A DNA stretch of 64,000 bases from a bacterium (GTDB lineage: Bacteria > Bacillota > Clostridia > Lachnospirales > Lachnospiraceae): assembly GCA_030535455.1 (NCBI GenBank), contig JAUNJY010000018.1:1-64000 (forward strand), read 5' to 3'. The first letter of the stretch is position 1, and the number at the start of each line of letters is the position of its first letter. Of this stretch, positions 1 through 64,000 are shown piece by piece. The notes under the pieces were generated by a model. That model worked only from the letters and a program-made list of their open reading frames with translations, was not told where the DNA came from and searched no databases. Position numbers and translations under genes: made by a program.

Positions 1-834
1 TCCAATAAAGGGTATTGCTTGGTGGAAAGTCCGAATACAATTACTGACTATGAAGTAAAAAGTATGCTTGGAGACCAAGGTATGCTGGATGACATCATGT
101 ATTATGATGAAATCGACTCTACAAATAACAGAGCAAAACAATTAGGAAATGAACAAGATAAAAGACAGCTTTTAATTGTGGCAGATAGGCAGACTGCAGG
201 GCGAGGAAGACGGGGAAGGTTATGGGAGAATCCAAAAGGAACAAACATTGCCATGTCCTATAAGCTACATCCAGATATTGCACCACAGAATGCGTCGAGA
301 ATCACTTTAGTTGCAGCACTTGCACTTGCTCATGCAATTGTAAAGGTGACAGGATTAGAAGCAAAGATTAAATGGCCAAATGACATCATTATTAATGGAC
401 ATAAAGTATGTGGAATCCTAACCGAAATGAGCAGTGAGTCAGACTATATTCACTACGTAGTTGTAGGAATAGGGATTAATGTAAATGGAATAGATTTTCC
501 AGAAGAAATTAAAAAGATAGCAACTTCACTTTATATTGAAGGAAAGCAGGAAGTAAAGCGCTCTGTACTGCTTGCCCAGGTAATTAAAGAATTTGAAGCT
601 TATTATAAAAAGTTTTTACAGACACAAGATTTAAGCAATATGACAGAACAATACAATTCCTTTCTTGTTCATAATAACAAGAAAGTGAAGATTATCAGCG
701 GTACGGATGTGACAGAAGGTGTTGCTAAAGGAATCGATGGTGAGGGATGCCTGTTAGTAGAGTTAGCAAATGGGAAGATCGAGCATGTGATTTCAGGAGA
801 AGTGTCCGTACGTGGAATAAATGGTTATGTATAG
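1..834 (+). CDS. birA: Biotin--[acetyl-CoA-carboxylase] ligase (BirA), 5' end outside the window
   Basis: This enzyme activates biotin with ATP and attaches it to the biotin carrier protein of biotin-dependent carboxylases. The catalytic core is clear: the biotinoyl-AMP loop GRGRRGR, then KWPND and GIGINVNG, followed by a C-terminal SH3-like domain. The frame stays open to base 1 and reads SNKGYCLVESPNT, the usual junction after an N-terminal winged-helix domain. I therefore read the TTG at 19 as an internal codon. The real start, and probably a DNA-binding domain that would make this a bifunctional ligase/repressor, lie upstream of the window. The next gene follows after 13 bases, so it heads or belongs to a unit running on to dusB. 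Confidence 0.93.
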   Translation, partial: SNKGYCLVESPNTITDYEVKSMLGDQGMLDDIMYYDEIDSTNNRAKQLGNEQDKRQLLIVADRQTAGRGRRGRLWENPKGTNIAMSYKLHPDIAPQNASRITLVAALALAHAIVKVTGLEAKIKWPNDIIINGHKVCGILTEMSSESDYIHYVVVGIGINVNGIDFPEEIKKIATSLYIEGKQEVKRSVLLAQVIKEFEAYYKKFLQTQDLSNMTEQYNSFLVHNNKKVKIISGTDVTEGVAKGIDGEGCLLVELANGKIEHVISGEVSVRGINGYV

Positions 835-847
835 AAAGAGGTAAGAT

Positions 848-1204
848 ATGAAACAAGAAAATGTAGTATTATGTGCATCTAGCTCCTATGAGCAAAAATA
901 TTTCTTTAATCAGGAGTTTGCACAACTTCCAGCTTCCATAAAAGATGAATTAAAGGTTATGTGCGTACTGTTTACAGAAGATGTAGGTGGTGTGCTTGAA
1001 ATGGAATTTGAAGAAGATGGAACACTAATCTTTAATGTATCTTCCAACGAAGGAGATTTATTATTTGATGAAATTGGTAGTGCGCTTAAAGTGAAAAAGC
1101 TTCAGTTAGAAAAAGCAGAATTATTAGAAGCTTTAGAACTTTTCTATAAAGCATTTTATTTGAATGAGGATATCCAACAAGTAATTAACCAAGAAAGGAA
1201 GTAA
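848..1204 (+). CDS. Small conserved protein of unknown function (possibly DUF6145 family)
   Basis: The product has 118 residues, is acidic, and shows no signal peptide, membrane segment or catalytic motif, so it is probably cytosolic. The start follows an AGAGGTAAG-type ribosome binding site directly behind the birA stop, and the next gene begins 6 bases after its own stop. The tight spacing suggests co-translation with birA, the Dabb gene and coaX. I associate this neighbourhood with a lachnospiral family named DUF6145, but that is from memory and unverified. No function is proposed. The protein-coding status is well supported by the codon pattern, spacing and start signal. Confidence 0.8.
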   Translation: MKQENVVLCASSSYEQKYFFNQEFAQLPASIKDELKVMCVLFTEDVGGVLEMEFEEDGTLIFNVSSNEGDLLFDEIGSALKVKKLQLEKAELLEALELFYKAFYLNEDIQQVINQERK

Positions 1205-1210
1205 TAGCTT

Positions 1211-1516
1211 ATGATCCGTCATATTGTAATGTTTGAGTTTTTAAATGAGGCAGAAGGAAAGACTGCCACACAAAACGCAGTAATCGCAAAGGACAAGTTA
1301 TTAGCTTTAAAAGACAAAATTAGTGTTATAAGACGTATGGAAATCGGAATCAATGATGGAGAAGCAGATGAGACAAACTATACATTATGCTTGACCGTCG
1401 ATTTTGACAACTTCGATGATTTAAATGCATATGCAGTACATCCAGAACATTTAGAGGCAGCAGCCTTTATTGGAAAAGTTCGTTTAAGTAGAGCATGTGT
1501 AGATTATGAAATATAA
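1211..1516 (+). CDS. Dabb (stress-responsive A/B barrel) family protein
   Basis: The 101-residue product opens with IRHIVMFEF, the first strand characteristic of Dabb domains. It also keeps the later pattern in which a strand carrying paired Asp/Phe residues is followed by a HPEHLEAA segment. Dabb proteins are small ferredoxin-like alpha/beta barrels that dimerise; most have no known substrate, although some plant and fungal members are enzymes. Nothing here shows a catalytic role. It lies 6 bases after the preceding gene and 12 bases before coaX, inside the birA-dusB gene string. The family assignment is secure and the function unknown. Confidence 0.82.
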   Translation: MIRHIVMFEFLNEAEGKTATQNAVIAKDKLLALKDKISVIRRMEIGINDGEADETNYTLCLTVDFDNFDDLNAYAVHPEHLEAAAFIGKVRLSRACVDYEI

Positions 1517-1528
1517 GAGGATATTGTA

Positions 1529-2296
1529 ATGGTACTAGTAATAGATATAGGAAATACTAATATAACATGTGGTATATTCGAGGGGGATGAAATTAAGACA
1601 ACATTTCGACTTACCACAAAACTTCAAAGAACTTCAGATGAATATGGTGTATTTATTTGTGAATTATTACGCACAAATCACATTGAGATTGAGGACATTG
1701 AGGCAGTATTGATTTCATCGGTTGTTCCAAATATCAACTACAGCTTCCAAAATGGAATCATCAAGTACATTGGAAAGAAACCATTGTTGGTAGGAGCAGG
1801 AACAAAGACAGGCATTAAAATTCAAATTGCGAATCCAAAGGAGGCAGGTCCTGATCGAATCGTAGATGCTGTTGGAGCATATTACCTATATGGTGGACCA
1901 ATTTTAGTAATTGATTTTGGAACTGCAACAACATATGACTTGATTACAGAAGATGGAGCATTTACAGCAGGTGTTACAAGCCCTGGAATTCGTATTTCAG
2001 CAAATGCGCTTTGGCATGATACTGCATCCCTTCCAGAAATCGAGATTAAGAAGCCTTCATCTATCCTTGCAAAGGATACAATTACAAGCATGCAGGCTGG
2101 TTTAGTATATGGTTATATGGGACAGACAGAATATATCATTCGCAAGATGAAAGAGGAATCTGGACTTTCTAATCTTAAAGTAGTAGCAACAGGTGGCCTT
2201 GGAAAGATGATTTCTGAAGAGGTGGAAGAAATTGATATTTATGACCCAATGTTAACCTTAAAAGGATTAAATATCATATATAAAAAGAATAAATAA
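1529..2296 (+). CDS. coaX: Type III pantothenate kinase
   Basis: CoaX catalyses the first committed step of coenzyme A synthesis, ATP-dependent phosphorylation of pantothenate, in the cytosol. The 255-residue length is normal. The N-terminal phosphate loop IDIGNTN, the [11 protein letters not shown] segment, the DFGTATT motif and the late ATGGLG motif all match the ASKHA-fold type III family. Type III enzymes need a monovalent cation and resist CoA feedback. The gene follows the Dabb gene by 12 bases and precedes dusB by 61 bases without an obvious terminator, so both are probably in the birA transcript. Confidence 0.95.
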
Positions 2297-2357
2297 ACAC
2301 GTATTATTAGAGATGTACTAATCAAAGTGTATTACTAATTAGATAGGATTTTAAAAC

Positions 2358-3335
2358 ATGAGTTTAAAAATAGGAAATGTTAATATAGATGGCAAGCTGA
2401 TCTTAGCGCCTATGGCCGGGGTTACAGACTTACCATTTCGTTTGTTATGCAAAGAAATGGGTGCCGATTTAATTTATACAGAAATGGTAAGCGCAAAAGG
2501 CATTTATTATAATAATAAGAATACGGATGCATTATTAGAGGTACTTGAGCAAGAACGTCCGGTAGCCTTACAGTTATTTGGCAATGATCCTAAGTTAATG
2601 GCCGAAATGGCAAAGAAAATCGAGCATCGTAACTTCGATATCCTGGATATCAATATGGGATGTCCGGTACCTAAGGTAGTAAACAATATGGAGGGAAGTG
2701 CCCTTCTTACAAATCCTAAGTTAGTCGGAGAAATTGTAAAGAGCGTAAGCAATGCAATTGAAAAACCTCTTACAATAAAAATTCGCAAGGGATTTGGAAA
2801 GGATGATTGTAATGCAGTGGAAATTGCAAAGATCATCGAGGACAATGGTGGAGCTGCTGTGGCAATCCATGGCCGTACACGTGAACAGTATTACTCAGGA
2901 GAAGCTGACTGGGAAGTTATTGCAAAAGTGAAGGAAGCTGTAAGCATTCCTGTATTCGGAAATGGGGATGTGACATCGCCAGAGCTTGCAAAGAAGATGA
3001 TGGATTATACCAATTGTGATGCAGTCATGATTGCCAGAGGAGTTAGAGGAAATCCTTGGCTCTTTGGACAAATCAAGGACTACCTGGCAACAGGAACGTA
3101 TCAAGATAAGCCTAGTATTGAACAGGTTATCGAGACAATCAAGCGTCATGCAAGACTTCAGATTGATTGCAAAGGTGAATATACAGGCATTCGTGAAATG
3201 AGAAAACATGTGGCATGGTACACGACAGGATATCATGAGTCTGCACGTTTAAGAAGTCGTGTCAATGAAGTTGAGAATTTAGCTGCATTAGATGATTTAT
3301 TAGATGAATACTTGGAAAGTATTAAGATTATTTAG
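2358..3335 (+). CDS. dusB: tRNA-dihydrouridine synthase (DusB/NifR3 type)
   Basis: This FMN enzyme reduces selected uridines in the tRNA D-loop to dihydrouridine using NAD(P)H. The 325-residue product has the TIM-barrel opening LAPMAGVTDLPFR, the catalytic cysteine in NMGCPVPKV, the phosphate-binding KIRKGF and IHGRTREQYYSG segments, and MIARGVRGNPW near the FMN phosphate. The helical C-terminal RNA-binding domain starts near residue 245. The layout fits the DusB subgroup (nifR3). It is the last gene of the birA-coaX string; 157 bases with a possible promoter separate it from the next gene. Confidence 0.94.
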   Translation: MSLKIGNVNIDGKLILAPMAGVTDLPFRLLCKEMGADLIYTEMVSAKGIYYNNKNTDALLEVLEQERPVALQLFGNDPKLMAEMAKKIEHRNFDILDINMGCPVPKVVNNMEGSALLTNPKLVGEIVKSVSNAIEKPLTIKIRKGFGKDDCNAVEIAKIIEDNGGAAVAIHGRTREQYYSGEADWEVIAKVKEAVSIPVFGNGDVTSPELAKKMMDYTNCDAVMIARGVRGNPWLFGQIKDYLATGTYQDKPSIEQVIETIKRHARLQIDCKGEYTGIREMRKHVAWYTTGYHESARLRSRVNEVENLAALDDLLDEYLESIKII

Positions 3336-3416
3336 CAAATAAAGCAATTAATTGGGAAAATAAGATAATTACAATCTGAGAAATTAAGTTTAATGAGTAA
3401 ATTAAAGGCTTTTGTA

Positions 3417-3445
3417 TTGAAGAATATAGACCTTTCTGCTATCAT
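3417..3445 (+). promoter_or_regulatory. Possible sigma-A promoter for the phosphofructokinase gene
   Basis: A TTGAAG hexamer (3417-3422) is 17 bases from TATCAT (3440-3445), about 50 bases before the start codon. Both boxes deviate from consensus, so this is a candidate only. Confidence 0.4.
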
Positions 3446-3492
3446 AAGTCTGCTATATAACGATTTATAAACCAATTAGGAGGCTACGAAAG

Positions 3493-4737
3493 ATGACACA
3501 GAATAATGTTTTAGTTGCGCAATCAGGAGGCCCAACAACAGTAATCAATTCCAGTTTAGCAGGAGTAATCGCTAGTGCTTTAAAAGAAAAGAAGATTGAT
3601 AAGGTATACGGAGCAAGAAATGGTATTTTAGGTGTGCTTCGTGACAATATCATTTCTTTGGATGAGTTATTTGGGAAAAATAATGGGCTACTAGAACAAT
3701 TAAAGACTACACCTAGTATGTTTTTAGGTTCTTGCCGTCACAAGTTAGCAAATATAGATCAGAGTACCGAAGAGTATAAAAAGATCTTTGAAATTTTTGA
3801 GCAGTATAACATTCGTTATTTCTTCTATATTGGGGGAAATGACTCTATGGATACAGTGGCAAAGCTTTCTCAATATGCCAAACAAATTGACTATGATATT
3901 CAGATTATTGGTATCCCTAAGACAATCGATAACGATTTAGTAGGAATAGACCATACGCCAGGGTTTGGCTCTGCGGCAAAATATATTGCAAGTTCATTTC
4001 TTGAAATTTCCCATGATACGTACATTTATGATACGGAAAGTGTTGTAATCGTTGAAGTTATGGGAAGAAATGCGGGATGGCTTACTGCAAGTGCAGTACT
4101 TGCAAGAAATGAGTATTCAGCAGCACCACATTTAATCTACCTTCCTGAAGTAGCATTTTCACAGAAAGCATTCCTTGATGACGTAAGACGTATGATTAAG
4201 GAAAACAAGCAAGTAGTAATTGCTGTTTCTGAAGGAATTAAGGATGGTAGTGGCGAGTACGTTTCAGCAGGAAGTGCAAAACTTGATAGTTTTGGACATG
4301 CTCAGCTTAGCGGAACTGGGAAATACCTTGAAGAATTAGTTAAGAATGAAATCGGATGTAAAGTCCGTTCAATAGAATTAAATGTATTACAACGTTGTGC
4401 ATCTCATTTATCTTCTTTAACAGATATTGAAGAGGCATATCAGCTTGGATACCAGGGCGTTCAAAGAGCCGTTGAAGGTCATACTTGTGAAATGATGTCC
4501 TTAACGAGAGTTTCGAATGCTCCATATGAAGTAGCTTATCAGACAGTAGATGTTATGAAAGTTGCAAATGCAGAGAAGAAAATTCCAGCAGAATGGATCA
4601 ATGAGTCAGGAAATGATGTAACAGACAAAATGGTGGAATACTTACGACCATTAATCCTTGGAGAACCAAAGGTAGAATATACATTTGGAGTTCCAAAATA
4701 CTTACATTTTGACCATATTAATCAAACAGTGAAATAA
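3493..4737 (+). CDS. pfp: Diphosphate-dependent phosphofructokinase
   Basis: The enzyme interconverts fructose 6-phosphate and fructose 1,6-bisphosphate, here most probably with pyrophosphate instead of ATP. The 414-residue product opens with QSGGPTTVIN. The phosphate-donor loop reads GGNDS (residues 114-118), where ATP enzymes have GGDGS; Asp at the fourth position is the established PPi signature. The second diagnostic site is also of PPi type: PKTIDNDL carries Lys143 where ATP enzymes have Gly. MGRNAGW provides the fructose-phosphate site. A strong AGGAGG precedes the ATG and a terminator follows, so it is probably monocistronic. PPi use makes glycolysis reversible and saves ATP. Confidence 0.92.
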   Translation: MTQNNVLVAQSGGPTTVINSSLAGVIASALKEKKIDKVYGARNGILGVLRDNIISLDELFGKNNGLLEQLKTTPSMFLGSCRHKLANIDQSTEEYKKIFEIFEQYNIRYFFYIGGNDSMDTVAKLSQYAKQIDYDIQIIGIPKTIDNDLVGIDHTPGFGSAAKYIASSFLEISHDTYIYDTESVVIVEVMGRNAGWLTASAVLARNEYSAAPHLIYLPEVAFSQKAFLDDVRRMIKENKQVVIAVSEGIKDGSGEYVSAGSAKLDSFGHAQLSGTGKYLEELVKNEIGCKVRSIELNVLQRCASHLSSLTDIEEAYQLGYQGVQRAVEGHTCEMMSLTRVSNAPYEVAYQTVDVMKVANAEKKIPAEWINESGNDVTDKMVEYLRPLILGEPKVEYTFGVPKYLHFDHINQTVK

Positions 4738-4760
4738 ACGCAGAAGATAAACTAACAGAA

Positions 4761-4816
4761 AAAAAGCACTATGCAAGTCAGGGAGGTTAGCGAAGACTTG
4801 CTTGGTGCTTTTTTTC
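4761..4816 (+). terminator. Rho-independent terminator after the phosphofructokinase gene
   Basis: An interrupted stem (AAGCAC with GCAAGTC opposite GACTTGC with GTGCTT) is followed by seven T residues. Confidence 0.85.
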
Positions 4817-5188
4817 TTGTAACATACGGAATATTCGACCTATATTGCGTATGGAATTAGTGAGAAGTCACTATCATATATATCGGAATTGCGTTAGAAT
4901 ATATAATAGAAATCAGACTAATGTACTATCTAAAATAGTTATATGTCAATGGCCGTTTGAAACGGGTGAGCATGTCTAAATATGGGGAATTTTCAACAAA
5001 GAAAATCCAAAGATTAACAAACTCTTAATCAATACTTACAAAAATAAAGCATATGGATAAATTTAGTTGCTTTTTTAAAGGAAAGAGAGTAGTATACTTA
5101 CAAGACAGACAAATGTTCGCACCACAAACACACATAAAAGCACATTGTACATATTGAACATTTGATAGAATAAGACGAGGTGAAGACA
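4817..5188. other. Long intergenic stretch before asd, no recognised gene
   Basis: Within 372 bases I see a perfect small hairpin (TAGTGA-GAAG-TCACTA near 4859), an AT-rich block containing TATAAT near 4905, and a GC-richer island at about 4950-4985. A weak stem AAAGCA/TGCTTTTTT ending near 5077 resembles a poor terminator. A -10-like TATACT lies near 5095. This could be a long leader or a small RNA before asd. I looked for lysine-riboswitch and T-box landmarks and did not find them. Confidence 0.35.
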
Positions 5189-6271
5189 ATGAGTAAATTA
5201 AGAGTTGGTATTCTTGGCGGAACTGGAATGGTAGGCCAAAGATTTATTTCTTTATTAGAAAATCATCCTTGGTTTGAAGTGGTAGCAGTAGCTGCAAGCC
5301 CAAGAAGTGCAGGAAAAACATACGAAGAGGCTGTAGGTGGACGTTGGAAGATGCAAACCCCAATGCCAGAAGCAGTAAAAAAGATTATTGTTAAAAATGT
5401 AAATGAAGTAGAAGAAGTTAGTAAAGACGTAGATTTCGTGTTTAGTGCCGTTGATATGACGAAAGACGAGATTCGTAACATAGAAGAAGCGTATGCAAAG
5501 GCAGAAACACCTGTTGTATCTAACAATAGTGCTCATAGATGGACTCCAGATGTTCCAATGGTAGTTCCAGAATTAAATCCAGAACATTTAGAAGTAATCA
5601 AATATCAAAGAGAACGTTTAGGAACAAAAAATGGCTTCATCGTTGTAAAACCAAACTGTTCCATTCAAAGTTATACTCCAGCATTAACTGCTTTAAAAGA
5701 GTTTGGAGTAAAAAGAGTAGTAGCAACTACGTACCAAGCAATTTCAGGTGCAGGCAAGACATTTAAAGAATGGCCTGAAATGGTTGGAAACATTATTCCA
5801 TATATCGGTGGCGAAGAAGAAAAGAGCGAACAAGAACCACTTCGTATCTGGGGTAAAGTAGAAGACGGAAAGATCGTAAAGGCAGATGGTCCTATAATTA
5901 CGACTCAATGTATCCGTGTTCCTGTTTTAGACGGTCATACAGCAGCTGTATTTGTTGATTTTGAAAAGAAACCAACAAAAGAACAGATGATTGAAGCATG
6001 GAAAAACTTTAAAGGCCTTCCACAGGAACTTAATCTTCCAAGCGCACCAAAACAATTTATTCAATATTTAGAAGAAGACAATCGTCCACAAGTTACATTA
6101 GATGTAAACTATGAAAATGGATTTGGTATTTCCATGGGACGTCTTCGTGAAGATACTGTTTTTGATTGGAAGTTCGTTGGATTATCTCATAATACAATTC
6201 GCGGCGCTGCAGGTGGCGGTGTCTTAATCGCAGAATTGTTAGTAGCTCAAAAATATATTACAGCAAAATAG
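5189..6271 (+). CDS. asd: Aspartate-semialdehyde dehydrogenase (archaeal/fungal type)
   Basis: Asd reduces aspartyl phosphate to aspartate semialdehyde with NADPH, the branch point for lysine, diaminopimelate, threonine and methionine. The 360-residue product shows the Rossmann motif GILGGTGMVGQRF, the active-site cysteine in KPNCSIQ (Cys157), a GAGKT segment and a C-terminal His-containing SHNTIRGAAGG region. The last segment and overall length place it with the archaeal/yeast-type enzymes rather than the E. coli type. I use ATG 5189 because AGGTG lies 6 bases before it; the in-frame GTG at 5180 lies inside that ribosome binding site. A terminator follows. Confidence 0.94.
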   Translation: MSKLRVGILGGTGMVGQRFISLLENHPWFEVVAVAASPRSAGKTYEEAVGGRWKMQTPMPEAVKKIIVKNVNEVEEVSKDVDFVFSAVDMTKDEIRNIEEAYAKAETPVVSNNSAHRWTPDVPMVVPELNPEHLEVIKYQRERLGTKNGFIVVKPNCSIQSYTPALTALKEFGVKRVVATTYQAISGAGKTFKEWPEMVGNIIPYIGGEEEKSEQEPLRIWGKVEDGKIVKADGPIITTQCIRVPVLDGHTAAVFVDFEKKPTKEQMIEAWKNFKGLPQELNLPSAPKQFIQYLEEDNRPQVTLDVNYENGFGISMGRLREDTVFDWKFVGLSHNTIRGAAGGGVLIAELLVAQKYITAK

Positions 6272-6299
6272 TGTCGTGACACTTCATTATAAAGATAAT

Positions 6300-6343
6300 A
6301 AAAAAGGCATGGAAGGTAAAAAGACTTTCTATGCCTTTTTTTA
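6300..6343 (+). terminator. Rho-independent terminator after asd
   Basis: AAAAAGGCAT pairs with ATGCCTTTTT, with an inner GAA/TTC extension, followed by a T tract. Confidence 0.9.
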
Positions 6344-6354
6344 GATTGTTTTTA

Positions 6355-6382
6355 TTGTATTTGGGGTAGAATACTATATAAT
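6355..6382 (+). promoter_or_regulatory. Sigma-A promoter for cardiolipin synthase
   Basis: TTGTAT (6355-6360), a 16-base spacer and a perfect TATAAT (6377-6382) end 34 bases before the start codon. Confidence 0.65.
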
Positions 6383-6416
6383 AGTACTACATAAGGCGAA
6401 GGGATGTGAGGTACGT

Positions 6417-7961
6417 ATGAAAACAGTTAAATTATTATGTAATCGAGTTGTAATTTTTGGCCTTTTGTTATTAATGCAGGCAGTGTGGTTATTTTTGATG
6501 ATTTTTGAATTAGGGAAATATTCTGGACGCATATCAGCACTTTTAACATTATTAAGTATACTGGTTGCACTTTTTATCGTATACAAAGATGAGAATCCGG
6601 CTTATAAGCTTGCGTGGATTGTTCCAATCCTGGTGTTCCCAATCTTTGGCGGACTTCTTTATCTTGCAATGGGAAATAAAAAGCCATCTAAAAAATATCG
6701 TATTGGAAATAAATTATTAACTAAGGAATTGGCGCTTAAAGAGAGTCAGAATGATGAAATTATGGCTGAGATTAAGCAAAAAGATCCATCTTACTATGGA
6801 CAAGTCCGCTATTTATCCAAAGGATGCGGCTATCCGGTGTATCGAAGTGAAAGCACCAGGTATTATGAACTTGGTGAGTTATACTATAAGGATTTATTAG
6901 AAGATATTAAGGCGGCGAAGCATTTTATCTTTATGGAGTATTTTATTGTTGAGGAAGGTAAAATGTTTACCCCGATCTTAGAGGTGCTAGAGCAAAAGGC
7001 AAAAGAAGGATTGGATGTCCGTTTTATTTACGATGATTTTGGTTCAGCCTCAATTCTTCCATTTGGCTACTATAATAAGCTGGAGCAGTTAGGAATAAAA
7101 TGCATTGCATTCAATAAATTTGTACCATTTATATCGGTAGCTATGAACAATCGAGATCATAGAAAGATTACCGTGATTGATGGTCATACTGCATATACAG
7201 GCGGTATCAATCTTGCAGATGAGTATATTAATGAGAAGATGCGGTTTGGACATTGGAAGGATACTGGAATTCGCGTCCAAGGGGATGCGGTTTGGAACTT
7301 TACCGTTATGTTTTTACAGATGTGGAATATTAACCGTAAGACAGACGAAGAATTTTCAAAGTTTAAGCCAAAGACGTATAAGCATGAGTTGAAAATTCCA
7401 GTAGACCAAAGAGACACTGGCTATGTTCAGCCATATGGAGATACTCCGCTGGATGATGAGATTACAGGGGAAGATGTTTACCTGAATATTATCAATGCAG
7501 CAAATGAGTATGTATATATCTTTACCCCATATCTCATTATTGATCATGAGATGGTAACAGCAATTAAACTGGCTGCAAAACGTGGTGTAGATGTTCGTAT
7601 CGTTACGCCAGGAATTCCAGATAAGAAAATTGTAAATGCAGTTACTAAATCATATTACTCTCTATTAATTAAGTCAGGAGTGCGTATTTTCGAATATACA
7701 CCAGGCTTCCTGCATGCGAAGGTAATCTGTTCAGATGATAAGATTGCTGCAGTAGGAACAATCAATATGGATTATCGAAGCCTGTACCTGCATTTTGAAA
7801 ATGGCGTATTGTTATATAAGACAAATAGCATTAATGACATTAAGAAAGACATGGATCATACAATATCAGTAAGCCAGGAAATTAGCTATGAAATGAGCGA
7901 AAAGGGAAAAGCGTTCGGAATTCTGAAAGCAATCCTTAGATTGTTTGCTCCATTAATGTAA
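6417..7961 (+). CDS. cls: Cardiolipin synthase (phospholipase D type)
   Basis: The enzyme joins two phosphatidylglycerol molecules to make cardiolipin and glycerol at the cytoplasmic membrane. The 514-residue product has two N-terminal membrane segments (about residues 10-32 and 36-56, with a further hydrophobic stretch at 65-85). Two phospholipase D motifs follow: HRKITVID (His248, Lys250, Asp255) and HAKVICSD (His433, Lys435, Asp440). All catalytic residues are present, and length and order are those of bacterial Cls. It has its own promoter and a strong terminator, so it is a single-gene unit. Confidence 0.94.
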   Translation: MKTVKLLCNRVVIFGLLLLMQAVWLFLMIFELGKYSGRISALLTLLSILVALFIVYKDENPAYKLAWIVPILVFPIFGGLLYLAMGNKKPSKKYRIGNKLLTKELALKESQNDEIMAEIKQKDPSYYGQVRYLSKGCGYPVYRSESTRYYELGELYYKDLLEDIKAAKHFIFMEYFIVEEGKMFTPILEVLEQKAKEGLDVRFIYDDFGSASILPFGYYNKLEQLGIKCIAFNKFVPFISVAMNNRDHRKITVIDGHTAYTGGINLADEYINEKMRFGHWKDTGIRVQGDAVWNFTVMFLQMWNINRKTDEEFSKFKPKTYKHELKIPVDQRDTGYVQPYGDTPLDDEITGEDVYLNIINAANEYVYIFTPYLIIDHEMVTAIKLAAKRGVDVRIVTPGIPDKKIVNAVTKSYYSLLIKSGVRIFEYTPGFLHAKVICSDDKIAAVGTINMDYRSLYLHFENGVLLYKTNSINDIKKDMDHTISVSQEISYEMSEKGKAFGILKAILRLFAPLM

Positions 7962-7963
7962 GA

Positions 7964-8008
7964 AAAAGAAGCAGTTACATATTATGATTATGTAACTGCT
8001 TCTTTTTT
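7964..8008. terminator. Bidirectional terminator between cls and the minus-strand gene
   Basis: A long stem (AAGAAGCAGTTACATA opposite its complement) is flanked by A and T runs on both sides. It can therefore stop cls from the left and the convergent gene from the right. Confidence 0.9.
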
Positions 8009-8040
8009 GTTAAGGATCTTGCAAGCAAAAACCTTATTGC

Positions 8041-8760
8041 TTAAACTTTTCCTGATAATAAGTATTTTATGAATTGAACGGCATTGTCACGGTGATCTGA
8101 ATTTACTACCACGCCAACTGCCATCTTCTTTCCGCCATTGTAATTATAATTGATAGACATTTCTTTATAGATTGCACTGTTTTCTAAGGAAATACCATAT
8201 GCAACATCAGAAGTGTCTTCTTGTTGTCTTGCAAAAATTAACTGATCTGTATTGGAACTGTAAAAATCAGAAGGAAGGATCTGCGTTAAGTCTTGTAAAT
8301 ATTGTCCTTCCGCTAAGTATTTTATTGTTTCTTCTTCGGCAATTATAATATCTAACTTACCTGCATAAGCATAAGTTGTTATCTTTTGCTCTGTTGTCAC
8401 ATCGGGATCGTTTGGATCAAGATTAAAAGTATCATCCAATGTAAAAGTGTGTCGTTTTTCAGGAATTGTCATTGCTTCACGGAAATTATTAAGTACAGTA
8501 TCTCGTTGCTCGGAGTTAAGCTGATCATTAAAGATCACCCCATATAGTTCTGGTGTGTCACGTGGGCCAAAGGTTGTATAAAGTACATAACCTGTAAATA
8601 TTACGGCAAATACCAGGACAATAAGCTTTAGGAGATAATAGTCTTTAAAATATTGCCACTTTTCTTGTTTGCTCATCTGGCTCCATTTATCTCGTTCCGT
8701 GGTATTTTCACGTTTTTGATAAATTGAGGCATTGTCAGAAAGAGTCTGTTTTCTACTCAT
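8041..8760 (-). CDS. Membrane-anchored protein of unknown function with one N-terminal membrane helix
   Basis: The 239-residue product has a charged cytoplasmic head containing KQEKWQYFKDYYLLK, then one membrane helix (about residues 43-64) and an outward-facing domain of about 175 residues. The head is of a type I associate with clostridial membrane proteins that sit with accessory domains. The outer part contains segments such as KLDIIIAEEETIKYLA and AVGVVVNSDHRDNAVQFIKYL, which resemble pieces of type I/II solute-binding folds. This suggests, but does not prove, a membrane-tethered binding domain. AAGGAGC precedes the ATG. It shares a bidirectional terminator with cls and is separated from the next minus-strand gene by that gene's terminator. 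Confidence 0.75.
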   Translation of the reverse strand: MSRKQTLSDNASIYQKRENTTERDKWSQMSKQEKWQYFKDYYLLKLIVLVFAVIFTGYVLYTTFGPRDTPELYGVIFNDQLNSEQRDTVLNNFREAMTIPEKRHTFTLDDTFNLDPNDPDVTTEQKITTYAYAGKLDIIIAEEETIKYLAEGQYLQDLTQILPSDFYSSNTDQLIFARQQEDTSDVAYGISLENSAIYKEMSINYNYNGGKKMAVGVVVNSDHRDNAVQFIKYLLSGKV

Positions 8761-8852
8761 CAGTTTTGCTCCTTTTGTCGTCGAAATAAATCTATAAACA
8801 GTGTAACATAGGAAGTAGTCAATGAAAAGAAATCAATTATAAAATTTGTATG

Positions 8853-8907
8853 AAAAAAGGCTTTTACATATGGAAGTAAAGCAGTACTGACCATGTGCAA
8901 AAGCCTA
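8853..8907 (-). terminator. Rho-independent terminator for the 841-residue surface protein
   Basis: Read on the minus strand, AGGCTTTTGCACATGG pairs with CCATATGTAAAAGCCT (one mismatch), followed by six T residues. Confidence 0.88.
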
Positions 8908-8920
8908 AGTAATATTGGAA

Positions 8921-11446
8921 TTAATAGATAGTATCGTCGCGTACGATAGATACACTGTATTCAGTTTCATTAGGGGATGTACCAATTCTAAGACATAAGG
9001 TACTATCTGCTAAGGTATAGTTATTAGTAATCTCTTTCTTGTTAGCAATTAGAGTTTCAATCTCTTTGAGTGTTTTATCTGGTACAGCAGCAATGCCAAG
9101 TTGTGAATGAATCTCTTTAATAGCTGAAGGTAGTGTTGAGCCATCAAATACAGATAAATTTACACTTAGGATCTTATCATTTAAAGAGTCTGTAATGACT
9201 TCAAAGGAATTAGAAGTGCTGCTTGAGAACCACATGTGACAAGTCTGGTGTGTTATTGACTTATAACTATTATCTATATTACCGGACACATTATTTGTAG
9301 TAAATGTATCCTGCATAGCATCTGCCCCACAATATGTGCGTACTAATGTTTCAGTAAATGATTTGAACTGATCATATGTCTTATCAAACGTTTTATAATC
9401 AGACTGTTTTTTCTTTAAATCAGCAACTTCGGCATCCGATAATTCATAGTTATAATAGCCATACTCATCAATTTCAGTGTCGGCAGGAAGGTTGTAGTCT
9501 TCAGGTTTATAAGTTCCATTGGTAATGGTTTCGGAACCATTGTTTTGGGAAGTATCTGGTGTAGAACCTGGAGTACTTTCATTAAGGAACTCATCAAAAT
9601 TAATGGTTTCCCCTGCTTCTAGTTCAGAAACAATAGCGTTGGCAAGTGTTTTTGCATCTTCTGTTGTAGGAAGGTTAAAGGTATCGATTATTGTTTTAAT
9701 AAATGTTTCAAATTTGGAGTTTTTTAAGTATTCCGCAACGGTTTTACTATCTGTAAATTTAGTTACTTGGTCTGCTGAGATATTTGGATAAGAAAAATCA
9801 GTAGCTTCTTTGGCAGAATATTCGATTGAAACACTGCCATACTCTTTACCTAAAGCACTACATCCAAGCTTAAGAGTCTGTGTATCTCCATTTGCAGATA
9901 ATGCAAGGGTAAGAGTGCATATAGCTTTAACATTTAATGTGAATGTTCCTTCCGCGGTACCATTGTCATTTAGCTTGAAGTCTTTAAAATCAACATTAAA
10001 TGTCTGATCTTGTGTACTAAGTTGAAGCGTTCCCTTAGATTTGTCACCATCTTTTTTAGCTTCAATAGTAAAGGAAACTTGCTCAGTGGCATCCTCAGGA
10101 GTGATAGAGGCGTTAAATGTAGTTGTATCGTCAGTGGTAAGCATGCCGTAGTCAATGATGGCAACGCAGGTCCCTTTTTCGGTGACAGAGAATTGTCGGC
10201 CAAAAATCTGATTTCCATCTGTATAAACTTTCATTCTAAAATAAGAGCTTCCATCGGAAGGTGTCTCGTCTTTTTCCATTTCATTAATTAGGGTGTCAAT
10301 CTTTTTAGTATAGGAAGATGTATCGCCAAATACATTTTGCATGATTTTAAGTAGTTTTTCATCGTCTTTTGCTTTATTTAACACGTTGGTCATAACTTCG
10401 AGGAATTGCTTTGGAGTTAAGGTAATGATAAACTCATCACATTTTTTAGAAATAGAACCAACTTGATAGGTCTCATTTTCGGCTAACTTAATAGCGCCTT
10501 TATCTCCCATATCATCAAGAATGTATTTGATATATTCAGTGCTTAACTGGCTTATGGTCTCTGAGTCTAGTTCAGCAGCAAATTTCTGAATTAAACTTTG
10601 GGTATCCTGACTTTGAAGCGTAGTGCTAGAGGAAGCAAGGAGTTCAGCAGAAGAGTCTATCATATTAGGTGAAAGATCAGAGGGCATTAAGCTGCTGTAT
10701 GCTGCAGTATAGGCTTCGAGAAAAGCTGAATAATCAACATATTGATCACTTAATGTGGGAACTCTTAAGTACATTTGATCATTTGCAGGATCGCTGCAGA
10801 GTTCTACGGTGCCAAGCTCGGTTCCTTTATAACTGATTACATAAGAAGCAGTTGATTTCTTATCTTTGGAGCTTCCATTAATGTCAAATGTAAAGCCGGA
10901 TAAATCCATACCTACTTGCTCAGAAAGGGAGGAATCAAGAGTTAATGCTACTTTTCCATTTACAGTAATTCCGTTTTTAGGATTAAGCTTTTTACCTTTA
11001 GGAAGGCTTAAAATCTTATCTTTTATCTGTTCTGTACAGCTGCTTTCTACATGTTCATAGTACTTTGTTGTACCAAGCATTTTCTTATATACGAAGTTTT
11101 GAAAGCTTGGGATGAAGAAAAAGCAAAGCACGGCAACGATTGCAAGGGCAGGAATTGCTGAAAATCCCCACATCCACTTTCTTGATTTTTTTGGTTTAAC
11201 CATGTTTGAATTCTCCATATTGTTATATGCACCATATCCATTTGGAGAATAAGCCTGATTGTCAAAGGTTTGCTGATAGCCAGTACCTTGCTGGTATCCA
11301 TAATTCTGCTGGTCATTGTAGTTTTGTTGTTGGTAGCCATTGTTTTGATAAGGGCTATATGGTGACTGATTGTCCGAACCTGGTGTATTATATGTATTAG
11401 AAGTTTCCGGATCATTTGGGATCAACTTATCGTTTTGATCATTCAT
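8921..11446 (-). CDS. Large membrane-anchored surface protein with a Q/N/Y-rich cytoplasmic tail
   Basis: The 841-residue product is not recognised. Residues 1-80 are a low-complexity tail made mainly of Gln, Asn, Tyr, Gly, Ser and Pro (for example NYGYQQGTGYQQ). A basic patch KPKKSRK then leads into one membrane helix (about 91-113), which orients the remaining 720 or so residues outward. The outer part is rich in Thr, Ser, Asp and beta-prone segments, with repeated patterns such as GTLQLSTQDQTFNVDFKDF and GTFTLNVKAICTLTLALS. A Pro/Thr/Ser/Asn-rich linker lies near residue 625. There is no export signal cleavage site or cell-wall anchor motif. It is transcribed alone, with its own terminator. 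A role in envelope sensing or adhesion is only a guess. Confidence 0.78.
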   Translation of the reverse strand: MNDQNDKLIPNDPETSNTYNTPGSDNQSPYSPYQNNGYQQQNYNDQQNYGYQQGTGYQQTFDNQAYSPNGYGAYNNMENSNMVKPKKSRKWMWGFSAIPALAIVAVLCFFFIPSFQNFVYKKMLGTTKYYEHVESSCTEQIKDKILSLPKGKKLNPKNGITVNGKVALTLDSSLSEQVGMDLSGFTFDINGSSKDKKSTASYVISYKGTELGTVELCSDPANDQMYLRVPTLSDQYVDYSAFLEAYTAAYSSLMPSDLSPNMIDSSAELLASSSTTLQSQDTQSLIQKFAAELDSETISQLSTEYIKYILDDMGDKGAIKLAENETYQVGSISKKCDEFIITLTPKQFLEVMTNVLNKAKDDEKLLKIMQNVFGDTSSYTKKIDTLINEMEKDETPSDGSSYFRMKVYTDGNQIFGRQFSVTEKGTCVAIIDYGMLTTDDTTTFNASITPEDATEQVSFTIEAKKDGDKSKGTLQLSTQDQTFNVDFKDFKLNDNGTAEGTFTLNVKAICTLTLALSANGDTQTLKLGCSALGKEYGSVSIEYSAKEATDFSYPNISADQVTKFTDSKTVAEYLKNSKFETFIKTIIDTFNLPTTEDAKTLANAIVSELEAGETINFDEFLNESTPGSTPDTSQNNGSETITNGTYKPEDYNLPADTEIDEYGYYNYELSDAEVADLKKKQSDYKTFDKTYDQFKSFTETLVRTYCGADAMQDTFTTNNVSGNIDNSYKSITHQTCHMWFSSSTSNSFEVITDSLNDKILSVNLSVFDGSTLPSAIKEIHSQLGIAAVPDKTLKEIETLIANKKEITNNYTLADSTLCLRIGTSPNETEYSVSIVRDDTIY

Positions 11447-11545
11447 AAAGTTACCTCTCCTATTTTAATTTATAATGATAGAAAATTATTCGAAAAATTG
11501 GATAAAATATCCATAATTGAACAACTATTAAAATAGTATCAGACG

Positions 11546-11590
11546 AAAAAATAACTGTCAATGTAATTAATGTTACATAGACAGTTATTG
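11546..11590 (-). terminator. Rho-independent terminator after the uracil permease gene
   Basis: On the minus strand AATAACTGTC pairs with GACAGTTATT around an inner TGTAA/TTACA stem, and a T6 run follows. Confidence 0.9.
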
Positions 11591-11622
11591 TATAAAATAA
11601 TGTTTCTATAGAAAAGAAAACT

Positions 11623-12903
11623 CTAGTTTGAGAGTTTTTCTGGTAATACGATTGCAAATACGATGCCGAAGATTGCAGCAACAGCAAGGCCTGAGATGGT
11701 TACTGTCTTTGTAATCTGGATACTGTCGATACCAATTCCTAATACAAAGATAAGGGAAGCAATCATAAGGTTTCTGCTATTTGAAAAGTCTACCGTATTA
11801 TTAATCAGGATACGTACGCCGACACTGGCAATCATACCGAATAATACAATACTGATACCACCGCTTACAGGAAGGGGTACATTTTGAATGACTGCACCGA
11901 TATTACCAAAGATACCAAGGATGATGGCAAAACAGGCAGCAATTCGTAAGATTGCAGGGTTATAGTTTTTCGTTACAGCAAGTACACCTGTATTCTCACC
12001 ATAAGTGGTATTTGCAGGTCCACCAAAGCATCCGGCAAGAGCAGTAGCAACACCATCACCTAATAAGGTACGGTGTACACCAGGGTCTGCAATAAAGTTT
12101 TGTCCAACAACAGCACCATTTGTAGTAATATCTCCTACATGTTCAATAATAGTAACGATAGAGATTGGGGCGATTGCTAAAATTGCATTAATATCGAATT
12201 TGGGCATAACAAAGAACTGCTCCCTCGTCCATCCATCTGTGAGCGAAATAAAGGATGCAGATGAAACTTTGTCCCACCATTCACTAGGATCAAGGATCCC
12301 AAATGGAATGCAAAGTATGTAGCCAACGATAAGTGAAATAAGGATTGGCATTAGGTTAATAAAGCCTGTGGTAAATACGGAAATACAGATAATTGTTAAA
12401 ACAACAAGAAATGCTACAGCAGCTGCACGTAAGCTGAATGCACCGTTTTCGTACATTGCATTGCCAACAGCGGTTGAGCTTAGACGTAAACCAATTACAA
12501 TAATCATAGGACCAGTAACGATTGGTGGTAAGATTTTAGTTACTTTTTCATACCCGATGATTCTAATAAGTAATGCGAAGAGCATATAGATAAGACCGGC
12601 AACAATAAGTGCGCCTTTTAATTTAGCAAGATTATCTAACGTAATCATAGAGTTAAGTGGAGCATCCATTTGATCTGTTTGAAGCACATATTGGATTGCT
12701 GCAATAAATGCAAAACTTGAACCTAAAAATACAGGTACTTTTCGTTTGGTGATTAAGTGAAAGATAAGCGTACCGACGCCAGCACAAATAAGTGCGATTG
12801 AGGCATTTAATCCGGTAAGCATAGGTACTAAACAGGTTGCGCCAAACATAGCTAGAACATGTTGCATACCAAGTAGACATTTTTTACTAAAGCTTTGTTC
12901 CAT
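11623..12903 (-). CDS. uraA: Uracil permease (NCS2 / nucleobase-cation symporter-2 family)
   Basis: The 426-residue polytopic protein imports a nucleobase, probably uracil, with protons. The opening GMQHVLAMFGATCLVP is typical of the UraA/PyrP branch of the NCS2 family; the xanthine/urate branch differs here. Later segments EHVGDITTNGAVVGQNF and GGPANTTYGENTGVLAVTK are the NCS2 signature that places Glu residues at the substrate site, and about 14 membrane segments are expected. AGG with good spacing precedes the ATG. A sigma-A-like promoter lies about 40 bases upstream, and no purine riboswitch or PyrR-type leader is visible between them. A terminator follows, so it is a single-gene unit. 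Confidence 0.92.
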   Translation of the reverse strand: MEQSFSKKCLLGMQHVLAMFGATCLVPMLTGLNASIALICAGVGTLIFHLITKRKVPVFLGSSFAFIAAIQYVLQTDQMDAPLNSMITLDNLAKLKGALIVAGLIYMLFALLIRIIGYEKVTKILPPIVTGPMIIVIGLRLSSTAVGNAMYENGAFSLRAAAVAFLVVLTIICISVFTTGFINLMPILISLIVGYILCIPFGILDPSEWWDKVSSASFISLTDGWTREQFFVMPKFDINAILAIAPISIVTIIEHVGDITTNGAVVGQNFIADPGVHRTLLGDGVATALAGCFGGPANTTYGENTGVLAVTKNYNPAILRIAACFAIILGIFGNIGAVIQNVPLPVSGGISIVLFGMIASVGVRILINNTVDFSNSRNLMIASLIFVLGIGIDSIQITKTVTISGLAVAAIFGIVFAIVLPEKLSN

Positions 12904-12941
12904 GAGGACCTCCGTGTATGTGTTTAAAATTTTCCTTCCTA

Positions 12942-12970
12942 AGTATATATACTAATGGAGGATTGGTCAA
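12942..12970 (-). promoter_or_regulatory. Sigma-A promoter for the uracil permease
   Basis: On the minus strand TTGACC (12970-12965) is 17 bases from TATACT (12947-12942). Confidence 0.75.
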
Positions 12971-13125
12971 TAATTAATTGTAAACTGGAAAGAAAAAACT
13001 TATTAACAGCTGTTCAGCTAGACTTATAGGGAATTCTTAGGTACAATAAGAAAAAAGTTGAAAATTATCGTATATGAATATAAAAATATGGGTATACGGA
13101 AATTATAGAGTATGGAGGTATTCAA

Positions 13126-13548
13126 ATGAAAAAGAACAACAAAAAGAAAAATCGCTTATCTTTACTTAAAACGCCTCAGCCTAAGAAATTAGAGTTATTA
13201 TACATGGGCACACAAGAAGTAACTGTAAATGAACTAGATCAAGTATTAACAGAAGGATTGTCAGAAGCAGAAAAAGACAGTTTTCAGTTCTGGCCACAAA
13301 TCGGCATTATGGAGATTACATTACCATCAGAAAAAGTAGTTGATGTAGAAACAATGAATGGATTTATGGATAACGAAGAAGATGTTGCATTTATGAACCA
13401 ACATGGCATTAAGAATGTTTATGCAATTACAGTTGAAGAGAGTGCGATTGATGAGTTTGAGCCATTAGCAAGAAAATGGATGGATGCATTTGGTGGTTTC
13501 GTTTGTTCTGATAGCGATGACTTTATGCCAATGGTATTTGAAAAATAA
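13126..13548 (+). CDS. Small conserved protein of unknown function
   Basis: The 140-residue product has a very basic N-terminus (MKKNNKKKNR) and an otherwise acidic body. It has no membrane segment and no motif that I recognise. TATGGAGGTATT gives a strong ribosome binding site 6-8 bases before the ATG. The body alternates predicted strands and helices (for instance KLELLYMGTQEVTVNEL and KNVYAITVEESAIDEFE), so a compact alpha/beta fold is likely. It stands alone between the divergent uracil permease and a large inverted repeat. No function is proposed; coding status is well supported. Confidence 0.7.
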   Translation: MKKNNKKKNRLSLLKTPQPKKLELLYMGTQEVTVNELDQVLTEGLSEAEKDSFQFWPQIGIMEITLPSEKVVDVETMNGFMDNEEDVAFMNQHGIKNVYAITVEESAIDEFEPLARKWMDAFGGFVCSDSDDFMPMVFEK

Positions 13549-13559
13549 TCATCTGTGAG

Positions 13560-13649
13560 AATATCCTGGCTTACGAAAATATTTTCGCTTACGAAAAGGG
13601 GAAATTGCCCAAGATTTCGGAACGATTTCGTAAGCTATTATAGGATATT
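13560..13649. repeat. Imperfect 90-base inverted repeat with direct repeats inside
   Basis: The outer arms AATATCCT (13560-13567) and AGGATATT (13642-13649), and the inner arms GCTTACGAAA (13569-13578) and TTTCGTAAGC (13626-13635), are perfect complements. GCTTACGAAAA occurs a second time at 13588-13598. No T run follows, so this is not a standard terminator. It may be a structured RNA, a protein-binding region or a small mobile remnant. Confidence 0.65.
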
Positions 13650-13687
13650 ACTAATCAAAACCTCATATCTTTGTGAATGTTTCCCTG

Positions 13688-13716
13688 TTGAAATAGAAAA
13701 AATTGTATATTATAAT
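13688..13716 (+). promoter_or_regulatory. Sigma-A promoter for cellobiose phosphorylase
   Basis: TTGAAA (13688-13693), a 17-base spacer and a perfect TATAAT (13711-13716) lie about 105 bases before the start codon. Confidence 0.75.
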
Positions 13717-13822
13717 TAATTTAGCTGGAAATCATAGGAAATTTTAGCGAAAATAGCACGAAAATCAGATTGATAGTATTGTGGGTAACATAAGTTTCTA
13801 ATGAAGTAAAGGAGATAATGAG

Positions 13823-16264
13823 ATGAAATTTGGTTATTTTGATGATTCAAACAAAGAGTACGTAATTACTACTCCAACAACACCTTATCCTTGGATCAAT
13901 TATTTGGGATCCCAAGAGTTCTTTACAATTATTTCGAATACATCCGGTGGGTATAGCTTCTTTAAAGATGCTAAATTAAGAAGAATTACTCGTTTTCGTT
14001 ATAACAATGTACCATTAGATCTCGGAGGAGGTCATTATTTTTATCTGTATGACAACGGAGATTTCTGGAGTCCAGGCTGGTCACCAGCAAGAAAAGAATT
14101 AGATTTTTATGAATGTCGTCATGGTATGGGCTATACGACAATGAATGGCAAAAAGAATGGTATTGCTACAAAAGTTACATATTTCGTACCTCTTAACTTC
14201 CATGGAGAAGTGCAGAAGGTAACGGTTAAAAATGAAGGAAATGAAGCAAAGAGCGTAAAATTATTTTCTTATTTAGAGTGGTGCTTATGGAATGCTGACG
14301 ATGATGATCGTAACTTCCAGCGTAACTTCTCAACAGGGGAAGTTGAAGTTAAAGGCTCTACGATTTATCATAAGACAGAATATAAAGAGCGTCGTAATCA
14401 CTATGCATTCTATTCAGTAAATGCCAAAATCAGTGGTTTTGACAGTGATCGTGAAAGCTTTATCGGTACATATAATGGATATGACAATCCTAAAGCAGTG
14501 TCAGAAGGACAATCCAGAAACTCTATCGCAGATGGCTGGTCTCCTTGTGCATCTCACTGCCTAGATATTACGTTAGAACCAGGGGAAGCAAAAGATTTTG
14601 TATTTGTCCTTGGTTATGTAGAAAATGAGAAAGATGAAAAATGGGAATCTAAAGGTGTTATCAATAAGAAGAAAGCAGAAGAAATGATTGAGAAGTTTTC
14701 TACTGTGGAAGCTGTTGACCAGGCATTTGATGAACTTAAGGCTGACTGGGACAGACTTCTTGGCAAATACTCTTTAGAGTCCAATGATGATAAATTAAAC
14801 CGCCAGGTTAATATATGGAATCAGTATCAATGTATGGTTACTTTCAATTTATCAAGAAGTGCTTCTTATTTTGAGTCAGGTGTTGGCCGTGGCATGGGAT
14901 TTAGAGATTCAAACCAGGATTTGCTTGGCTTTGTTCATCAAATTCCTGACCGTGCAAGAGAAAGAATTATTGATCTTGCAAGCACCCAGTTAGAGGATGG
15001 TGGAGCTTACCATCAATATCAGCCATTGACGAAAAAAGGAAACGATGCACTTGGTGGGAACTTTAATGATGATCCATTATGGCTGGTACTTGCAATTGTT
15101 TCATATATTAAGGAAACAGGCGATTACGGTATCTTAGATGTCATGACTCCATATGTAAATGATGAGAGTAAGGCACAGCCTTTAAAAGACCATTTAAGAA
15201 GAAGTATTAATCATGTCATCGAGAATGTAGGACCTCACGGACTTCCATTAATCGGACGTGCTGACTGGAATGACTGCTTAAACTTAAACTGCTTCTCAAC
15301 TGAACCAGGAGAGTCTTTCCAGACAACAACAAGCAAAGATGGAAAAGTTGCTGAATCCGTTATGATTGCAGGTATGTTTACTTATATTGGTGAGGAATAT
15401 GCCAAATTGATGGCTAAGATCGGAGACAAAGAAGAAGCTGACCGTGCATTTAGTGAAGTAGATAAGATGCGTGATGCAGTTATGAAATATGGCTGGGATG
15501 GCAAGTGGTTCCTTCGTGCTTATGATGATTTTGGAAGACCAGTTGGCTCTGAACAGAATGAAGAAGGTAAGATCTTTATCGAATCCCAAGGTTTTTGTGT
15601 AATGGGTGGATGTGGTAAAGAGGATGGAAAAGCAATCGAAGCATTGGATTCCGTAGAAGAGCGTCTTGGTACAAAGTATGGCTTAGTATTAAATAATCCA
15701 GCATTTACGAAATACTATGTAGAATATGGTGAAATCTCAACTTATCCTGCAGGTTATAAAGAAAATGCGGGTATCTTCTGCCATAACAATGCATGGATCA
15801 TGTGTGCAGAGGCAGTTGCAGGCCGTGGTGACAAGGCATTTGATTACTATACAAGAATTGCTCCAGCTTATACAGAGGATTATAGTGATGTTCATAAGCT
15901 TGAGCCTTATGTATATTCACAAATGGTTGCAGGTAAGGATGCGAAACGTTTTGGTGAAGCTAAGAACTCCTGGCTTACAGGTACTGCTTCTTGGAACTTT
16001 GTTGCAATCAGCCAATATATTCTTGGTATCAAGCCAGAATATGATGGGCTTATGATTGATCCAGCAATTCCAAAAGATTGGGACGGATATAAGGTTTCAA
16101 GAGAATTCCGTGGTGATGTCTTTGATATTACGATTACCAATCCAAACCATGTATCCACAGGTGTCAACAGCCTGACTGTAGATGGAAAACAAATTGAGGG
16201 TAATGTAATTCCTGTATTTAATGATGGCAAACACCATACTGTTGAAGTATGTTTAGGCAAATAG
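13823..16264 (+). CDS. Cellobiose phosphorylase (glycoside hydrolase family 94)
   Basis: The enzyme splits cellobiose with phosphate into alpha-glucose 1-phosphate and glucose in the cytosol, saving ATP compared with hydrolysis. The 813-residue length matches clostridial cellobiose phosphorylases. An N-terminal beta-sandwich ([19 protein letters not shown]) is followed by the (alpha/alpha)6 barrel. The barrel holds [16 protein letters not shown] and the RADWND segment (residues 479-484), which carries the general-acid aspartate. There is no signal peptide. Cellodextrin phosphorylases are longer, and chitobiose phosphorylase is a less likely alternative given the overall match. A consensus promoter and a terminator flank it. 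No cellobiose transporter is adjacent. Confidence 0.92.
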
Positions 16265-16309
16265 ATATTGATACCTTTAGTTATCAGATCTTTTCATAAT
16301 ACTCCTTTT

Positions 16310-16341
16310 GAAGCGCCGCTTTTTGCGGCGTTTCTTTTTTT
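16310..16341 (+). terminator. Rho-independent terminator after cellobiose phosphorylase
   Basis: AAGCGCCGC pairs with GCGGCGTTT around a short T-rich loop, followed by a T8 run. Confidence 0.93.
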
Positions 16342-16401
16342 TCTTGGTTTTTAAAGAGTTATTGAGTAAAATAAGAGTATCATTTCAGGAGGTACATAGT
16401 G

Positions 16402-17574
16402 ATGGACATCAAAAAAGAAGTAGAGAAGCGCAGTAATTACATAATCCGTTTACGAAAACATTTTCATAAGCACCCAGAATTAAGTTTAAAGGAGTATGAG
16501 ACTTCTAAAAGAATTCGAGAGGAACTTACCACAATGGAAATTCCTTATATTATGGCTGGAGAGACTGGGGTTATTGGATTTGTTGGACATGGGGAAAGGG
16601 TAATTGCACTTCGAGCAGATATGGATGCCCTTCCAATTGAAGAAAAGACAGTAGTTGATTATAAATCAGTGAATGAAGGGGTTATGCATGCATGTGGGCA
16701 TGATGCCCATGTTGCTGCATTGCTTGGAGCTGCAGATATTTTGAAAGCAAATGAAGATCAGCTTTCTTGCACCATCAAGCTGATTTTCCAGCCATCCGAA
16801 GAAAATTGTATGGGAGCAAAGATGCTTACAGAGCAAGGATTTGTAGATGATGTAGAAGAAATCTATGGACTTCATGTATTTGCTGATATTCCTTGCGGGC
16901 AGATCAGTATTCAGTCAGGGCCAAGAATGGCTGCATCGGATATTTTCCATATTACGCTTCATGGTCATTCCGGTCATGCAGGAAAGCCACAGCAATGTGT
17001 AGATGCGACTCTGGCAGCAGCAGCTACCATTGTAAACTTGCAATCAATTATTAGCAGAGAGCTTGATCCAAACCGAAGTGCAGTTGTCACTGTGGGGGCA
17101 GTACATTCCGGAAGCGCACATAATATTATTTCAGGAGAAGCAAAGATCGATGGTACGGTGAGGACGTTTGAACTAGAGGACTGTAAGCTGATTGAGCATT
17201 CTCTAAAGCGTATTGTTCAAAATACAGCAGAGACGTATCATGCAACGGCTACCATTGATTATCAAAGAAGTCTGCATCCGGTTGTATTCAATGATGAGGA
17301 AGTGACGAGAAAGGCATTAGAGGAAGCAAAAAAGGTATTTCCGGATAGAATGTTCGTGGATATTCCAAGGTTATTTCTTGGAGAGGATTTTTCAACCTAT
17401 CAACAGACTATTCCAGGAACATTTGCATTTGTAGGTGCCGGTAATGAGCAGCTTGGAAGAGCATTTCCTAATCATCATAATAAGTTTAATATCGATGAGA
17501 AAGCAGTGCTGCATGCAACGGCCCTTTATGTGGCATTTGGACTTGCTGGGGGAAAGACAGTGGATAAAGCATAG
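16402..17574 (+). CDS. M20-family metallo-amidohydrolase (N-acyl amino acid / hippurate hydrolase type)
   Basis: The family removes acyl groups from N-acylated amino acids or related amides with a two-metal site. The 390-residue product shows the early HKHPELSLKE segment, the metal-binding ALRADMDALPIEE and HACGHDAHVAALLG motifs, PSEE with the catalytic glutamate, and a lid/dimerisation domain with HGHSGHAGKPQ. LGEDFSTYQ follows near the C-terminus. This is the M20D amidohydrolase pattern. AGGAGG sits 9 bases before ATG 16402 and 6 bases before an in-frame GTG at 16399, so either codon may be used. It precedes an amino-acid ABC transporter, but a terminator separates the two. The exact substrate is open. 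Confidence 0.87.
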   Translation: MDIKKEVEKRSNYIIRLRKHFHKHPELSLKEYETSKRIREELTTMEIPYIMAGETGVIGFVGHGERVIALRADMDALPIEEKTVVDYKSVNEGVMHACGHDAHVAALLGAADILKANEDQLSCTIKLIFQPSEENCMGAKMLTEQGFVDDVEEIYGLHVFADIPCGQISIQSGPRMAASDIFHITLHGHSGHAGKPQQCVDATLAAAATIVNLQSIISRELDPNRSAVVTVGAVHSGSAHNIISGEAKIDGTVRTFELEDCKLIEHSLKRIVQNTAETYHATATIDYQRSLHPVVFNDEEVTRKALEEAKKVFPDRMFVDIPRLFLGEDFSTYQQTIPGTFAFVGAGNEQLGRAFPNHHNKFNIDEKAVLHATALYVAFGLAGGKTVDKA

Positions 17575-17594
17575 AATTTATGCGTGAATAATAG

Positions 17595-17625
17595 GAAACA
17601 CGACCAATAGGAGGTCGTGTTTTTT
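17595..17625 (+). terminator. Rho-independent terminator after the amidohydrolase gene
   Basis: AAACACGACC pairs with GGTCGTGTTT, followed by T residues that also form the start of the next inverted repeat. Confidence 0.88.
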
Positions 17626-17670
17626 AATTTATAGGAACTGCTCTTCGATGGGCCTCCTATAAATTAAAAA
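17621..17670. repeat. Hairpin family B, copy 1
   Basis: Perfect 16-base arms (17621-17636 and 17655-17670) end in the conserved core ATAGGA/TCCTAT around a loop containing CTCTTCGA. The same core and loop recur at 36794-36838 and 36974-37026 with different outer stems. The motif GAAGACACTTTGTTC follows at 17678-17692 and recurs in slightly changed form at 36782-36796. Confidence 0.75.
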
Positions 17671-17769
17671 TGCCCTGGAAGACACTTTGTTCCGTCTAAG
17701 ATAACTTGGATTCATGAAATACTGTTTTGTGAATAAAATGAAATAAGTGAGGAGAAAGGATGGGGTGCT

Positions 17770-18429
17770 TTGGATTTTGACTTTATTAAGGAATACATCC
17801 CAATGTATGCAGAGGCAGCAAGGCTTACGTTTTCCATTGGCCTTCTGGGAATTATGGGAGCCAGCATCGTGGGCTTTCTTTGCAGCATTGTAACGTATGT
17901 AAAAGTACCAGTCCTAAGGCGGCTTGTTTCGATCTATATTGAGTTGTCCAGAAATACGCCACTGCTTGTGCAGCTATTTTTCCTATATTTTGGACTACCC
18001 AAGATCGGACTTATGATGAGTAGTCGAGCATGTGCCATTATAGGGCTTATTTTTTTAGGTGGAAGCTATATGGCAGAAGCATTTCGAAGCGGGCTAGAAG
18101 CCGTAGAGACCAGTCAGATAGAGTGTGCCGAAAGTCTTGGGCTAAAGAAGTATCAGGTAATGCGATATGTGGTGTTCCCACAGTCTTTCGCCATGTCCAT
18201 GCCGGCATTCTGTGCCAATATTATATTTCTGATTAAAGAGACTTCAGTATTCAGTGCAGTCGCATTAGCAGATCTGATGTATGTGGCAAAGGATTTGATT
18301 GGCCTATATTATAAAACCGATGAAGCACTTCTAATGCTTGTTGTTTCCTATCTTATCTTGTTGCTTCCAATCTCCATACTCTGTTCGTTTGTAGAGAGGA
18401 GGCTGCAATATGCTGGATTTAGGAATTGA
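17770..18429 (+). CDS. Polar amino-acid ABC transporter permease
   Basis: This is one of two membrane subunits of an importer for polar amino acids. The 219-residue product has about five membrane segments and the family's N-terminal ELSRNTPLLVQLFFLYFGLP segment. The cytoplasmic EAA loop (EVETSQIECAESLGLKKYQ-like region, residues about 115-135) contacts the ATPase. I accept TTG 17770 as the start: GGAGAAAGGA lies 9 bases before it, and no other in-frame start exists between it and the upstream stop. It overlaps the next permease by 20 bases. The operon continues to the binding protein ending at 20742. Confidence 0.9.
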   Translation: MDFDFIKEYIPMYAEAARLTFSIGLLGIMGASIVGFLCSIVTYVKVPVLRRLVSIYIELSRNTPLLVQLFFLYFGLPKIGLMMSSRACAIIGLIFLGGSYMAEAFRSGLEAVETSQIECAESLGLKKYQVMRYVVFPQSFAMSMPAFCANIIFLIKETSVFSAVALADLMYVAKDLIGLYYKTDEALLMLVVSYLILLLPISILCSFVERRLQYAGFRN

Positions 18430-19087
18430 TGTGTTATTTCGGGGAAATAACTTTCTAAGATTGTTGCAAGGCCTTTGGGTTACCATCAGGGTTTCATTGC
18501 TGGCTATTGCAATCTCTATGGTGCTTGGTGTTATATTTGGCATGATTATGACAATGAAAAATCCTGTCATTAGGGTGATTTGCAGAGTCTACTTGGAGTT
18601 TGTTCGAATTATGCCACAGTTGGTGTTACTATTTCTTGTTTATTTTGGAGTGACAAAAGCATTTCAGGTACATATCTCAGGAGAAATGTCGGCCGTCCTT
18701 GTATTTACATTATGGGGAACCGCGGAAATGGGAGACTTAGTCCGGGGAGCATTAGTATCCATACCCTATCATCAATATGAAAGCGGAATGGCATTGGGGC
18801 TTACCAGACTGCAGATTTTTCGCTTCATCATTATTCCACAGACCCTTCGAAGACTTATTCCACTTGCCATTAATCTTGCAACCAGGATGATTAAGACGAC
18901 TTCGTTAATCGTGCTAATCGGAGTAGTCGAGGTTGTAAAGGTGGGACAGCAGATTATTGAGGCAAACCGTTTTACAGTCCCAGATGCAGCACTCTGGATT
19001 TATGCTGTGGTGTTTTTCCTATATTTTATCGTATGTTATCCTATTTCGTTGGTGGCACGAAAGCTAGAAAAGATATGGCAGGATTGA
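18410..19087 (+). CDS. Polar amino-acid ABC transporter permease, second subunit
   Basis: The 225-residue product is a second permease of the same family, with the characteristic [18 protein letters not shown] segment. Its EAA loop lies around [20 protein letters not shown]. The two unequal permeases presumably form a heterodimeric channel, as in glutamine- and cystine-type importers. GAGAGGAGG precedes the ATG inside the end of the preceding gene, so translation is probably coupled. The ATPase gene starts 10 bases after its stop. Confidence 0.9.
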
Positions 19088-19097
19088 GGTGATAGCT

Positions 19098-19856
19098 GTG
19101 AAGGAAAAGGTTTTAGAAATTGAATCACTGACCAAGGCATTTGGTGAACATGTGGTATTAAATGGGCTTGACCTGTCTATTTGCAAAGGAGAGGTTGTTG
19201 TAATCATTGGACCTTCCGGATGTGGAAAGAGTACCTTGCTTCGATGTATTAACGGACTAGAACCGATCAATGGAGGCATCATTCGACTGGATGGTGAAGT
19301 GATCAGCAATCAGAAAAAGAATATGCATCTTGTCAGGCAAAAGATAGGAATGGTGTTTCAAAGTTATGATTTATTTCCTAATATGACAATTATAGATAAT
19401 ATCTTGCTGGCACCCCTGAAGGTGCAGAAGCGGGAGAAGAAGGAGGCATTGAAAGAAGCAGAGGAGCTCCTTAGCCGAGTTGGATTAAGTGAAAAGATAA
19501 AAGCTTATCCAAGAGAGTTATCAGGTGGTCAGAAGCAAAGAGTTGCCATTGTAAGGGCACTGATCATGCACCCGGAAATCATGTTGTTTGATGAGGTTAC
19601 GGCAGCGCTTGATCCACAGATGGTACGTGAGGTGTTAAATGTAATCCTTGAGCTTGCAAGACATGGGATGACTATGGCAATCGTGACACATGAGATGGCA
19701 TTTGCAAAGTCAGTGGCAGACCGTGTTATTTTCTTGGACGAAGGAAAGATCAAGGAAGAAAATACACCGAATGAATTTTTTGAACATCCAAAGACCAAAC
19801 GTGCACAGGAGTTTTTAAATACGTTTTCTTATGAAGAGGTACACAAAGAAAGTTAA
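19098..19856 (+). CDS. Polar amino-acid ABC transporter ATPase (GlnQ type)
   Basis: The 252-residue subunit powers the importer. It has the Walker A motif GPSGCGKST, the Q-loop [12 protein letters not shown], the signature [11 protein letters not shown] and Walker [14 protein letters not shown]. The H-loop VTHEM completes the set. The Walker B glutamate is in its normal place, although the usual [11 protein letters not shown] has Val for Pro. I prefer the GTG at 19098 because GAGGTGA lies 5 bases before it; the in-frame GTG at 19089 lies within that site. The substrate-binding protein gene follows after 31 bases. Confidence 0.92.
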
Positions 19857-19887
19857 ACTTATTTAGGAGCTGAAAGGAGACGTAAAT

Positions 19888-20742
19888 ATGAAAAGGATTG
19901 TTGCTTTCCTAATGTCGGTATTACTGGTTGCAGGTGTACTTGCAGGGTGTGGTTCAGATGAAAACAATATTGAGAACAAGCAAGGAGTTTCCCGCACCAT
20001 ACAGCAAATTAAGGATAGTGGATTTATTAAGATTGGGGTGTTCTGTGATAAAAAGCCATTTGGATATGTCGATGAAAATGGAACTTATCAGGGATATGAT
20101 GTGTATTTTGGTAACCGTATTGCAAAAGACATGGATGTCTCAGTAGAGTATGTTCCTGTTGAGGCGGCAAGCCGTGTAGAATACTTAAAGACGGGAAAGG
20201 TAGACGTCATTCTTGCCAACTTTACCGTAACCAAGGAGAGAAGCGAGCAGGTGGATTTCTGTCTGCCATATATGAAGGTTGCACTTGGCGTGGTTTCTCC
20301 TGACAACAGTCTGATCAAGGATGTAAAGGACTTAGAGGGAAAGACTTTGATTGTCAGCAAGGGAACCACAGCAGAGACGTATTTTACAAAGAACCATCCA
20401 AATGTAAGGTTATTAAAGTTTGACCAGTATTCGGAAGCATTTAACGCTTTGTTAGATGGGCGTGGAGACGCATTGTCTACAGATAATACAGAAGTGCTTG
20501 CATGGGCGCTTGAGAATAAGGGATTCAGTGTTGGGATAGAGTCTCTTGGCGATATTGATACGATTGCGCCTGCGGTTCAAAAGGATAATACTGAATTATT
20601 GGATTGGATCAATAATGAAATTAAGTCATTGGCAGAAGAACAGTTCTTCCATAAAGACTATGAGGAGACATTAAAGCCAGTCTATGGAGATGCAGTAGAT
20701 GCTGAGAACCTGGTGGTAGAGGGCGGCGTCGTTACAAAATAG
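19888..20742 (+). CDS. Amino-acid ABC transporter substrate-binding lipoprotein
   Basis: The 284-residue product has a lipoprotein signal (VAGVLAGC, with Cys21 as the lipidation site) and a family 3 solute-binding domain. Typical segments are IKIGVFCDKKPFGYVDENG near residue 50, GYDVYFGNRIAKDM, VILANFTVTKERSEQVDF, and a hinge region containing LIVSKGTTAETYF. Family 3 proteins bind polar amino acids such as glutamate, glutamine, cystine or arginine. The ligand cannot be told from sequence alone. It ends the four-gene operon and is followed by a terminator. Confidence 0.9.
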   Translation: MKRIVAFLMSVLLVAGVLAGCGSDENNIENKQGVSRTIQQIKDSGFIKIGVFCDKKPFGYVDENGTYQGYDVYFGNRIAKDMDVSVEYVPVEAASRVEYLKTGKVDVILANFTVTKERSEQVDFCLPYMKVALGVVSPDNSLIKDVKDLEGKTLIVSKGTTAETYFTKNHPNVRLLKFDQYSEAFNALLDGRGDALSTDNTEVLAWALENKGFSVGIESLGDIDTIAPAVQKDNTELLDWINNEIKSLAEEQFFHKDYEETLKPVYGDAVDAENLVVEGGVVTK

Positions 20743-20755
20743 TAAAGTCTGAATA

Positions 20756-20808
20756 AAGAGATGGCGTTTGCAGAGTTATATAGTATTTTGCAAATGCCAT
20801 CTTTTTCG
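20756..20808 (+). terminator. Rho-independent terminator after the amino-acid ABC operon
   Basis: AGATGGCGTTTGCA pairs with TTGCAAATGCCATCT, followed by TTTTTC. Confidence 0.9.
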
Positions 20809-20879
20809 TTTGCTTTCTTTTTATTATGGCTATAAAATGACTATAATAACAGAGGAACTAAAATAGGAGCGAATATATA

Positions 20880-21293
20880 ATGGTAAGAGAAATTGTAAAA
20901 GATACCGAACGATTAAAAGCAAAGGCAGTGGAGGCAACAAAGGACGACCTTTATGTGATTGATGACATGATTGATACAGCAAAGGCAAATATAGATATCT
21001 GTGTGGGACTTGCAGCCAACCAAATTGGAGAGAGTGCACGTATCATTATCGTAAAGATGAGAAAACAGTTTATTCCACTGGTAAATCCCAAAATTGTGAG
21101 ACATAGTCAGGCGACTTATGAAGCGGAGGAGGCTTGCCTTTCTCATGAAGGAACAAAGAGAACCATGCGTTACTCTACGATTGAAGTAGAATATCGTGAT
21201 CGTAACTTCCGTAAGAAGACACAAAGCTTTAATGGATTTGTAGCGCAAGTCATCCAGCATGAGATGGATCATTGTGAAGGAATTTTAATTTAG
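20880..21293 (+). CDS. def: Peptide deformylase
   Basis: Peptide deformylase removes the N-formyl group from nascent proteins. The 137-residue product is short, at the lower end of the family. Motif 1 is GLAANQIG. Motif 2 reads EEACLSHEG, where the usual EGCLS has Ala in place of Gly but keeps the metal-ligand Cys. Motif 3 is QHEMDH, giving the two His ligands and catalytic Glu. It ends soon after motif 3, without the C-terminal helix of longer type 1 enzymes, and resembles the short clostridial group. It may be an accessory copy. It appears to be transcribed alone or with the SPFH gene 100 bases downstream. Confidence 0.88.
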   Translation: MVREIVKDTERLKAKAVEATKDDLYVIDDMIDTAKANIDICVGLAANQIGESARIIIVKMRKQFIPLVNPKIVRHSQATYEAEEACLSHEGTKRTMRYSTIEVEYRDRNFRKKTQSFNGFVAQVIQHEMDHCEGILI

Positions 21294-21393
21294 ACAGCTT
21301 AACGTAAATATTAGAGTAGAAGGGTTACTTTATTCGACAAAATGTGCTATCATTCTAGCAATAACATGTTTTACAAAAGAGGAGAATAGCAGA

Positions 21394-22251
21394 ATGAATA
21401 AAAAGTTAGCAGTAATTGGGGCAGGTCTTGCTACTGTAGCCGTGGTTATCTTAGGTTTTTCCTGTATGGAAAAGATCCAGCCAGGTTATGTAGGTATTGT
21501 ATATAATTTAAAGGGTGGGATTGAAGATGAGCTCCTTACTCAAGGACTTCATATAGTTTCCCCATTTAAGAAGATCAACTCTTATTCTGTAGCAACAGAA
21601 CAGGCATATTTATCAAGAGATGAGAAGGAAGGCAGTGAAGATGATGACTCTTTCACAATTCCAACCAGTGATGGTAAGACAGTTAATGTGGATTTAGAAT
21701 TCTCTTATCATTTTGACTCGGAAGTACTTCCACAGACCTTTACTACATTTAAGGGACAAAGTGGGTACTCTATTGAGCAGACATTTATCCGTGGTAAGAT
21801 CAAAGCATGGACAAGTGAAGTGTCTTCTACATTCAGCGTAATTGATATTTATGGAGAAAAGCGTGCAGAGTTAAACAGTAAAGTACTTGAGCATGTAAAA
21901 GAAAAATTCAGTGAATATGGAATTATCATTGACTCTGTAAACTTCTCAAGAATTAGCTTAGATGAACAGACAGAAGAAGCAATCCAACAACGTATTAACA
22001 AGCAACAGGAATTAGAGACTGCAAAATTAGAGTCACAAAAGGCGACGATTGAAGCAGAAAAGAAAAAGATTCAAGCAGAAGCAGATGCACAGGCAAAAAT
22101 CATTGCTGCAGAAGCAGAAGCAAAGGCAAATAAGTTGTTAGAACAATCCATTACAGATGAATTAATCCGTATGAAAGAAGCGGAAGCAAGACTTCAACAC
22201 GGATGGGTGACAGTACAAGGTGCTGACGCTGTAGTTGTGGATAAAAAATAA
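21394..22251 (+). CDS. SPFH/prohibitin-family membrane protein
   Basis: The 285-residue product has one N-terminal membrane helix (about residues 5-23) and an SPFH domain (about 28-200) starting at KIQPGYVGIVYNLKGG. A charged, Ala/Glu/Lys/Gln-rich coiled coil follows (about 200-262). This is the prohibitin/stomatin plan; such proteins assemble ring-shaped membrane microdomains and often act with proteases. No NfeD or FtsH gene is adjacent. AGAGGAG precedes the ATG and a short hairpin terminator follows. The client protein is unknown. Confidence 0.88.
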   Translation: MNKKLAVIGAGLATVAVVILGFSCMEKIQPGYVGIVYNLKGGIEDELLTQGLHIVSPFKKINSYSVATEQAYLSRDEKEGSEDDDSFTIPTSDGKTVNVDLEFSYHFDSEVLPQTFTTFKGQSGYSIEQTFIRGKIKAWTSEVSSTFSVIDIYGEKRAELNSKVLEHVKEKFSEYGIIIDSVNFSRISLDEQTEEAIQQRINKQQELETAKLESQKATIEAEKKKIQAEADAQAKIIAAEAEAKANKLLEQSITDELIRMKEAEARLQHGWVTVQGADAVVVDKK

Positions 22252-22272
22252 AGCAGGCATATTGATATAAAG

Positions 22273-22308
22273 TTGGCCAGATGGTATTCGTAGCATCTGG
22301 CCTTTGTT
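22273..22308 (+). terminator. Hairpin terminator after the SPFH gene
   Basis: GGCCAGATG pairs with CATCTGGCC, followed by TTTGTTAATTT, a modest T tract. Confidence 0.7.
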
Positions 22309-22318
22309 AATTTGCAGT

Positions 22319-22390
22319 AAACTTTTCTGCGAGCAGCTTCCTTAGGGAAGCGTATGAAAAAATAAAAAGTTGTCGCATTTGCGATGGTTT
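22319..22390 (+). repeat. Degenerate relative of repeat families B and A
   Basis: Bases 22319-22342 match the loop and right arm of hairpin family B at about 21 of 24 positions (compare 36807-36830), but the left arm is lost. About 30 bases later, TCGC-ATTT-GCGA (22373-22384) has the shape of the inner hairpin of family A. The B-then-A order is the same as at 36794-36935. Confidence 0.4.
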
Positions 22391-22406
22391 ATGTCAATGT
22401 ATATAG

Positions 22407-22418
22407 TGAAGCGCTTCA
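22407..22418. promoter_or_regulatory. Perfect 12-base palindrome upstream of the sigma-factor gene
   Basis: TGAAGCGCTTCA is a perfect palindrome 28 bases before the GTG start. It resembles a shortened catabolite-responsive or LacI-family operator half-site pair. The regulator is unknown. Confidence 0.4.
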
Positions 22419-22445
22419 AGGAAAGCAGGAAAGAGGGGGAACTAA

Positions 22446-23024
22446 GTGAAAGATCAGGAGTTATTAAAACTTTTGAAAGAGGATTTTGCAGTAGGATATA
22501 GCGAATTAATGGATACATATATAGGTCTTGTTTATGTAATTGCAAGAAGTAAACTTAACACCATTTGCAGTGAGGAAGTAATAGAGGAATTTGTAAGCGA
22601 TGTATTTTATCTATTTTTAAACCAGATTGAGGATATTGATTTAAATAAAGGCACGATAAAGGCGTATTTATCCGTAATTGCTAAGAGAAAGGCAATCCGA
22701 ACGTATTATGAGCAGACGAGGAAACCGAGTACATATTCCTTGGATGATGATGCGATAACGATAGAGTTGGTAAGTAAGAAAAATACAGAGCGGAGAATAC
22801 TTGAGAAAGAGAAAAAGAGAGAGATTATTGGGGCAATTCAGGATTTAGGACATCCCGATAGTGAAATCATCATTCGAAAATACTATTATGGGCAGACAGC
22901 ATCAGAGATTGGGGAGCAAATCAATATGAGCCCAAAATCAGTTGCAAAACGTTCAGAACGAGCATTAGTGAAGCTTAGAAGAAAGTTAGAAAATGTGAAA
23001 CTAGGGGGACTATTATATGAGTAA
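22446..23024 (+). CDS. ECF-type RNA polymerase sigma factor
   Basis: The 192-residue product has a sigma region 2 (about residues 18-90, with the FVSDVFYLFL helix) and a C-terminal region 4 helix-turn-helix (YYYGQTASEIGEQINMSP, followed by SVAKRSERALVKLRRKL). There is no region 3, as in extracytoplasmic-function sigma factors. AGAGGGGG precedes a GTG start. The stop overlaps the start of the next gene by 8 bases, and that gene encodes a membrane protein with an anti-sigma-like layout. The pair probably forms a self-contained envelope-signal switch. The target promoters are not known. Confidence 0.9.
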   Translation: MKDQELLKLLKEDFAVGYSELMDTYIGLVYVIARSKLNTICSEEVIEEFVSDVFYLFLNQIEDIDLNKGTIKAYLSVIAKRKAIRTYYEQTRKPSTYSLDDDAITIELVSKKNTERRILEKEKKREIIGAIQDLGHPDSEIIIRKYYYGQTASEIGEQINMSPKSVAKRSERALVKLRRKLENVKLGGLLYE

Positions 23025-24027
23025 AGAAATGATAGAAATATTAGATGATCTTGTACTAGAAGAAGCTAGTACACTAACCCATGAGGTAGAGACAATGATA
23101 ACGATTGATGAAGAGAAAAAAGTACGGATTAAGAATATGGCATTTAAAAAGCAAGGGTTACCTACTGAAAAGGTGGTAAAGATACATAATAAAAAGGGAC
23201 ATAAGGTATGGATGAAGATTGCAGCCTGTCTTACCGGTGTGTGTTTGATTGGATCAGGAACTGTGTATGCATCTGACATGCTTGAAGGGTTATCGGAATA
23301 TTTTACAGGTAAAGTGAATGACTACAAGGATAAAATCTCTGATACAATACAATCAGCCAGTAATAAGGAGTGTCAAATTAATTTAAAGGGTGCAGTTTTA
23401 GATGAGAACCTATTTCAATTTGTATATAGTGTTGAGGGGGTAAATGAAAAGGGAAAAGAGTATGTATCAGAGGTTCTTGGAACCAATAATATATTTAGTC
23501 CGGACGAAATTTATGCGACTTTAAAAGATCATACAAAAAAGAAGGCAGAATTGTATTCAATTAGTAAGTGGTCAGGAGATCTGGTAGAAAATCCGGATAA
23601 TAACATGTCAGGAGTTGTAGCAGTAATGACTGATTGTTTGGGGATTGAGAGTATGAATGAAGTAGAATATTTTGAAATATATGATGAAGGAATGAAACTT
23701 ACTGTAAATGCGGTAATGACAGGAGAAACCATTCCATTAATGCCTGATAAAAAGACTGATATAAAGGATGTGAAGATCTCGCCAATTGGATTTGCATTTA
23801 CGGCAAAAAAAGTAATAATTGATGAGGATAAAGAGGATGAATTAATCACAGGACATAAAATCAGATATATCAAAAAGGATGGAACACTGGAAGAACCAAA
23901 TAATGAGAGCTATAATACATGGAATCTGGGTGACAGGGAACATATAGTGGCAGACTTTTGTATGAATATACATGATTTAGACGAGTATAAGGGAATTCAG
24001 ATTGATGGAGTAAACTTTTATAAATAA
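23017..24027 (+). CDS. Probable anti-sigma factor, DUF4179-type membrane protein
   Basis: The 336-residue product has an N-terminal acidic cytoplasmic region of about 68 residues, one membrane helix (about 69-86, MKIAACLTGVCLIGSGTVYA) and an extracytoplasmic domain of about 250 residues. The position directly after an ECF sigma gene, the overlapping translation and the topology fit an anti-sigma factor that holds its sigma at the membrane. The first outer segment (LEGLSEYFTGKVNDY) and the later beta-rich part resemble DUF4179 proteins. The stimulus is unknown. A terminator ends the two-gene unit. Confidence 0.82.
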   Translation: MSKEMIEILDDLVLEEASTLTHEVETMITIDEEKKVRIKNMAFKKQGLPTEKVVKIHNKKGHKVWMKIAACLTGVCLIGSGTVYASDMLEGLSEYFTGKVNDYKDKISDTIQSASNKECQINLKGAVLDENLFQFVYSVEGVNEKGKEYVSEVLGTNNIFSPDEIYATLKDHTKKKAELYSISKWSGDLVENPDNNMSGVVAVMTDCLGIESMNEVEYFEIYDEGMKLTVNAVMTGETIPLMPDKKTDIKDVKISPIGFAFTAKKVIIDEDKEDELITGHKIRYIKKDGTLEEPNNESYNTWNLGDREHIVADFCMNIHDLDEYKGIQIDGVNFYK

Positions 24028-24035
24028 GAATAAGA

Positions 24036-24078
24036 GAAAAGAGCTAGGCGGTATGGATGACGTCTGGTTCTTTTTTTT
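24036..24078 (+). terminator. Terminator after the sigma/anti-sigma pair
   Basis: An interrupted stem (AAAAGAGCTAGGCG opposite CGTCTGGTTCTTTT) runs into a T8 tract. Confidence 0.75.
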
Positions 24079-24125
24079 ATGCAGTAAGAATATACCTAAA
24101 GTTGTATAGGAAAAATTTTTCAATG

Positions 24126-24154
24126 TTGACACGTGCACTTTACTGTGCTAACAT
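24126..24154 (+). promoter_or_regulatory. Sigma-A promoter for the second amino-acid ABC operon
   Basis: A perfect TTGACA (24126-24131), a 17-base spacer and TAACAT (24149-24154) precede the start codon by about 43 bases. GCAC and GTGC repeats flank the spacer centre. Confidence 0.75.
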
Positions 24155-24196
24155 AACAGAGTAATTAACGTGTCGAAAATAAAGAGGAGGGTTCAA

Positions 24197-25009
24197 ATGA
24201 AGAGAATAGGAAAAGTATTATCATTGTTATTTATGCTATCCATGGTGCTTAGTGCATGTGGAAGTAAAAGTGCCAGTACCGGCGAAGATACTTCTTTAAA
24301 ATACATAAAGGACAAAGGAGAGCTTGTATTAGGCCTGGATGCCTCATTCCCACCGATGGGATTTAAGGATGATTCCGGCAATATCGTAGGATTTGATATT
24401 GATCTTGCAAAAGAAGTTTGTAGCCGTATGGGTGTTACATTGAAATTACAGCCAGTGGACTGGAACAACAAAGAGATGGAATTAACGACAAAGAATATTG
24501 ACTTAATCTGGAATGGACTTAGCTACTCAGAAGATAGAAATGAAAAAATGACATTAAGCGAGTCTTATATGACAAACCGTCAGGTAATCGTAGTGCTTGC
24601 AGACAGCTCCATTAAGGCACTTGCTGACTTAAAGGGAAAGACAGTTTCCCTACAAAGTGGATCTACAGCTTCAGAAGCAATGGATAAAAACAAAGAAGTA
24701 AAGGATTCCTTAAAAGAAGTAGTAAAGATTGATGATAATGTAAAGGCAATGATGGACCTTCAGGTGAATGGTTCTGATGCAGTTGCAATGGATGAAGTGG
24801 TTGCCAGATATTATAGCGAACAAAACCAAGGAAAATACAGAATTTTGGATGAGACATTATCCGATGAAAAGTATGTAATTGGCTTTAGAAAAGGCGATCA
24901 AGGGTTATGCGACGAAGTCGTTAAATATCTAAAAGAGATGAAACAGGACGGAAAACTTGCTGAAATCAGTACAAAATGGTTTGGCTCTGATATTACGACG
25001 CTTCAATAG
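24197..25009 (+). CDS. Amino-acid ABC transporter substrate-binding lipoprotein
   Basis: The 270-residue product has a lipoprotein signal (MLSMVLSAC) and a family 3 solute-binding fold. Segments include LVLGLDASFPPMGFKDDSG near residue 45, VGFDIDLAKEVCSRMG, LIWNGLSYSEDRNEKM and TVSLQSGSTASEAM in the second lobe. I use ATG 24197, which follows AGGAGG; the in-frame GTG at 24170 lies too close to the promoter and lacks a ribosome site. A 219-base gap holding a structured repeat separates it from its permease. Such a gap could keep binding-protein levels above those of the membrane parts. Confidence 0.91.
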   Translation: MKRIGKVLSLLFMLSMVLSACGSKSASTGEDTSLKYIKDKGELVLGLDASFPPMGFKDDSGNIVGFDIDLAKEVCSRMGVTLKLQPVDWNNKEMELTTKNIDLIWNGLSYSEDRNEKMTLSESYMTNRQVIVVLADSSIKALADLKGKTVSLQSGSTASEAMDKNKEVKDSLKEVVKIDDNVKAMMDLQVNGSDAVAMDEVVARYYSEQNQGKYRILDETLSDEKYVIGFRKGDQGLCDEVVKYLKEMKQDGKLAEISTKWFGSDITTLQ

Positions 25010-25039
25010 CATGTGAAAATGTTCAGCTTGGTATTGAGA

Positions 25040-25180
25040 TAGAGATGGTTTGTTGCTCAAACCAGTAAGGAAGATGTTGCTTACGCGACCGGGTTTGGTG
25101 CAGAAAAAGTGTCTTTGACAGAAAGGTTCTTGTTCTCTCAGAAATGAGGGGAGCCTGAATGTCAAAGACACTTTGTAATT
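25040..25180 (+). repeat. Structured repeat family A, copy 4, inside an ABC operon
   Basis: CAAACC (25058-25063) pairs with GGTTTG (25092-25097). Between them are the conserved GGAAGATG and an inner TTGC-TTAC-GCGA hairpin, and TTGC/GCAG closes the outside. A 14-base perfect inverted repeat follows (25107-25120 with 25160-25173). The motif AAAGTGT on the left and ACACTTTGT on the right are shared with the other copies near 36.9, 37.1 and 51.8 kb. Confidence 0.65.
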
Positions 25181-25228
25181 TACGGGATAATATGTGATTT
25201 TAAAGCATTAAAGTATGGAGGAAAAAGT

Positions 25229-25879
25229 ATGACACAGGATCAAATTAATCAATTAATCATACAGTTGCTAAGTGGCTCTGTTATGACTTTAAAAATCTTC
25301 TTTTTTACATTAGTATTTGCATTACCATTGGGATTATTGCTTACCGTGGGACGTATGAGAAAGTTTTTTGTGATACAGTATCCAATTCGATTATTTCTGT
25401 TAGTAATGAGAGGTACTCCGCTAATTTTACAATTAGTAGCAGTATTCTTTTTGCTTCCGATTGGATTTGGAATTCATTTAGAACGATTTACAGCCGCAAT
25501 CGTAGCCATGTCCTTAAATTATGCCGCTTATTTTGCAGAAATTTATCGTTCGGGCTTTGAGTCCATGCCAAAAGGGCAGTACGAAGCGGCAGCAGTACTT
25601 GGCTTCTCAAAGAGCCAGCGTTTCTTTAAAATCATTTTGCCACAGGTAATTAAGAAGATCATTCCTCCTATGGGAAGTGAATTTATGACCCTTGTAAAAG
25701 ATACCGCTTTGGTGTCGACCATTGGTATTACAGAGCTTTACTTAGTAGCGAAAGATACTATGAGTGCCAAGGCAAGTGTAATTCCTATCGTGGCAGCAGG
25801 TGTATTCTACTTGATTATGAACGGTATCGTAGCGCAGGCATTCCATATGTTAGAGAAGAAGTTAAGTTATTATAAATAA
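25229..25879 (+). CDS. Polar amino-acid ABC transporter permease
   Basis: The 216-residue product has about five membrane segments, the N-terminal [20 protein letters not shown] segment of His/Glu/Gln-type permeases, and the EAA loop [20 protein letters not shown]. Only one permease is present in this operon, so it probably works as a homodimer, unlike the two-permease system at 17.8-20.7 kb. TATGGAGG precedes the ATG. The ATPase gene follows after 11 bases. Confidence 0.91.
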
Positions 25880-25890
25880 GGAGGATACTT

Positions 25891-26643
25891 ATGAGTGCAA
25901 TTGAAGTTAAAAACCTAGAGAAGAGATTTGGAAAACTTGAAGTATTAAAAGACATCTCCTTAACCATAGAAAGTGGCGAGATCGTATCCATCATTGGTTC
26001 TAGCGGCTCTGGAAAATCTACCCTTTTACGATGCTTAAATCAGCTTGAGACAATCAATGGCGGTGAGATTATCATTGATGGCGACCAGATGGTACAGACG
26101 ACGAACCGTGTCCAGTATGCGTCGAAGGATGTATTACAGAAAATTCGATTAAAGACAGGCTTGGTGTTCCAAAGCTTTAACCTGTTTCCACATTATAGCG
26201 TATTACGCAACGTGACGGAGGCTCCGATCCATGTGCTGAAAAAGTCCAAAGAGGAAGCAGAAAAAGAGGCCATGGAATTATTAGAACGTCTTGGATTAAA
26301 GGAGAAAGCTGACAGCTTTCCTTACGAGTTGTCCGGTGGACAGTCTCAGCGTGTGTCCATTGCCCGTGCTCTTGCCTTACAGCCAAAAGTATTATTTTTT
26401 GATGAGCCAACATCAGCACTTGATCCGGAGCTTACGGGAGAAGTATTAAAGGTAATCAAGTCTCTGACTACCCTTGGCATTACCATGGTCATCGTTACCC
26501 ATGAGATGAGCTTTGCAAGAGAGATTTCAGATCGCCTTGTATTTATGGATGGTGGCGTAATCGTGGAAAATGGTACACCGGATGAAGTATTTGGGTCGAA
26601 AAATCCAAGAATTCAAAGCTTTCTTGGAAAGTTTACAGACTAA
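25891..26643 (+). CDS. Polar amino-acid ABC transporter ATPase
   Basis: The 250-residue ATPase drives the single-permease importer. It has Walker [11 protein letters not shown]-loop [12 protein letters not shown], signature [12 protein letters not shown], Walker [14 protein letters not shown] and H-loop VTHEMSFA, all intact. AGGAGG precedes the ATG just after the permease stop. It closes the operon of binding protein, permease and ATPase, and a hairpin follows. The whole resembles cystine/glutamine-type importers; the substrate is undetermined. Confidence 0.93.
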
Positions 26644-26669
26644 TCAGAAAATAGAAAAACAGTTTATTA

Positions 26670-26701
26670 AATAGGTAGCAAATGCTACCTATTATTTTAT
26701 T
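26670..26701 (+). terminator. Hairpin terminator after the amino-acid ABC operon
   Basis: AATAGGTAGCA pairs perfectly with TGCTACCTATT around a 2-base loop, followed by a T-rich tail. Confidence 0.72.
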
Positions 26702-26802
26702 TAAAACAATCCAAAAATACCCTTGAATTTTATGGATATTATTTGTATTATTAAGTCGACAATGTTAATGAGAGAATATTAGTTCGCGGAGGAATTTATA
26801 TT

Positions 26803-28371
26803 ATGAAACGATATTCCCATATTGCACTTTCAATGTTATTGATTGTGATGTCTGTTGCACTGATCGGATGTTCAGGCGATAAGAATAATAACAATAATGC
26901 TGAGGGCAATAATAGTGAAAGTAATATATCTCAAAAAGAACCTACTAACGGGGGAACAGTGGTAGTAGGGATCCAACAAGATATAGATAGTCTTGACCCA
27001 CACAAAGCAGTAGCGGCAGGAACTTCTGAAGTATTATTCAATGTTTATGAAGGCTTAGTTAAGCCAGATAAAGAGGGTAATTTAGATCGAGCTGTAGCAA
27101 GTGATTACAAAGTTTCTGAAGATGGAACCGAATATACATTCATATTACGTGACGGTATCAAGTTCCATAACGGTAATCTAGTTACAGTGAAGGATATAGT
27201 ATATTCAGTAAAGAGAAGCGCTGGTTTGTTAGACAATGGGGATAGCTCTATTGTTCCAAAATCAGCGCTTCAAAACATTTCTGAGGTAAAAGCGACAGAT
27301 GATAAGACAGTAGTGATTAAATTAAAGAGTGCAGATACCGAGTTACTCCCATATTTAACATTTGCTATCATTCCAGAAGGCTATGAAAAATGCGATACTG
27401 CACCAATCGGTACAGGACCATTCAAATTCACTTCTTATACAGCAGGTCAGAACATAGTGATCGAGAAAAATGAAGATTACTGGGGACAAAAAGCGTACTT
27501 AGATCAGGTAACGTTTAAAGTTGTTGAGAAAGCAGAAACAGCAATGATGGAATTACAAGCAGGCTCCATCGACATCTATCCTTATATTACTGAGGATCAA
27601 GCAAACCAAGTAAAATCCCAGTTTAATATTGAAGTGGGTAACATGAACTTGGTACAGGCATTATTCTTAAACAATAATGCAAAGCCATTCGATAATGAAA
27701 AAGTCCGTCAGGCATTATGTTATGCAATCGACCGTCAAGTAATCCTTGATATGGTTGCAGGTGGAAAAGGTAACATTATTGGAAGTGGCGTATTCTCAGG
27801 ATTTACAAAGTATTTCGATGAGGAATTAGTATCTTACTACAATGTTGATCTTGCAAAAGCGAAACAATTGTTAAGCGAAGCCGGATATCCAAATGGATTT
27901 GAGTTTACAATAACAGTACCATCCAATTATCAATACCATATGGATACTGCACAGGTAATCGTAGACCAATTATCTCAAATTGGAGTAACAGCTAAGATTA
28001 AAGGTGTTGAATGGGCAAGCTGGTTAAGCGATACGTATTCAGGCCGTGATTATGAAGCTACGATCATTGGATTAGATGCAAAACTTGCAGGAAGCGATTT
28101 ATTATCCCGCTATGTATCCGATGCAAAAAATAACTTTGTAAACTTTAATGACAAAGAATACGATGAAATCTTTGCGAAAGCAAAAGCAACAACAGTAGAT
28201 TCTGAAAAAGTAGACTACTACAAACAATTACAGAAAATCTTAACAGAACATGCAGCGTCTGTATATATTGCAGATCCACCATTAATGGTAGCTGTAAGCA
28301 AGAAATTAGGCGGATACACATTCTATCCTGTATATGTTCAGGATATGGCATCCGTTTACATTGCAAAATAA
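26803..28371 (+). CDS. Peptide/nickel-type ABC transporter substrate-binding lipoprotein
   Basis: The 522-residue product has a lipoprotein signal (SVALIGC), then an Asn-rich linker and a family 5 solute-binding domain. Family segments include QDIDSLDPHKAVAAGTSEVL, EGLVKPD, YTFILRDGIKFHNG, GTGPFKF and YYNVDLAKAKQLLSEAGYP. Family 5 proteins bind oligopeptides, dipeptides, nickel chelates or opines. No ligand assignment is possible here. It heads a four-gene transporter operon. Confidence 0.92.
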   Translation: MKRYSHIALSMLLIVMSVALIGCSGDKNNNNNAEGNNSESNISQKEPTNGGTVVVGIQQDIDSLDPHKAVAAGTSEVLFNVYEGLVKPDKEGNLDRAVASDYKVSEDGTEYTFILRDGIKFHNGNLVTVKDIVYSVKRSAGLLDNGDSSIVPKSALQNISEVKATDDKTVVIKLKSADTELLPYLTFAIIPEGYEKCDTAPIGTGPFKFTSYTAGQNIVIEKNEDYWGQKAYLDQVTFKVVEKAETAMMELQAGSIDIYPYITEDQANQVKSQFNIEVGNMNLVQALFLNNNAKPFDNEKVRQALCYAIDRQVILDMVAGGKGNIIGSGVFSGFTKYFDEELVSYYNVDLAKAKQLLSEAGYPNGFEFTITVPSNYQYHMDTAQVIVDQLSQIGVTAKIKGVEWASWLSDTYSGRDYEATIIGLDAKLAGSDLLSRYVSDAKNNFVNFNDKEYDEIFAKAKATTVDSEKVDYYKQLQKILTEHAASVYIADPPLMVAVSKKLGGYTFYPVYVQDMASVYIAK

Positions 28372-28409
28372 GACAAATGAAATAAATTAAATCAAAGGCG
28401 GTGGAGAAA

Positions 28410-29351
28410 ATGAAATATATCATAAAGAAAACGATAACTCTCATTCTAACATTGTTGACAGTTACATTTTTAACCTTTATCGCCTTTGAAATCATTCCCG
28501 GGGACAGTGCACTCACTTCCCTTGGAACTGATGCTACTCCTGAACAAGTGGAAGCACTTAGGGAGCAGCTAGGTTACAATGAGCCAGTTCTTGTTCGATA
28601 TAAGAATTGGCTTTTTGACGCCTTAACAGGGGATTTTGGTACATCGACAAACTATAAGTTACCAGTAAGTCAGTTAATTAAAGAGAGACTTCCAATTACA
28701 GTTTCCTTAGCAGTCATTTCAATTCTAATGACTATGCTGATTTCGGTTCCGCTTGGAATCGTAACGACAAAAAACAGGCATTCCAAATTTGAAGGGGTGC
28801 ACCAGTTCTTTATTCACCTTGGGATGGCCATACCACCATTTTTCCTTGGAATTATGATTACGCTGGTATTTGGATTGCTCCTTAAATTCTTTACGCCAGG
28901 AACAGTGATTTCTTTTACTGAGAATAAGCCACAGTTCTTTTATTATTTACTCTATCCGGCAATTGCAGTAGCAGTGCCAAAGATTGCAATGATGACCAAG
29001 TTTTTACGCAGTTCGATCAAACGCCAGCTAGAGCTTGATTATGTGCGAACAGCCTATAGCAAGGGAAGCACAAAAAATCATGTATTATATGCTCATGTGC
29101 TCAAGAATGCGTTAATTCCGGTTATTACATTTTTTGCAATGATGGTAGCAGAAGTCTTTGCAGGAAGCATCGTAGTAGAACAGGTATTTAACTTGCCTGG
29201 ATTAGGAAGATTATTAGTGTCTGGTATCGGAAACAGGGATTATCCTGTGGTACAGGCAATTGTATTATATATTGCAGCATTAGTTATACTTATGAACTTT
29301 ATCGTTGACGTACTGTATCAGTTCATCGACCCAAGAGTTCGTGCAGAGTAA
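28410..29351 (+). CDS. Peptide-type ABC transporter permease (DppB family)
   Basis: The 313-residue permease has one N-terminal membrane segment followed by a periplasmic-side loop and five more segments, the DppB plan. LGYNEPVLVRYKNWLFDAL, GDFGTS and the C-terminal QVFNLPGLGRLLVSGIGNRD with FIDPRVR are standard. I use ATG 28410 because the residues from there match the family start; an in-frame GTG at 28401 also lies near AAAGGCGGTGG. The next permease gene starts after 14 bases. Confidence 0.9.
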   Translation: MKYIIKKTITLILTLLTVTFLTFIAFEIIPGDSALTSLGTDATPEQVEALREQLGYNEPVLVRYKNWLFDALTGDFGTSTNYKLPVSQLIKERLPITVSLAVISILMTMLISVPLGIVTTKNRHSKFEGVHQFFIHLGMAIPPFFLGIMITLVFGLLLKFFTPGTVISFTENKPQFFYYLLYPAIAVAVPKIAMMTKFLRSSIKRQLELDYVRTAYSKGSTKNHVLYAHVLKNALIPVITFFAMMVAEVFAGSIVVEQVFNLPGLGRLLVSGIGNRDYPVVQAIVLYIAALVILMNFIVDVLYQFIDPRVRAE

Positions 29352-29365
29352 AGGAGGAGAAACAG

Positions 29366-30145
29366 ATGAAAAAGTTAACGGTCACCCAGAAGATTGGCCT
29401 AGTGCTTGTCATGCTGGTAGTTGGAGTTACGTTGATCGGCCTCTTTTATACTCCTTATGAACCAAATAAGATGGATGCATTATCAAAAAATATGGCACCA
29501 TCATTGGCACATCCATTTGGAACCGATAATTTTGGACGAGACATCTTAAGCCGTGTAATGGATGGGGCAAAGACCACATTCTTAATTGCAATTGCAACCG
29601 TGGTAATCGGTGCAGTAATTGGGTGTATCGTGGGGGCAATTACCGGATATTTCGGCGGCATTGTGGATGAATGCCTGATGAGATTTAATGACGTGGTAGC
29701 ATCCATTCCAAGTATCCTTCTTGCATTGCTTGTTGTAAGCATTATGGGAATTGGAAAGTATAAGATCATCTTCGCATTGGGAATTATATTTATCCCAAGT
29801 TTTGCCCGTGTTATCCGCAGTGAGTTTGTGGCACAGAAACAATTAGACTATGTAAAGAATGCAAGACTGATGGGAGCAAGCCATGTGCGCATTATGTTTC
29901 TACATATAATGCCAAACACATTGCCAATCTTACTTCCGTCCCTTGCCATTGGATTTAATAATGCAGTCTTAGCAGAGGCAAGCATGAGCTATTTAGGATT
30001 AGGTGTTCAGCCACCAGATCCCAGCCTTGGAAGAATGTTAAGTGATGCACAGAGCTTCTTACTTACAGCACCTTGGTATTGTATTGCACCTGGTATTACG
30101 ATTATCATTACCGTATTAGGGTTCAGTCTTCTTGTAGAAAGGTAG
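29366..30145 (+). CDS. Peptide-type ABC transporter permease (DppC family), short C-terminus
   Basis: The 259-residue product is the second permease. It has HPFGTDNFGRDILSRVMDGAKTT near residue 48, the EAA loop ARLMGASHVRIMFLHIMPN, and SYLGLGVQPPDPSLGRML. The usual C-terminal tail (a GDGLRD-LDP-like segment) is missing: the protein stops at GFSLLVER. Neither alternative frame encodes the tail, so this is not a simple frameshift. The loss is about 10-15 residues and may be tolerated. The ATPase gene begins 7 bases later with its own GGTAGG-type site. Confidence 0.87.
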   Translation: MKKLTVTQKIGLVLVMLVVGVTLIGLFYTPYEPNKMDALSKNMAPSLAHPFGTDNFGRDILSRVMDGAKTTFLIAIATVVIGAVIGCIVGAITGYFGGIVDECLMRFNDVVASIPSILLALLVVSIMGIGKYKIIFALGIIFIPSFARVIRSEFVAQKQLDYVKNARLMGASHVRIMFLHIMPNTLPILLPSLAIGFNNAVLAEASMSYLGLGVQPPDPSLGRMLSDAQSFLLTAPWYCIAPGITIIITVLGFSLLVER

Positions 30146-30152
30146 GTCAGTT

Positions 30153-31724
30153 ATGGAAAATAAAATATTAAAAGTTACGGACCTTTCCATTGGCTTCGAG
30201 GAAAATAAACAGTTTACCGAGGTGGTAAAGAAAATCAGCTTTGACGTAGGGCAAGGAGAGATTGTTGGAATTGTAGGAGAGAGCGGTTCTGGAAAGTCCC
30301 TTACCTCCCTTACGATTATGGATCTGTTAAGCCATACGGCCAAAGTAAACAATGGCAGTATCTTATTTGAAGATAAAGACTTGCTTACCATTTCTACAGA
30401 GGAAAAACGTAAGTTAAAAGGAAAAGACATATCCATGGTGTTTCAAGAGCCAATGACAAGTCTGAATCCTTTATTAAAAGTAGGTCCTCAGGTAGAGGAA
30501 GTATTAGTACTTCATAAGGATGGAGATCGAAACTCCTATCGTAAACGAGTGATTTCCATGTTTCAGGATGTAGGGCTTCCAAATCCAGAGGAACTATATG
30601 AGAAGTATCCACATCAGCTTTCTGGAGGTATGCGTCAGAGGGTAATGATTGCAATGGCTATGATCTTGCAGCCAAAGCTATTGATTGCAGATGAGCCAAC
30701 TACGGCACTTGATGTGACAATTCAGAAGCAGATTTTAGATCTTTTATTAAAAATGAACCAGAAGTATGGCACCAGTATTATCTTTATCAGCCATGATCTT
30801 GGTGTGGTAAAGAAGCTTTGCAACCGTGTCATTGTTATGTGCGAAGGTGAGATTGTTGAGCAAGGGCAGATTGCTACAATCTTTACAAACCCAAAAGAAG
30901 CCTATACAAAGAAGCTTCTTGCAGCAGTACCTAGCGTTAAGGCAAATGAGGCATTTGGCGAAATTGCTGTAACGGCAGCAGAAAAGAAAAGCAGTCCAGT
31001 CCTAAGTGTAAAGGATTTAAAAGTCAGCTATAAAGTAAAGAGCAAAGGATTATTTAAGAAGGCAGAAGAGAAGCGCATTGTAAAAGGCGTTTCCTTTACG
31101 GTAAATGAGGGAGAAATCTTTGGGATCGTTGGAGAGAGTGGCTGTGGAAAGTCTACCTTGTCAAAAGCGATCGTAGGACTGAACAGACATACAGAAGGGG
31201 TGTTAGAATTAAAGGAAGCAAATCCCCAGATGGTATTTCAGGACCCATATTCCTCGTTAAATCCAGCCAAGACCATTGGCGCAATCTTAAGTGAGCCATT
31301 GATCATCGAAGGCAAGTTAACAAGCAGACAGCGTATGGAAAAAGTGGAGCAGATGTTAGAGGAAGTAGGACTTCCAAAAGACTACTATAAACGCAATATT
31401 GCTAAGCTTAGCGGCGGGCAGCGTCAGCGTGTTGCAATTGCCCTTGCCCTTATGACAAATAAGAAATTTATCGTTTTAGATGAGCCGGTATCTGCCTTGG
31501 ATGTTACAATTCAGGATCAGATCCTAAGATTATTAAAACGTTTACGAGAAGAGTATAATTTATCATATTTATTTATTTCCCATGACTTAAATGTGGTGTA
31601 TGAACTTTGTGACCGCATTGCAGTCATGAAAGACGGAGTGATTGTCGAACAGGGTACAAAGGATGAGATTTATTACCGTCCTAAGGCTGACTATACAAAA
31701 CAATTGCTCAGTGCAATTCTATAA
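30153..31724 (+). CDS. Fused dual-ATPase subunit of a peptide-type ABC transporter (DppD-DppF type)
   Basis: The 523-residue protein contains two complete ABC ATPases in tandem. The first has GESGSGKS, VFQEPMTSLNP, LSGGMRQRVMIAMAM and LLIADEPTTALD (within residues 1-260). The second has [26 protein letters not shown] and FIVLDEPVSALD (within about 285-523), with a linker between. Most family 5 systems encode these as two separate genes, although fusions of this sort are known. All catalytic residues are present in both halves. With the two permeases and the binding protein it gives a full importer. Confidence 0.93.
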   Translation: MENKILKVTDLSIGFEENKQFTEVVKKISFDVGQGEIVGIVGESGSGKSLTSLTIMDLLSHTAKVNNGSILFEDKDLLTISTEEKRKLKGKDISMVFQEPMTSLNPLLKVGPQVEEVLVLHKDGDRNSYRKRVISMFQDVGLPNPEELYEKYPHQLSGGMRQRVMIAMAMILQPKLLIADEPTTALDVTIQKQILDLLLKMNQKYGTSIIFISHDLGVVKKLCNRVIVMCEGEIVEQGQIATIFTNPKEAYTKKLLAAVPSVKANEAFGEIAVTAAEKKSSPVLSVKDLKVSYKVKSKGLFKKAEEKRIVKGVSFTVNEGEIFGIVGESGCGKSTLSKAIVGLNRHTEGVLELKEANPQMVFQDPYSSLNPAKTIGAILSEPLIIEGKLTSRQRMEKVEQMLEEVGLPKDYYKRNIAKLSGGQRQRVAIALALMTNKKFIVLDEPVSALDVTIQDQILRLLKRLREEYNLSYLFISHDLNVVYELCDRIAVMKDGVIVEQGTKDEIYYRPKADYTKQLLSAIL

Positions 31725-31726
31725 AA

Positions 31727-31771
31727 TCATAAAAAGGCTGTCGCACTAAACTGCGACAGCCTTTTTATGAT
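31727..31771. terminator. Bidirectional terminator between the peptide ABC operon and the YaiI-family gene
   Basis: AAAAAGGCTGTCGCA pairs perfectly with TGCGACAGCCTTTTT, with an ATCAT/ATGAT extension. It serves transcripts from both sides. Confidence 0.93.
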
Positions 31772-32236
31772 TTATTTTTCATGCATCTCTTTTTCTCTTT
31801 TTAGGGCATAAATACATAGTCTTGTAAACCCATCACGAAAATGTTGATCATCTTGTTTGCTGCGTTTTTTCATGCTGCAGCTGTGAACACCCATTTTACG
31901 TTGTTTGGCAGCAATATGCCGTTCATACATTAGCACATCGATATTTTGGTTAGTAAACCATTTCCCATTGTTGTTAATGGCATAGGCTTTCTTTCCGAGT
32001 ACCATGCTGGCAACGCCATAGTCATGTGTAACAACGATGTCACCCGGACTTGTACGATTGAATAAGGCTAAATCGACGGCATCGGGGGCCTTACTTACTT
32101 GTATTATCTCTGAATAATTGGAATAGAGTTCATGGCTAGTATCAATAATCATAATTACTGGTATTTTAAAATTGCTAGCAATGTCCTCTATAATCTCTTT
32201 TACTGGACATGCATCAGCATCTACTAAGATTTTCAT
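31772..32236 (-). CDS. YaiI/YqxD family protein (UPF0178, DUF188)
   Basis: The 154-residue product starts with KILVDADACPVKEII, the family hallmark with conserved Asp and Cys. It continues with DAVDLALFNRTSPGDIVVTHDYGVASMVL and the C-terminal DDQHFRDGFTRL block. The fold is PIN-like, so a nuclease role is often suggested, but no function is established. Its stop codon touches the bidirectional terminator. It lies 104 bases downstream of the flippase-like gene on the same strand, with no obvious terminator between, so it may be co-transcribed with that pair. Confidence 0.9.
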   Translation of the reverse strand: MKILVDADACPVKEIIEDIASNFKIPVIMIIDTSHELYSNYSEIIQVSKAPDAVDLALFNRTSPGDIVVTHDYGVASMVLGKKAYAINNNGKWFTNQNIDVLMYERHIAAKQRKMGVHSCSMKKRSKQDDQHFRDGFTRLCIYALKREKEMHEK

Positions 32237-32340
32237 ATTTCGACCTGTCTTTTATTGTTATCGTTAGAAAACTATAAGGTTTAACTATTAATCGACGTCT
32301 ACACTATATTCTATGCAGGCAAGTGTAAAAAGTTATTGTT

Positions 32341-33348
32341 TTAAGCTGCATTTGTCTTTCTGATTCGGCAGAAGAAGATGCCTACGATAATTGGGAGATA
32401 GTAGGTGATAAATCTCCAAAGAAGTAATGCTACAGCTGTTAAGCCTGGTTTTATAATAAAGATTCCGAATAATAAGTAAAAGCTTCCTTCAGCACCGCCA
32501 GAAGCACCTGGAAGTGGAATGAATGCAGAAATCATCATAACGAAGGAACTTGCAGCTACCACAGAAATAATGGAGCCTACTTCGATTCCAAGTGCCATAC
32601 AGATACAAAATGGAATGATGAAGAAGCAAGTAAGCTGTGCAATTGTAATGGCAACAGATTGGAACAATACTCGCTTTTGAAGCATGAGCTGTCTAAATCC
32701 ATTGTGGAAGCCTTCAATATTAGAAATTGCGTGATCCGTAGTTTTCTCTTTATTTTTAATAATACGTATTTTTGATAAAAATGCAATGATTCCTTTTGTT
32801 AGTCGGGTAGCAAATCCAGGCAAGAAGCCGATTAGGAATAAGCCAATTACGACAAACATGTTTACTGTGAAGCCAAGTCCGATAAAATAGCCAAGCTTGC
32901 TGACCTGTTTGGAAAAGAAGCTGTATCGGATGAAAATTAAGACGGTAGAGTATACAATCAAGGCACTTTGGTAAACAATAAACTTCATAAGAAGTATGCT
33001 GGATGCCTCTCCTAATTGGAAAGAGGATTTTGTCAGATAGTATAGCTGCATTGGCTGTCCGCCACTTGCAAATGGAGTTATGTTGTTAAATAACTGTCCA
33101 ACCATAGTTGTTCGAAATGCATTGACAAAGGATAGTTTGCGTTTGATACAGTTAGCAGTGCAATATAGAACCCCGCTTTCTAATAAGCAGTAGCCAACCA
33201 TGCATAACAGGGCTAATACAAGCCATATTTTTTCCGTCCCGAGAATGATATGGAACAACTGCTTTACATCATTTGTCATAATGATGATGCCCATGACTAA
33301 AAGGGAAGCACAAGTAATAAATACTAGGTTCCATTTGTTTGATTTCAT
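32341..33348 (-). CDS. Flippase-like integral membrane protein (UPF0104 / MprF-type N-terminal domain)
   Basis: The 335-residue product has about eight membrane segments and the family features RTTMVGQLFNNITPFASGGQPMQ and IPLPGASGGAEGSF. This is the lysylphosphatidylglycerol synthase/UPF0104 membrane domain, which in MprF moves lipids across the membrane; here the synthase domain is absent. Family members are frequently encoded next to glycolipid glycosyltransferases, and this gene lies 15 bases after a GT4 gene. A role in exporting the glycolipid made by that enzyme is a reasonable inference, without direct proof. Confidence 0.88.
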   Translation of the reverse strand: MKSNKWNLVFITCASLLVMGIIIMTNDVKQLFHIILGTEKIWLVLALLCMVGYCLLESGVLYCTANCIKRKLSFVNAFRTTMVGQLFNNITPFASGGQPMQLYYLTKSSFQLGEASSILLMKFIVYQSALIVYSTVLIFIRYSFFSKQVSKLGYFIGLGFTVNMFVVIGLFLIGFLPGFATRLTKGIIAFLSKIRIIKNKEKTTDHAISNIEGFHNGFRQLMLQKRVLFQSVAITIAQLTCFFIIPFCICMALGIEVGSIISVVAASSFVMMISAFIPLPGASGGAEGSFYLLFGIFIIKPGLTAVALLLWRFITYYLPIIVGIFFCRIRKTNAA

Positions 33349-33363
33349 AAATACCCTCCTTTA

Positions 33364-34410
33364 CTAGTGTTTATTTGCTTTCCATTTTTTATAGCGAAGG
33401 GCACGTTTATAGAAGTTATCCCACATACGTGCAACATGTTCTCTGCTATAGAATGCCTTACCCTTTTTAGACATAAGGACAGCTGTTTCTTTATAGGAAG
33501 CATCTGTGGAAAGGGAGTTGAGAATTTGTATAAATTCTTCGTTTGAGTTTCCTTTTAAATAAAAGTCAAACAATATGTTTTCGTATAAATCTAAATCTCG
33601 AAGCAACATTGGTTTGTTACAGTTCATTGATTCTAATACGGTCATTGGGAATAATTCATTGTAAGATGGCAAGAACATGACATCGCATAAATTATAGACT
33701 TCATTCATATCCTCACGATCGATAATTCCTAAAAATGTAACGTTGGCAGGTGGATTTTCTTTGATTTTCTTAATCTCTTCATAACCATCGGTGATTGGGC
33801 CAAAGGAGAAGCCGCCAGCCCAGACAAACTGAAGCTCAGGCATTTGTTTTGCAATTTCAATAAAATCAAGGATGCCTTTACGAATCTGTAATTGACCAAC
33901 GCCAAGAACCGTAAACTTTTTAGGATCTAAGCCGTATTTTTTACGAAGCCCTTTTACATTTGTATCAGCAAGGGGATGGAATTGTTTATCCGAAACATAG
34001 TTTGGAATGTAGGTTACCTTCTTAGGGTTAATTCCATATTCCGCAAGTTTTTCGATAAACCATGGATTTACGGTTACTAAAAGGTCCATGGACTTATAGA
34101 ATTTCATAACATACCAATAGAATGGAAGTTTAAAGATCTTTGGTAAATGGATGCTGTCTTCTAATGTTTCAGGAATGAAATGTACATATCCAACTGCAAC
34201 ACCTTTCTTCTTTGCAAATGGAATGCTTAAGAAGAATTCAGGATTGATGCTGTGATAATGAGTAATCTCTTTCATAGACAGACTGTTGATAGATACTTTA
34301 TATTGGTTGGATAGGTCTTCTTTGACTAATGCGACTTGCTCTAAATAAGCAGAGCCAACACCCTGGCCTTTCACACTATCCGCTCTTGATAACATATTAA
34401 TATTATGCAT
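33364..34410 (-). CDS. GT4 glycosyltransferase, probably acting on a membrane lipid
   Basis: The 348-residue product has a GT-B fold. It opens with NINMLSRADSVKGQGVGSAYLEQ, typical of diacylglycerol glucosyltransferase relatives in Firmicutes. FTVLGVGQLQIRKGILDF starts the nucleotide-sugar domain, and the EX7E motif lies around LFPMTVLESMNC. The donor sugar and acceptor are not known; similarity to LafA/BgsB-like glycolipid enzymes is from memory. It is the first gene of a minus-strand pair with the flippase-like protein, which supports a lipid-linked product. TGGAGG-type bases precede the ATG. Confidence 0.85.
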   Translation of the reverse strand: MHNINMLSRADSVKGQGVGSAYLEQVALVKEDLSNQYKVSINSLSMKEITHYHSINPEFFLSIPFAKKKGVAVGYVHFIPETLEDSIHLPKIFKLPFYWYVMKFYKSMDLLVTVNPWFIEKLAEYGINPKKVTYIPNYVSDKQFHPLADTNVKGLRKKYGLDPKKFTVLGVGQLQIRKGILDFIEIAKQMPELQFVWAGGFSFGPITDGYEEIKKIKENPPANVTFLGIIDREDMNEVYNLCDVMFLPSYNELFPMTVLESMNCNKPMLLRDLDLYENILFDFYLKGNSNEEFIQILNSLSTDASYKETAVLMSKKGKAFYSREHVARMWDNFYKRALRYKKWKANKH

Positions 34411-34639
34411 TACTGTTCCTCCAAGTACTTACATAGCTTTGTAATCTCTAACTGCATTTTACACTAGATATTTTCTGAAACATAGGAGTTTGAACGAAAC
34501 GTAAGAAAATATTAAGTTTTGCTTAATAAGGCAAAAAAACAGTGACAATTAGAGAATTGCCAAGATAAAAAAGGTTATACAAGAAAAAGAAAATAAGCAG
34601 TAATACTAGTGGTTCTAATGGAATTAACAGTAGTAAATA

Positions 34640-34648
34640 TGTTATACT
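34640..34648 (+). promoter_or_regulatory. Extended -10 promoter element before the CDF transporter gene
   Basis: TGTTATACT fits the TGN-extended -10 pattern, 36 bases before the start codon. No good -35 box is seen. Confidence 0.4.
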
Positions 34649-34683
34649 AGTAATATTAATGTAAAGAAAAGGATTAGGGGATT

Positions 34684-35862
34684 ATGACGTCGTTGTTAGT
34701 AAAAAAATTTGTAAAGAATTATGAATTGATTGGAGATTCTAAGGTTCGGACTTCCTATGGGATCCTTGCAAGTGTTGTAGGCATCATTTGTAATTTGATT
34801 TTATCTGTCACAAAACTGGTGATTGGAACGATCATAGGAAGCATCTCAGTTATTGCAGATGCATTTAACAACCTATCAGATGCAGCGTCTAGCATTATAA
34901 GCTTTATCGGAGTCAAGATGGCAAGCCGTCCTGCAGATGAGGAACATCCTTTTGGGCACGGACGATATGAATATATATCAGCCCTAGTAGTAGCGTTTTT
35001 GGTATTACAAGTGGGATTTAGCTGCTTTAAGAGTGCCATTGATAAAATCCTACACCCAGAAGAGGTGGCATTTAACATTGTCTTAGTAGGCATTCTGGTA
35101 CTTTCTATCTTAATTAAGATATGGCTTGGTATCTTTAACCGTACGCTTGGGAAACGAATTAATTCAACTGTAATGCGTGCAACTTCTACGGATGCATTTG
35201 GTGATGTATTAGTGACATCAGCTACAGTTGCATCACTTTTAATCAGTAAGTATTCAGGAGTGAATATTGATGGATATATGGGTATTGTAGTGTCCATCTT
35301 TGTTCTCATTGCAGGATTTAATATTGCAAAAGATACGTTAGAGCCTTTGCTTGGCGAGGCAGTTTCTAAGGAGACGTATGATTTGATTACAAAGAAAGTG
35401 GAAGGACAGGAAGGCATTGTGGGAAGCCATGATCTAATCGTCCATTCCTATGGACCGGGTCATATTATGGCAACGATCCATGCAGAGGTGCCCAACAATA
35501 TGTCGTTTGAAGAGGCCCATGAGCTGATTGACCGCGTAGAGCGTCAAATCTTACGTGATGAAAATATCTTTTTGGTCATCCATATGGATCCAATTGAAGT
35601 AAATGATAAGGAAGTCATGAGGGCAAGGGACATCATATCTAAGATTGTAAAAGAGTTAGATGATGAGGCGAGTATCCATGATTTCAGACTGATAAGTGAA
35701 GGGGAAATACGTAATCTAGTGTTTGACTTATTAGTGCCTCACCAATATTCGGTGGAGCAGGAAGAAAAGATACAGCAACAGGTGAAAAATCTTGCAAAGG
35801 CATATGATGAACGATATACATGTGTTATTACTTTAGAGCATGGATTTATCTGCAATAAATAA
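34684..35862 (+). CDS. Cation diffusion facilitator (CDF) family metal exporter
   Basis: CDF proteins export divalent metals such as zinc, manganese or iron in exchange for protons. The 392-residue product has six membrane segments. The first metal site lies in IADAFNNLSDAASS (helix 2) and the matching site in ATSTDAFGDVLVTS (helix 5); HPFGHGRYEY is the cytoplasmic loop signature. A cytoplasmic dimerisation domain with HDLIVHSYGPGH and HMDP follows. The NxxxD/DxxxD pattern rather than HxxxD suggests manganese or iron over zinc, but this is tentative. The amidohydrolase gene follows after 21 bases. Confidence 0.9.
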   Translation: MTSLLVKKFVKNYELIGDSKVRTSYGILASVVGIICNLILSVTKLVIGTIIGSISVIADAFNNLSDAASSIISFIGVKMASRPADEEHPFGHGRYEYISALVVAFLVLQVGFSCFKSAIDKILHPEEVAFNIVLVGILVLSILIKIWLGIFNRTLGKRINSTVMRATSTDAFGDVLVTSATVASLLISKYSGVNIDGYMGIVVSIFVLIAGFNIAKDTLEPLLGEAVSKETYDLITKKVEGQEGIVGSHDLIVHSYGPGHIMATIHAEVPNNMSFEEAHELIDRVERQILRDENIFLVIHMDPIEVNDKEVMRARDIISKIVKELDDEASIHDFRLISEGEIRNLVFDLLVPHQYSVEQEEKIQQQVKNLAKAYDERYTCVITLEHGFICNK

Positions 35863-35883
35863 AGAGAAAAGGGAGAAGGACTT

Positions 35884-36708
35884 ATGGAAGAAGGAAGAAT
35901 AGGGGTTATCGATATGCATACGCATATCTGGCCAGATCAGATAGCAGGCAGGACGGTAAAGGCATTGCAGGACATTGCTGGAATTTTGGCATTTTCAGAT
36001 GGGACTCTTCAAGGACTGAAGGCGTCCATGGTGGATAGCGGAGTGACGCTTAGCGTAATCCTGCCTGTTGTTACAAAGCCAGAGCAGTTTGATACAGTAA
36101 ATAGGGTAGCAGCCAAACTAAATCAAGAAACTGGGATTATATCATTTGGGGGAATACATCCCCTTAATGATCATAAAGAAGAAAAGCTTGCAAAAATCAA
36201 GGGGCTAGGGTTAAAGGGAATTAAGCTCCATCCTGATTATCAGAAGACATATTTTGATGACCCGGACTATCTTACAATTGTGAGAGAGGCACTTGAGATG
36301 GGACTGATTGTATCCACTCATGCAGGAGTAGATGTAGGGCTTCCGTCACCGGTCCATTGCAGTCCAAAACAGGTATGCCATCTATATGATGAACTTTGTC
36401 TTGGGGACAATGTGGATAACAAGCTGATTTTGGCACATACCGGTGGATGCGATTGCTGGGAGCAAGTGTTAGAGATGGTTGCAGGTAAAAAACTGTATCT
36501 GGATATCAGCTTTACAAGAGGCAGGATTTCAGATGATCTTTTTTTAGAAATTGTACATAAACATGGAGCAGACCGAATGATGTTTGGAACGGATTCGCCT
36601 TGGTCTGATGCAAAAGAGACCATTGCATGGGTAAAGGGACTTCCATTGTCGAAAGAAGAAAAAGAGTGTATTTTATATAAGACGGCAAAGAAGCTGTTAT
36701 TTGAGTAA
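35884..36708 (+). CDS. Amidohydrolase-2-like TIM-barrel metal hydrolase
   Basis: The 274-residue product begins with VIDMHTHIWPDQ, giving the first two metal-binding His residues. KLHPDYQKTYFDD, STHAGVDVG, LAHTGGCDCWE and FGTDSPWSD follow, with the last Asp the usual catalytic one. This is the PF04909-type amidohydrolase fold, a group with decarboxylases, lactonases and deacetylases. The substrate cannot be guessed from sequence. AGGGAGAAGG precedes the ATG. It is probably co-transcribed with the CDF exporter, though no functional link is clear. A terminator ends the pair. Confidence 0.83.
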   Translation: MEEGRIGVIDMHTHIWPDQIAGRTVKALQDIAGILAFSDGTLQGLKASMVDSGVTLSVILPVVTKPEQFDTVNRVAAKLNQETGIISFGGIHPLNDHKEEKLAKIKGLGLKGIKLHPDYQKTYFDDPDYLTIVREALEMGLIVSTHAGVDVGLPSPVHCSPKQVCHLYDELCLGDNVDNKLILAHTGGCDCWEQVLEMVAGKKLYLDISFTRGRISDDLFLEIVHKHGADRMMFGTDSPWSDAKETIAWVKGLPLSKEEKECILYKTAKKLLFE

Positions 36709-36709
36709 T

Positions 36710-36755
36710 CAAAAAGGTGTTGCAGAAAGTTAGTACATTCTGCAGCACCTTTTTT
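36710..36755 (+). terminator. Rho-independent terminator after the amidohydrolase gene
   Basis: AAAAAGGTG-TTGCAGAA pairs with TTCTGCAGCACCTTTTT, with T residues following. Confidence 0.93.
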
Positions 36756-36793
36756 AGATATAGGAGCCTGAAAAAGCAGGTGAAGATACTTTG

Positions 36794-36838
36794 TTCAAGA
36801 ATAGGAAACTTCTCTTCGAGCAGCCTCCTATTCTTGAA
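36794..36838. repeat. Hairpin family B, copy 2
   Basis: Thirteen-base perfect arms (TTCAAGAATAGGA, 36794-36806; TCCTATTCTTGAA, 36826-36838) enclose AACTTCTCTTCGAGCAGCC. The core ATAGGA/TCCTAT and the loop match copies at 17.62 and 36.97 kb, whereas the outer stem has changed on both sides. Confidence 0.75.
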
Positions 36839-36854
36839 GAAAGTACCCTAAAAA

Positions 36855-36977
36855 GCAGGTGCAGATTGCGCACTCACTCGAGAGGAAGATGTCGCTGTCG
36901 CAACCGAGTTCGGCGCGGCAAAGTGTGTGTTCTTTGCAGTGATTTTAAGCGCGAGAGTGTGTGGAACATACACTTTT
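36855..36977 (+). repeat. Structured repeat family A, copy 1
   Basis: ACTCG (36876-36880) pairs with CGAGT (36905-36909), GCGC outside it pairs with GCGC at 36913-36916, and the enclosed bases include GGAAGATG and TCGC-TGTC-GCAA. A longer interrupted stem then follows (36920-36932 with 36964-36976) and runs into T6, so this copy may also end transcripts. Confidence 0.68.
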
Positions 36978-37026
36978 TTAATTGATAGGAAATTTCTCTT
37001 TGAGAAGTCTCCTATCAATTAAAAAA
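36974..37026. repeat. Hairpin family B, copy 3
   Basis: Seventeen-base perfect arms (36974-36990 and 37010-37026) share the ATAGGA/TCCTAT core with copies 1 and 2. The loop TTTCTC-TTT-GAGAAG can fold further. It overlaps the T run that ends repeat A copy 1. Confidence 0.75.
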
Positions 37027-37050
37027 AGGCTTTCTAAAAACCAGAAAGCC
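37021..37050 (-). terminator. Rho-independent terminator for the serine dehydratase operon
   Basis: On the minus strand GGCTTTCT pairs with AGAAAGCC around GGTTTTT and runs into T7. Confidence 0.85.
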
Positions 37051-37136
37051 AAGATGCGCACTTACGCGGAAGGAGTTTATCACTTCGTGATCGCGTTCAG
37101 CGCGGAGTGTTTTGCAAGCAAAACACTTTGTTCTTA
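37041..37136 (+). repeat. Structured repeat family A, copy 2
   Basis: ACGCG (37064-37068) pairs with CGCGT (37092-37096), GCGC outside pairs with GCGC, and the inner hairpin is TCAC-TTC-GTGA. AGTGTTTT-GCAAGC-AAAACACT closes the 3' side. CAGAAAGCCAAGATGC is shared exactly with copy 3 at 51.79 kb. The end overlaps the 3' end of sdaAA, which is on the other strand. Confidence 0.68.
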
Positions 37137-38006
37137 ATACTGTTCTAGTGCACTTAGTAATTGTTGTCCGGTAGGTGTGGCAGCTAATCCACCCTCTGCA
37201 GTCTCTTTAAGAGCACAGGGCATGGCAATTCCAATACTTCGCATGGCATCAATCACTTCATCTGCAGGAATTGCACTGGTCAATCCACTAATGGACAGGT
37301 CTGCACTTGTAATTGCATTTACAGCACCAATTACATTACGCTTTACACAAGGGACTTCTACAAGCCCGGCAACAGGATCACACACAAGCCCAAGCAGGTT
37401 TTTCATTGCGATTGCAGCAGCATTTGCAATTGTATGACAGTCTCCACCATTCAGATAGGCGACGCCGGCAGCAGCCATTGCTGAAGCAGAACCGATTTCC
37501 GCCTGACATCCCCCTTCTGCCCCGGATACGAAGGCACGAGAAGAGATTACCTGGCCAACGCCGGCGACTACATACATGGTCTCGATCATTTTCTCCTCAG
37601 AAAGATCAAGATGCTCTTGAAGTGTCAGAAATACTGCAGGAACAACACCGCAAGAGCCGGCAGTAGGAGCCGCAACGATTCGTTTCATACAGGCATTGGA
37701 TTCTGCCATTTTTATTGCTCTAGCCATAATTTTATTTATCACCGAGCCGGAAAGTAATCTTTTATCTGCAATGGCCCGATCAATTTTTGCTCCATCTCCA
37801 CCAACAAGGCCGCTGCTGGATCGAAGTGTTTCGTTATAGGAAGCATCGGAGTTTTGCATGACTTGATAAACTTGTCTCATTTGCTCAAAGGACTCTTCGG
37901 CTGTAACTTGTCGCTCGTACATATCATCGGATTGCACAGCTTCAAAGAAATTAATCTCCATTGTATTACATAGGTTTATGATTTGTTCAATTGACTGAAA
38001 ACTCAT
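37134..38006 (-). CDS. sdaAA: L-serine dehydratase, iron-sulfur-dependent, alpha subunit
   Basis: The alpha subunit carries the catalytic [4Fe-4S] cluster that turns L-serine into pyruvate and ammonia. The 290-residue product shows SSSGLVGGDGAKIDR, AAPTAGSCGVVPAVFL (first cluster Cys region), GAEGGCQAEIGSASAMAAAG and LVCDPVAGLVEVPCVKRN (further Cys ligands), ending in CKE-like residues near PCALKETAEGG. The length suits the two-subunit bacterial enzyme. AAAGGAGG precedes the ATG, set just behind the beta-subunit stop. It is the second gene of the operon, and a terminator lies downstream. Confidence 0.95.
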   Translation of the reverse strand: MSFQSIEQIINLCNTMEINFFEAVQSDDMYERQVTAEESFEQMRQVYQVMQNSDASYNETLRSSSGLVGGDGAKIDRAIADKRLLSGSVINKIMARAIKMAESNACMKRIVAAPTAGSCGVVPAVFLTLQEHLDLSEEKMIETMYVVAGVGQVISSRAFVSGAEGGCQAEIGSASAMAAAGVAYLNGGDCHTIANAAAIAMKNLLGLVCDPVAGLVEVPCVKRNVIGAVNAITSADLSISGLTSAIPADEVIDAMRSIGIAMPCALKETAEGGLAATPTGQQLLSALEQY

Positions 38007-38007
38007 T

Positions 38008-38709
38008 TTAGGCCTCCTTTGTTATGGCAGAGCAGCTTACGGGATCGGGATCAAGCAGGCTTAGATAGGTAACCTTGTTGATACCTTCTAAATGGGCAAT
38101 CCAGTCCACGCCTTGTTTAGGGATTTCCTGATCACATTCAATTACCATGACGGCATTGCCGCCCCGGGCATCCCGATATAGCTGCATGGTTGCAATATTA
38201 ACGGATTTATGAGAAAGCATGGAAGTGACCTCATTTACATGTCCGGGCTGATCTTGGTTATGAACAATTAAGGTAGGATAATCTCCTGTAAAATTAGCGT
38301 CCAGACCGTCAATTTTTACAATCTTAATTGCACCACCACCTATGCTGGAAGCAATAATCTCAAGTTCACGGTTACTGGCACCTTTCAGTATTAACTTGCA
38401 TGTATTTGCATGGACATCTTTTAAAACGGTATGTAAAAACTCGAAATGAAGGCCTTTTTCCTTGGCCAGTTCAAAGCTGTTAGGGATATTCATATTATCT
38501 GGCTTTAGTCCAAGCAGGCCGGCAATCAGTGCACGATCCGTACCATGTCCTTTACCGGTGGCAAGAAAGGATCCATGAAGATAAATCTTGGCATCTAGAA
38601 CCTCTTCACCAAGCAGCCGTCTTGAAATATAGCCAATTTTTACAGCACCAGCAGTGTGAGAGCTGGATGGACCAACCATGACTGGTCCAAGTACATCAAA
38701 TAAGTTCAT
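38008..38709 (-). CDS. sdaAB: L-serine dehydratase, iron-sulfur-dependent, beta subunit
   Basis: The 233-residue product is the partner of SdaAA. NLFDVLGPVMVGPSSSHTAGA is the family N-terminal signature, with GSFLATGKGHGTDRALIAGLLG after it. A C-terminal ACT domain (about residues 150-220, starting PTLIVHNQDQPGHVNEV) probably senses serine, as in related dehydratases. The start has AAAGGAGC before it. Its stop is 1 base before the alpha-subunit gene, so translation is linked. Together they feed serine into pyruvate, and hence the ferredoxin oxidoreductase at 48-51.7 kb. Confidence 0.95.
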   Translation of the reverse strand: MNLFDVLGPVMVGPSSSHTAGAVKIGYISRRLLGEEVLDAKIYLHGSFLATGKGHGTDRALIAGLLGLKPDNMNIPNSFELAKEKGLHFEFLHTVLKDVHANTCKLILKGASNRELEIIASSIGGGAIKIVKIDGLDANFTGDYPTLIVHNQDQPGHVNEVTSMLSHKSVNIATMQLYRDARGGNAVMVIECDQEIPKQGVDWIAHLEGINKVTYLSLLDPDPVSCSAITKEA

Positions 38710-38970
38710 TCTTGTGCTCCTTTTCTATTATCAGTTTGAGTAAAATCTAATAAAATGCTACCACTAGACAGATTTTATAACAATTAGATTGTAAATTTCC
38801 TTTTCTTCTAAACCAAATGTGCTTATAAAGTTACTTTATAAACTCTATTTTGATATAAAACTTTCTTTTTCATCAAATTACCAGCATCTAAAGAAGTGGG
38901 ATGACATACTTTAGCCATGCTTCTTTCTCATAATCAAGAAGCAACATAAAAAGTAGTGGGAGTATTTTAA

Positions 38971-40308
38971 ATGAAAAACAAGAGAGTAAAGATAGTTGGG
39001 GGACTATTTGCAGTTCTATTACTGTTTCTTGCCGTATTTCCTAATATCCGGGCAGAAGCAGCAACTAAGAAAGTAACAACGATTAAGGTAACCAATGTGA
39101 CAAACAATAAGCTTACACTGGCGACAGGAAAGACTTATCAGTTAAAAGTATCAGTCACACCGACCAATGCAGGCAATAAGAAGGTAAGCTATACTTCTTT
39201 AAATACTAAGGTTGCGACAGTGTCGGGGACTGGAAAGATTACAGCAAAAAAGGCGGGTACGGTTAAGATCCGTATTAAGGCCAAAGATGGCAGTAATGTT
39301 GTAAGGAACATAACGGTTACGGTTAAACAGGCAAGCAAGGTCATCAATAAGATTACTTTGCCAATTAATACGACAAGAAAGCTAATTATTGGAGACACTT
39401 ATACATTAAAGCCGGTAATTGCACCATCTAAATACCAAGGAAGAAGTCTGTCTTATAAATCAAGCAATACAAAAGTAGTAAAGGTTTCATCAAAAGGAGT
39501 CATTACTGCAGTAGGTTCGGGAACAGCTACGGTGACGGTAAGGGCAAAGGATACGGATACCGTTTCCACTTCTATAAAATGTACGGTGAAAAGTTATAGC
39601 AGCTTACGGGTAAAGAGCAGTCAGAGCGTTGCCCATATGGGACTGATCTATGAGGCACCATCCAATTCCATGCCAGCATTTCAAAAAGCAGCAGACAGCA
39701 ATGCATTTATGGGAATTGAAACAGATGTACAGGAAACAGCGGATGGAGAATTTGTGTTAATCCATGACTCGGACATTAAGTCAAGAACGGATGGATCAGG
39801 TTTAGTGAGCAGATTGAGTCTGCAGCAGGTCCTTAGTGCAAGTATGAATAAGGGAACTAATATTAGTCAATATAAGAACCTTCATATTCCTAGATTAGAA
39901 GAGTATTTAATGCTTTGCAAAGAAAAGGGCATGACGCCAGTACTTCATATCAAGAGTATTTCTAGCTATTCTAAATTTGTGGACAAGTTAAAGGAGTATG
40001 GATTGGAAAAAACGGCAATTATTACAGGATCTAAAGCGACCATGCAAAAGTTCCGTCAGGTGGATAAGAATGTGACACTTTCTTGGCTTTGTTATCTGAC
40101 AAAAGGCAATATTGACTGGGCAGCAAAAAACAATATGGACCTGAATGTCTCTTATGCAGATGTGACTCAGGATCTGTGTGATTACGCACATAAGAAAAAT
40201 ATCAAAGTTGGCGCTTGGACGGTAAACAGCTATTCTACAGCAAAACGCGTGTTATACCAGGGCATCGATTTTATAACAGGCGATTACAAATTTGCATTAT
40301 ATAAATAA
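38971..40308 (+). CDS. Secreted protein with two Big2 domains and a glycerophosphodiester phosphodiesterase domain
   Basis: The 445-residue product has a signal peptide (about residues 1-31, ending RAEAA). Two bacterial Ig-like Big2 domains follow (about 36-118 and 126-207), each with the SLNTKVATVS/SSNTKVVKVS core. A GDPD domain (about 215-445) then cleaves glycerophosphodiesters in related enzymes. The metal/catalytic Glu250, Asp252 and His265 (IETDVQETADG, LIHDSD) are present, as is His222. The usual HRG is HMG, so the conserved Arg is Met223. Substrate might be a deacylated glycolipid or teichoic-acid-like polymer. It stands alone with a terminator. Confidence 0.86.
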   Translation: MKNKRVKIVGGLFAVLLLFLAVFPNIRAEAATKKVTTIKVTNVTNNKLTLATGKTYQLKVSVTPTNAGNKKVSYTSLNTKVATVSGTGKITAKKAGTVKIRIKAKDGSNVVRNITVTVKQASKVINKITLPINTTRKLIIGDTYTLKPVIAPSKYQGRSLSYKSSNTKVVKVSSKGVITAVGSGTATVTVRAKDTDTVSTSIKCTVKSYSSLRVKSSQSVAHMGLIYEAPSNSMPAFQKAADSNAFMGIETDVQETADGEFVLIHDSDIKSRTDGSGLVSRLSLQQVLSASMNKGTNISQYKNLHIPRLEEYLMLCKEKGMTPVLHIKSISSYSKFVDKLKEYGLEKTAIITGSKATMQKFRQVDKNVTLSWLCYLTKGNIDWAAKNNMDLNVSYADVTQDLCDYAHKKNIKVGAWTVNSYSTAKRVLYQGIDFITGDYKFALYK

Positions 40309-40311
40309 ATC

Positions 40312-40353
40312 TAAGAGCAGAATTCCCAATGAAGGGGTTCTGCTCTTTCTCTT
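40312..40353 (+). terminator. Rho-independent terminator after the Big2-GDPD gene
   Basis: AAGAGCAGAATTCCC pairs with GGGGTTCTGCTCTT, followed by a T-rich tail. Confidence 0.87.
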
Positions 40354-40381
40354 GACATTTGAAAATGAATTACACTATAAT
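40352..40381 (+). promoter_or_regulatory. Consensus sigma-A promoter of the thiamine-precursor transport operon
   Basis: A perfect TTGACA (40352-40357), an 18-base spacer and a perfect TATAAT (40376-40381) lie directly before the TPP riboswitch. Confidence 0.88.
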
Positions 40382-40389
40382 GTGTAAGA

Positions 40390-40487
40390 ACACAAGGGAG
40401 CCAGGAAAAAAATGGCTGAGAGTAAGGCGTTGATGTGCCTTTGACCTTTTAACCTGATCTGGGTAATGCCAGCGTAGGAATGTGGTG
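40390..40487 (+). promoter_or_regulatory. TPP riboswitch (THI element)
   Basis: The conserved elements are in order: AAGGGAGCC, then GGCTGAGAGT, and the pyrophosphate-sensing half AACCTGATCTGGGTAATGCC followed by AGCGTAGGAA. It lies between a consensus promoter and an intrinsic terminator, so bound thiamine pyrophosphate should stop transcription. Confidence 0.96.
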
Positions 40488-40505
40488 AAAATAAGAGATT
40501 ACTTT

Positions 40506-40540
40506 TATCCTTCTTACGGTTTCGTAGAAGGATTTTTTTA
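40506..40540 (+). terminator. Riboswitch expression-platform terminator
   Basis: ATCCTTCT pairs with AGAAGGAT and a T7 run follows, 20 bases after the TPP aptamer. Confidence 0.9.
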
Positions 40541-40638
40541 ATGAAGCGGACATTTTTCTTTGAGTCGTTCCGAGACATTAAAAAGATGAAAGCCACAAAA
40601 GATGGAACTTGTGCAATAAAAGAAAGGAAGTAATAAAA

Positions 40639-40935
40639 ATGGAAGCAAGCGTAGCAATTCAAACATTACCAGAAGCAAAGAATGATGAGGAATTAATCCG
40701 TATCGTGGATGAAGTCATTGCTTATATCAAGAGTACAGGACTTAATTATTATGTAGGACCATTTGAGACAGCAATTGAAGGTGATTACGATGAATTGATG
40801 GATATCGTAAAGGAATGCCAGCATATCGCAATCAGTGCAGGTGCACCAAGCGTAGCAGCATACATCAAAGTTACATATAAGCCTGAAGGAGAAGTGCTTA
40901 CAATTGAAAAGAAAGTTACAAAACATCACAAATAA
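40639..40935 (+). CDS. Thiamine-binding protein, MTH1187/YkoF family
   Basis: The 98-residue product has a ferredoxin-like fold as in MTH1187/YkoF proteins, which bind thiamine or its pyrimidine. EASVAIQTLPEAKNDEELIRIV and LNYYVGPFETAIEGDYDELM are characteristic. ATG 40639 is chosen because AAAGGAAG lies before it; the in-frame ATG 30 bases upstream has no ribosome site. It is the first gene under TPP riboswitch control and overlaps the permease frame by 32 bases. It may carry the imported pyrimidine or sense thiamine, but its precise job is not known. Confidence 0.87.
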   Translation: MEASVAIQTLPEAKNDEELIRIVDEVIAYIKSTGLNYYVGPFETAIEGDYDELMDIVKECQHIAISAGAPSVAAYIKVTYKPEGEVLTIEKKVTKHHK

Positions 40936-41665
40936 GGCAACCTATTTCATTGCAATCATTGCGATACTATTGATTTGGCAGATGCTTTGTAGTTTTGGGG
41001 TGGTGCCATCCTTTATGCTGCCATCTCCAGTCAGTGTGTGTCAGGCATTGGTTAGTGAGTTTTCTGTTTTGATGGGGCATGTAAGGGTTACTTTGATTGA
41101 AGCCATGGCAGGCTTGGCATTTGGCGTGGTCATTGGATTTGTAACAGCAGTGTTGATGGACAGTTATGAGGTCATTTATAAAGCAGTTTATCCGCTACTT
41201 GTCATTACACAGACCATACCAACTGTTGCAATTGCACCACTTCTTGTGTTATGGCTGGGATATGAAATGACACCAAAGATTGTATTAATTGTCATTGCAA
41301 CATTTTTCCCTATTACCATTGGCGTGTTAGATGGCTTAAAGAGTACGGATCAAGATGCAATCCGACTGATGAAATCTATGGGAGCCACAAAGTTTCAGGT
41401 CTTTACCCAATTAAAATTTAAAAGCTCTTTAGGCTCATTCTTTTCCAGTCTGAAGATATCGGTGTCCTATTCTATTGTAGGAGCAGTAATTTCAGAATGG
41501 CTGGGCGGATTTGAAGGCCTTGGAGTGTATATGACAAGAGTAAAGAAGTCATTTGCTTATGATAAGATGTTTGCAGTGATCATTTTGATTTCTGTACTAA
41601 GCATACTGCTTATGGGAGTCGTAAAAGTACTCCGCATAAAATGCATGCCTTGGGAACAAAAATAA
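40904..41665 (+). CDS. thiX: ABC transporter permease for a thiamine pyrimidine precursor (ThiX type)
   Basis: The 253-residue permease belongs to the SsuC/TauC-like group. It has about six membrane segments, an early CSFGVVPSFMLPSPVSVCQAL segment and the loop IRLMKSMGATKFQVFTQLKF that contacts the ATPase. Its start is a TTG at 40904, inside the end of the previous gene; AAGGAG lies 12 bases before it, which is long, so a later start near residue 12 cannot be ruled out. The neighbours (a THI5-like binding protein, an ATPase and a TPP riboswitch) point to pyrimidine-precursor import. Confidence 0.86.
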   Translation: MKRKLQNITNKATYFIAIIAILLIWQMLCSFGVVPSFMLPSPVSVCQALVSEFSVLMGHVRVTLIEAMAGLAFGVVIGFVTAVLMDSYEVIYKAVYPLLVITQTIPTVAIAPLLVLWLGYEMTPKIVLIVIATFFPITIGVLDGLKSTDQDAIRLMKSMGATKFQVFTQLKFKSSLGSFFSSLKISVSYSIVGAVISEWLGGFEGLGVYMTRVKKSFAYDKMFAVIILISVLSILLMGVVKVLRIKCMPWEQK

Positions 41666-41688
41666 ACCAATGAATCTTGGAGGATATT

Positions 41689-42717
41689 ATGAGAAAGTTA
41701 AATAAGATCAGTGCGGCAATTGGTATCTGCACTATGCTTATGGCAAGCTTGTCTGGATGTGGATCTAGTACAGCAAGTGAGCCCACAGCAACAGATCAAG
41801 GAAGTAAGGAATTAAAGAAGATTACCGTAGTATTAGACTGGACACCAAATACAAATCATACAGGGCTGTATGTGGCACAGGAAAAGGGATATTTTAAAGA
41901 GGCTGGAGTAGAGGTCGAGTTAGTGCAGCCACCAGAAGGCGGTGCAGAACAGTTAGTGGCATCCGGAAAAGCCCAGTTTGGAATTTCATTTCAAGATACC
42001 TTGGCAGCCGCTTATGGAAGCAAAGAACCTCTTCCAATTACAACGGTTGCAACATTGTTACAGCATAATACATCAGGAATAGTAAGCCGTAAAGGAGAAG
42101 GGATGGAGTCTCCAAAGGGATTAGAAGGCAAGCAATACGCTACCTGGGATGGTCCGATCGAGCTTGCAATGATTAAGAATGTAATGGAAGCAGATGGCGG
42201 AGATTATGGCAAGTTAAAACGTATTCCAAGCACTGTAACGGATGAAGTCAGTGCGTTAAAGACAAAATCTGTAGATGCAATCTGGATTTATTATGGATGG
42301 GCAGGTGTTGCATGTGAAAAGGCAAACCTTCCAATTGATTATTTTGCATTTAAGGATATTAACCCAGTATTTGATTATTATACTCCTGTCATAGTTGGAA
42401 ATGATACATATCTAAAAGAGAACCCAGAGGAAACAAAGGCATTTTTACAGGCGGTAGAAAAAGGATATAGATATGCCATCGATCAGCCGGAAGATGCAGC
42501 AGAAATCCTTCTGAAGGCAGCGCCAGAACTTGATAAAGATCTTGTAGTTGCAAGTCAGAAGTATATGAAAGACCAGTATATGGCGGAAGTAAAAGAGTGG
42601 GGATATATTGATCAGGCAAGATGGAATGCATTTTATAACTGGTTAAATGATAATGAATTAGTAGAAAATAAAATTCCTGAGAATACAGGATTTACAAATG
42701 AGTATTTATCTAAATAG
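41689..42717 (+). CDS. thiY: THI5/NMT1-like substrate-binding lipoprotein (ThiY type)
   Basis: The 342-residue product has a lipoprotein signal (MLMASLSGC) and the NMT1/THI5-like domain. Typical segments are VVLDWTPNTNHTGLYVAQEKGYF, VELVQPPEGGAEQLVASGKAQF and PITTVATLLQHNTSG. ThiY proteins bind N-formyl-4-amino-5-aminomethyl-2-methylpyrimidine, a thiamine breakdown product, and other family members bind hydroxymethylpyrimidine. TPP control supports one of these ligands. ATG 41689 follows TTGGAGGATATT. The ATPase gene starts 24 bases after its stop. Confidence 0.9.
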   Translation: MRKLNKISAAIGICTMLMASLSGCGSSTASEPTATDQGSKELKKITVVLDWTPNTNHTGLYVAQEKGYFKEAGVEVELVQPPEGGAEQLVASGKAQFGISFQDTLAAAYGSKEPLPITTVATLLQHNTSGIVSRKGEGMESPKGLEGKQYATWDGPIELAMIKNVMEADGGDYGKLKRIPSTVTDEVSALKTKSVDAIWIYYGWAGVACEKANLPIDYFAFKDINPVFDYYTPVIVGNDTYLKENPEETKAFLQAVEKGYRYAIDQPEDAAEILLKAAPELDKDLVVASQKYMKDQYMAEVKEWGYIDQARWNAFYNWLNDNELVENKIPENTGFTNEYLSK

Positions 42718-42741
42718 GCAAGGAGCACTTGAGGTAGAGCC

Positions 42742-43488
42742 ATGCATAAGTTAACGACAAGAGAGATTACAAAAGAGTTCGAGGGGCAGGAAATCATAAA
42801 AGATATCTCCATTGAACTAAAGGAAAATGAGTTAGTATGCCTTCTAGGAGTCAGTGGCGCCGGAAAGACTACGTTGTTTAATATCATCAGTGGTTTATTG
42901 ACACCTGATAAAGGGCAGATATTCCTAGATGGAGAGGATATTACAGGGCAGTCTGGACATATCAGCTATATGTTGCAGAAGGACCTGTTGTTTCCTTTTA
43001 AGACGATTGAGGATAATGTGGCAATGCCACTAATCCTCAAAGGAATGAAGAAGAAGGAAGCAAGAGAATATGTAGCGCCTTATTTTCAGACCTTTGGGCT
43101 GGAAGGAACCGAGAAAAAATATCCTGCCAAACTATCTGGCGGAATGCGTCAGCGGGCAGCACTCCTTCGTACCTATATGTTTTCCAGCCAGGTGGCATTG
43201 TTAGATGAGCCATTTAGTGCACTTGATACAATTACAAAGAGAGCCATGCATCAATGGTATCTTGGAATTATGGAGCAGATCAAGCTATCTACCTTGTTCA
43301 TCACCCATGATATCGATGAGGCAATCCTTTTAAGTGACCGGATTTATCTGATGACAGGAAAGCCAGGCAGGATTACAAAGGAAATCGTAATTACAAAGCA
43401 AAGGCCAAGGACCGATGAGTTCTTGTTAACTGAAGAGTTTCTGCAATATAAGCGAGAGATTATAGAAGCATTAAACTTAAATGTATAG
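42742..43488 (+). CDS. thiZ: ABC transporter ATPase for a thiamine pyrimidine precursor (ThiZ type)
   Basis: The 248-residue ATPase has Walker A GVSGAGKTT, signature LSGGMRQRAALLRTY, Walker B VALLDEPFSALDT and the H-loop ITHDIDEAILLSDRIY. This is the nitrate/sulfonate/taurine-type ATPase group, matching the SsuC-like permease. It completes the TPP-controlled four-gene operon. No thiamine biosynthesis enzyme (such as TenA or ThiD) is in the operon; these would have to be elsewhere in the genome. A bidirectional hairpin ends the unit. Confidence 0.9.
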   Translation: MHKLTTREITKEFEGQEIIKDISIELKENELVCLLGVSGAGKTTLFNIISGLLTPDKGQIFLDGEDITGQSGHISYMLQKDLLFPFKTIEDNVAMPLILKGMKKKEAREYVAPYFQTFGLEGTEKKYPAKLSGGMRQRAALLRTYMFSSQVALLDEPFSALDTITKRAMHQWYLGIMEQIKLSTLFITHDIDEAILLSDRIYLMTGKPGRITKEIVITKQRPRTDEFLLTEEFLQYKREIIEALNLNV

Positions 43489-43521
43489 GAGACTGCTTGT
43501 AGAAAAGTTATCTATGCATTA

Positions 43522-43579
43522 AAAAAGGGGCGGTCGCTTCCTAGATCATGATCCATCTAGGAAGCGGCTGCCCCTTTTG
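43522..43579. terminator. Bidirectional terminator after the thiamine-precursor operon
   Basis: AAAAGGGGCGGTCGCTTCC pairs with GGAAGCGGCTGCCCCTTTT, with an inner TAGAT/ATCTA stem. T runs are present in both directions, longer on the minus strand. Confidence 0.9.
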
Positions 43580-43857
43580 ATATGTGCATCTTTTCTAGCC
43601 AATCTGCGGATGCAGTATGGTAAAAGATTTGTAGTTATGTGCATCTATAAGATGCTTCTCCCTATCAATTAAATTCCCCAATTTAATGATCGAAATTGTC
43701 GATTTTATCTTTTGTACAAGTTATCTTTTGTAGAATAAAGTGTTTATAGAATGAAAGGCGTTGTTCAATCTATGCACTCATTATATAAAAAAAGTGTAAC
43801 AAAACTGCAACAAAAAAGTGAAAAAAATGAAATTGGAATTTATTTATAGGAATGCAG
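43580..43857. other. Intergenic stretch with repeat remnants
   Basis: TATGTGCATCT occurs twice (near 43581 and 43637) and GCATC-TATAA-GATGC is a small hairpin. CTCCCTATCAATTAA near 43657 resembles the right arm of hairpin family B (compare 37008-37022). It is followed by ATTAAATT-CCCC-AATTTAAT. No open frame or promoter is convincing. Confidence 0.4.
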
Positions 43858-44661
43858 TCATTTTCTATCTATGAGAGTGTTTTCCAGGTATCCGGTAATG
43901 AATTCAGCCCAGGCATAATTACTCATAAATTCGCCCATAAAAGAGTTGATTACTTCAACATTTCCTTTTAGGAATTCATAATAGTCACAGGCAAAAAGAG
44001 TAGTATCAACCGCATACTGGTTTCTTCGTTTAAGAACAAGTCCATCTGCACCTGAAGAGCGCAAGGATTTAAAAAGGCTGGAGATAATGCTGCGAAGCTG
44101 GCTCTTGGTTGAAGCTGTAACGGGGCGGTCCTCGTAGAGTATGCTAAGCAGTTCATCACCATTTACATAAGCTCCTTTCCGGCTGACAAGATAGGCAAGC
44201 AGCTCTTTTGCCTTTGTTCGTTCAAACTTAATCGGTTTTCTGTTTATAAAGACTTCAAAGTTACCAAATGTCTGAATTTGTATGTTAACAGTCGATGTTG
44301 GGACATTAACTGTCTGAATGTGAAGCAGTTCTTCTTTAATCTCTTCATCACTTGCGGGCTTAAGAAGATATCCGCTAGCCCGTACTTTAAATGCTTTGAC
44401 AGCATAATTAGAATAGCCTGTCAAGAAGATGATCTTAATTGTGGGACAGATACATTTACATTGTTTGGCCAGTTCGATGCCATCGATGTGAAACATCTCG
44501 ATATCTAGGATTGCCACATCAAAAGCAGAGATTTTTAAGGCATCAATGGCATGAATAGGGTTATTAAATGCAGCTACCTCAGTTACAAAATCAAAACTTT
44601 CCACTTGTTCTTTTATCTTTTCTAAGGATAGTTCCTCATCATCTACAACCATTACTTTCAT
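43858..44661 (-). CDS. Response regulator with a winged-helix, SARP-like output domain
   Basis: The 267-residue product has an N-terminal receiver domain (about residues 1-120) with the acidic pocket VVDDEE, phosphorylation site Asp53 in ILDIEMF and the YLLKPAS lysine. An OmpR/PhoB-like winged helix follows (about 125-220): NIQIQTFGNFEVFINRK, then TKAKELLAYLVSRKGAYVNGDEL. This opening is typical of SARP/AfsR-type output domains. The gene overlaps the end of the histidine kinase gene by 4 bases, so they are one operon. Kinases of this type usually pair with LytTR or AraC-like regulators, so the output domain is less usual. Confidence 0.88.
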   Translation of the reverse strand: MKVMVVDDEELSLEKIKEQVESFDFVTEVAAFNNPIHAIDALKISAFDVAILDIEMFHIDGIELAKQCKCICPTIKIIFLTGYSNYAVKAFKVRASGYLLKPASDEEIKEELLHIQTVNVPTSTVNIQIQTFGNFEVFINRKPIKFERTKAKELLAYLVSRKGAYVNGDELLSILYEDRPVTASTKSQLRSIISSLFKSLRSSGADGLVLKRRNQYAVDTTLFACDYYEFLKGNVEVINSFMGEFMSNYAWAEFITGYLENTLIDRK

Positions 44662-46475
44662 AGGCTTTCTGTATTCCCTCCCTTTAGGCGTATGGTGACT
44701 TGTGTGCCAATTCCCGGTGTACTGATTATTTCAATTGTTCCATTGCATTGCATCATAAGGCGTTTCTTCACATTGTCTATTCCAATATGGCTCCGTTCTT
44801 GTGAGATTTGTTGTTTGGCAGAAAGACCAACTCCGTTATCAGATACTTGAATCCATATTTCATCATCTTGTTGTTTGGTTGCAATCTTTACAATGCCTCC
44901 TTTCTCTTGCTTGGTAATGCCGTGATGAATTGCATTTTCAACAATAGGCTGGAGTGTAAGAGTAGGAATAAAGAAATCTGTAATGGCTAAGTCATACTCG
45001 ACCTGTATACGGTCTCCAAAGCGCAATTGCTGGATATAGAGATAATGCTTTACGTGATCTAATTCCTGAGTAAAGGGGATTGGGTGATTTGTTGTAAGAG
45101 AGTCCATATTCCCTCGTAAGTACCGGGAAAAATGTTCAATGGCTTCCGCAGCAAGTGCGCCGTCCTTTTTACAAATATGCTGCAGCGTATTTAGTGCATT
45201 GTATAAAAAATGAGGCTGAATCTGACTTAGCATAATTGAAATCTGCGCATTTTGAATCTCGAGTTTCATTTGTTTCTCATGTTCAGCTAATTTAGCGCTC
45301 TTTTTAAGATACATAAGTGTACTGTGGATTAACATCAGGCAGGAAAAGAGTATGCCCATTCGTATAAAGCTTCGTTCAATCCCATGTTCTAATATAACGT
45401 TGACTGTCTTTAAGGTCAGACTGACAAGCAGGGGGAGTGTGGCAAGGAGTATCTTTTTTAAACTTTCATTTTTCAGATAAACCAGTTCATAAATAATTGT
45501 AAAAAATCCTAACAAGGAAACGATTTCACCTAGTATAACATAGGAATCCTGGATGACATGAAGATCACGAAGGCCTGTAATCTGCAACAGAAGTGCAAAC
45601 AGCTCCAATCCTCCGAATATGCTGATGATCCATGATAGAAATCGTTTGGTCTTTCGATTATCCAGCATATTTTTAATCATCATAAGGTAAAGCAGGATAA
45701 GCAGCGGCATACAGCATAAATCTAGAATTGTATTAAATATTATATAAGGAAACAATAAGTCTATAAACTCATAGCAAGAGTCATAGATATAACAGATCCC
45801 GCCCACGATACAAAACCATCCGAGATAATTAAGCTGACGTAAATAGGGGAAGTTGTAGAAGGCTTGTGATAAGGCTGCTAGAAGTATGAGTAAGCCTGTA
45901 AATGCAAGTGTAAGTCCAATCAATGGATGAAACAGTTCATGTGTCATAATGGACTGATAGACAGCGCCTTCTTTGCCTTCATAGAGGTTATTAAAAAAGC
46001 TGTTGATTACATTAATTCTGCAGGAATCATATGCCTTTTCCACTTCGATTCGTATCAAGTCCGTTGTAGAAACATCTCCTATATAAAAAATTTGAAAAGA
46101 ATTCCCGGCATATTGTATAAAGTCAGGGAAGCTTTCTCTTTGGCCAGTAGAGAGCTTCTCAACACCATTTACAAATAATTTGACGCGAAGATTTCTTGGC
46201 CATAAAATCAGCGAGTCTCCATCTTTAATCTCCTTATTAAAATATCCATGAACGACAAGAGAATGTGTTATTCCATCATGCCATGTGGTGGTCTGGATTT
46301 CTTCCGTCGGGCCTCCATCAATGGAGACAGTTCCACTAATAGTGATTGGATGTACTTTTTCCAGCATTCCAATGCCGTGATCATGTTGAAAGAGAGAGGC
46401 TAGAAGTAAGAGAAATCCTAGTGAATATAAGATATACAAGGAAAGACGGAGCAAATCTAATGTGATTTTTTTCAT
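44658..46475 (-). CDS. LytS/YehU-type sensor histidine kinase with an extracytoplasmic sensor and 7TM region
   Basis: The 605-residue product has an N-terminal membrane helix (about 10-28), an outward beta-rich domain (to about 170), and seven predicted membrane segments (about 180-385). A short coiled coil, a His_kinase domain with QIQPHFLYNALNTL (phosphoacceptor His422) and a HATPase domain with IVENAIHHGI and DNGVGLS follow. This is the 7TMR-DISM plus LytS plan. I use ATG 46475, which follows AAGGAAGGAG; the frame stays open for 32 more codons upstream but has no ribosome site there. The signal is unknown. The response regulator follows with a 4-base overlap. Confidence 0.88.
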   Translation of the reverse strand: MKKITLDLLRLSLYILYSLGFLLLLASLFQHDHGIGMLEKVHPITISGTVSIDGGPTEEIQTTTWHDGITHSLVVHGYFNKEIKDGDSLILWPRNLRVKLFVNGVEKLSTGQRESFPDFIQYAGNSFQIFYIGDVSTTDLIRIEVEKAYDSCRINVINSFFNNLYEGKEGAVYQSIMTHELFHPLIGLTLAFTGLLILLAALSQAFYNFPYLRQLNYLGWFCIVGGICYIYDSCYEFIDLLFPYIIFNTILDLCCMPLLILLYLMMIKNMLDNRKTKRFLSWIISIFGGLELFALLLQITGLRDLHVIQDSYVILGEIVSLLGFFTIIYELVYLKNESLKKILLATLPLLVSLTLKTVNVILEHGIERSFIRMGILFSCLMLIHSTLMYLKKSAKLAEHEKQMKLEIQNAQISIMLSQIQPHFLYNALNTLQHICKKDGALAAEAIEHFSRYLRGNMDSLTTNHPIPFTQELDHVKHYLYIQQLRFGDRIQVEYDLAITDFFIPTLTLQPIVENAIHHGITKQEKGGIVKIATKQQDDEIWIQVSDNGVGLSAKQQISQERSHIGIDNVKKRLMMQCNGTIEIISTPGIGTQVTIRLKGGNTESL

Positions 46476-46732
46476 AATAACTCCTTCCTTTTGATTAGGA
46501 TACCACAGCCAGGTTTTCTGTATTCCAATTAGGATAAAAATAGTAAAGGGAGAACTAGGATGAAGCCTCATTCAAAAGTATTTCATTGGCCAAATCTATT
46601 ATTGTTCCTTCGCCTCTACTGTCTTTTATGTCTGTAATTGATGATACAAATGCACGATAATCCGTGTAGATTTCCTAAGTGCAAAATTTGAACTATTTTA
46701 TCATAAAACAGTTGTAAAAAATTTCAAAAAAA
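46476..46732. other. Divergent intergenic region before the CIRCE operator
   Basis: These 257 bases lie between the kinase start (minus strand) and the CIRCE element (plus strand). I see AT-rich DNA without a convincing open frame, repeat or structured RNA. The kinase promoter should lie here but I cannot place it with confidence. Confidence 0.3.
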
Positions 46733-46759
46733 TTAGCACTCACCTCTTGACAGTGCTAA
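46733..46759. promoter_or_regulatory. CIRCE operator (HrcA binding site)
   Basis: TTAGCACTC (46733-46741), nine bases, and CAGTGCTAA (46751-46759) match the CIRCE inverted repeat with one change (C for G at the start of the right arm). The -35 box of the downstream promoter lies inside it. Confidence 0.92.
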
Positions 46760-46775
46760 TAATAAGTGTTATATT
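46747..46775 (+). promoter_or_regulatory. Sigma-A promoter overlapping CIRCE
   Basis: TTGACA (46747-46752), a 17-base spacer and TATATT (46770-46775). HrcA bound to CIRCE would block this promoter directly. Confidence 0.85.
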
Positions 46776-46884
46776 ACAAGTATAACAAAGGTAGGTAAAA
46801 GAAATACAAATAAAAGCCTTTGCATATAAATAAAATTTGATGTGCTACCCAGAACGAGTAAACACCATGATAGGAGGAATTGAT

Positions 46885-47235
46885 ATGATCATTGCAAGAA
46901 AGAATTATCCTATGAAAAGTGACGTAAGGGAAAAGGAAGACATGTACATTCTTGAGATAAATCTTCCAGGATTTAAGAAAGAAGACATAAAGGCACATGT
47001 TGATAATGGTAACTTAATAATCACCGCATCGCAGGATAAAGAGACAGAGAAGAATAAGAAGAATTACATTCGTAAAGAACGCTATAGCGGACAGTATCAG
47101 AGAAGCTTTTATATTGGACACAGTGTTAGGCAGGAAGATATTAAGGCCACTTATAAGTGGGGCGTCTTAAGGCTGGAAATTCCAAAAGAGATAAAGGAAC
47201 AGAAAAAAGCAGCAAGCCAGATTCAGATTGCTTAA
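46885..47235 (+). CDS. Hsp20/alpha-crystallin small heat-shock protein, first of two
   Basis: The 116-residue product is a small ATP-independent chaperone. It has the alpha-crystallin domain with EINLPGFKKEDIKAHVDNGN, the late GVLRLEIPKE strand and a Gln/Ile-rich C-terminus (SQIQIA) that may act like the IXI tail motif. I use ATG 46885, which follows AGGAGG; an upstream in-frame ATG lies before that site. The N-terminal arm is only about 16 residues, short for the family, which may limit oligomer size. It is the first gene under the CIRCE/HrcA promoter and is followed by a second Hsp20 gene after 47 bases. Confidence 0.9.
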   Translation: MIIARKNYPMKSDVREKEDMYILEINLPGFKKEDIKAHVDNGNLIITASQDKETEKNKKNYIRKERYSGQYQRSFYIGHSVRQEDIKATYKWGVLRLEIPKEIKEQKKAASQIQIA

Positions 47236-47282
47236 CGATGTAAAAGAATATTAAGTCAAAGTTATTAAAAGGAGGAATTTAT

Positions 47283-47729
47283 ATGTTAATGCCTAGTTTA
47301 TTTCATGATAGTTTTGTTGATGATCTTTTTAATGATATGTTCTCGTTCCCAACAATGGAACCTCTATTCAATAATGTAACAAATCTTAATACGATGATGA
47401 GTACCGATGTTCAGGATTTAGGAAATGCTTATCAGTTAGAGATTGAACTTCCAGGATATAAGAAAGAAGATATCCATGCAGAACTTCGTAATGGTTATAT
47501 GACAATTACAGCCAGCAAGAAAGAGGAAAAGGAAGAAAAGAACGAGAATGGTGAATACCTAAGACGTGAACGTTTTACTGGTGAATGCAGCAGAAGCTTT
47601 TATGTTGGTGATCATGTAAAAGAAGAGGATGTAAAAGCAGGATTTGAAAATGGTATTTTAAAGGTAACCTATCCAAAGAAAGAAAGTACACCACAAATTG
47701 AAGATAAGAAGTATATAGATATTGCATAA
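47283..47729 (+). CDS. Hsp20/alpha-crystallin small heat-shock protein, second of two
   Basis: The 148-residue product has a fuller N-terminal arm (about 45 residues with Phe and Met, MLMPSLFHDSFVDDLFNDMF). The alpha-crystallin domain follows with QLEIELPGYKKEDIHAEL, GDHVKEEDVKAGFENGILKVTYPK and a C-terminal tail. The longer arm is the classical bacterial Hsp20 plan, so this protein is likely the main oligomer-former and the upstream one a short partner. AAAGGAGG precedes the ATG. A strong terminator follows. Confidence 0.92.
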   Translation: MLMPSLFHDSFVDDLFNDMFSFPTMEPLFNNVTNLNTMMSTDVQDLGNAYQLEIELPGYKKEDIHAELRNGYMTITASKKEEKEEKNENGEYLRRERFTGECSRSFYVGDHVKEEDVKAGFENGILKVTYPKKESTPQIEDKKYIDIA

Positions 47730-47737
47730 ATAACAAT

Positions 47738-47777
47738 GAAAAAACCCCCGAAGGAAAAATCCTTCGGGGGTTTTTTG
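47738..47777. terminator. Rho-independent terminator between the Hsp20 genes and tRNA-Gln
   Basis: AAAAAACCCCCGAAGGA pairs with TCCTTCGGGGGTTTTTT. It is symmetrical enough to act on both strands, ending the Hsp20 unit from the left and tRNA-Gln from the right. Confidence 0.95.
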
Positions 47778-47787
47778 TTACAATTAA

Positions 47788-47859
47788 CTGGGCTAGCAGG
47801 ATTCGAACCTGCAGATACTGGAATCAGAATCCAGGGCCTTACCGTTTGGCGATAGCCCA
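47788..47859 (-). tRNA. tRNA-Gln (anticodon CTG)
   Basis: On the minus strand the acceptor arms TGGGCTA and TAGCCCA pair, with discriminator G. The D-arm, the anticodon arm CTGGA-TTCTGAT-TCCAG (anticodon CTG) and the T-arm GCAGG-TTCGAAT-CCTGC follow in order. The U-starting acceptor and the sequence ATCGCCAAACGGTAAGGC are typical of glutamine tRNA. The 3' CCA is not encoded. Confidence 0.95.
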
Positions 47860-47986
47860 TCAACAAATCCTATTATATAGGAAACGTTTCAAAAAAACAA
47901 GAGGTTTTTTTGGTTTTAATACAATAAAATGTGAAAAAATTGGTACTGTACTAAAAAAAGAACAATAAGTTTCCGATTAGTAATGC

Positions 47987-48015
47987 TTTACATTTATGGG
48001 GTTAAGTGATAAAAT
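47987..48015 (+). promoter_or_regulatory. Sigma-A promoter of the pyruvate:ferredoxin oxidoreductase gene
   Basis: TTTACA (47987-47992), a 17-base spacer and TAAAAT (48010-48015). The leader to the start codon is then about 120 bases. Confidence 0.6.
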
Positions 48016-48142
48016 TTGTGCTATAGTATAAACAATTGTAGAAACATTGTGTTTTAGGTACCTAAAAGCGTTAAATTTTAGACAATTTAATAAGAAAACA
48101 GTCGGATGTTCTATAAATATACTAATAGGAGGATTAAGTAAA

Positions 48143-51100
48143 ATGGCAAGAAAAATGAAAACTATGGATGGTAACATGGCTGCCGCTCACGTTTCTTATG
48201 CATTTACAGACGTAGCAGCAATTTACCCAATCACACCATCTTCACCAATGGCTGATTATACAGACATGTGGTCTACTCAAGGCAGAAAAAATATCTTCGG
48301 CGCACCAGTAATGATGTCCGAAATGCAATCCGAAGCAGGTGCAGCAGGTGCTGTACACGGTTCCTTACAAGCAGGTGCTTTAACAACAACTTACACTGCA
48401 TCTCAAGGGTTATTATTAATGATCCCTAACATGTACAAAATCGCTGGTGAATTATTACCATGTGTATTAGATGTATCTGCTCGTACATTAGCATCCCATG
48501 CATTATCTATCTTTGGCGATCACCAAGATATTTATGCAGCACGTCAAACTGGTTTTGCTATGTTATGTTCAAACAGTGTACAAGAAGCTATGGATTTAGG
48601 AGCTGTTGCTCACTTAACTACAATTGAAGGTCGTGTACCATTTGTTCACTTCTTCGATGGTTTCCGTACTTCTCACGAATTACAAAAAATCGCTATCTGG
48701 GATTACGAAGATCTTAAAGATATGTGTAACATGGACGCAGTTGACGCATTCCGTCGTCGTGCATTAAATCCAGAACACCCAGTAACTCGTGGTACTGCAC
48801 AAAATGCTGACGTATTCTTCCAAGCTCGTGAAGCTTCTAATAAATACTACGATGCGATCCCTGAATTAACTGAAATGTACATGAACAAAGTTAATGAAAA
48901 GATCGGTACTGATTATAAATTATTCAACTACTATGGTGCTCCAGATGCTGAAAAGGTTATCATCGCTATGGGTTCTGTATGTGATACAATCGAAGAAACA
49001 ATCGATTTCATGTTAGAACAAGGCGAAAAAGTTGGTTTAATTAAAGTTAGATTATACCGTCCATTCAGCCAAAAACACTTATTAGCTGCAATTCCTGAAA
49101 CAGTGAAAACTATCACTGTATTAGATAGAACTAAAGAACCAGGTGCTATCGGTGAACCATTATTCTTAGACGTATTAGCTGCAATCAAAGATACTAAATT
49201 CGCTGACGTGAAAGTATTATCTGGTCGTTACGGCTTAGCTTCTAAAGATACTGTTCCTGGAGATATCGTAGCTGCATTCAACAACACTGAAAAAGAAAAA
49301 TTCACTTTAGGTATTAAAGATGATGTTACTTTCCTTTCTTTAGATAGAGTTGAAATGCCAAGCGTTACACCAGAAAGCACAGTTTCTTGTAAATTCTGGG
49401 GTCTTGGAGCTGATGGTACTGTAGGTGCTAACAAAAACTCCATCAAGATCATCGGTGACCACACTGATATGTACGCTCAAGCTTACTTTGATTACGATTC
49501 CAAAAAATCTGGTGGTGTAACTATTTCCCACTTACGTTTTGGTAAAGATAAGATCAAATCAACTTACCTTATCAACAAAGCTGATTTCGTAGCTTGTCAT
49601 ATGGCTCCATATGTAAGAAAATACAACATGGTTCAAGACCTTAAAGATAACGGTACTTTCTTATTAAACACTAACTGGAACATGGAAGAATTAGAAGCTA
49701 ACCTTCCAGGACAAGTTAAGAGATATATTGCTGAGCACAACATCAACTTCTACACTATCGATGGTATCAAAATCGGTAAAGAAATCGGTCTTGGTGGACG
49801 TATCAACACTGTATTACAATCTGCATTCTTCAAATTAGCAAACATCATTCCTGCAGATGAAGCAATTCAATACATGAAAGATGCTGCTACAGCTTCTTAC
49901 TCTAAAAAAGGTGACGACGTAGTTAAAATGAACCACGACGCTATCGAAGCTGGTGCTGAAGCATTAGTTAAAGTAGAAGTTCCAGCAAGCTGGGCTAACT
50001 GTGAAGACGAAGACTTATCTGTAACTGTAACTGGTGACAGAAAAGACGCTGTTGAATATGTAAACTCAATCCAAAATGCAATCAACGCTCAAGATGGTAA
50101 CAACTTACCTGTATCTGCATTCGTAGATTACGCTGATGGTACTTTACCAGCTGGTACTGCTGCATTTGAAAAACGTGGTGTAGCGATTGACGTTCCTACT
50201 TGGGAATCTGATAACTGTATCCAATGTAACTTCTGTTCTTACGTTTGTCCTCATGCTGCTATCCGTTCCGTAGCAATGGATGCTGATCAAGCTGCAAACG
50301 CTCCAGAAGGTGCTTCCATGATCGATATGACTGGTATGCCAGAACACAAATTCGCTATCTCTGTGTCTACTTTAGACTGTACAGGATGTGGATCATGTGT
50401 AAACGTATGTCCAGGTAAAAAAGGAAACAAAGCTCTTTCTATGATTCCAACTGCATCTGCAATGGAACAACAAGAAATGTTCAACTACGGTGTAACTTTA
50501 GAAACTCCAGTAGCTGTTTCTGATAAATTCAAACCAACAACAGTAAAAGGATCTCAATTCCAAAAACCATACTTAGAGTTCTCAGGAGCTTGTGCTGGTT
50601 GTGGTGAAACTCCTTACGCTAAATTAATGACTCAATTATTCGGTGATAGAATGTACATTGCAAATGCAACTGGATGTTCTTCAATCTGGGGTGGTTCTTC
50701 ACCAGCTTCACCATATACAGTAGATGCTAACGGAAGAGGACCAGCTTGGGCTAACTCCTTATTCGAAGATAATGCTGAATTTGGTTTCGGTATGGAACTT
50801 GCTCAAAGAGCATTAAGAAACCGTGTTGTAGAATCTGCTAAAAACTTAGTTGAAGTAGCTGAAAACAACACAGTAAAAGAAGCTTTAGAAAGATACCTTT
50901 CTACTCAAGATTCTTCTACAGAAAATGCAATCGCAACTAGAGAAATGGTGAAAGCTCTTGAAAACTGTGAATGCGATAACGCAGACCGCGCTAACATCTT
51001 AAACAACAAAGATTTCGCTTCTAAGAAATCTCAATGGATCTTAGGTGGTGACGGTTGGTCTTACGATATCGGTTTCGGTGGTGTAGATCACGTATTAGCA

Positions 51101-51679
51101 TCTAACCAAAACGTAAACATCTTAGTATTCGATACAGAAGTTTACTCTAACACAGGTGGACAAGCTTCTAAAGCAACTGGTACTGGTGCAATCGCTCAGT
51201 TCGCAGCTGGTGGTAAAGAAGTTAAGAAGAAAGATCTTGCAGCAATCGCTATGAGTTACGGATATGTATACGTAGCACAAATCGCTCAAGGTGCTGACTA
51301 CAACCAATGTGTGAAAGCATTCGTTGAAGCTGAAAGCTATGATGGACCATCATTAATCATCGCTTACGCTCCATGTATCTCCCACGGTATCAAGGGTGGT
51401 ATGAAAAACGCTCAATTAGAAGAAAAACGCGTTGTTGAATCAGGATACTGGCATTTATTCCGTCATGACCCACGTCGTGAAGCAGAAGGATTAAATCCAT
51501 TCCAATTAGATTCTAAAGAACCAAAAGCAAGCTACAGAGAATTCATCGAAAGCGAAGTTCGTTATAATAGATTATCTCGTACAAATCCAGAGAGAGCAAA
51601 CGAGTTATTCGAAAAAGCAGAAAAAGACGCTAAGAAGAAATACGAAGCACTTGTAAGAAAAGCAAACGAAGTTTACTAA
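48143..51679 (+). CDS. nifJ: Pyruvate:ferredoxin (flavodoxin) oxidoreductase
   Basis: The enzyme oxidises pyruvate with coenzyme A to acetyl-CoA and CO2, passing electrons to ferredoxin. The 1178-residue single-chain form has the N-terminal domain with AAIYPITPSSPMADY, a central domain, a ferredoxin-like domain with two cluster motifs (CIQCNFCSYVCP from residue 692 and CTGCGSCVNVCP) and the C-terminal TPP domain with CAGCGETPYAKL (Cys817), which binds the third cluster. I use ATG 48143, which follows AGGAGG; the frame is open further upstream without a ribosome site. Codon choice is strongly biased (many GCT, TTC, AAC), unlike the neighbours, as expected for a very highly expressed gene. A terminator follows. 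Confidence 0.96.
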   Translation: MARKMKTMDGNMAAAHVSYAFTDVAAIYPITPSSPMADYTDMWSTQGRKNIFGAPVMMSEMQSEAGAAGAVHGSLQAGALTTTYTASQGLLLMIPNMYKIAGELLPCVLDVSARTLASHALSIFGDHQDIYAARQTGFAMLCSNSVQEAMDLGAVAHLTTIEGRVPFVHFFDGFRTSHELQKIAIWDYEDLKDMCNMDAVDAFRRRALNPEHPVTRGTAQNADVFFQAREASNKYYDAIPELTEMYMNKVNEKIGTDYKLFNYYGAPDAEKVIIAMGSVCDTIEETIDFMLEQGEKVGLIKVRLYRPFSQKHLLAAIPETVKTITVLDRTKEPGAIGEPLFLDVLAAIKDTKFADVKVLSGRYGLASKDTVPGDIVAAFNNTEKEKFTLGIKDDVTFLSLDRVEMPSVTPESTVSCKFWGLGADGTVGANKNSIKIIGDHTDMYAQAYFDYDSKKSGGVTISHLRFGKDKIKSTYLINKADFVACHMAPYVRKYNMVQDLKDNGTFLLNTNWNMEELEANLPGQVKRYIAEHNINFYTIDGIKIGKEIGLGGRINTVLQSAFFKLANIIPADEAIQYMKDAATASYSKKGDDVVKMNHDAIEAGAEALVKVEVPASWANCEDEDLSVTVTGDRKDAVEYVNSIQNAINAQDGNNLPVSAFVDYADGTLPAGTAAFEKRGVAIDVPTWESDNCIQCNFCSYVCPHAAIRSVAMDADQAANAPEGASMIDMTGMPEHKFAISVSTLDCTGCGSCVNVCPGKKGNKALSMIPTASAMEQQEMFNYGVTLETPVAVSDKFKPTTVKGSQFQKPYLEFSGACAGCGETPYAKLMTQLFGDRMYIANATGCSSIWGGSSPASPYTVDANGRGPAWANSLFEDNAEFGFGMELAQRALRNRVVESAKNLVEVAENNTVKEALERYLSTQDSSTENAIATREMVKALENCECDNADRANILNNKDFASKKSQWILGGDGWSYDIGFGGVDHVLASNQNVNILVFDTEVYSNTGGQASKATGTGAIAQFAAGGKEVKKKDLAAIAMSYGYVYVAQIAQGADYNQCVKAFVEAESYDGPSLIIAYAPCISHGIKGGMKNAQLEEKRVVESGYWHLFRHDPRREAEGLNPFQLDSKEPKASYREFIESEVRYNRLSRTNPERANELFEKAEKDAKKKYEALVRKANEVY

Positions 51680-51726
51680 GATTTCGTTCATATAAAAAAA
51701 CATGTTTTAAAAAATACTAATTAGTT

Positions 51727-51776
51727 AAAGAGCCGTTGTGGCGCTGACAAGATTGTCGCGCTATAGCGGTTCTTTT
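51727..51776 (+). terminator. Rho-independent terminator after the oxidoreductase gene
   Basis: An interrupted stem from AAGAGCCG to CGGTTCTT encloses a perfect TGACA/TGTC hairpin, and a TTTTGTT tail follows. Confidence 0.82.
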
Positions 51777-51785
51777 GTTAAAAAA

Positions 51786-51880
51786 CAGAAAGCCAAGATG
51801 CACACTCACCTGACAGAAGAATGTCGCTAGCGCGATCAGGTTCGGCACTGGCATAAAATTGACACACTTTGTATTTTTAT
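51786..51880 (+). repeat. Structured repeat family A, copy 3
   Basis: ACCTG (51808-51812) pairs with CAGGT (51837-51841), with TGC/GCA outside it and an inner TCGC-TAGC-GCGA hairpin. CAGAAAGCCAAGATGC at the left edge is identical to copy 2. The right end ACACTTTGT lies within a promoter (next entry). Confidence 0.68.
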
Positions 51881-51888
51881 GTTAAACT
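51859..51888 (+). promoter_or_regulatory. Sigma-A promoter at the right edge of repeat A copy 3
   Basis: A perfect TTGACA (51859-51864), an 18-base spacer and TAAACT (51883-51888), about 40 bases before the next gene. The -35 box and spacer overlap the repeat. Confidence 0.6.
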
Positions 51889-51927
51889 ACAGGCTGAATT
51901 TGTTTCATATTATACTGGAGGGGGAAA

Positions 51928-54125
51928 ATGAAAAAGACAGAGACAATCTTTCGTAGATTTGTATTAGGTTTATTACTGTTATTATCTATGGATATTTTGT
52001 ACATATCATTGAAAAACATAAGGTTTACTTCAGTGGCTATGAAAAGGGAGTTAAGTTCAAAAGTCATGCTTGTAAGTATAATCATTTTGGGAATGATCAT
52101 CCTTGGAGGAGTTATAGCCTCTGTATATAAGGGAATTCAGGTTCTTTCATTAAGAAATGTAAAGATTATATCAGCCTGTCTATTTCTATGTATTATGTTA
52201 GCAGAACTATTTTACGTGACATTTATTACAAAGGCATATCCAAGATCGGACAACTATACGGTATTGACTAGTGCTATGGAGATGGCTCGTAATGGTCACT
52301 TTCAGCTGCAGAATTCAACCGGCTACTTTAGCCAGTATACCAATAACTACTTTATTGTATTTCTTTTATATGGATTTTTTAGAGTTATACTGTTTTTTCA
52401 TATTGAAAACCTATGGAATGCGGTAATTGCCTTAAACATTATTATGATTGATCTGGCAGTGTTAGTTACATATATGACTGTGAAAAAGATGCATGGTCAA
52501 AGACAGGCGGGGTTTGTAATGTTTTTAACTGCCATCTGTCCAACCACTTATGAATGGATTACATTTACATACACCAATACATTAAGCCTGCCATTTTGCA
52601 TGCTGCTATTATATCTGGCTATTGGATATAAGGATGTTACAAAGAGGAAGTGGAAAGTATTACACCTTCTTTTGATGGCATTGCTCGCTGGAATTGGATA
52701 TTTAATTCGAGCAACCATTATCATTCCTGTCGTTGCAGTAAGTATCTATTTTTTATTTCAGACAGCAAATGGAAAGGCAGATAAAAAAGCCATATCACGT
52801 GTAGCATGTACCTTAGGAATATTCCTATTAGGCTTTTTTTATGCATAAAGCTAGTGACAAAAGCAGAGGACGGATATTTGACGGATCCGGACAAATCAGG
52901 GAGGCTTCCGATTACTCACTGGATCATGCTTGGATTAAGCGAAACAGGTGGATTTAATGGAGAGGATCTTAAATATACAAATCATTTTAAGACGATAGAG
53001 GAAAAGCAGGAAGCCAATAGTAAAGAAATAAAGAAGCGTCTTACCAATTCCAATCTTATAGAGCTGTTTCAAAACAAGCTTTTGAGAGTATGGGGAGATG
53101 GTTCGGATGAGTGTTTTGACTTTAATAGAAGGGACACAACAAAACATACTTTGTTTTCGTTTATAAATGGGAACAGGAACATTGTGTTTGTCATTTATGT
53201 ACAGGCCTATCGTGCACTTATGTTTTTTGCAATAATCTTGGCAGTACTCTGGATGCTGTTTTGTAACAAGAAGGATGACTTGTTCTTGTTTGCCTTAACC
53301 TTGTTAGGAGCCATGACATTCTTCCTTATATGGGAGGCAAATGTAAAATACAGCATTTCATTTATCTTTGTCCTTCTGATTTTAATGGGAAATGGCATTC
53401 AAAATGTGGAGATGGTCTTGTCTAAGGAGAAAACAGGTAAGGTTTTTATTTCGGAGAACATGAGAACTAAAATATACTATAGCCTTGTGATTTTATGTAT
53501 TGCGGCATTGCTTGTAAATATCCAGTTGATGATTACAAAAATGGATAACTTTACGGAGAGGAAGTATAGCTTTACTAATTATACATTTGAAGGTACGAGA
53601 AAGGTTGAAGCAAGGTATAACAAAGGTATTCTTGGTGAGAATATGTTAGCGCAGACCTTTGTGACGGATAACGCCTTTAATCGGGTAGAAGTAATTGCAA
53701 GGAAACTAAATACAAAAGAAAAGTCCACAGTGTATACCATGAGTCTCTTAGGAGAACAAGGGGAGCTGATTGCGACAAGCGACTTTACCGTATCTGACTT
53801 ATCAAAGGAAAATCTGATTCAGCTAAAATGTAATGTAAAAAGGAAGAAAGAAGTACATAAATACCAACTCACACTGAGGAAAAAGAACAGTGGAGGAGAC
53901 ACGCTTGCATTTGGAGAGCTTAACTCAAAAGAATTTGATTATATCAATGATGGAGTGCTGACTGTAAATGACGTAGCACAGCAAGAAGATTTATACCTGC
54001 AGGTTTATGAAAAGACAGAGCAAACTTATACATCAAAGAAACGATACCTGATTATATATGGTGCAATTCTTATGCTTCAGATTGGTACCTGTGGCCTTAT
54101 GTTTAAACGAAATAGAAGAGAATAG
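51928..54125 (+). pseudogene. Large polytopic membrane protein (GT-C-like), interrupted by a frameshift
   Basis: Two overlapping frames (51928-52848 and 52806-54125) together match the intact neighbouring gene 54156-56345 along its whole length. The first frame ends just after a run of seven T (52834-52840); one more T would join them into a protein of about 732 residues, against 729 for the neighbour. The N-terminal half has about eight membrane segments and DNYTVLTSAMEMARNG. The rest has further segments, GDGSDECFDFNRRD and an outward beta-rich domain before a last membrane helix. It could be a pseudogene, a phase-variable gene or a sequencing error. The family looks like a polyprenyl-sugar-dependent (GT-C) glycosyltransferase, which is inference. 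Confidence 0.82.
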
Positions 54126-54155
54126 GTAGGGGGAATAAGAGGAACGGAGGAAGAA

Positions 54156-56345
54156 ATGAAGAAAATCGAGACTGTATTTAATAAAATGGTTCTAACTGGA
54201 TTGTTTATTTTGACATTAAGCATTTTAGCAGTCGCTTGCAAATATCTTAGAATTACATCGCCATTTATGAAAGCCGAGCTAGGACCCTCCATAAAACGGT
54301 GTTATGTCATCCTGATTGGAGTCCTGCTCATAGGTGGAGTTTTATATTATGCCTATAAGGCAATTGTAAAGCAGACAGATAGACACACAAAACTTCTGTC
54401 CATAATGATATTTGCCGTAATTATTGTTCTACAGATTGTCTATCTGACAATTATAACAAAGGCATATCCAAAGACAGACAACTATACTGTATTAACCTCT
54501 TGCATGAAGATGGCCAGAGAGGGCAGGTTGTATATAGAAAATTCCAGCGGTTATTTTGCAAACTATACAAATAATTACTTCATTGTATTTTTCCTATATG
54601 GATTTTTCCGTGTTATGCTGTTTTTTAAGGTAGATGATTTATGGAATGCAGTAATCGTGTTAAATGTATTGATGATTGACCTTGGTATCTTATTGACCTA
54701 TTATTCAGTAGTTAAGCTTCGAGGTTTAAGACAAGGATGCTTTATAATGTTCCTTATTGCAATCTGTCCCACAACATATGAATGGCTTACGTTTACATAT
54801 ACCAATACCATGAGTATTCCATTTGCCATGGCGTTATTATATCTGGCAGTAAGTTATCGTGAAAAGAAAAGTAGGAAAGCGCAGACAGTCTCTATCCTGC
54901 TAATGGGAATTATTGCAGGAATAGGATATCTGCTAAGAGCGACAATTATAATCCCTGTCATCGCAGCATGCATATATCTGATATTTGAAATTATCCGCAT
55001 GCCAAAGGAAGATAAAAAGTTCAAGCATTCCCTACTGGCAGTGGGAGGCTTCTTGCTTATTTTCCTACTTATTATCAAAGGATTTGGAATGACACAAAAG
55101 GGCTACCTATCGGATCCAGAGACAAAAGGACGTTATCCAATTACTCATTGGCTGATGCTTGGAGTAAGTGAAAGTGGCGGATTTAGTAAGGAAGATAGTA
55201 GGTTTACAAGCAGTTTTAAAGAGTATGATCAGAAAAAAGAAGCAAATATGAAGGAAATCAAGGAACGGTTGACAGAAAGAAATCTGTTTAAACTATACTT
55301 CACCAAGCTAGAAAGGGTCTGGGCCGATGGTTCGGATGAATGCTTAGGATTTAATCGAAGAGACACCAGTGAGCATTCATTATTTAAGTATGTAAATGGA
55401 AATCGTAATTTTGTGTATGTAATCTATATGCAGGCTTACCGAGTGATTACATTGTTAGGCATCTTGCTTGCCATAATTAAATTGTGGAGGACAAAGAAGG
55501 AACAGGGAATGTTCTTATATGCGCTGACATTGTTTGGAGCGATTTTGTTCTTTCTGTTATGGGAAGCAAATACCAAGTACAGTATTTCATTCCTATTTAT
55601 CATGCTTATGTTATTTGAGTATGGAATGGAAAGTATGGATGGAGCCTGTGCAAAAAATATGTCTCCGTCAATCAAGTATGTGGTTATTGCAGTGACAGCA
55701 CTTGCATTCCTTATAAACGGACAAGTGATAATAAGTCATGCAAAGCAGTTTACTGAGAAGAAGACCGTAATGACGAATTATATATTTGAAGGAAAAGAAA
55801 TGGCCTATGTAAAGTACAAGCCTAATTTGGACCATGCTACAAAGTTAGTTCAGCAGTTTGAGACCATGGGTAAGTTCAATACCATTGAGATTTCAGCAAA
55901 GAAGGAAGCGGCTAAAGCAGACCACAAGGCTTCCCCGGCAGTATATAAAATTAGCTTGCTAAACGAGGATGGCATTACCATTTCAGAAAAGACAATCAGC
56001 ACAAAGGATGTGCACAGAAATGGAGTAATCAAGTTAGAGTGCAAGACGGATCTAAAACATAGGAAGCAGAAGTACACCCTTGTAATTGAGAGAACGTCAG
56101 GAAATGTGAATACATTATCCTTTGGTCATGCAAACTCGATTAACTTTGATTATATTACAGGCGGCTCACTAACAAGTGATGGCATGGAGCAGAAAAATGA
56201 TTTATATATGCAGGTGTATCAGAAAGAGGAAGAGACCTATGTATCTAAGAAGGCTTATTATTCTATTGCCGGCTTAATTCTTGTATTACATGCAGGACTG
56301 CTAGGCATGATGATACTTCAGCTTAAGAAGAAAGAAACCGTATAA
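54156..56345 (+). CDS. Large polytopic membrane protein, GT-C-like, intact tandem paralogue
   Basis: The 729-residue product has about 12 predicted membrane segments. The first outer loop carries KTDNYTVLTSCMKMAREG, which, like GT-C enzymes, places an acidic residue at the outer face. A middle region holds WADGSDECLGFNRRDTSEHS and a C-terminal beta-rich domain of about 150 residues precedes the final helix. It is closely similar to the frameshifted gene 30 bases upstream, so the pair arose by tandem duplication. AACGGAGGAAG precedes the ATG. The genomic setting (GT2, UDP-galactopyranose mutase, polymer synthase) supports a glycosyl-transfer or glycopolymer-modifying role. I do not recognise a named family. 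Confidence 0.8.
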   Translation: MKKIETVFNKMVLTGLFILTLSILAVACKYLRITSPFMKAELGPSIKRCYVILIGVLLIGGVLYYAYKAIVKQTDRHTKLLSIMIFAVIIVLQIVYLTIITKAYPKTDNYTVLTSCMKMAREGRLYIENSSGYFANYTNNYFIVFFLYGFFRVMLFFKVDDLWNAVIVLNVLMIDLGILLTYYSVVKLRGLRQGCFIMFLIAICPTTYEWLTFTYTNTMSIPFAMALLYLAVSYREKKSRKAQTVSILLMGIIAGIGYLLRATIIIPVIAACIYLIFEIIRMPKEDKKFKHSLLAVGGFLLIFLLIIKGFGMTQKGYLSDPETKGRYPITHWLMLGVSESGGFSKEDSRFTSSFKEYDQKKEANMKEIKERLTERNLFKLYFTKLERVWADGSDECLGFNRRDTSEHSLFKYVNGNRNFVYVIYMQAYRVITLLGILLAIIKLWRTKKEQGMFLYALTLFGAILFFLLWEANTKYSISFLFIMLMLFEYGMESMDGACAKNMSPSIKYVVIAVTALAFLINGQVIISHAKQFTEKKTVMTNYIFEGKEMAYVKYKPNLDHATKLVQQFETMGKFNTIEISAKKEAAKADHKASPAVYKISLLNEDGITISEKTISTKDVHRNGVIKLECKTDLKHRKQKYTLVIERTSGNVNTLSFGHANSINFDYITGGSLTSDGMEQKNDLYMQVYQKEEETYVSKKAYYSIAGLILVLHAGLLGMMILQLKKKETV

Positions 56346-56364
56346 ATATCGTATGAATTTTTAT

Positions 56365-56413
56365 AAGAGCCCCTTTAAGGACTAGAATTGTCAAAGTCCT
56401 TAAAGGGGCTCTT
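56365..56413. repeat. Perfect 19-base-pair hairpin without a T tract
   Basis: Bases 56365-56383 are the exact reverse complement of 56395-56413 (AAGAGCCCCTTTAAGGACT and its complement) around an 11-base loop. Neither side has a T run, so it is a poor intrinsic terminator. It may protect the 3' end of the upstream mRNA or act as a processing site. Confidence 0.75.
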
Positions 56414-56443
56414 CGACATAACAGGGCAATGTTTGACATGGTG

Positions 56444-56472
56444 TTGACACCCCAAAATAGGATTGCTATAAT
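56444..56472 (+). promoter_or_regulatory. Perfect consensus sigma-A promoter
   Basis: TTGACA (56444-56449), a 17-base spacer and TATAAT (56467-56472), 40 bases before the GT2 gene. Confidence 0.93.
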
Positions 56473-56511
56473 TACCATAAAGTGGGGAAAATAAACAAAA
56501 GGAGGATTTAA

Positions 56512-57435
56512 ATGGATAAAATCGCAGTGCTGGTTCCATGCTTTAATGAGGCAAAGACTATCAAAAAAGTTATTAATGATTACCAAAAATATTTACCTGA
56601 TGCAGTAATTTATGTGTATGATAATAACTCTTCCGATGATACGGCTAAGATTGCCAGGGAAGAAGGAGCCATTGTACGCCATGAATATCAGCAGGGAAAA
56701 GGAAATGTAATTCGTAGAATGTTTCGTGAAATAGATGCAGAAGCCTATATCATGGTGGATGGAGACGATACATATCCTGCTGAATTTGCAGAAGAGATGG
56801 TAAATAAGATATTAGAACGAAAGGTAGACATGGTGGTGGGGGACCGCTTGTCATCGACCTATTTCACAGAGAATAAACGACTGTTTCACAACTTTGGAAA
56901 TTCCATTGTTCGTAAGACAATCAATATGTTGTTCAAATCAGATATAAAGGATATCATGACGGGATATCGAGCTTTTAGTTATCAGTTTGTAAAGACATTT
57001 CCAGTATTGTCAAAAGGATTTGAAATTGAGACAGAAATGAGCATTCATGCTGTTGATAAGAATATGTTAGTAGAAAATGTGATCATTACATATCGCGACC
57101 GGCCAGAAGGAAGCGAATCCAAATTAAATACATACTCAGATGGATTTAAGGTACTTAGGACGATAATCAGGTTATATCGAGATTATCAGCCATTGCATTA
57201 TTTTTCAATTATTTCAGCAATTCTAGTAGTCATAGCAGCCATCTTCTTTGTGCCAATTTTAATTGGATTTGCAAAGACCAGGCTTGTTCAAAAGATCCCA
57301 ACCTTGATTGTTTGTGGGTTTGTTGTATTAGCGGCAATTGTCAGTTTCTTTAGCGGCTTGATCTTGCAGACGATTCAGACAAAGAACAAACAGGATTTTG
57401 AACTGGAATTACAAAAATTAAATGAGAGAAAATAA
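56512..57435 (+). CDS. GT2 glycosyltransferase, polyprenyl-phosphate sugar synthase type
   Basis: The enzyme probably transfers a sugar from a nucleotide donor to undecaprenyl phosphate on the cytoplasmic side. The 307-residue product has the GT-A core opening VLVPCFNEAKTIKKVI, the metal-binding DGDDTYP near residue 83, and MTGYRAFSYQFVK, as in dolichol-phosphate-mannose synthase relatives. Two C-terminal membrane helices (about 225-250 and 262-287) follow, as in GtrB/ArnC-like members. The lipid-linked sugar could be the donor for the large GT-C-like proteins next door. It has a perfect promoter and overlaps or abuts the next gene. Confidence 0.9.
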   Translation: MDKIAVLVPCFNEAKTIKKVINDYQKYLPDAVIYVYDNNSSDDTAKIAREEGAIVRHEYQQGKGNVIRRMFREIDAEAYIMVDGDDTYPAEFAEEMVNKILERKVDMVVGDRLSSTYFTENKRLFHNFGNSIVRKTINMLFKSDIKDIMTGYRAFSYQFVKTFPVLSKGFEIETEMSIHAVDKNMLVENVIITYRDRPEGSESKLNTYSDGFKVLRTIIRLYRDYQPLHYFSIISAILVVIAAIFFVPILIGFAKTRLVQKIPTLIVCGFVVLAAIVSFFSGLILQTIQTKNKQDFELELQKLNERK

Positions 57436-57451
57436 TGGGGCTATAATTACA

Positions 57452-59374
57452 ATGAGAAGATTATACAAAGAAAAAAGGATTTTATATTGTTGTTATGTGA
57501 CGTTATTAACCAGCCTGGTCAGCCTTTCTTTGGGACTTGCACTAGGAGAAGTAAAACTTAATAAGAGTCAGCATGCAACAGGTATTTATGCATGGATCTT
57601 AAAGATTGGACGTTCATTTTCATTTGATGCAACCAATGACTTGTTTCTCCTATTACTAATTGGTATCGTACTGTTTTTTCTTGTGCGCAGGCAGTACTCA
57701 AGAAGATGCAAGGCGTATTCGCTGCTATTCTCACTAGGCGGAAGCATCCTACTTTTATTGGGACGGGCATTCTATAAGGAGAACAACCTTAGCAAGCTTT
57801 TTTCCTCGGCATTTGCTTTACAAAAGGCATTTATGGTACTGGTTGGATATAGCATCTTGCTATATTGGCTGCTCAATGCATTGATGGAATATGTCCTGCC
57901 AAAGCTGGCTGCCAGTACTGCATTACAGGCTTATAAGCTAAAGAAAATCAAGCTTACCATTTGGAGCTGCTTCGCTTTTATAGTTGTGGCATGGCTTCCT
58001 TATGTGGTAATCATGTATCCATGTAACTTTACGGCAGATTCCAGGGATGAAGTAGCTCAGTTTTTGGGGGATGTGGAAATTTGCAAGACAGATAACACCA
58101 TTAATTATCCAGAAGGCGCTACTACATTATTAAATAACCATCATCCTGTTACCTATACTATTTTGGTTGGGACATTTGCCAAGGAAGGAAAGATGACTGG
58201 CTCAATCAATGGAGCTATGTTTTTATTTGCTTTACTGCAAATGACAGCAATGGCCTTTCTGTTTAGCTATACGATTCTTTACATAAAGAGCCTTGATGTT
58301 CCCGTTTTATTTCAGCTGATTGGCTTAGGATTTTTTATGTTCTATCCACTGTTTCCAATTTATGCACTGACAGTGACGAAGGACAGCCTGTATGGTGGAT
58401 GCATCCTTCTGCTTACCATTCAGCTGCTTAAGATGATGACCAAAGAAGACAGCTTTTTCTCATCAAATAAAGAGTTGTGGATTTTATTTGGTTCAGCATT
58501 GGGACTACAGCTATTAAGAAATAATGGGCTTTATGTCATGCTTGTTCTTTTTATTGTGCTTCTTATCCGTTATCGTAAAAATCGTAACAAGTGCAAGAAG
58601 ATTGTAATGAGTATAGGAATTCCGGTAATTCTATATGGGGGGCTGTTTCTAAAGGTCATTCTTCCTATGTGTAATATACCTGGAGGAAGTCCAAGGGAAA
58701 TGTTATCTGTACCATTTCAGCAAGTAGCAAGATATGCAGTGGAATGGGGCGAAGAAGGATTTCAAAATGCTGAGATTGAAACTCTTGATAAGATCCTTTG
58801 TTTTGAAGGGGATTTGGAAGTACTAAAGGAACGATATGATCCTGTACTGTCAGATCCGGTAAAGAGTAAGTTCAATAAGGACTATACAAAAGAGGAATTA
58901 AAGGAGTTTATGGTCGTCTGGGCAAAACTCTTGAAAAGACATCCAGGTACTTTTGTGACAGCTACCTTAAATAACATCTATTATTATTTTTCCGTTGACT
59001 ACGGAAAGCCCATTGTCTATGTTGGAGCAGGGAGTAATGGAGAAGTCTATGGGATAAAGAACCCGGATATTACTGAGAGTGCAAGGACTTTCGTACTTAG
59101 AGCATTGAGCATGTTAAACAGGAGCAGTATGCTAGGAGGGCTATTTTCTGTTGGAACATGGAGCTACCTGTTCTTGTTTGTCCTTTTATATTGTGGCTAC
59201 AAAAGAAGATATGAGTATTTAATAATGGCACTTCCAGTTGTATTAAATATAATGATTGCCATAGCAGGGCCGGTTGCCTATATGCGTTATGCGATTCAGT
59301 GGATTATGGTGGTTCCGGTGTTTGGCACGGTGTTATGGCTTTTAGTAAATGAAGTTAGAACGGAGAAATCATGA
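57452..59374 (+). CDS. Large polytopic membrane protein, first of a second tandem pair
   Basis: The 640-residue product has about 12 predicted membrane segments. The first outer loop after the early segments carries CNFTADSRDEVAQFLGDVEIC and NNHHPVTYTI, and TKDSLYGGCILL follows in a later helix, a pattern seen in putative GT-C membrane transferases (possibly DUF6020; unverified). I start at ATG 57452 because its paralogue begins with a matching MSRFYK/MRRLYK; ATG 57422 also fits but has no counterpart and overlaps the GT2 gene. It overlaps the next gene by 4 bases. The pair is closely similar throughout. Confidence 0.8.
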   Translation: MRRLYKEKRILYCCYVTLLTSLVSLSLGLALGEVKLNKSQHATGIYAWILKIGRSFSFDATNDLFLLLLIGIVLFFLVRRQYSRRCKAYSLLFSLGGSILLLLGRAFYKENNLSKLFSSAFALQKAFMVLVGYSILLYWLLNALMEYVLPKLAASTALQAYKLKKIKLTIWSCFAFIVVAWLPYVVIMYPCNFTADSRDEVAQFLGDVEICKTDNTINYPEGATTLLNNHHPVTYTILVGTFAKEGKMTGSINGAMFLFALLQMTAMAFLFSYTILYIKSLDVPVLFQLIGLGFFMFYPLFPIYALTVTKDSLYGGCILLLTIQLLKMMTKEDSFFSSNKELWILFGSALGLQLLRNNGLYVMLVLFIVLLIRYRKNRNKCKKIVMSIGIPVILYGGLFLKVILPMCNIPGGSPREMLSVPFQQVARYAVEWGEEGFQNAEIETLDKILCFEGDLEVLKERYDPVLSDPVKSKFNKDYTKEELKEFMVVWAKLLKRHPGTFVTATLNNIYYYFSVDYGKPIVYVGAGSNGEVYGIKNPDITESARTFVLRALSMLNRSSMLGGLFSVGTWSYLFLFVLLYCGYKRRYEYLIMALPVVLNIMIAIAGPVAYMRYAIQWIMVVPVFGTVLWLLVNEVRTEKS

Positions 59375-61299
59375 GTAGGTTTTATAAAAATAATAAAATA
59401 GGTTATATATGTTACATAGCATTTTTAACGCTTGTCACTAGCTGTTCCTTGGGACTTAGCCTGGGGGAGGTTGCGATTAAAAGTAAGAAGCAGACCAATG
59501 GTGTCATAAGGGTGCTATTAAAGCTGGGTGACTCTTTTAAAAATGATTCAACCAATGATTTACTTGTACTATTTTTGTTGGGCATTGTATTGTTCTTCCT
59601 TGTACGAAAGGAATATTCCAGACGCTGTAAAAGATGTTCCTTTGTATTTTCGGTTTGTGCAAGCATGTTGCTGTTATTAGGAAGGGCATTTTATAAAAAG
59701 AATAATCTAGATGCCATTTTTGAGTCGGGATTTACCATTGCGAAAGCCTTTGTCATACTGGCAGGTTATTGCATCCTGATCTATTATATGGTAAATGCCT
59801 TTATGGAATACTTATTGCCTAAGTTGGAGATAAGTACGTTTATAAAGAAGTATGTACCAAAAAGATTTAAAGTGACCATTTGGAGCTGCTTTGTGGCAAT
59901 ACTAATTGCCTGGCTTCCTTATATCATCATCTGTTATCCTTGCAACTTTACACCCGATGCAAGGGATGAGGTTGCACAGTTTATAGGAGATAAGAAAATC
60001 TGTAAGACAAATAAGTCCATTGTATATCCAGATGAGGCAACTACGCTACTTAATAATCATCATCCAATCGCTTATACGATTGCAGTCGGTTTATTTGCCA
60101 AAGCAGGCATTCTTTTAGGGCATATCAATATTACTATGTTTACATTTGTCATGCTGCAGGTGCTCTCTTTGGCATTCGTCTATAGTTATGCGATTAATTA
60201 CATTAGGAGTATCAAAGTCCCCATTGTGTTTCAGATGCTTTCCCTTTTGTTTTTTATGTTTTATCCCGTAATTCCAATGTATGCCTTGACCATAACCAAG
60301 GATAGCCTGTATGGCGGATTTATGATTTTGGTCACAATTCAGTTCTTTAAGATTGTTAGGTCAGAAGAGAAATTTTTCTCATCAAGAAAAGAGAAATGGA
60401 TTTTATTCGGAGCATCCACAGGGCTTATGCTTTTGCGTAACAATGGGCTGTATATCTTATTAATAGTCCTATTTATACTGGGCGTGCGATATAGACGAAG
60501 CTTTAAAAGAATAAAGACCATTGTTTTTACAATTGGAATACCAATCTTTTTATATGGAATCGTCTTATTAAAGATTATCCTTCCAGCGTGTAATATTCCT
60601 CAGGGAAGTCCAAGAGAGATGTTATCCATGCCATTTCAGCAAGTAGCCAGATATGCAGTAGAATGGGGGGAAGAAGGATTTAAAGACGGAGAGATTGAAA
60701 AGATAAATAAAATCCTTTGTTTTGACAAAGACCTAGAGGTATTGAAGGAGAGATATGATCCCATCTTATCAGATGGAGTCAAAAACCATTTCAATAAATA
60801 TTATACAAAGGAAGAGCTAAAGGACTTTTTTGGAGTATGGCTGAAACTACTGGTCCGTCATCCCGAAACCTATATTACAGCCACACTGCATAACAATGCG
60901 TATTATTACTCCGTGGATTACGGAAAGCATATACTCTACAATGGAACCGGAGCTCCCGGAGCAAAGTTTGGTTTGAAAAATCCACAGTTTAGTGAGTACC
61001 CTAGAAGCGTAGTGACGCAGCTTATAAAGGCACTAAATAAGAGCAGCATGCTAGGATGGGCATTTTCCGTAGGAACATGGAACTATATGTTCTTTCTATG
61101 TATTTTGTATATGATTTATAAGAGACAGTATAAGTATGTTCTAGTGACCCTGCCAGTGGTTTTAAACTTGCTGATTTGCATTGCCGGCCCGGTAGCCTAT
61201 ATGCGATATGCCATTGAATGGATTGTGGTACTGCCGCTATTTGGGGCAATGGTATGGGAGTGTCTAAGGAATAAGAGTGTGTCAGAACTGATGGGATAA
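59371..61299 (+). CDS. Large polytopic membrane protein, second of the tandem pair
   Basis: The 642-residue product matches the upstream gene from end to end, with the same CNFTPDARDEVAQFIGDKKIC and NNHHPIAYTI loop. It also shares SPREMLSMPFQQVARYAVEWG, and the C-terminal GPVAYMRYAIEWIVVLPLFG. The start overlaps the previous stop in ATGA. Because both members are intact and differ mainly in variable loops, they may act on different donor or acceptor sugars, or as a heterodimer. The exact reaction is unknown. A terminator ends the GT2 operon here. Confidence 0.8.
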   Translation: MSRFYKNNKIGYICYIAFLTLVTSCSLGLSLGEVAIKSKKQTNGVIRVLLKLGDSFKNDSTNDLLVLFLLGIVLFFLVRKEYSRRCKRCSFVFSVCASMLLLLGRAFYKKNNLDAIFESGFTIAKAFVILAGYCILIYYMVNAFMEYLLPKLEISTFIKKYVPKRFKVTIWSCFVAILIAWLPYIIICYPCNFTPDARDEVAQFIGDKKICKTNKSIVYPDEATTLLNNHHPIAYTIAVGLFAKAGILLGHINITMFTFVMLQVLSLAFVYSYAINYIRSIKVPIVFQMLSLLFFMFYPVIPMYALTITKDSLYGGFMILVTIQFFKIVRSEEKFFSSRKEKWILFGASTGLMLLRNNGLYILLIVLFILGVRYRRSFKRIKTIVFTIGIPIFLYGIVLLKIILPACNIPQGSPREMLSMPFQQVARYAVEWGEEGFKDGEIEKINKILCFDKDLEVLKERYDPILSDGVKNHFNKYYTKEELKDFFGVWLKLLVRHPETYITATLHNNAYYYSVDYGKHILYNGTGAPGAKFGLKNPQFSEYPRSVVTQLIKALNKSSMLGWAFSVGTWNYMFFLCILYMIYKRQYKYVLVTLPVVLNLLICIAGPVAYMRYAIEWIVVLPLFGAMVWECLRNKSVSELMG

Positions 61300-61308
61300 A
61301 GAAAATGG

Positions 61309-61347
61309 AAAGGGTTAGGGATCACAATGGATTTCTAACCCTTTTTA
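61309..61347 (+). terminator. Rho-independent terminator after the second tandem pair
   Basis: AAAGGGTTAG pairs with CTAACCCTTT and a T run follows. Confidence 0.88.
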
Positions 61348-61408
61348 AAACAAGAAAGTAGGGTATTGCCATTGCAATCTGGTTTGGTGCAGGAAAATAC
61401 TTGATTAC

Positions 61409-61437
61409 TTGACAGTATTTGATGAAATCTGTAAACT
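61409..61437 (+). promoter_or_regulatory. Sigma-A promoter of the UDP-galactopyranose mutase gene
   Basis: A perfect TTGACA (61409-61414), a 17-base spacer and TAAACT (61432-61437), about 47 bases before the start codon. Confidence 0.78.
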
Positions 61438-61484
61438 TGTAGTGTTATGAATTCGACGACTTTTTTACAATGGAGGTATATGAA

Positions 61485-62618
61485 GTGTACGATTATTTAA
61501 TTGTAGGTGCAGGATTATTTGGTTCTGTATTTGCATACGAGGCTAATCAACGAGGCAAAAAATGTTTAGTAATCGACAAACGAAATCATGTTGCCGGAAA
61601 CATTTATACGAAAGAGGTAAATGGGATCAATGTGCATGAATATGGAGCACATATTTTCCATACAAGCAATAAGGAAATCTGGGAGTATGTAAATCAGTTT
61701 GCAGAGTTTAATCGATACACAAACTCGCCAGTTGCAAGGTATAAAGAGGAATTATACAACCTACCATTCAATATGAATACATTTCATGCGCTATGGGGGG
61801 TAAAGACACCACAGGAAGCAAAGGAATATATTTCTCGAGAAATTGCAAATACTTATACCGAAGAGCCTAAAAATCTAGAAGAACAGGCACTTAACTTAGT
61901 AGGAAAGGATATTTACGAAAAGTTAATCAAAGGATATACGGAAAAGCAATGGGGAAAACGTGCAACAGAGCTTCCAAGCTTTATCATCAAGCGTCTTCCA
62001 GTTCGTTTTACGTATGACAATAATTATTTCAATGATAAGTATCAAGGAATTCCAGAGGGTGGATATACAAAAATGATTGAGAAGATGTTGGAGGGAATTG
62101 AAGTCCGTTTAAACACAGATTATTTTAGTCACAAACAGGAACTTGATGCAATGGCCCATACGGTGGTCTATACAGGAATGATTGACCAGTATTACGAGTA
62201 TTGCTATGGTGCATTAGAATATAGAAGTCTTAGATTTGAAACTGAACAGCTTGCCATGGAAAACTACCAAGGAAATGCGGTAGTGAACTATACAGAATAT
62301 GAGGTTCCTTATACTCGAATTATCGAGCACAAGCATTTTGAATTTAATACGTCTAAAGATACCATTATAACGAGAGAATATCCAAAGACTTGGAATTTAG
62401 GGGATGAACCATACTATCCAGTCAATGATGAAAAGAACATGGAAATCTTTTTAAACTATCAAATGCTTGCTGAGAAAGAGACCAATGTGATCTTTGGTGG
62501 AAGGCTTGCAAACTATCAATATTATGATATGCATCATGTCATTGAAAAGGCCTTAAATACAGTGAAACAGGAGTGTCAGAAGAAGCCGGAAGTATGCTGT
62601 AAAAAGGGGTCGATTTAG
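61485..62618 (+). CDS. glf: UDP-galactopyranose mutase
   Basis: Glf converts UDP-galactopyranose to UDP-galactofuranose using reduced FAD, giving galactofuranose for surface polymers. The 377-residue product has the FAD motif VGAGLFGSVFAYEANQRGK, then EYGAHIFHTSN, FNRYTNSPVARYK and a C-terminal GGRLANYQYYDMHHVI, all standard. I use GTG 61485, 8 bases after GGAGG; the in-frame ATG at 61470 has no ribosome site before it, and family members begin YDYLIVGAGL. Galactofuranose in this locus is thus likely. It has its own promoter. Confidence 0.95.
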   Translation: MYDYLIVGAGLFGSVFAYEANQRGKKCLVIDKRNHVAGNIYTKEVNGINVHEYGAHIFHTSNKEIWEYVNQFAEFNRYTNSPVARYKEELYNLPFNMNTFHALWGVKTPQEAKEYISREIANTYTEEPKNLEEQALNLVGKDIYEKLIKGYTEKQWGKRATELPSFIIKRLPVRFTYDNNYFNDKYQGIPEGGYTKMIEKMLEGIEVRLNTDYFSHKQELDAMAHTVVYTGMIDQYYEYCYGALEYRSLRFETEQLAMENYQGNAVVNYTEYEVPYTRIIEHKHFEFNTSKDTIITREYPKTWNLGDEPYYPVNDEKNMEIFLNYQMLAEKETNVIFGGRLANYQYYDMHHVIEKALNTVKQECQKKPEVCCKKGSI

Positions 62619-62628
62619 AAGAAATTAC

Positions 62629-62657
62629 TTGACACTTAATGTGCGAAAGAGTATGGT
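62629..62657 (+). promoter_or_regulatory. Sigma-A promoter before the TagB/TagF-like gene
   Basis: A perfect TTGACA (62629-62634), a 17-base spacer and TATGGT (62652-62657). Confidence 0.6.
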
Positions 62658-62723
62658 GTTATAAGAGATATAGTGTGTTTATATGCTAATATGCACTATT
62701 TTGTGACATAGAGAAAGGTTAAT

Positions 62724-63932
62724 ATGAAACAAAATTTTATCAGTAAATTATTAGAGGCCTCCTTCGAGGATGCATTGCATTTTATTCTATTTTTAATTGC
62801 ATTACCTATTTCATGGTTTTACAAGAAGAAAAGAAAGCATCTATGGCTGATTTGTGAAAATCAAAAAGAGGCAAGGGATAATGCATATTGGTTGTTTAAG
62901 TATATCAGAGAAAATGAACCACATCAGGATGTGGTTTATGCAATAAGCAAGAAATCAGAGGACTATGATAAGGTAGCTTCCCTAGGGGATACCGTTTCTT
63001 ATGGGACTTTGAAGCATTGGATATATTATTTGACAGCTGAGAAAAACATAAGTACACAAAAGGGAGGCAAGCCCAATGCAGCGGTTTGCTATTTTTTAGA
63101 GGTGTACGGAATTCGTAAGAATACTCGAGTATTTTTACAACATGGTATAACAAAGGACGATGTTGAGTTCTTACATTATAAGCATTCAAAGATCAGCCTG
63201 TTTGTTTGCGGTGCAGAACGAGAATATAAGTATGTAAAAGAGCGCTTTGGTTATCCAGAGGGAGCAGTACAGCTACTTGGTTTCTGCCGTTTTGATAACC
63301 TTCATAATGCGAAGGTCAATCCAAAACAAATATTAATTATGCCTACTTGGAGAAGCTGGATTTCTCCTCCATCCAATAATGAAGTAAAACAAAGTGATAT
63401 TGAGAAAATGAAACAGTCAGATTATTATAAGGCTTGGAGTGCGTTTATCAAAAACGAAGAATTACGTAAGATGCTGCACGACGAGGATCTGACCCTTATT
63501 TTTTATCAGCATCGAGAAATGCAGAAGTTTACCAATCTTTTCAGTAGCGATGACGACAGAATCGTAATTGCAAATGATAAAGAGCATGATGTACAACAAT
63601 TATTAATGGAATCTGCATATCTGGTTACCGATTATTCCAGTATTGCCATGGATTTTGCATATATGAAAAAGCCACTGATGTATTATCAGTTTGATTATCC
63701 AAGATATAGACAAGAGCATTACGGTGAAGGATATTTCGTTTATGAACGAGACGGTTTTGGACCAGTTTGCTATGAATTAGAGGATGTTATAAAAACCTTA
63801 AAAGAGGCAGTTGCTTCAGGGTTTGAAAATGACGCTGTGTATTTGGCACGTCATAAAGGGTTCTTTGAACTTTGTGATACAGACAATTGTAAGAGAAATT
63901 ATGAAGCAATAAAAGAATTAGAGGTATTATGA
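62724..63932 (+). CDS. CDP-glycerol glycerophosphotransferase-family protein (TagB/TagF-like)
   Basis: Members add glycerol- or ribitol-phosphate from a CDP-alditol to a lipid-linked or polymer acceptor. The 402-residue product has a short hydrophobic N-terminal region, then the GT-B-like domains of the family: RVFLQHGITKDDVEFLHY (catalytic His region), ILIMPTWRSWIS, FYQHREMQKF, and LVTDYSSIAMDFAYMKKPLMYYQFD. These are all characteristic. It suggests a teichoic-acid-like or phosphate-containing polymer. The stop codon overlaps the start of the exporter gene. Confidence 0.92.
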   Translation: MKQNFISKLLEASFEDALHFILFLIALPISWFYKKKRKHLWLICENQKEARDNAYWLFKYIRENEPHQDVVYAISKKSEDYDKVASLGDTVSYGTLKHWIYYLTAEKNISTQKGGKPNAAVCYFLEVYGIRKNTRVFLQHGITKDDVEFLHYKHSKISLFVCGAEREYKYVKERFGYPEGAVQLLGFCRFDNLHNAKVNPKQILIMPTWRSWISPPSNNEVKQSDIEKMKQSDYYKAWSAFIKNEELRKMLHDEDLTLIFYQHREMQKFTNLFSSDDDRIVIANDKEHDVQQLLMESAYLVTDYSSIAMDFAYMKKPLMYYQFDYPRYRQEHYGEGYFVYERDGFGPVCYELEDVIKTLKEAVASGFENDAVYLARHKGFFELCDTDNCKRNYEAIKELEVL

Positions 63933-64000
63933 TGAAAAAATTTATAAGAGATTTGAATAAGTACTACAAGTATGGGATTTATTCAGCAAAGTCTGAATTG
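63929..64000 (+). CDS. Probable ABC-2 polysaccharide/teichoic acid exporter permease, cut by the window end
   Basis: Only 24 codons are visible, beginning MMKKFIRDLNKYYKYG and overlapping the preceding stop by 4 bases (ATGA). The YYKYGIYSAKSEL segment is like the N-terminus of Wzm/TagG-type export permeases, which work with a TagH/Wzt ATPase to move finished polymers out. This fits the preceding polymerase. The call rests on a short match and context, so it is tentative. Confidence 0.6.
   Translation, partial: MMKKFIRDLNKYYKYGIYSAKSEL

Follow-up and report, generated by a model that had tools for sequence, protein, structure and literature searches.

The window, as we call the whole 64,000-nucleotide stretch analysed here, comes from contig C9 of its genome's assembly (G000; 4.35 Mb, 126 contigs, 93.6% complete, 7.7% contamination), and carries copies of one hairpin-forming repeat at four intergenic loci of its + strand. 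Two of them stand in tandem behind a gene at 35884-36708, whose intrinsic terminator (36711..36755, + strand, recognised from the sequence) is likely the original landing site, given the family-wide pattern described below. Next come a degenerate + strand remnant ending in ACTTTGTTC (36761..36796), probably a piece of an older unit, and the whole units of copy 2 (36795..36979) and copy 3 (36974..37132), the left end of copy 3 sitting inside the T-run of copy 2's last hairpin. Copy 4 (51780..51876) lies behind a gene at 48047-51679 that we take to be nifJ-like; the sequence and a comparison with G002, a genome of the same genus, mark the intrinsic terminator of this gene (51727..51779, + strand) as the landing site. 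Copy 1 occupies 25052..25176. Rfam also places a TPP riboswitch on the + strand at 40384-40498. The stretch 36687-38868 of the window, with copies 2 and 3 and a pair of - strand reading frames, is absent from L136, a locus of the closest relative, whose sequence matches both flanks at 83-84% identity. Because the whole stretch is missing there, the site of copy 3 was ruled out as an empty-site test.

Anatomy of the repeat unit

A full unit measures about 150-190 bp and has up to four hairpins in fixed order, HP1 to HP4. The plan common to the copies inspected in G000 and in the complete genome G003 is an upstream terminator with its T-run followed by HP1, HP2, HP3 and HP4, parts being missing in some copies. 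HP1 is a long hairpin whose base pairs a T-run with an A-run, HP2 is a hairpin of 6-8 bp, HP3 carries the strongly conserved ATGCGCACTYRC and TCGGCGC, and HP4 is variable, with a 3' end that is often TTTTTTA or TTTGTTC. An earlier note on this DNA had described four intergenic loci with a shared fold plan and the same orientation; all four are present on the + strand, and the helices it listed can be read there. The element it delimited is mainly HP3, and its boundaries were partial, as copy 3 runs from 36974 to 37132 with four hairpins. The 3' part that it saw recurring (AAAGTGT/ACACTTTGT) does recur, as the variable HP4 ending in a T-run.

The four copies in the window and nine further ones were used to build a covariance model, R1, of 53 positions. 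It finds all four window copies on the + strand with E values of 3e-10 to 2e-18, which are not independent since these copies helped to build it. Copy 3 folds into exactly four hairpins in a row (z -8.8 for RNA, -7.9 for DNA): HP1 at 36974-37026, HP2 at 37028-37050, HP3 at 37056-37102 and HP4 at 37103-37129, with the R1 core at 37053-37105. Many G003 copies match it over about 36974-37132, and blastn of copy 3 against its own genome gave 43 matches including itself, many of them 95-100% identical. Copy 2 (R1 63.8 bits) has HP1 at about 36795-36837, HP2 at about 36843-36862, its HP3 core at 36865-36918 and HP4 at about 36919-36976; its fold is weaker (z -2.3 as DNA, with 3 of 200 shuffles equally good), and several copies in the sister genome G001 match it over about 36801-36979. 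The remaining two copies are shorter by eye. Copy 1 (R1 49.7 bits) consists of a core at 25052-25103 and HP4 at about 25105-25176, with no clear HP1 or HP2, and copy 4 (R1 59.4 bits) has no HP1, a remnant of a cut HP2, a core at 51797-51850 and, on the 3' side, a short stretch that ends in ACACTTTGT.

Hairpin types are combined in many ways; the HP3 type of copy 3, for instance, occurs alongside three types of HP4. This mixing suggests an exchange of modules between copies. The 21 spacings of tandem copies in G000 range over 79-189 bp, all but one of them (20) within 137-189, and the five in G003 over 113-151 bp. Recurrent internal deletions were seen by eye in G000 (C40:3884, C45:46463, C113:71231, C62:83919 and C107:19899), where the left end ATAGGAAA is kept and short matches mark a jump into HP2 or HP3; these look as if a polymerase had skipped hairpins.

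By eye, no terminal repeat links the two ends of the unit as the terminal inverted repeats of a classical MITE would. T-runs flank it on both sides, and duplicated and element-borne T-runs look alike; the left and right T-runs in G000 seem by eye to vary independently. The idea that the right arm of HP1 is copied from the landing site was ruled out, as G003 copies share this arm behind different flanks (by eye). A second repeat, around TGTCTACAGTCTGA, lies upstream of 13 copies, from G000 and G003, among the 208 examined, mostly just before the terminator (for example at L009, L012 and L007, roughly 112-122 bases 5' of the core). With up to one mismatch allowed, it occurs 12 times in the 1.06 Mb of loci analysed.

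Structural conservation and covariation

The earlier note had taken the helix changes among the four copies to be compensated. We evaluated this on 110 distinct HP3 rows, comprising copy 3 and one row per cluster at less than 88% identity (109 from 230 cores), which MAFFT aligned without structure; 13 pairs and 1426 cells were counted. Paired cells made up 89.7%, against 79.3% in 500 shuffles (sd 0.5, maximum 80.9), the covariation score was 0.368 against 0.18 (maximum 0.21) and 32 pair types were seen against a shuffle maximum of 30, for rows that were gathered by a structure-bearing model, which favours paired rows, and with shuffles that leave relatedness in. Double changes were seen in 11 pairs, within the shuffle range (maximum 12). 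Three of the four measures thus place the compensated changes beyond the shuffles. When the partners were slid out of register, 19-54% of cells paired. One pair of the middle helix is GC in 39 rows, CG in 30, TA in 14 and AT in 7.

The other hairpins behave similarly. Perfect arms were found in 43% of distinct contexts for HP1, 53% for HP2 and 63% for HP4, against 0, 5.3 and 0.8% in shuffled sequence; these arms are judged by the shuffled control, the arm-swap comparison being biased because arms were picked for pairing.

Abundance and distribution

Searching for further copies with a covariance model, as the earlier note had advised, yielded at least 148 copies in G000 at E <1e-3 (149 R1 matches, with 150 of 1485 candidates scored). 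Identical cores numbered 8 among 129 G000 copies, 8 among the 50 of G003 and six among 29 in G006, a genome of another genus. In a survey of 41 genomes (R1, E up to 1e-3), ten had matches, including seven members of the family outside the window's own genus. The own genome had 141 and the others of its genus 59, 49 and 0, the last being G002, which is 76% complete and where blastn with copy 2 gave a single short match. None of the 16 genomes from other families of the order matched R1. Within a family sample, at least 39 of 250 genomes matched at 1e-4 (23 candidates scored per genome).

We found no match among phages, plasmids and viral contigs (exact pattern in IMG/VR; blastn of copy 3 against plasmids and of copies 2 and 3 against phages). 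At threshold, Rfam returned only TPP and tRNA for the window, and a permissive search of 36700-37150 returned 30 matches, every one well under its own family's threshold. A search by title and start of abstract, mostly among papers free of subscription, gave no published description of the repeat. In line with the earlier note, which had not recognised a described family, the repeat, itself a mobile element by the evidence below, matches no Rfam or mobile-element family among those tested.

Insertion behind terminators and empty sites

We then asked what precedes the copies, scoring a terminator where a hairpin of -6 kcal/mol or better stood immediately before a T-run. Such hairpins preceded 166 of 208 copies (100/129 in G000, 43/50 in G003 and 23/29 in G006), compared with 28 of 205 control T-runs from the same regions and strand, a loose control drawn from all sequence including coding. 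Several of the 42 copies that lacked a hairpin by this automatic test visibly follow a terminator or the long HP4 of a preceding unit.

Orthologous sites show terminators without the unit. The L025 site measures 164 bp in G000 and 19 bp in the sister genome G001 between flanking matches of 91% and 85% identity, and in G001 it holds the same terminator stem and T-run with no unit. The L020 site adjoins the same tRNA-Val gene in both genomes; in G001 it carries a different terminator hairpin and lacks a unit. Because the terminator is present without the unit at both sites, it belongs to the site and not to the unit. These empty orthologous sites show that the repeat is mobile and has moved since the split from the sister species. 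At the site of copy 4, G002 carries a terminator-like hairpin behind the orthologous gene and no unit, with flanks too diverged for an exact junction.

These observations bear on the earlier note's reading of compensation as selection for structure. Structure is indeed conserved, but the implied host RNA is not supported, given near-identical dispersed copies and empty sites. Since the element is a dispersed mobile repeat, its structure may be kept for mobility, possibly as single-stranded DNA.

Orientation with replication

In eight genomes, 202 of 204 copies point with replication. All 50 copies of G003 do so, lying on the + strand in the arc that starts at 3.66 Mb, crosses zero and ends at 1.11 Mb, and on the - strand between 1.16 and 3.40 Mb; orientation switches at two points, with dnaA (3,496,685) in one of the gaps, and each of the 40 regions examined has a GC skew of matching sign (one weak, -0.03). 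For G000, 129 of the 148 copies could be located in the sequence analysed (19 could not), and 127 of the 129 agree with local GC skew, the two exceptions being C62:52709 and C71:59793, and the 36 contigs with at least two copies hold 122 copies, 2 of them in the minority orientation. Six other genera contributed 25 of 25 copies in agreement, chosen from those listed among 60 matches, mostly sharing contigs and not a random sample. The ninth genome, G006, has 50 copies of the same plan (L215-L234, L268-L287) that are nearly unpolarised, with 32 of 50 pointing with replication.

Genes near the copies mostly run in the same direction (460:61 in G003 and 578:116 in G000, or 83-88%), and the upstream gene is co-oriented for 48 of the 50 G003 copies, reading frames having been called by a simple script whose single gene contexts may err. 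From these gene rates, 50/50 would be expected with p 0.002 and at least 127/129 with p 2e-8, on the assumption of independent copies, which does not hold for tandem ones. Convergent genes, where gene direction sets no preference, enclose 32 copies (8 in G003, 15 in G000, 9 in others), and all 32 follow the fork. Between divergent genes, the figure is 15 of 15 (2 in G003, 10 in G000, 3 in G231). Gene direction therefore explains much, not all, of the polarity. As the sense strand corresponds to the leading strand, it is by reasoning the template of the lagging strand.

Candidate enzymes

No encoded protein was seen in the unit, and we infer that its mover acts in trans. Y1 transposase genes are present in G000 and G006, with a broken match in G001, and G003, complete and with 50 copies, has no Y1_Tnp match at E up to 0.1. 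Resident IS200-like elements share only short, chance-level matches with the unit (best E 0.03), and none of three Y1 loci compared contains a unit. Reverse-transcriptase matches number three in G003, one in G001 and one in G006, and group II intron matches adjoin one such gene each in G003 and G006. G000 (93.6% complete) has no RVT_1 match, and reverse transcriptases were rejected as the common partner. Nor did Rfam find a group II match or domain V ribozyme on the unit, in a search that detects group II in L235 and L236. Y1 is not found in G003 and RVT_1 is not found in G000, so neither class was found in all copy-rich genomes, although both genomes hold identical copies.

Interpretation

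The repeat is dispersed, structurally constrained, mostly placed behind terminators and oriented with the fork in eight of nine genomes. We consider it reasonably probable that it is a new, non-autonomous, protein-free mobile hairpin repeat that, on the lagging-strand template, is attached to the T-runs of terminators. The mechanism proposed here is drawn from position and strand. Insertion would take place at the fork, where single-stranded stretches of the lagging-strand template would expose terminator hairpin and T-run; an enzyme acting in trans, which could be Y1/HUH-like, a group IIC-like reverse transcriptase or of another class, would recognise the folded element and join it at the T-run. 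The arms may covary because this folded form is the substrate. The unit's own terminal hairpin and T-run could then serve as a new landing site at its 3' end, which would explain the tandem arrays.

Rival accounts fare less well. The unit may possibly be a single-strand DNA repeat derived from REP or IS200/IS605 elements and moved by a Y1 transposase, a doubtful proposal that draws on its hairpins, its lagging-template polarity, the T-rich left flank and right end and the Y1 genes of G000 and G006, but leaves 50 copies with 8 identical cores in G003 with no Y1 match, and meets no unit in the Y1 loci compared.

An RNA route is unlikely. It would have the unit transcribed up to its HP4 terminator and the RNA inserted and reverse-transcribed at T-runs by a group IIC-type reverse transcriptase in trans, like a bacterial SINE. 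The target and strand habit is that described for group IIC introns in PMC8919778, the 3' end is a hairpin with a T-run, group II intron matches adjoin reverse-transcriptase genes in G003 and G006, and copies cut at the 5' end exist (copy 4 and, in G000, C4:4611 and C30:28200). However, several shortened copies are missing their middle and still have the left end, no reverse-transcriptase match was obtained in G000, and Rfam gives the unit no group II match.

We find it improbable that the units are retained for the host as back-up terminators, 3'-end RNA elements or replication-oriented landmarks, with selection and not insertion setting their orientation. Terminator-like HP1 and HP4, a location behind genes and strong polarity would suit such a role, but the sister genome has the terminator without the unit at two sites, R1 matches drop from 141 to 0 within one genus (the 0 being the 76% complete G002, with its one short blastn match) and G006 is hardly polarised. 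That the units merely follow the terminators of genes, which lie mostly on the leading strand, is very improbable: co-directed genes would favour it, but the excess over gene rates and the fork-aligned copies between convergent and between divergent genes speak against it.

Returning to the mobile hairpin repeat joined to T-runs on the lagging-strand template, we put forward only tentatively a narrower version, in which a four-hairpin element free of ribozyme and protein shares the landing rule of group IIC introns, swaps hairpin modules and is moved in trans by an enzyme outside Y1 transposases and known reverse transcriptases. Should the mover prove to be new, it would represent a compact insertion system, single-strand or RNA-templated, with a simple rule for its targets. 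Such high-copy repeats shape the intergenic DNA of a large bacterial family, and their near-perfect polarity in most genomes makes them a natural recorder of fork direction. The repeat also offers a direct handle on how small hairpin elements without a ribozyme find terminators.

Comparison with known systems

Group IIC introns, according to PMC8919778, insert immediately after Rho-independent terminators with a strong strand bias relative to replication. The unit shares the terminator target (166/208) and the lagging-template sense strand (202/204, with 32/50 in G006), but at about 150-190 bp it has no ribozyme match and no protein seen, and its own genome is without a reverse-transcriptase match.

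REP/BIME repeats with TnpA-REP (RAYT) are presented in PMC8266576 and PMC6006769 as high-copy extragenic hairpins that form tandem arrays and are recognised as single-stranded DNA, and the latter names the lagging strand as an important source for IS200/IS605 elements. The unit is likewise high-copy, extragenic, tandem and hairpin-forming (DNA z -7.9 for copy 3, -2.3 for copy 2). It differs in having up to four distinct hairpins in fixed order, mostly behind terminators, in keeping to a single orientation within each replichore (eight of nine genomes), and in reaching 50 copies in G003 without a Y1 match. By eye, no conserved GTAG or GTGG tetranucleotide stood out 5' of a hairpin in the G003 and G000 copies inspected.

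Nearest in style are the pneumococcal BOX, RUP and SPRITE repeats, which PMC3049150 describes as small, high-copy, hairpin-forming and taken as parasitic, BOX being modular and SPRITE resembling a terminator. Their strand bias mirrors the coding bias at 60.8-63.3% (PMC3049150), against 202 of 204 for the unit, a distinction drawn from their description. The unit resembles a group IIC intron in its choice of target and a REP repeat in its form, but departs from each in a defining feature.
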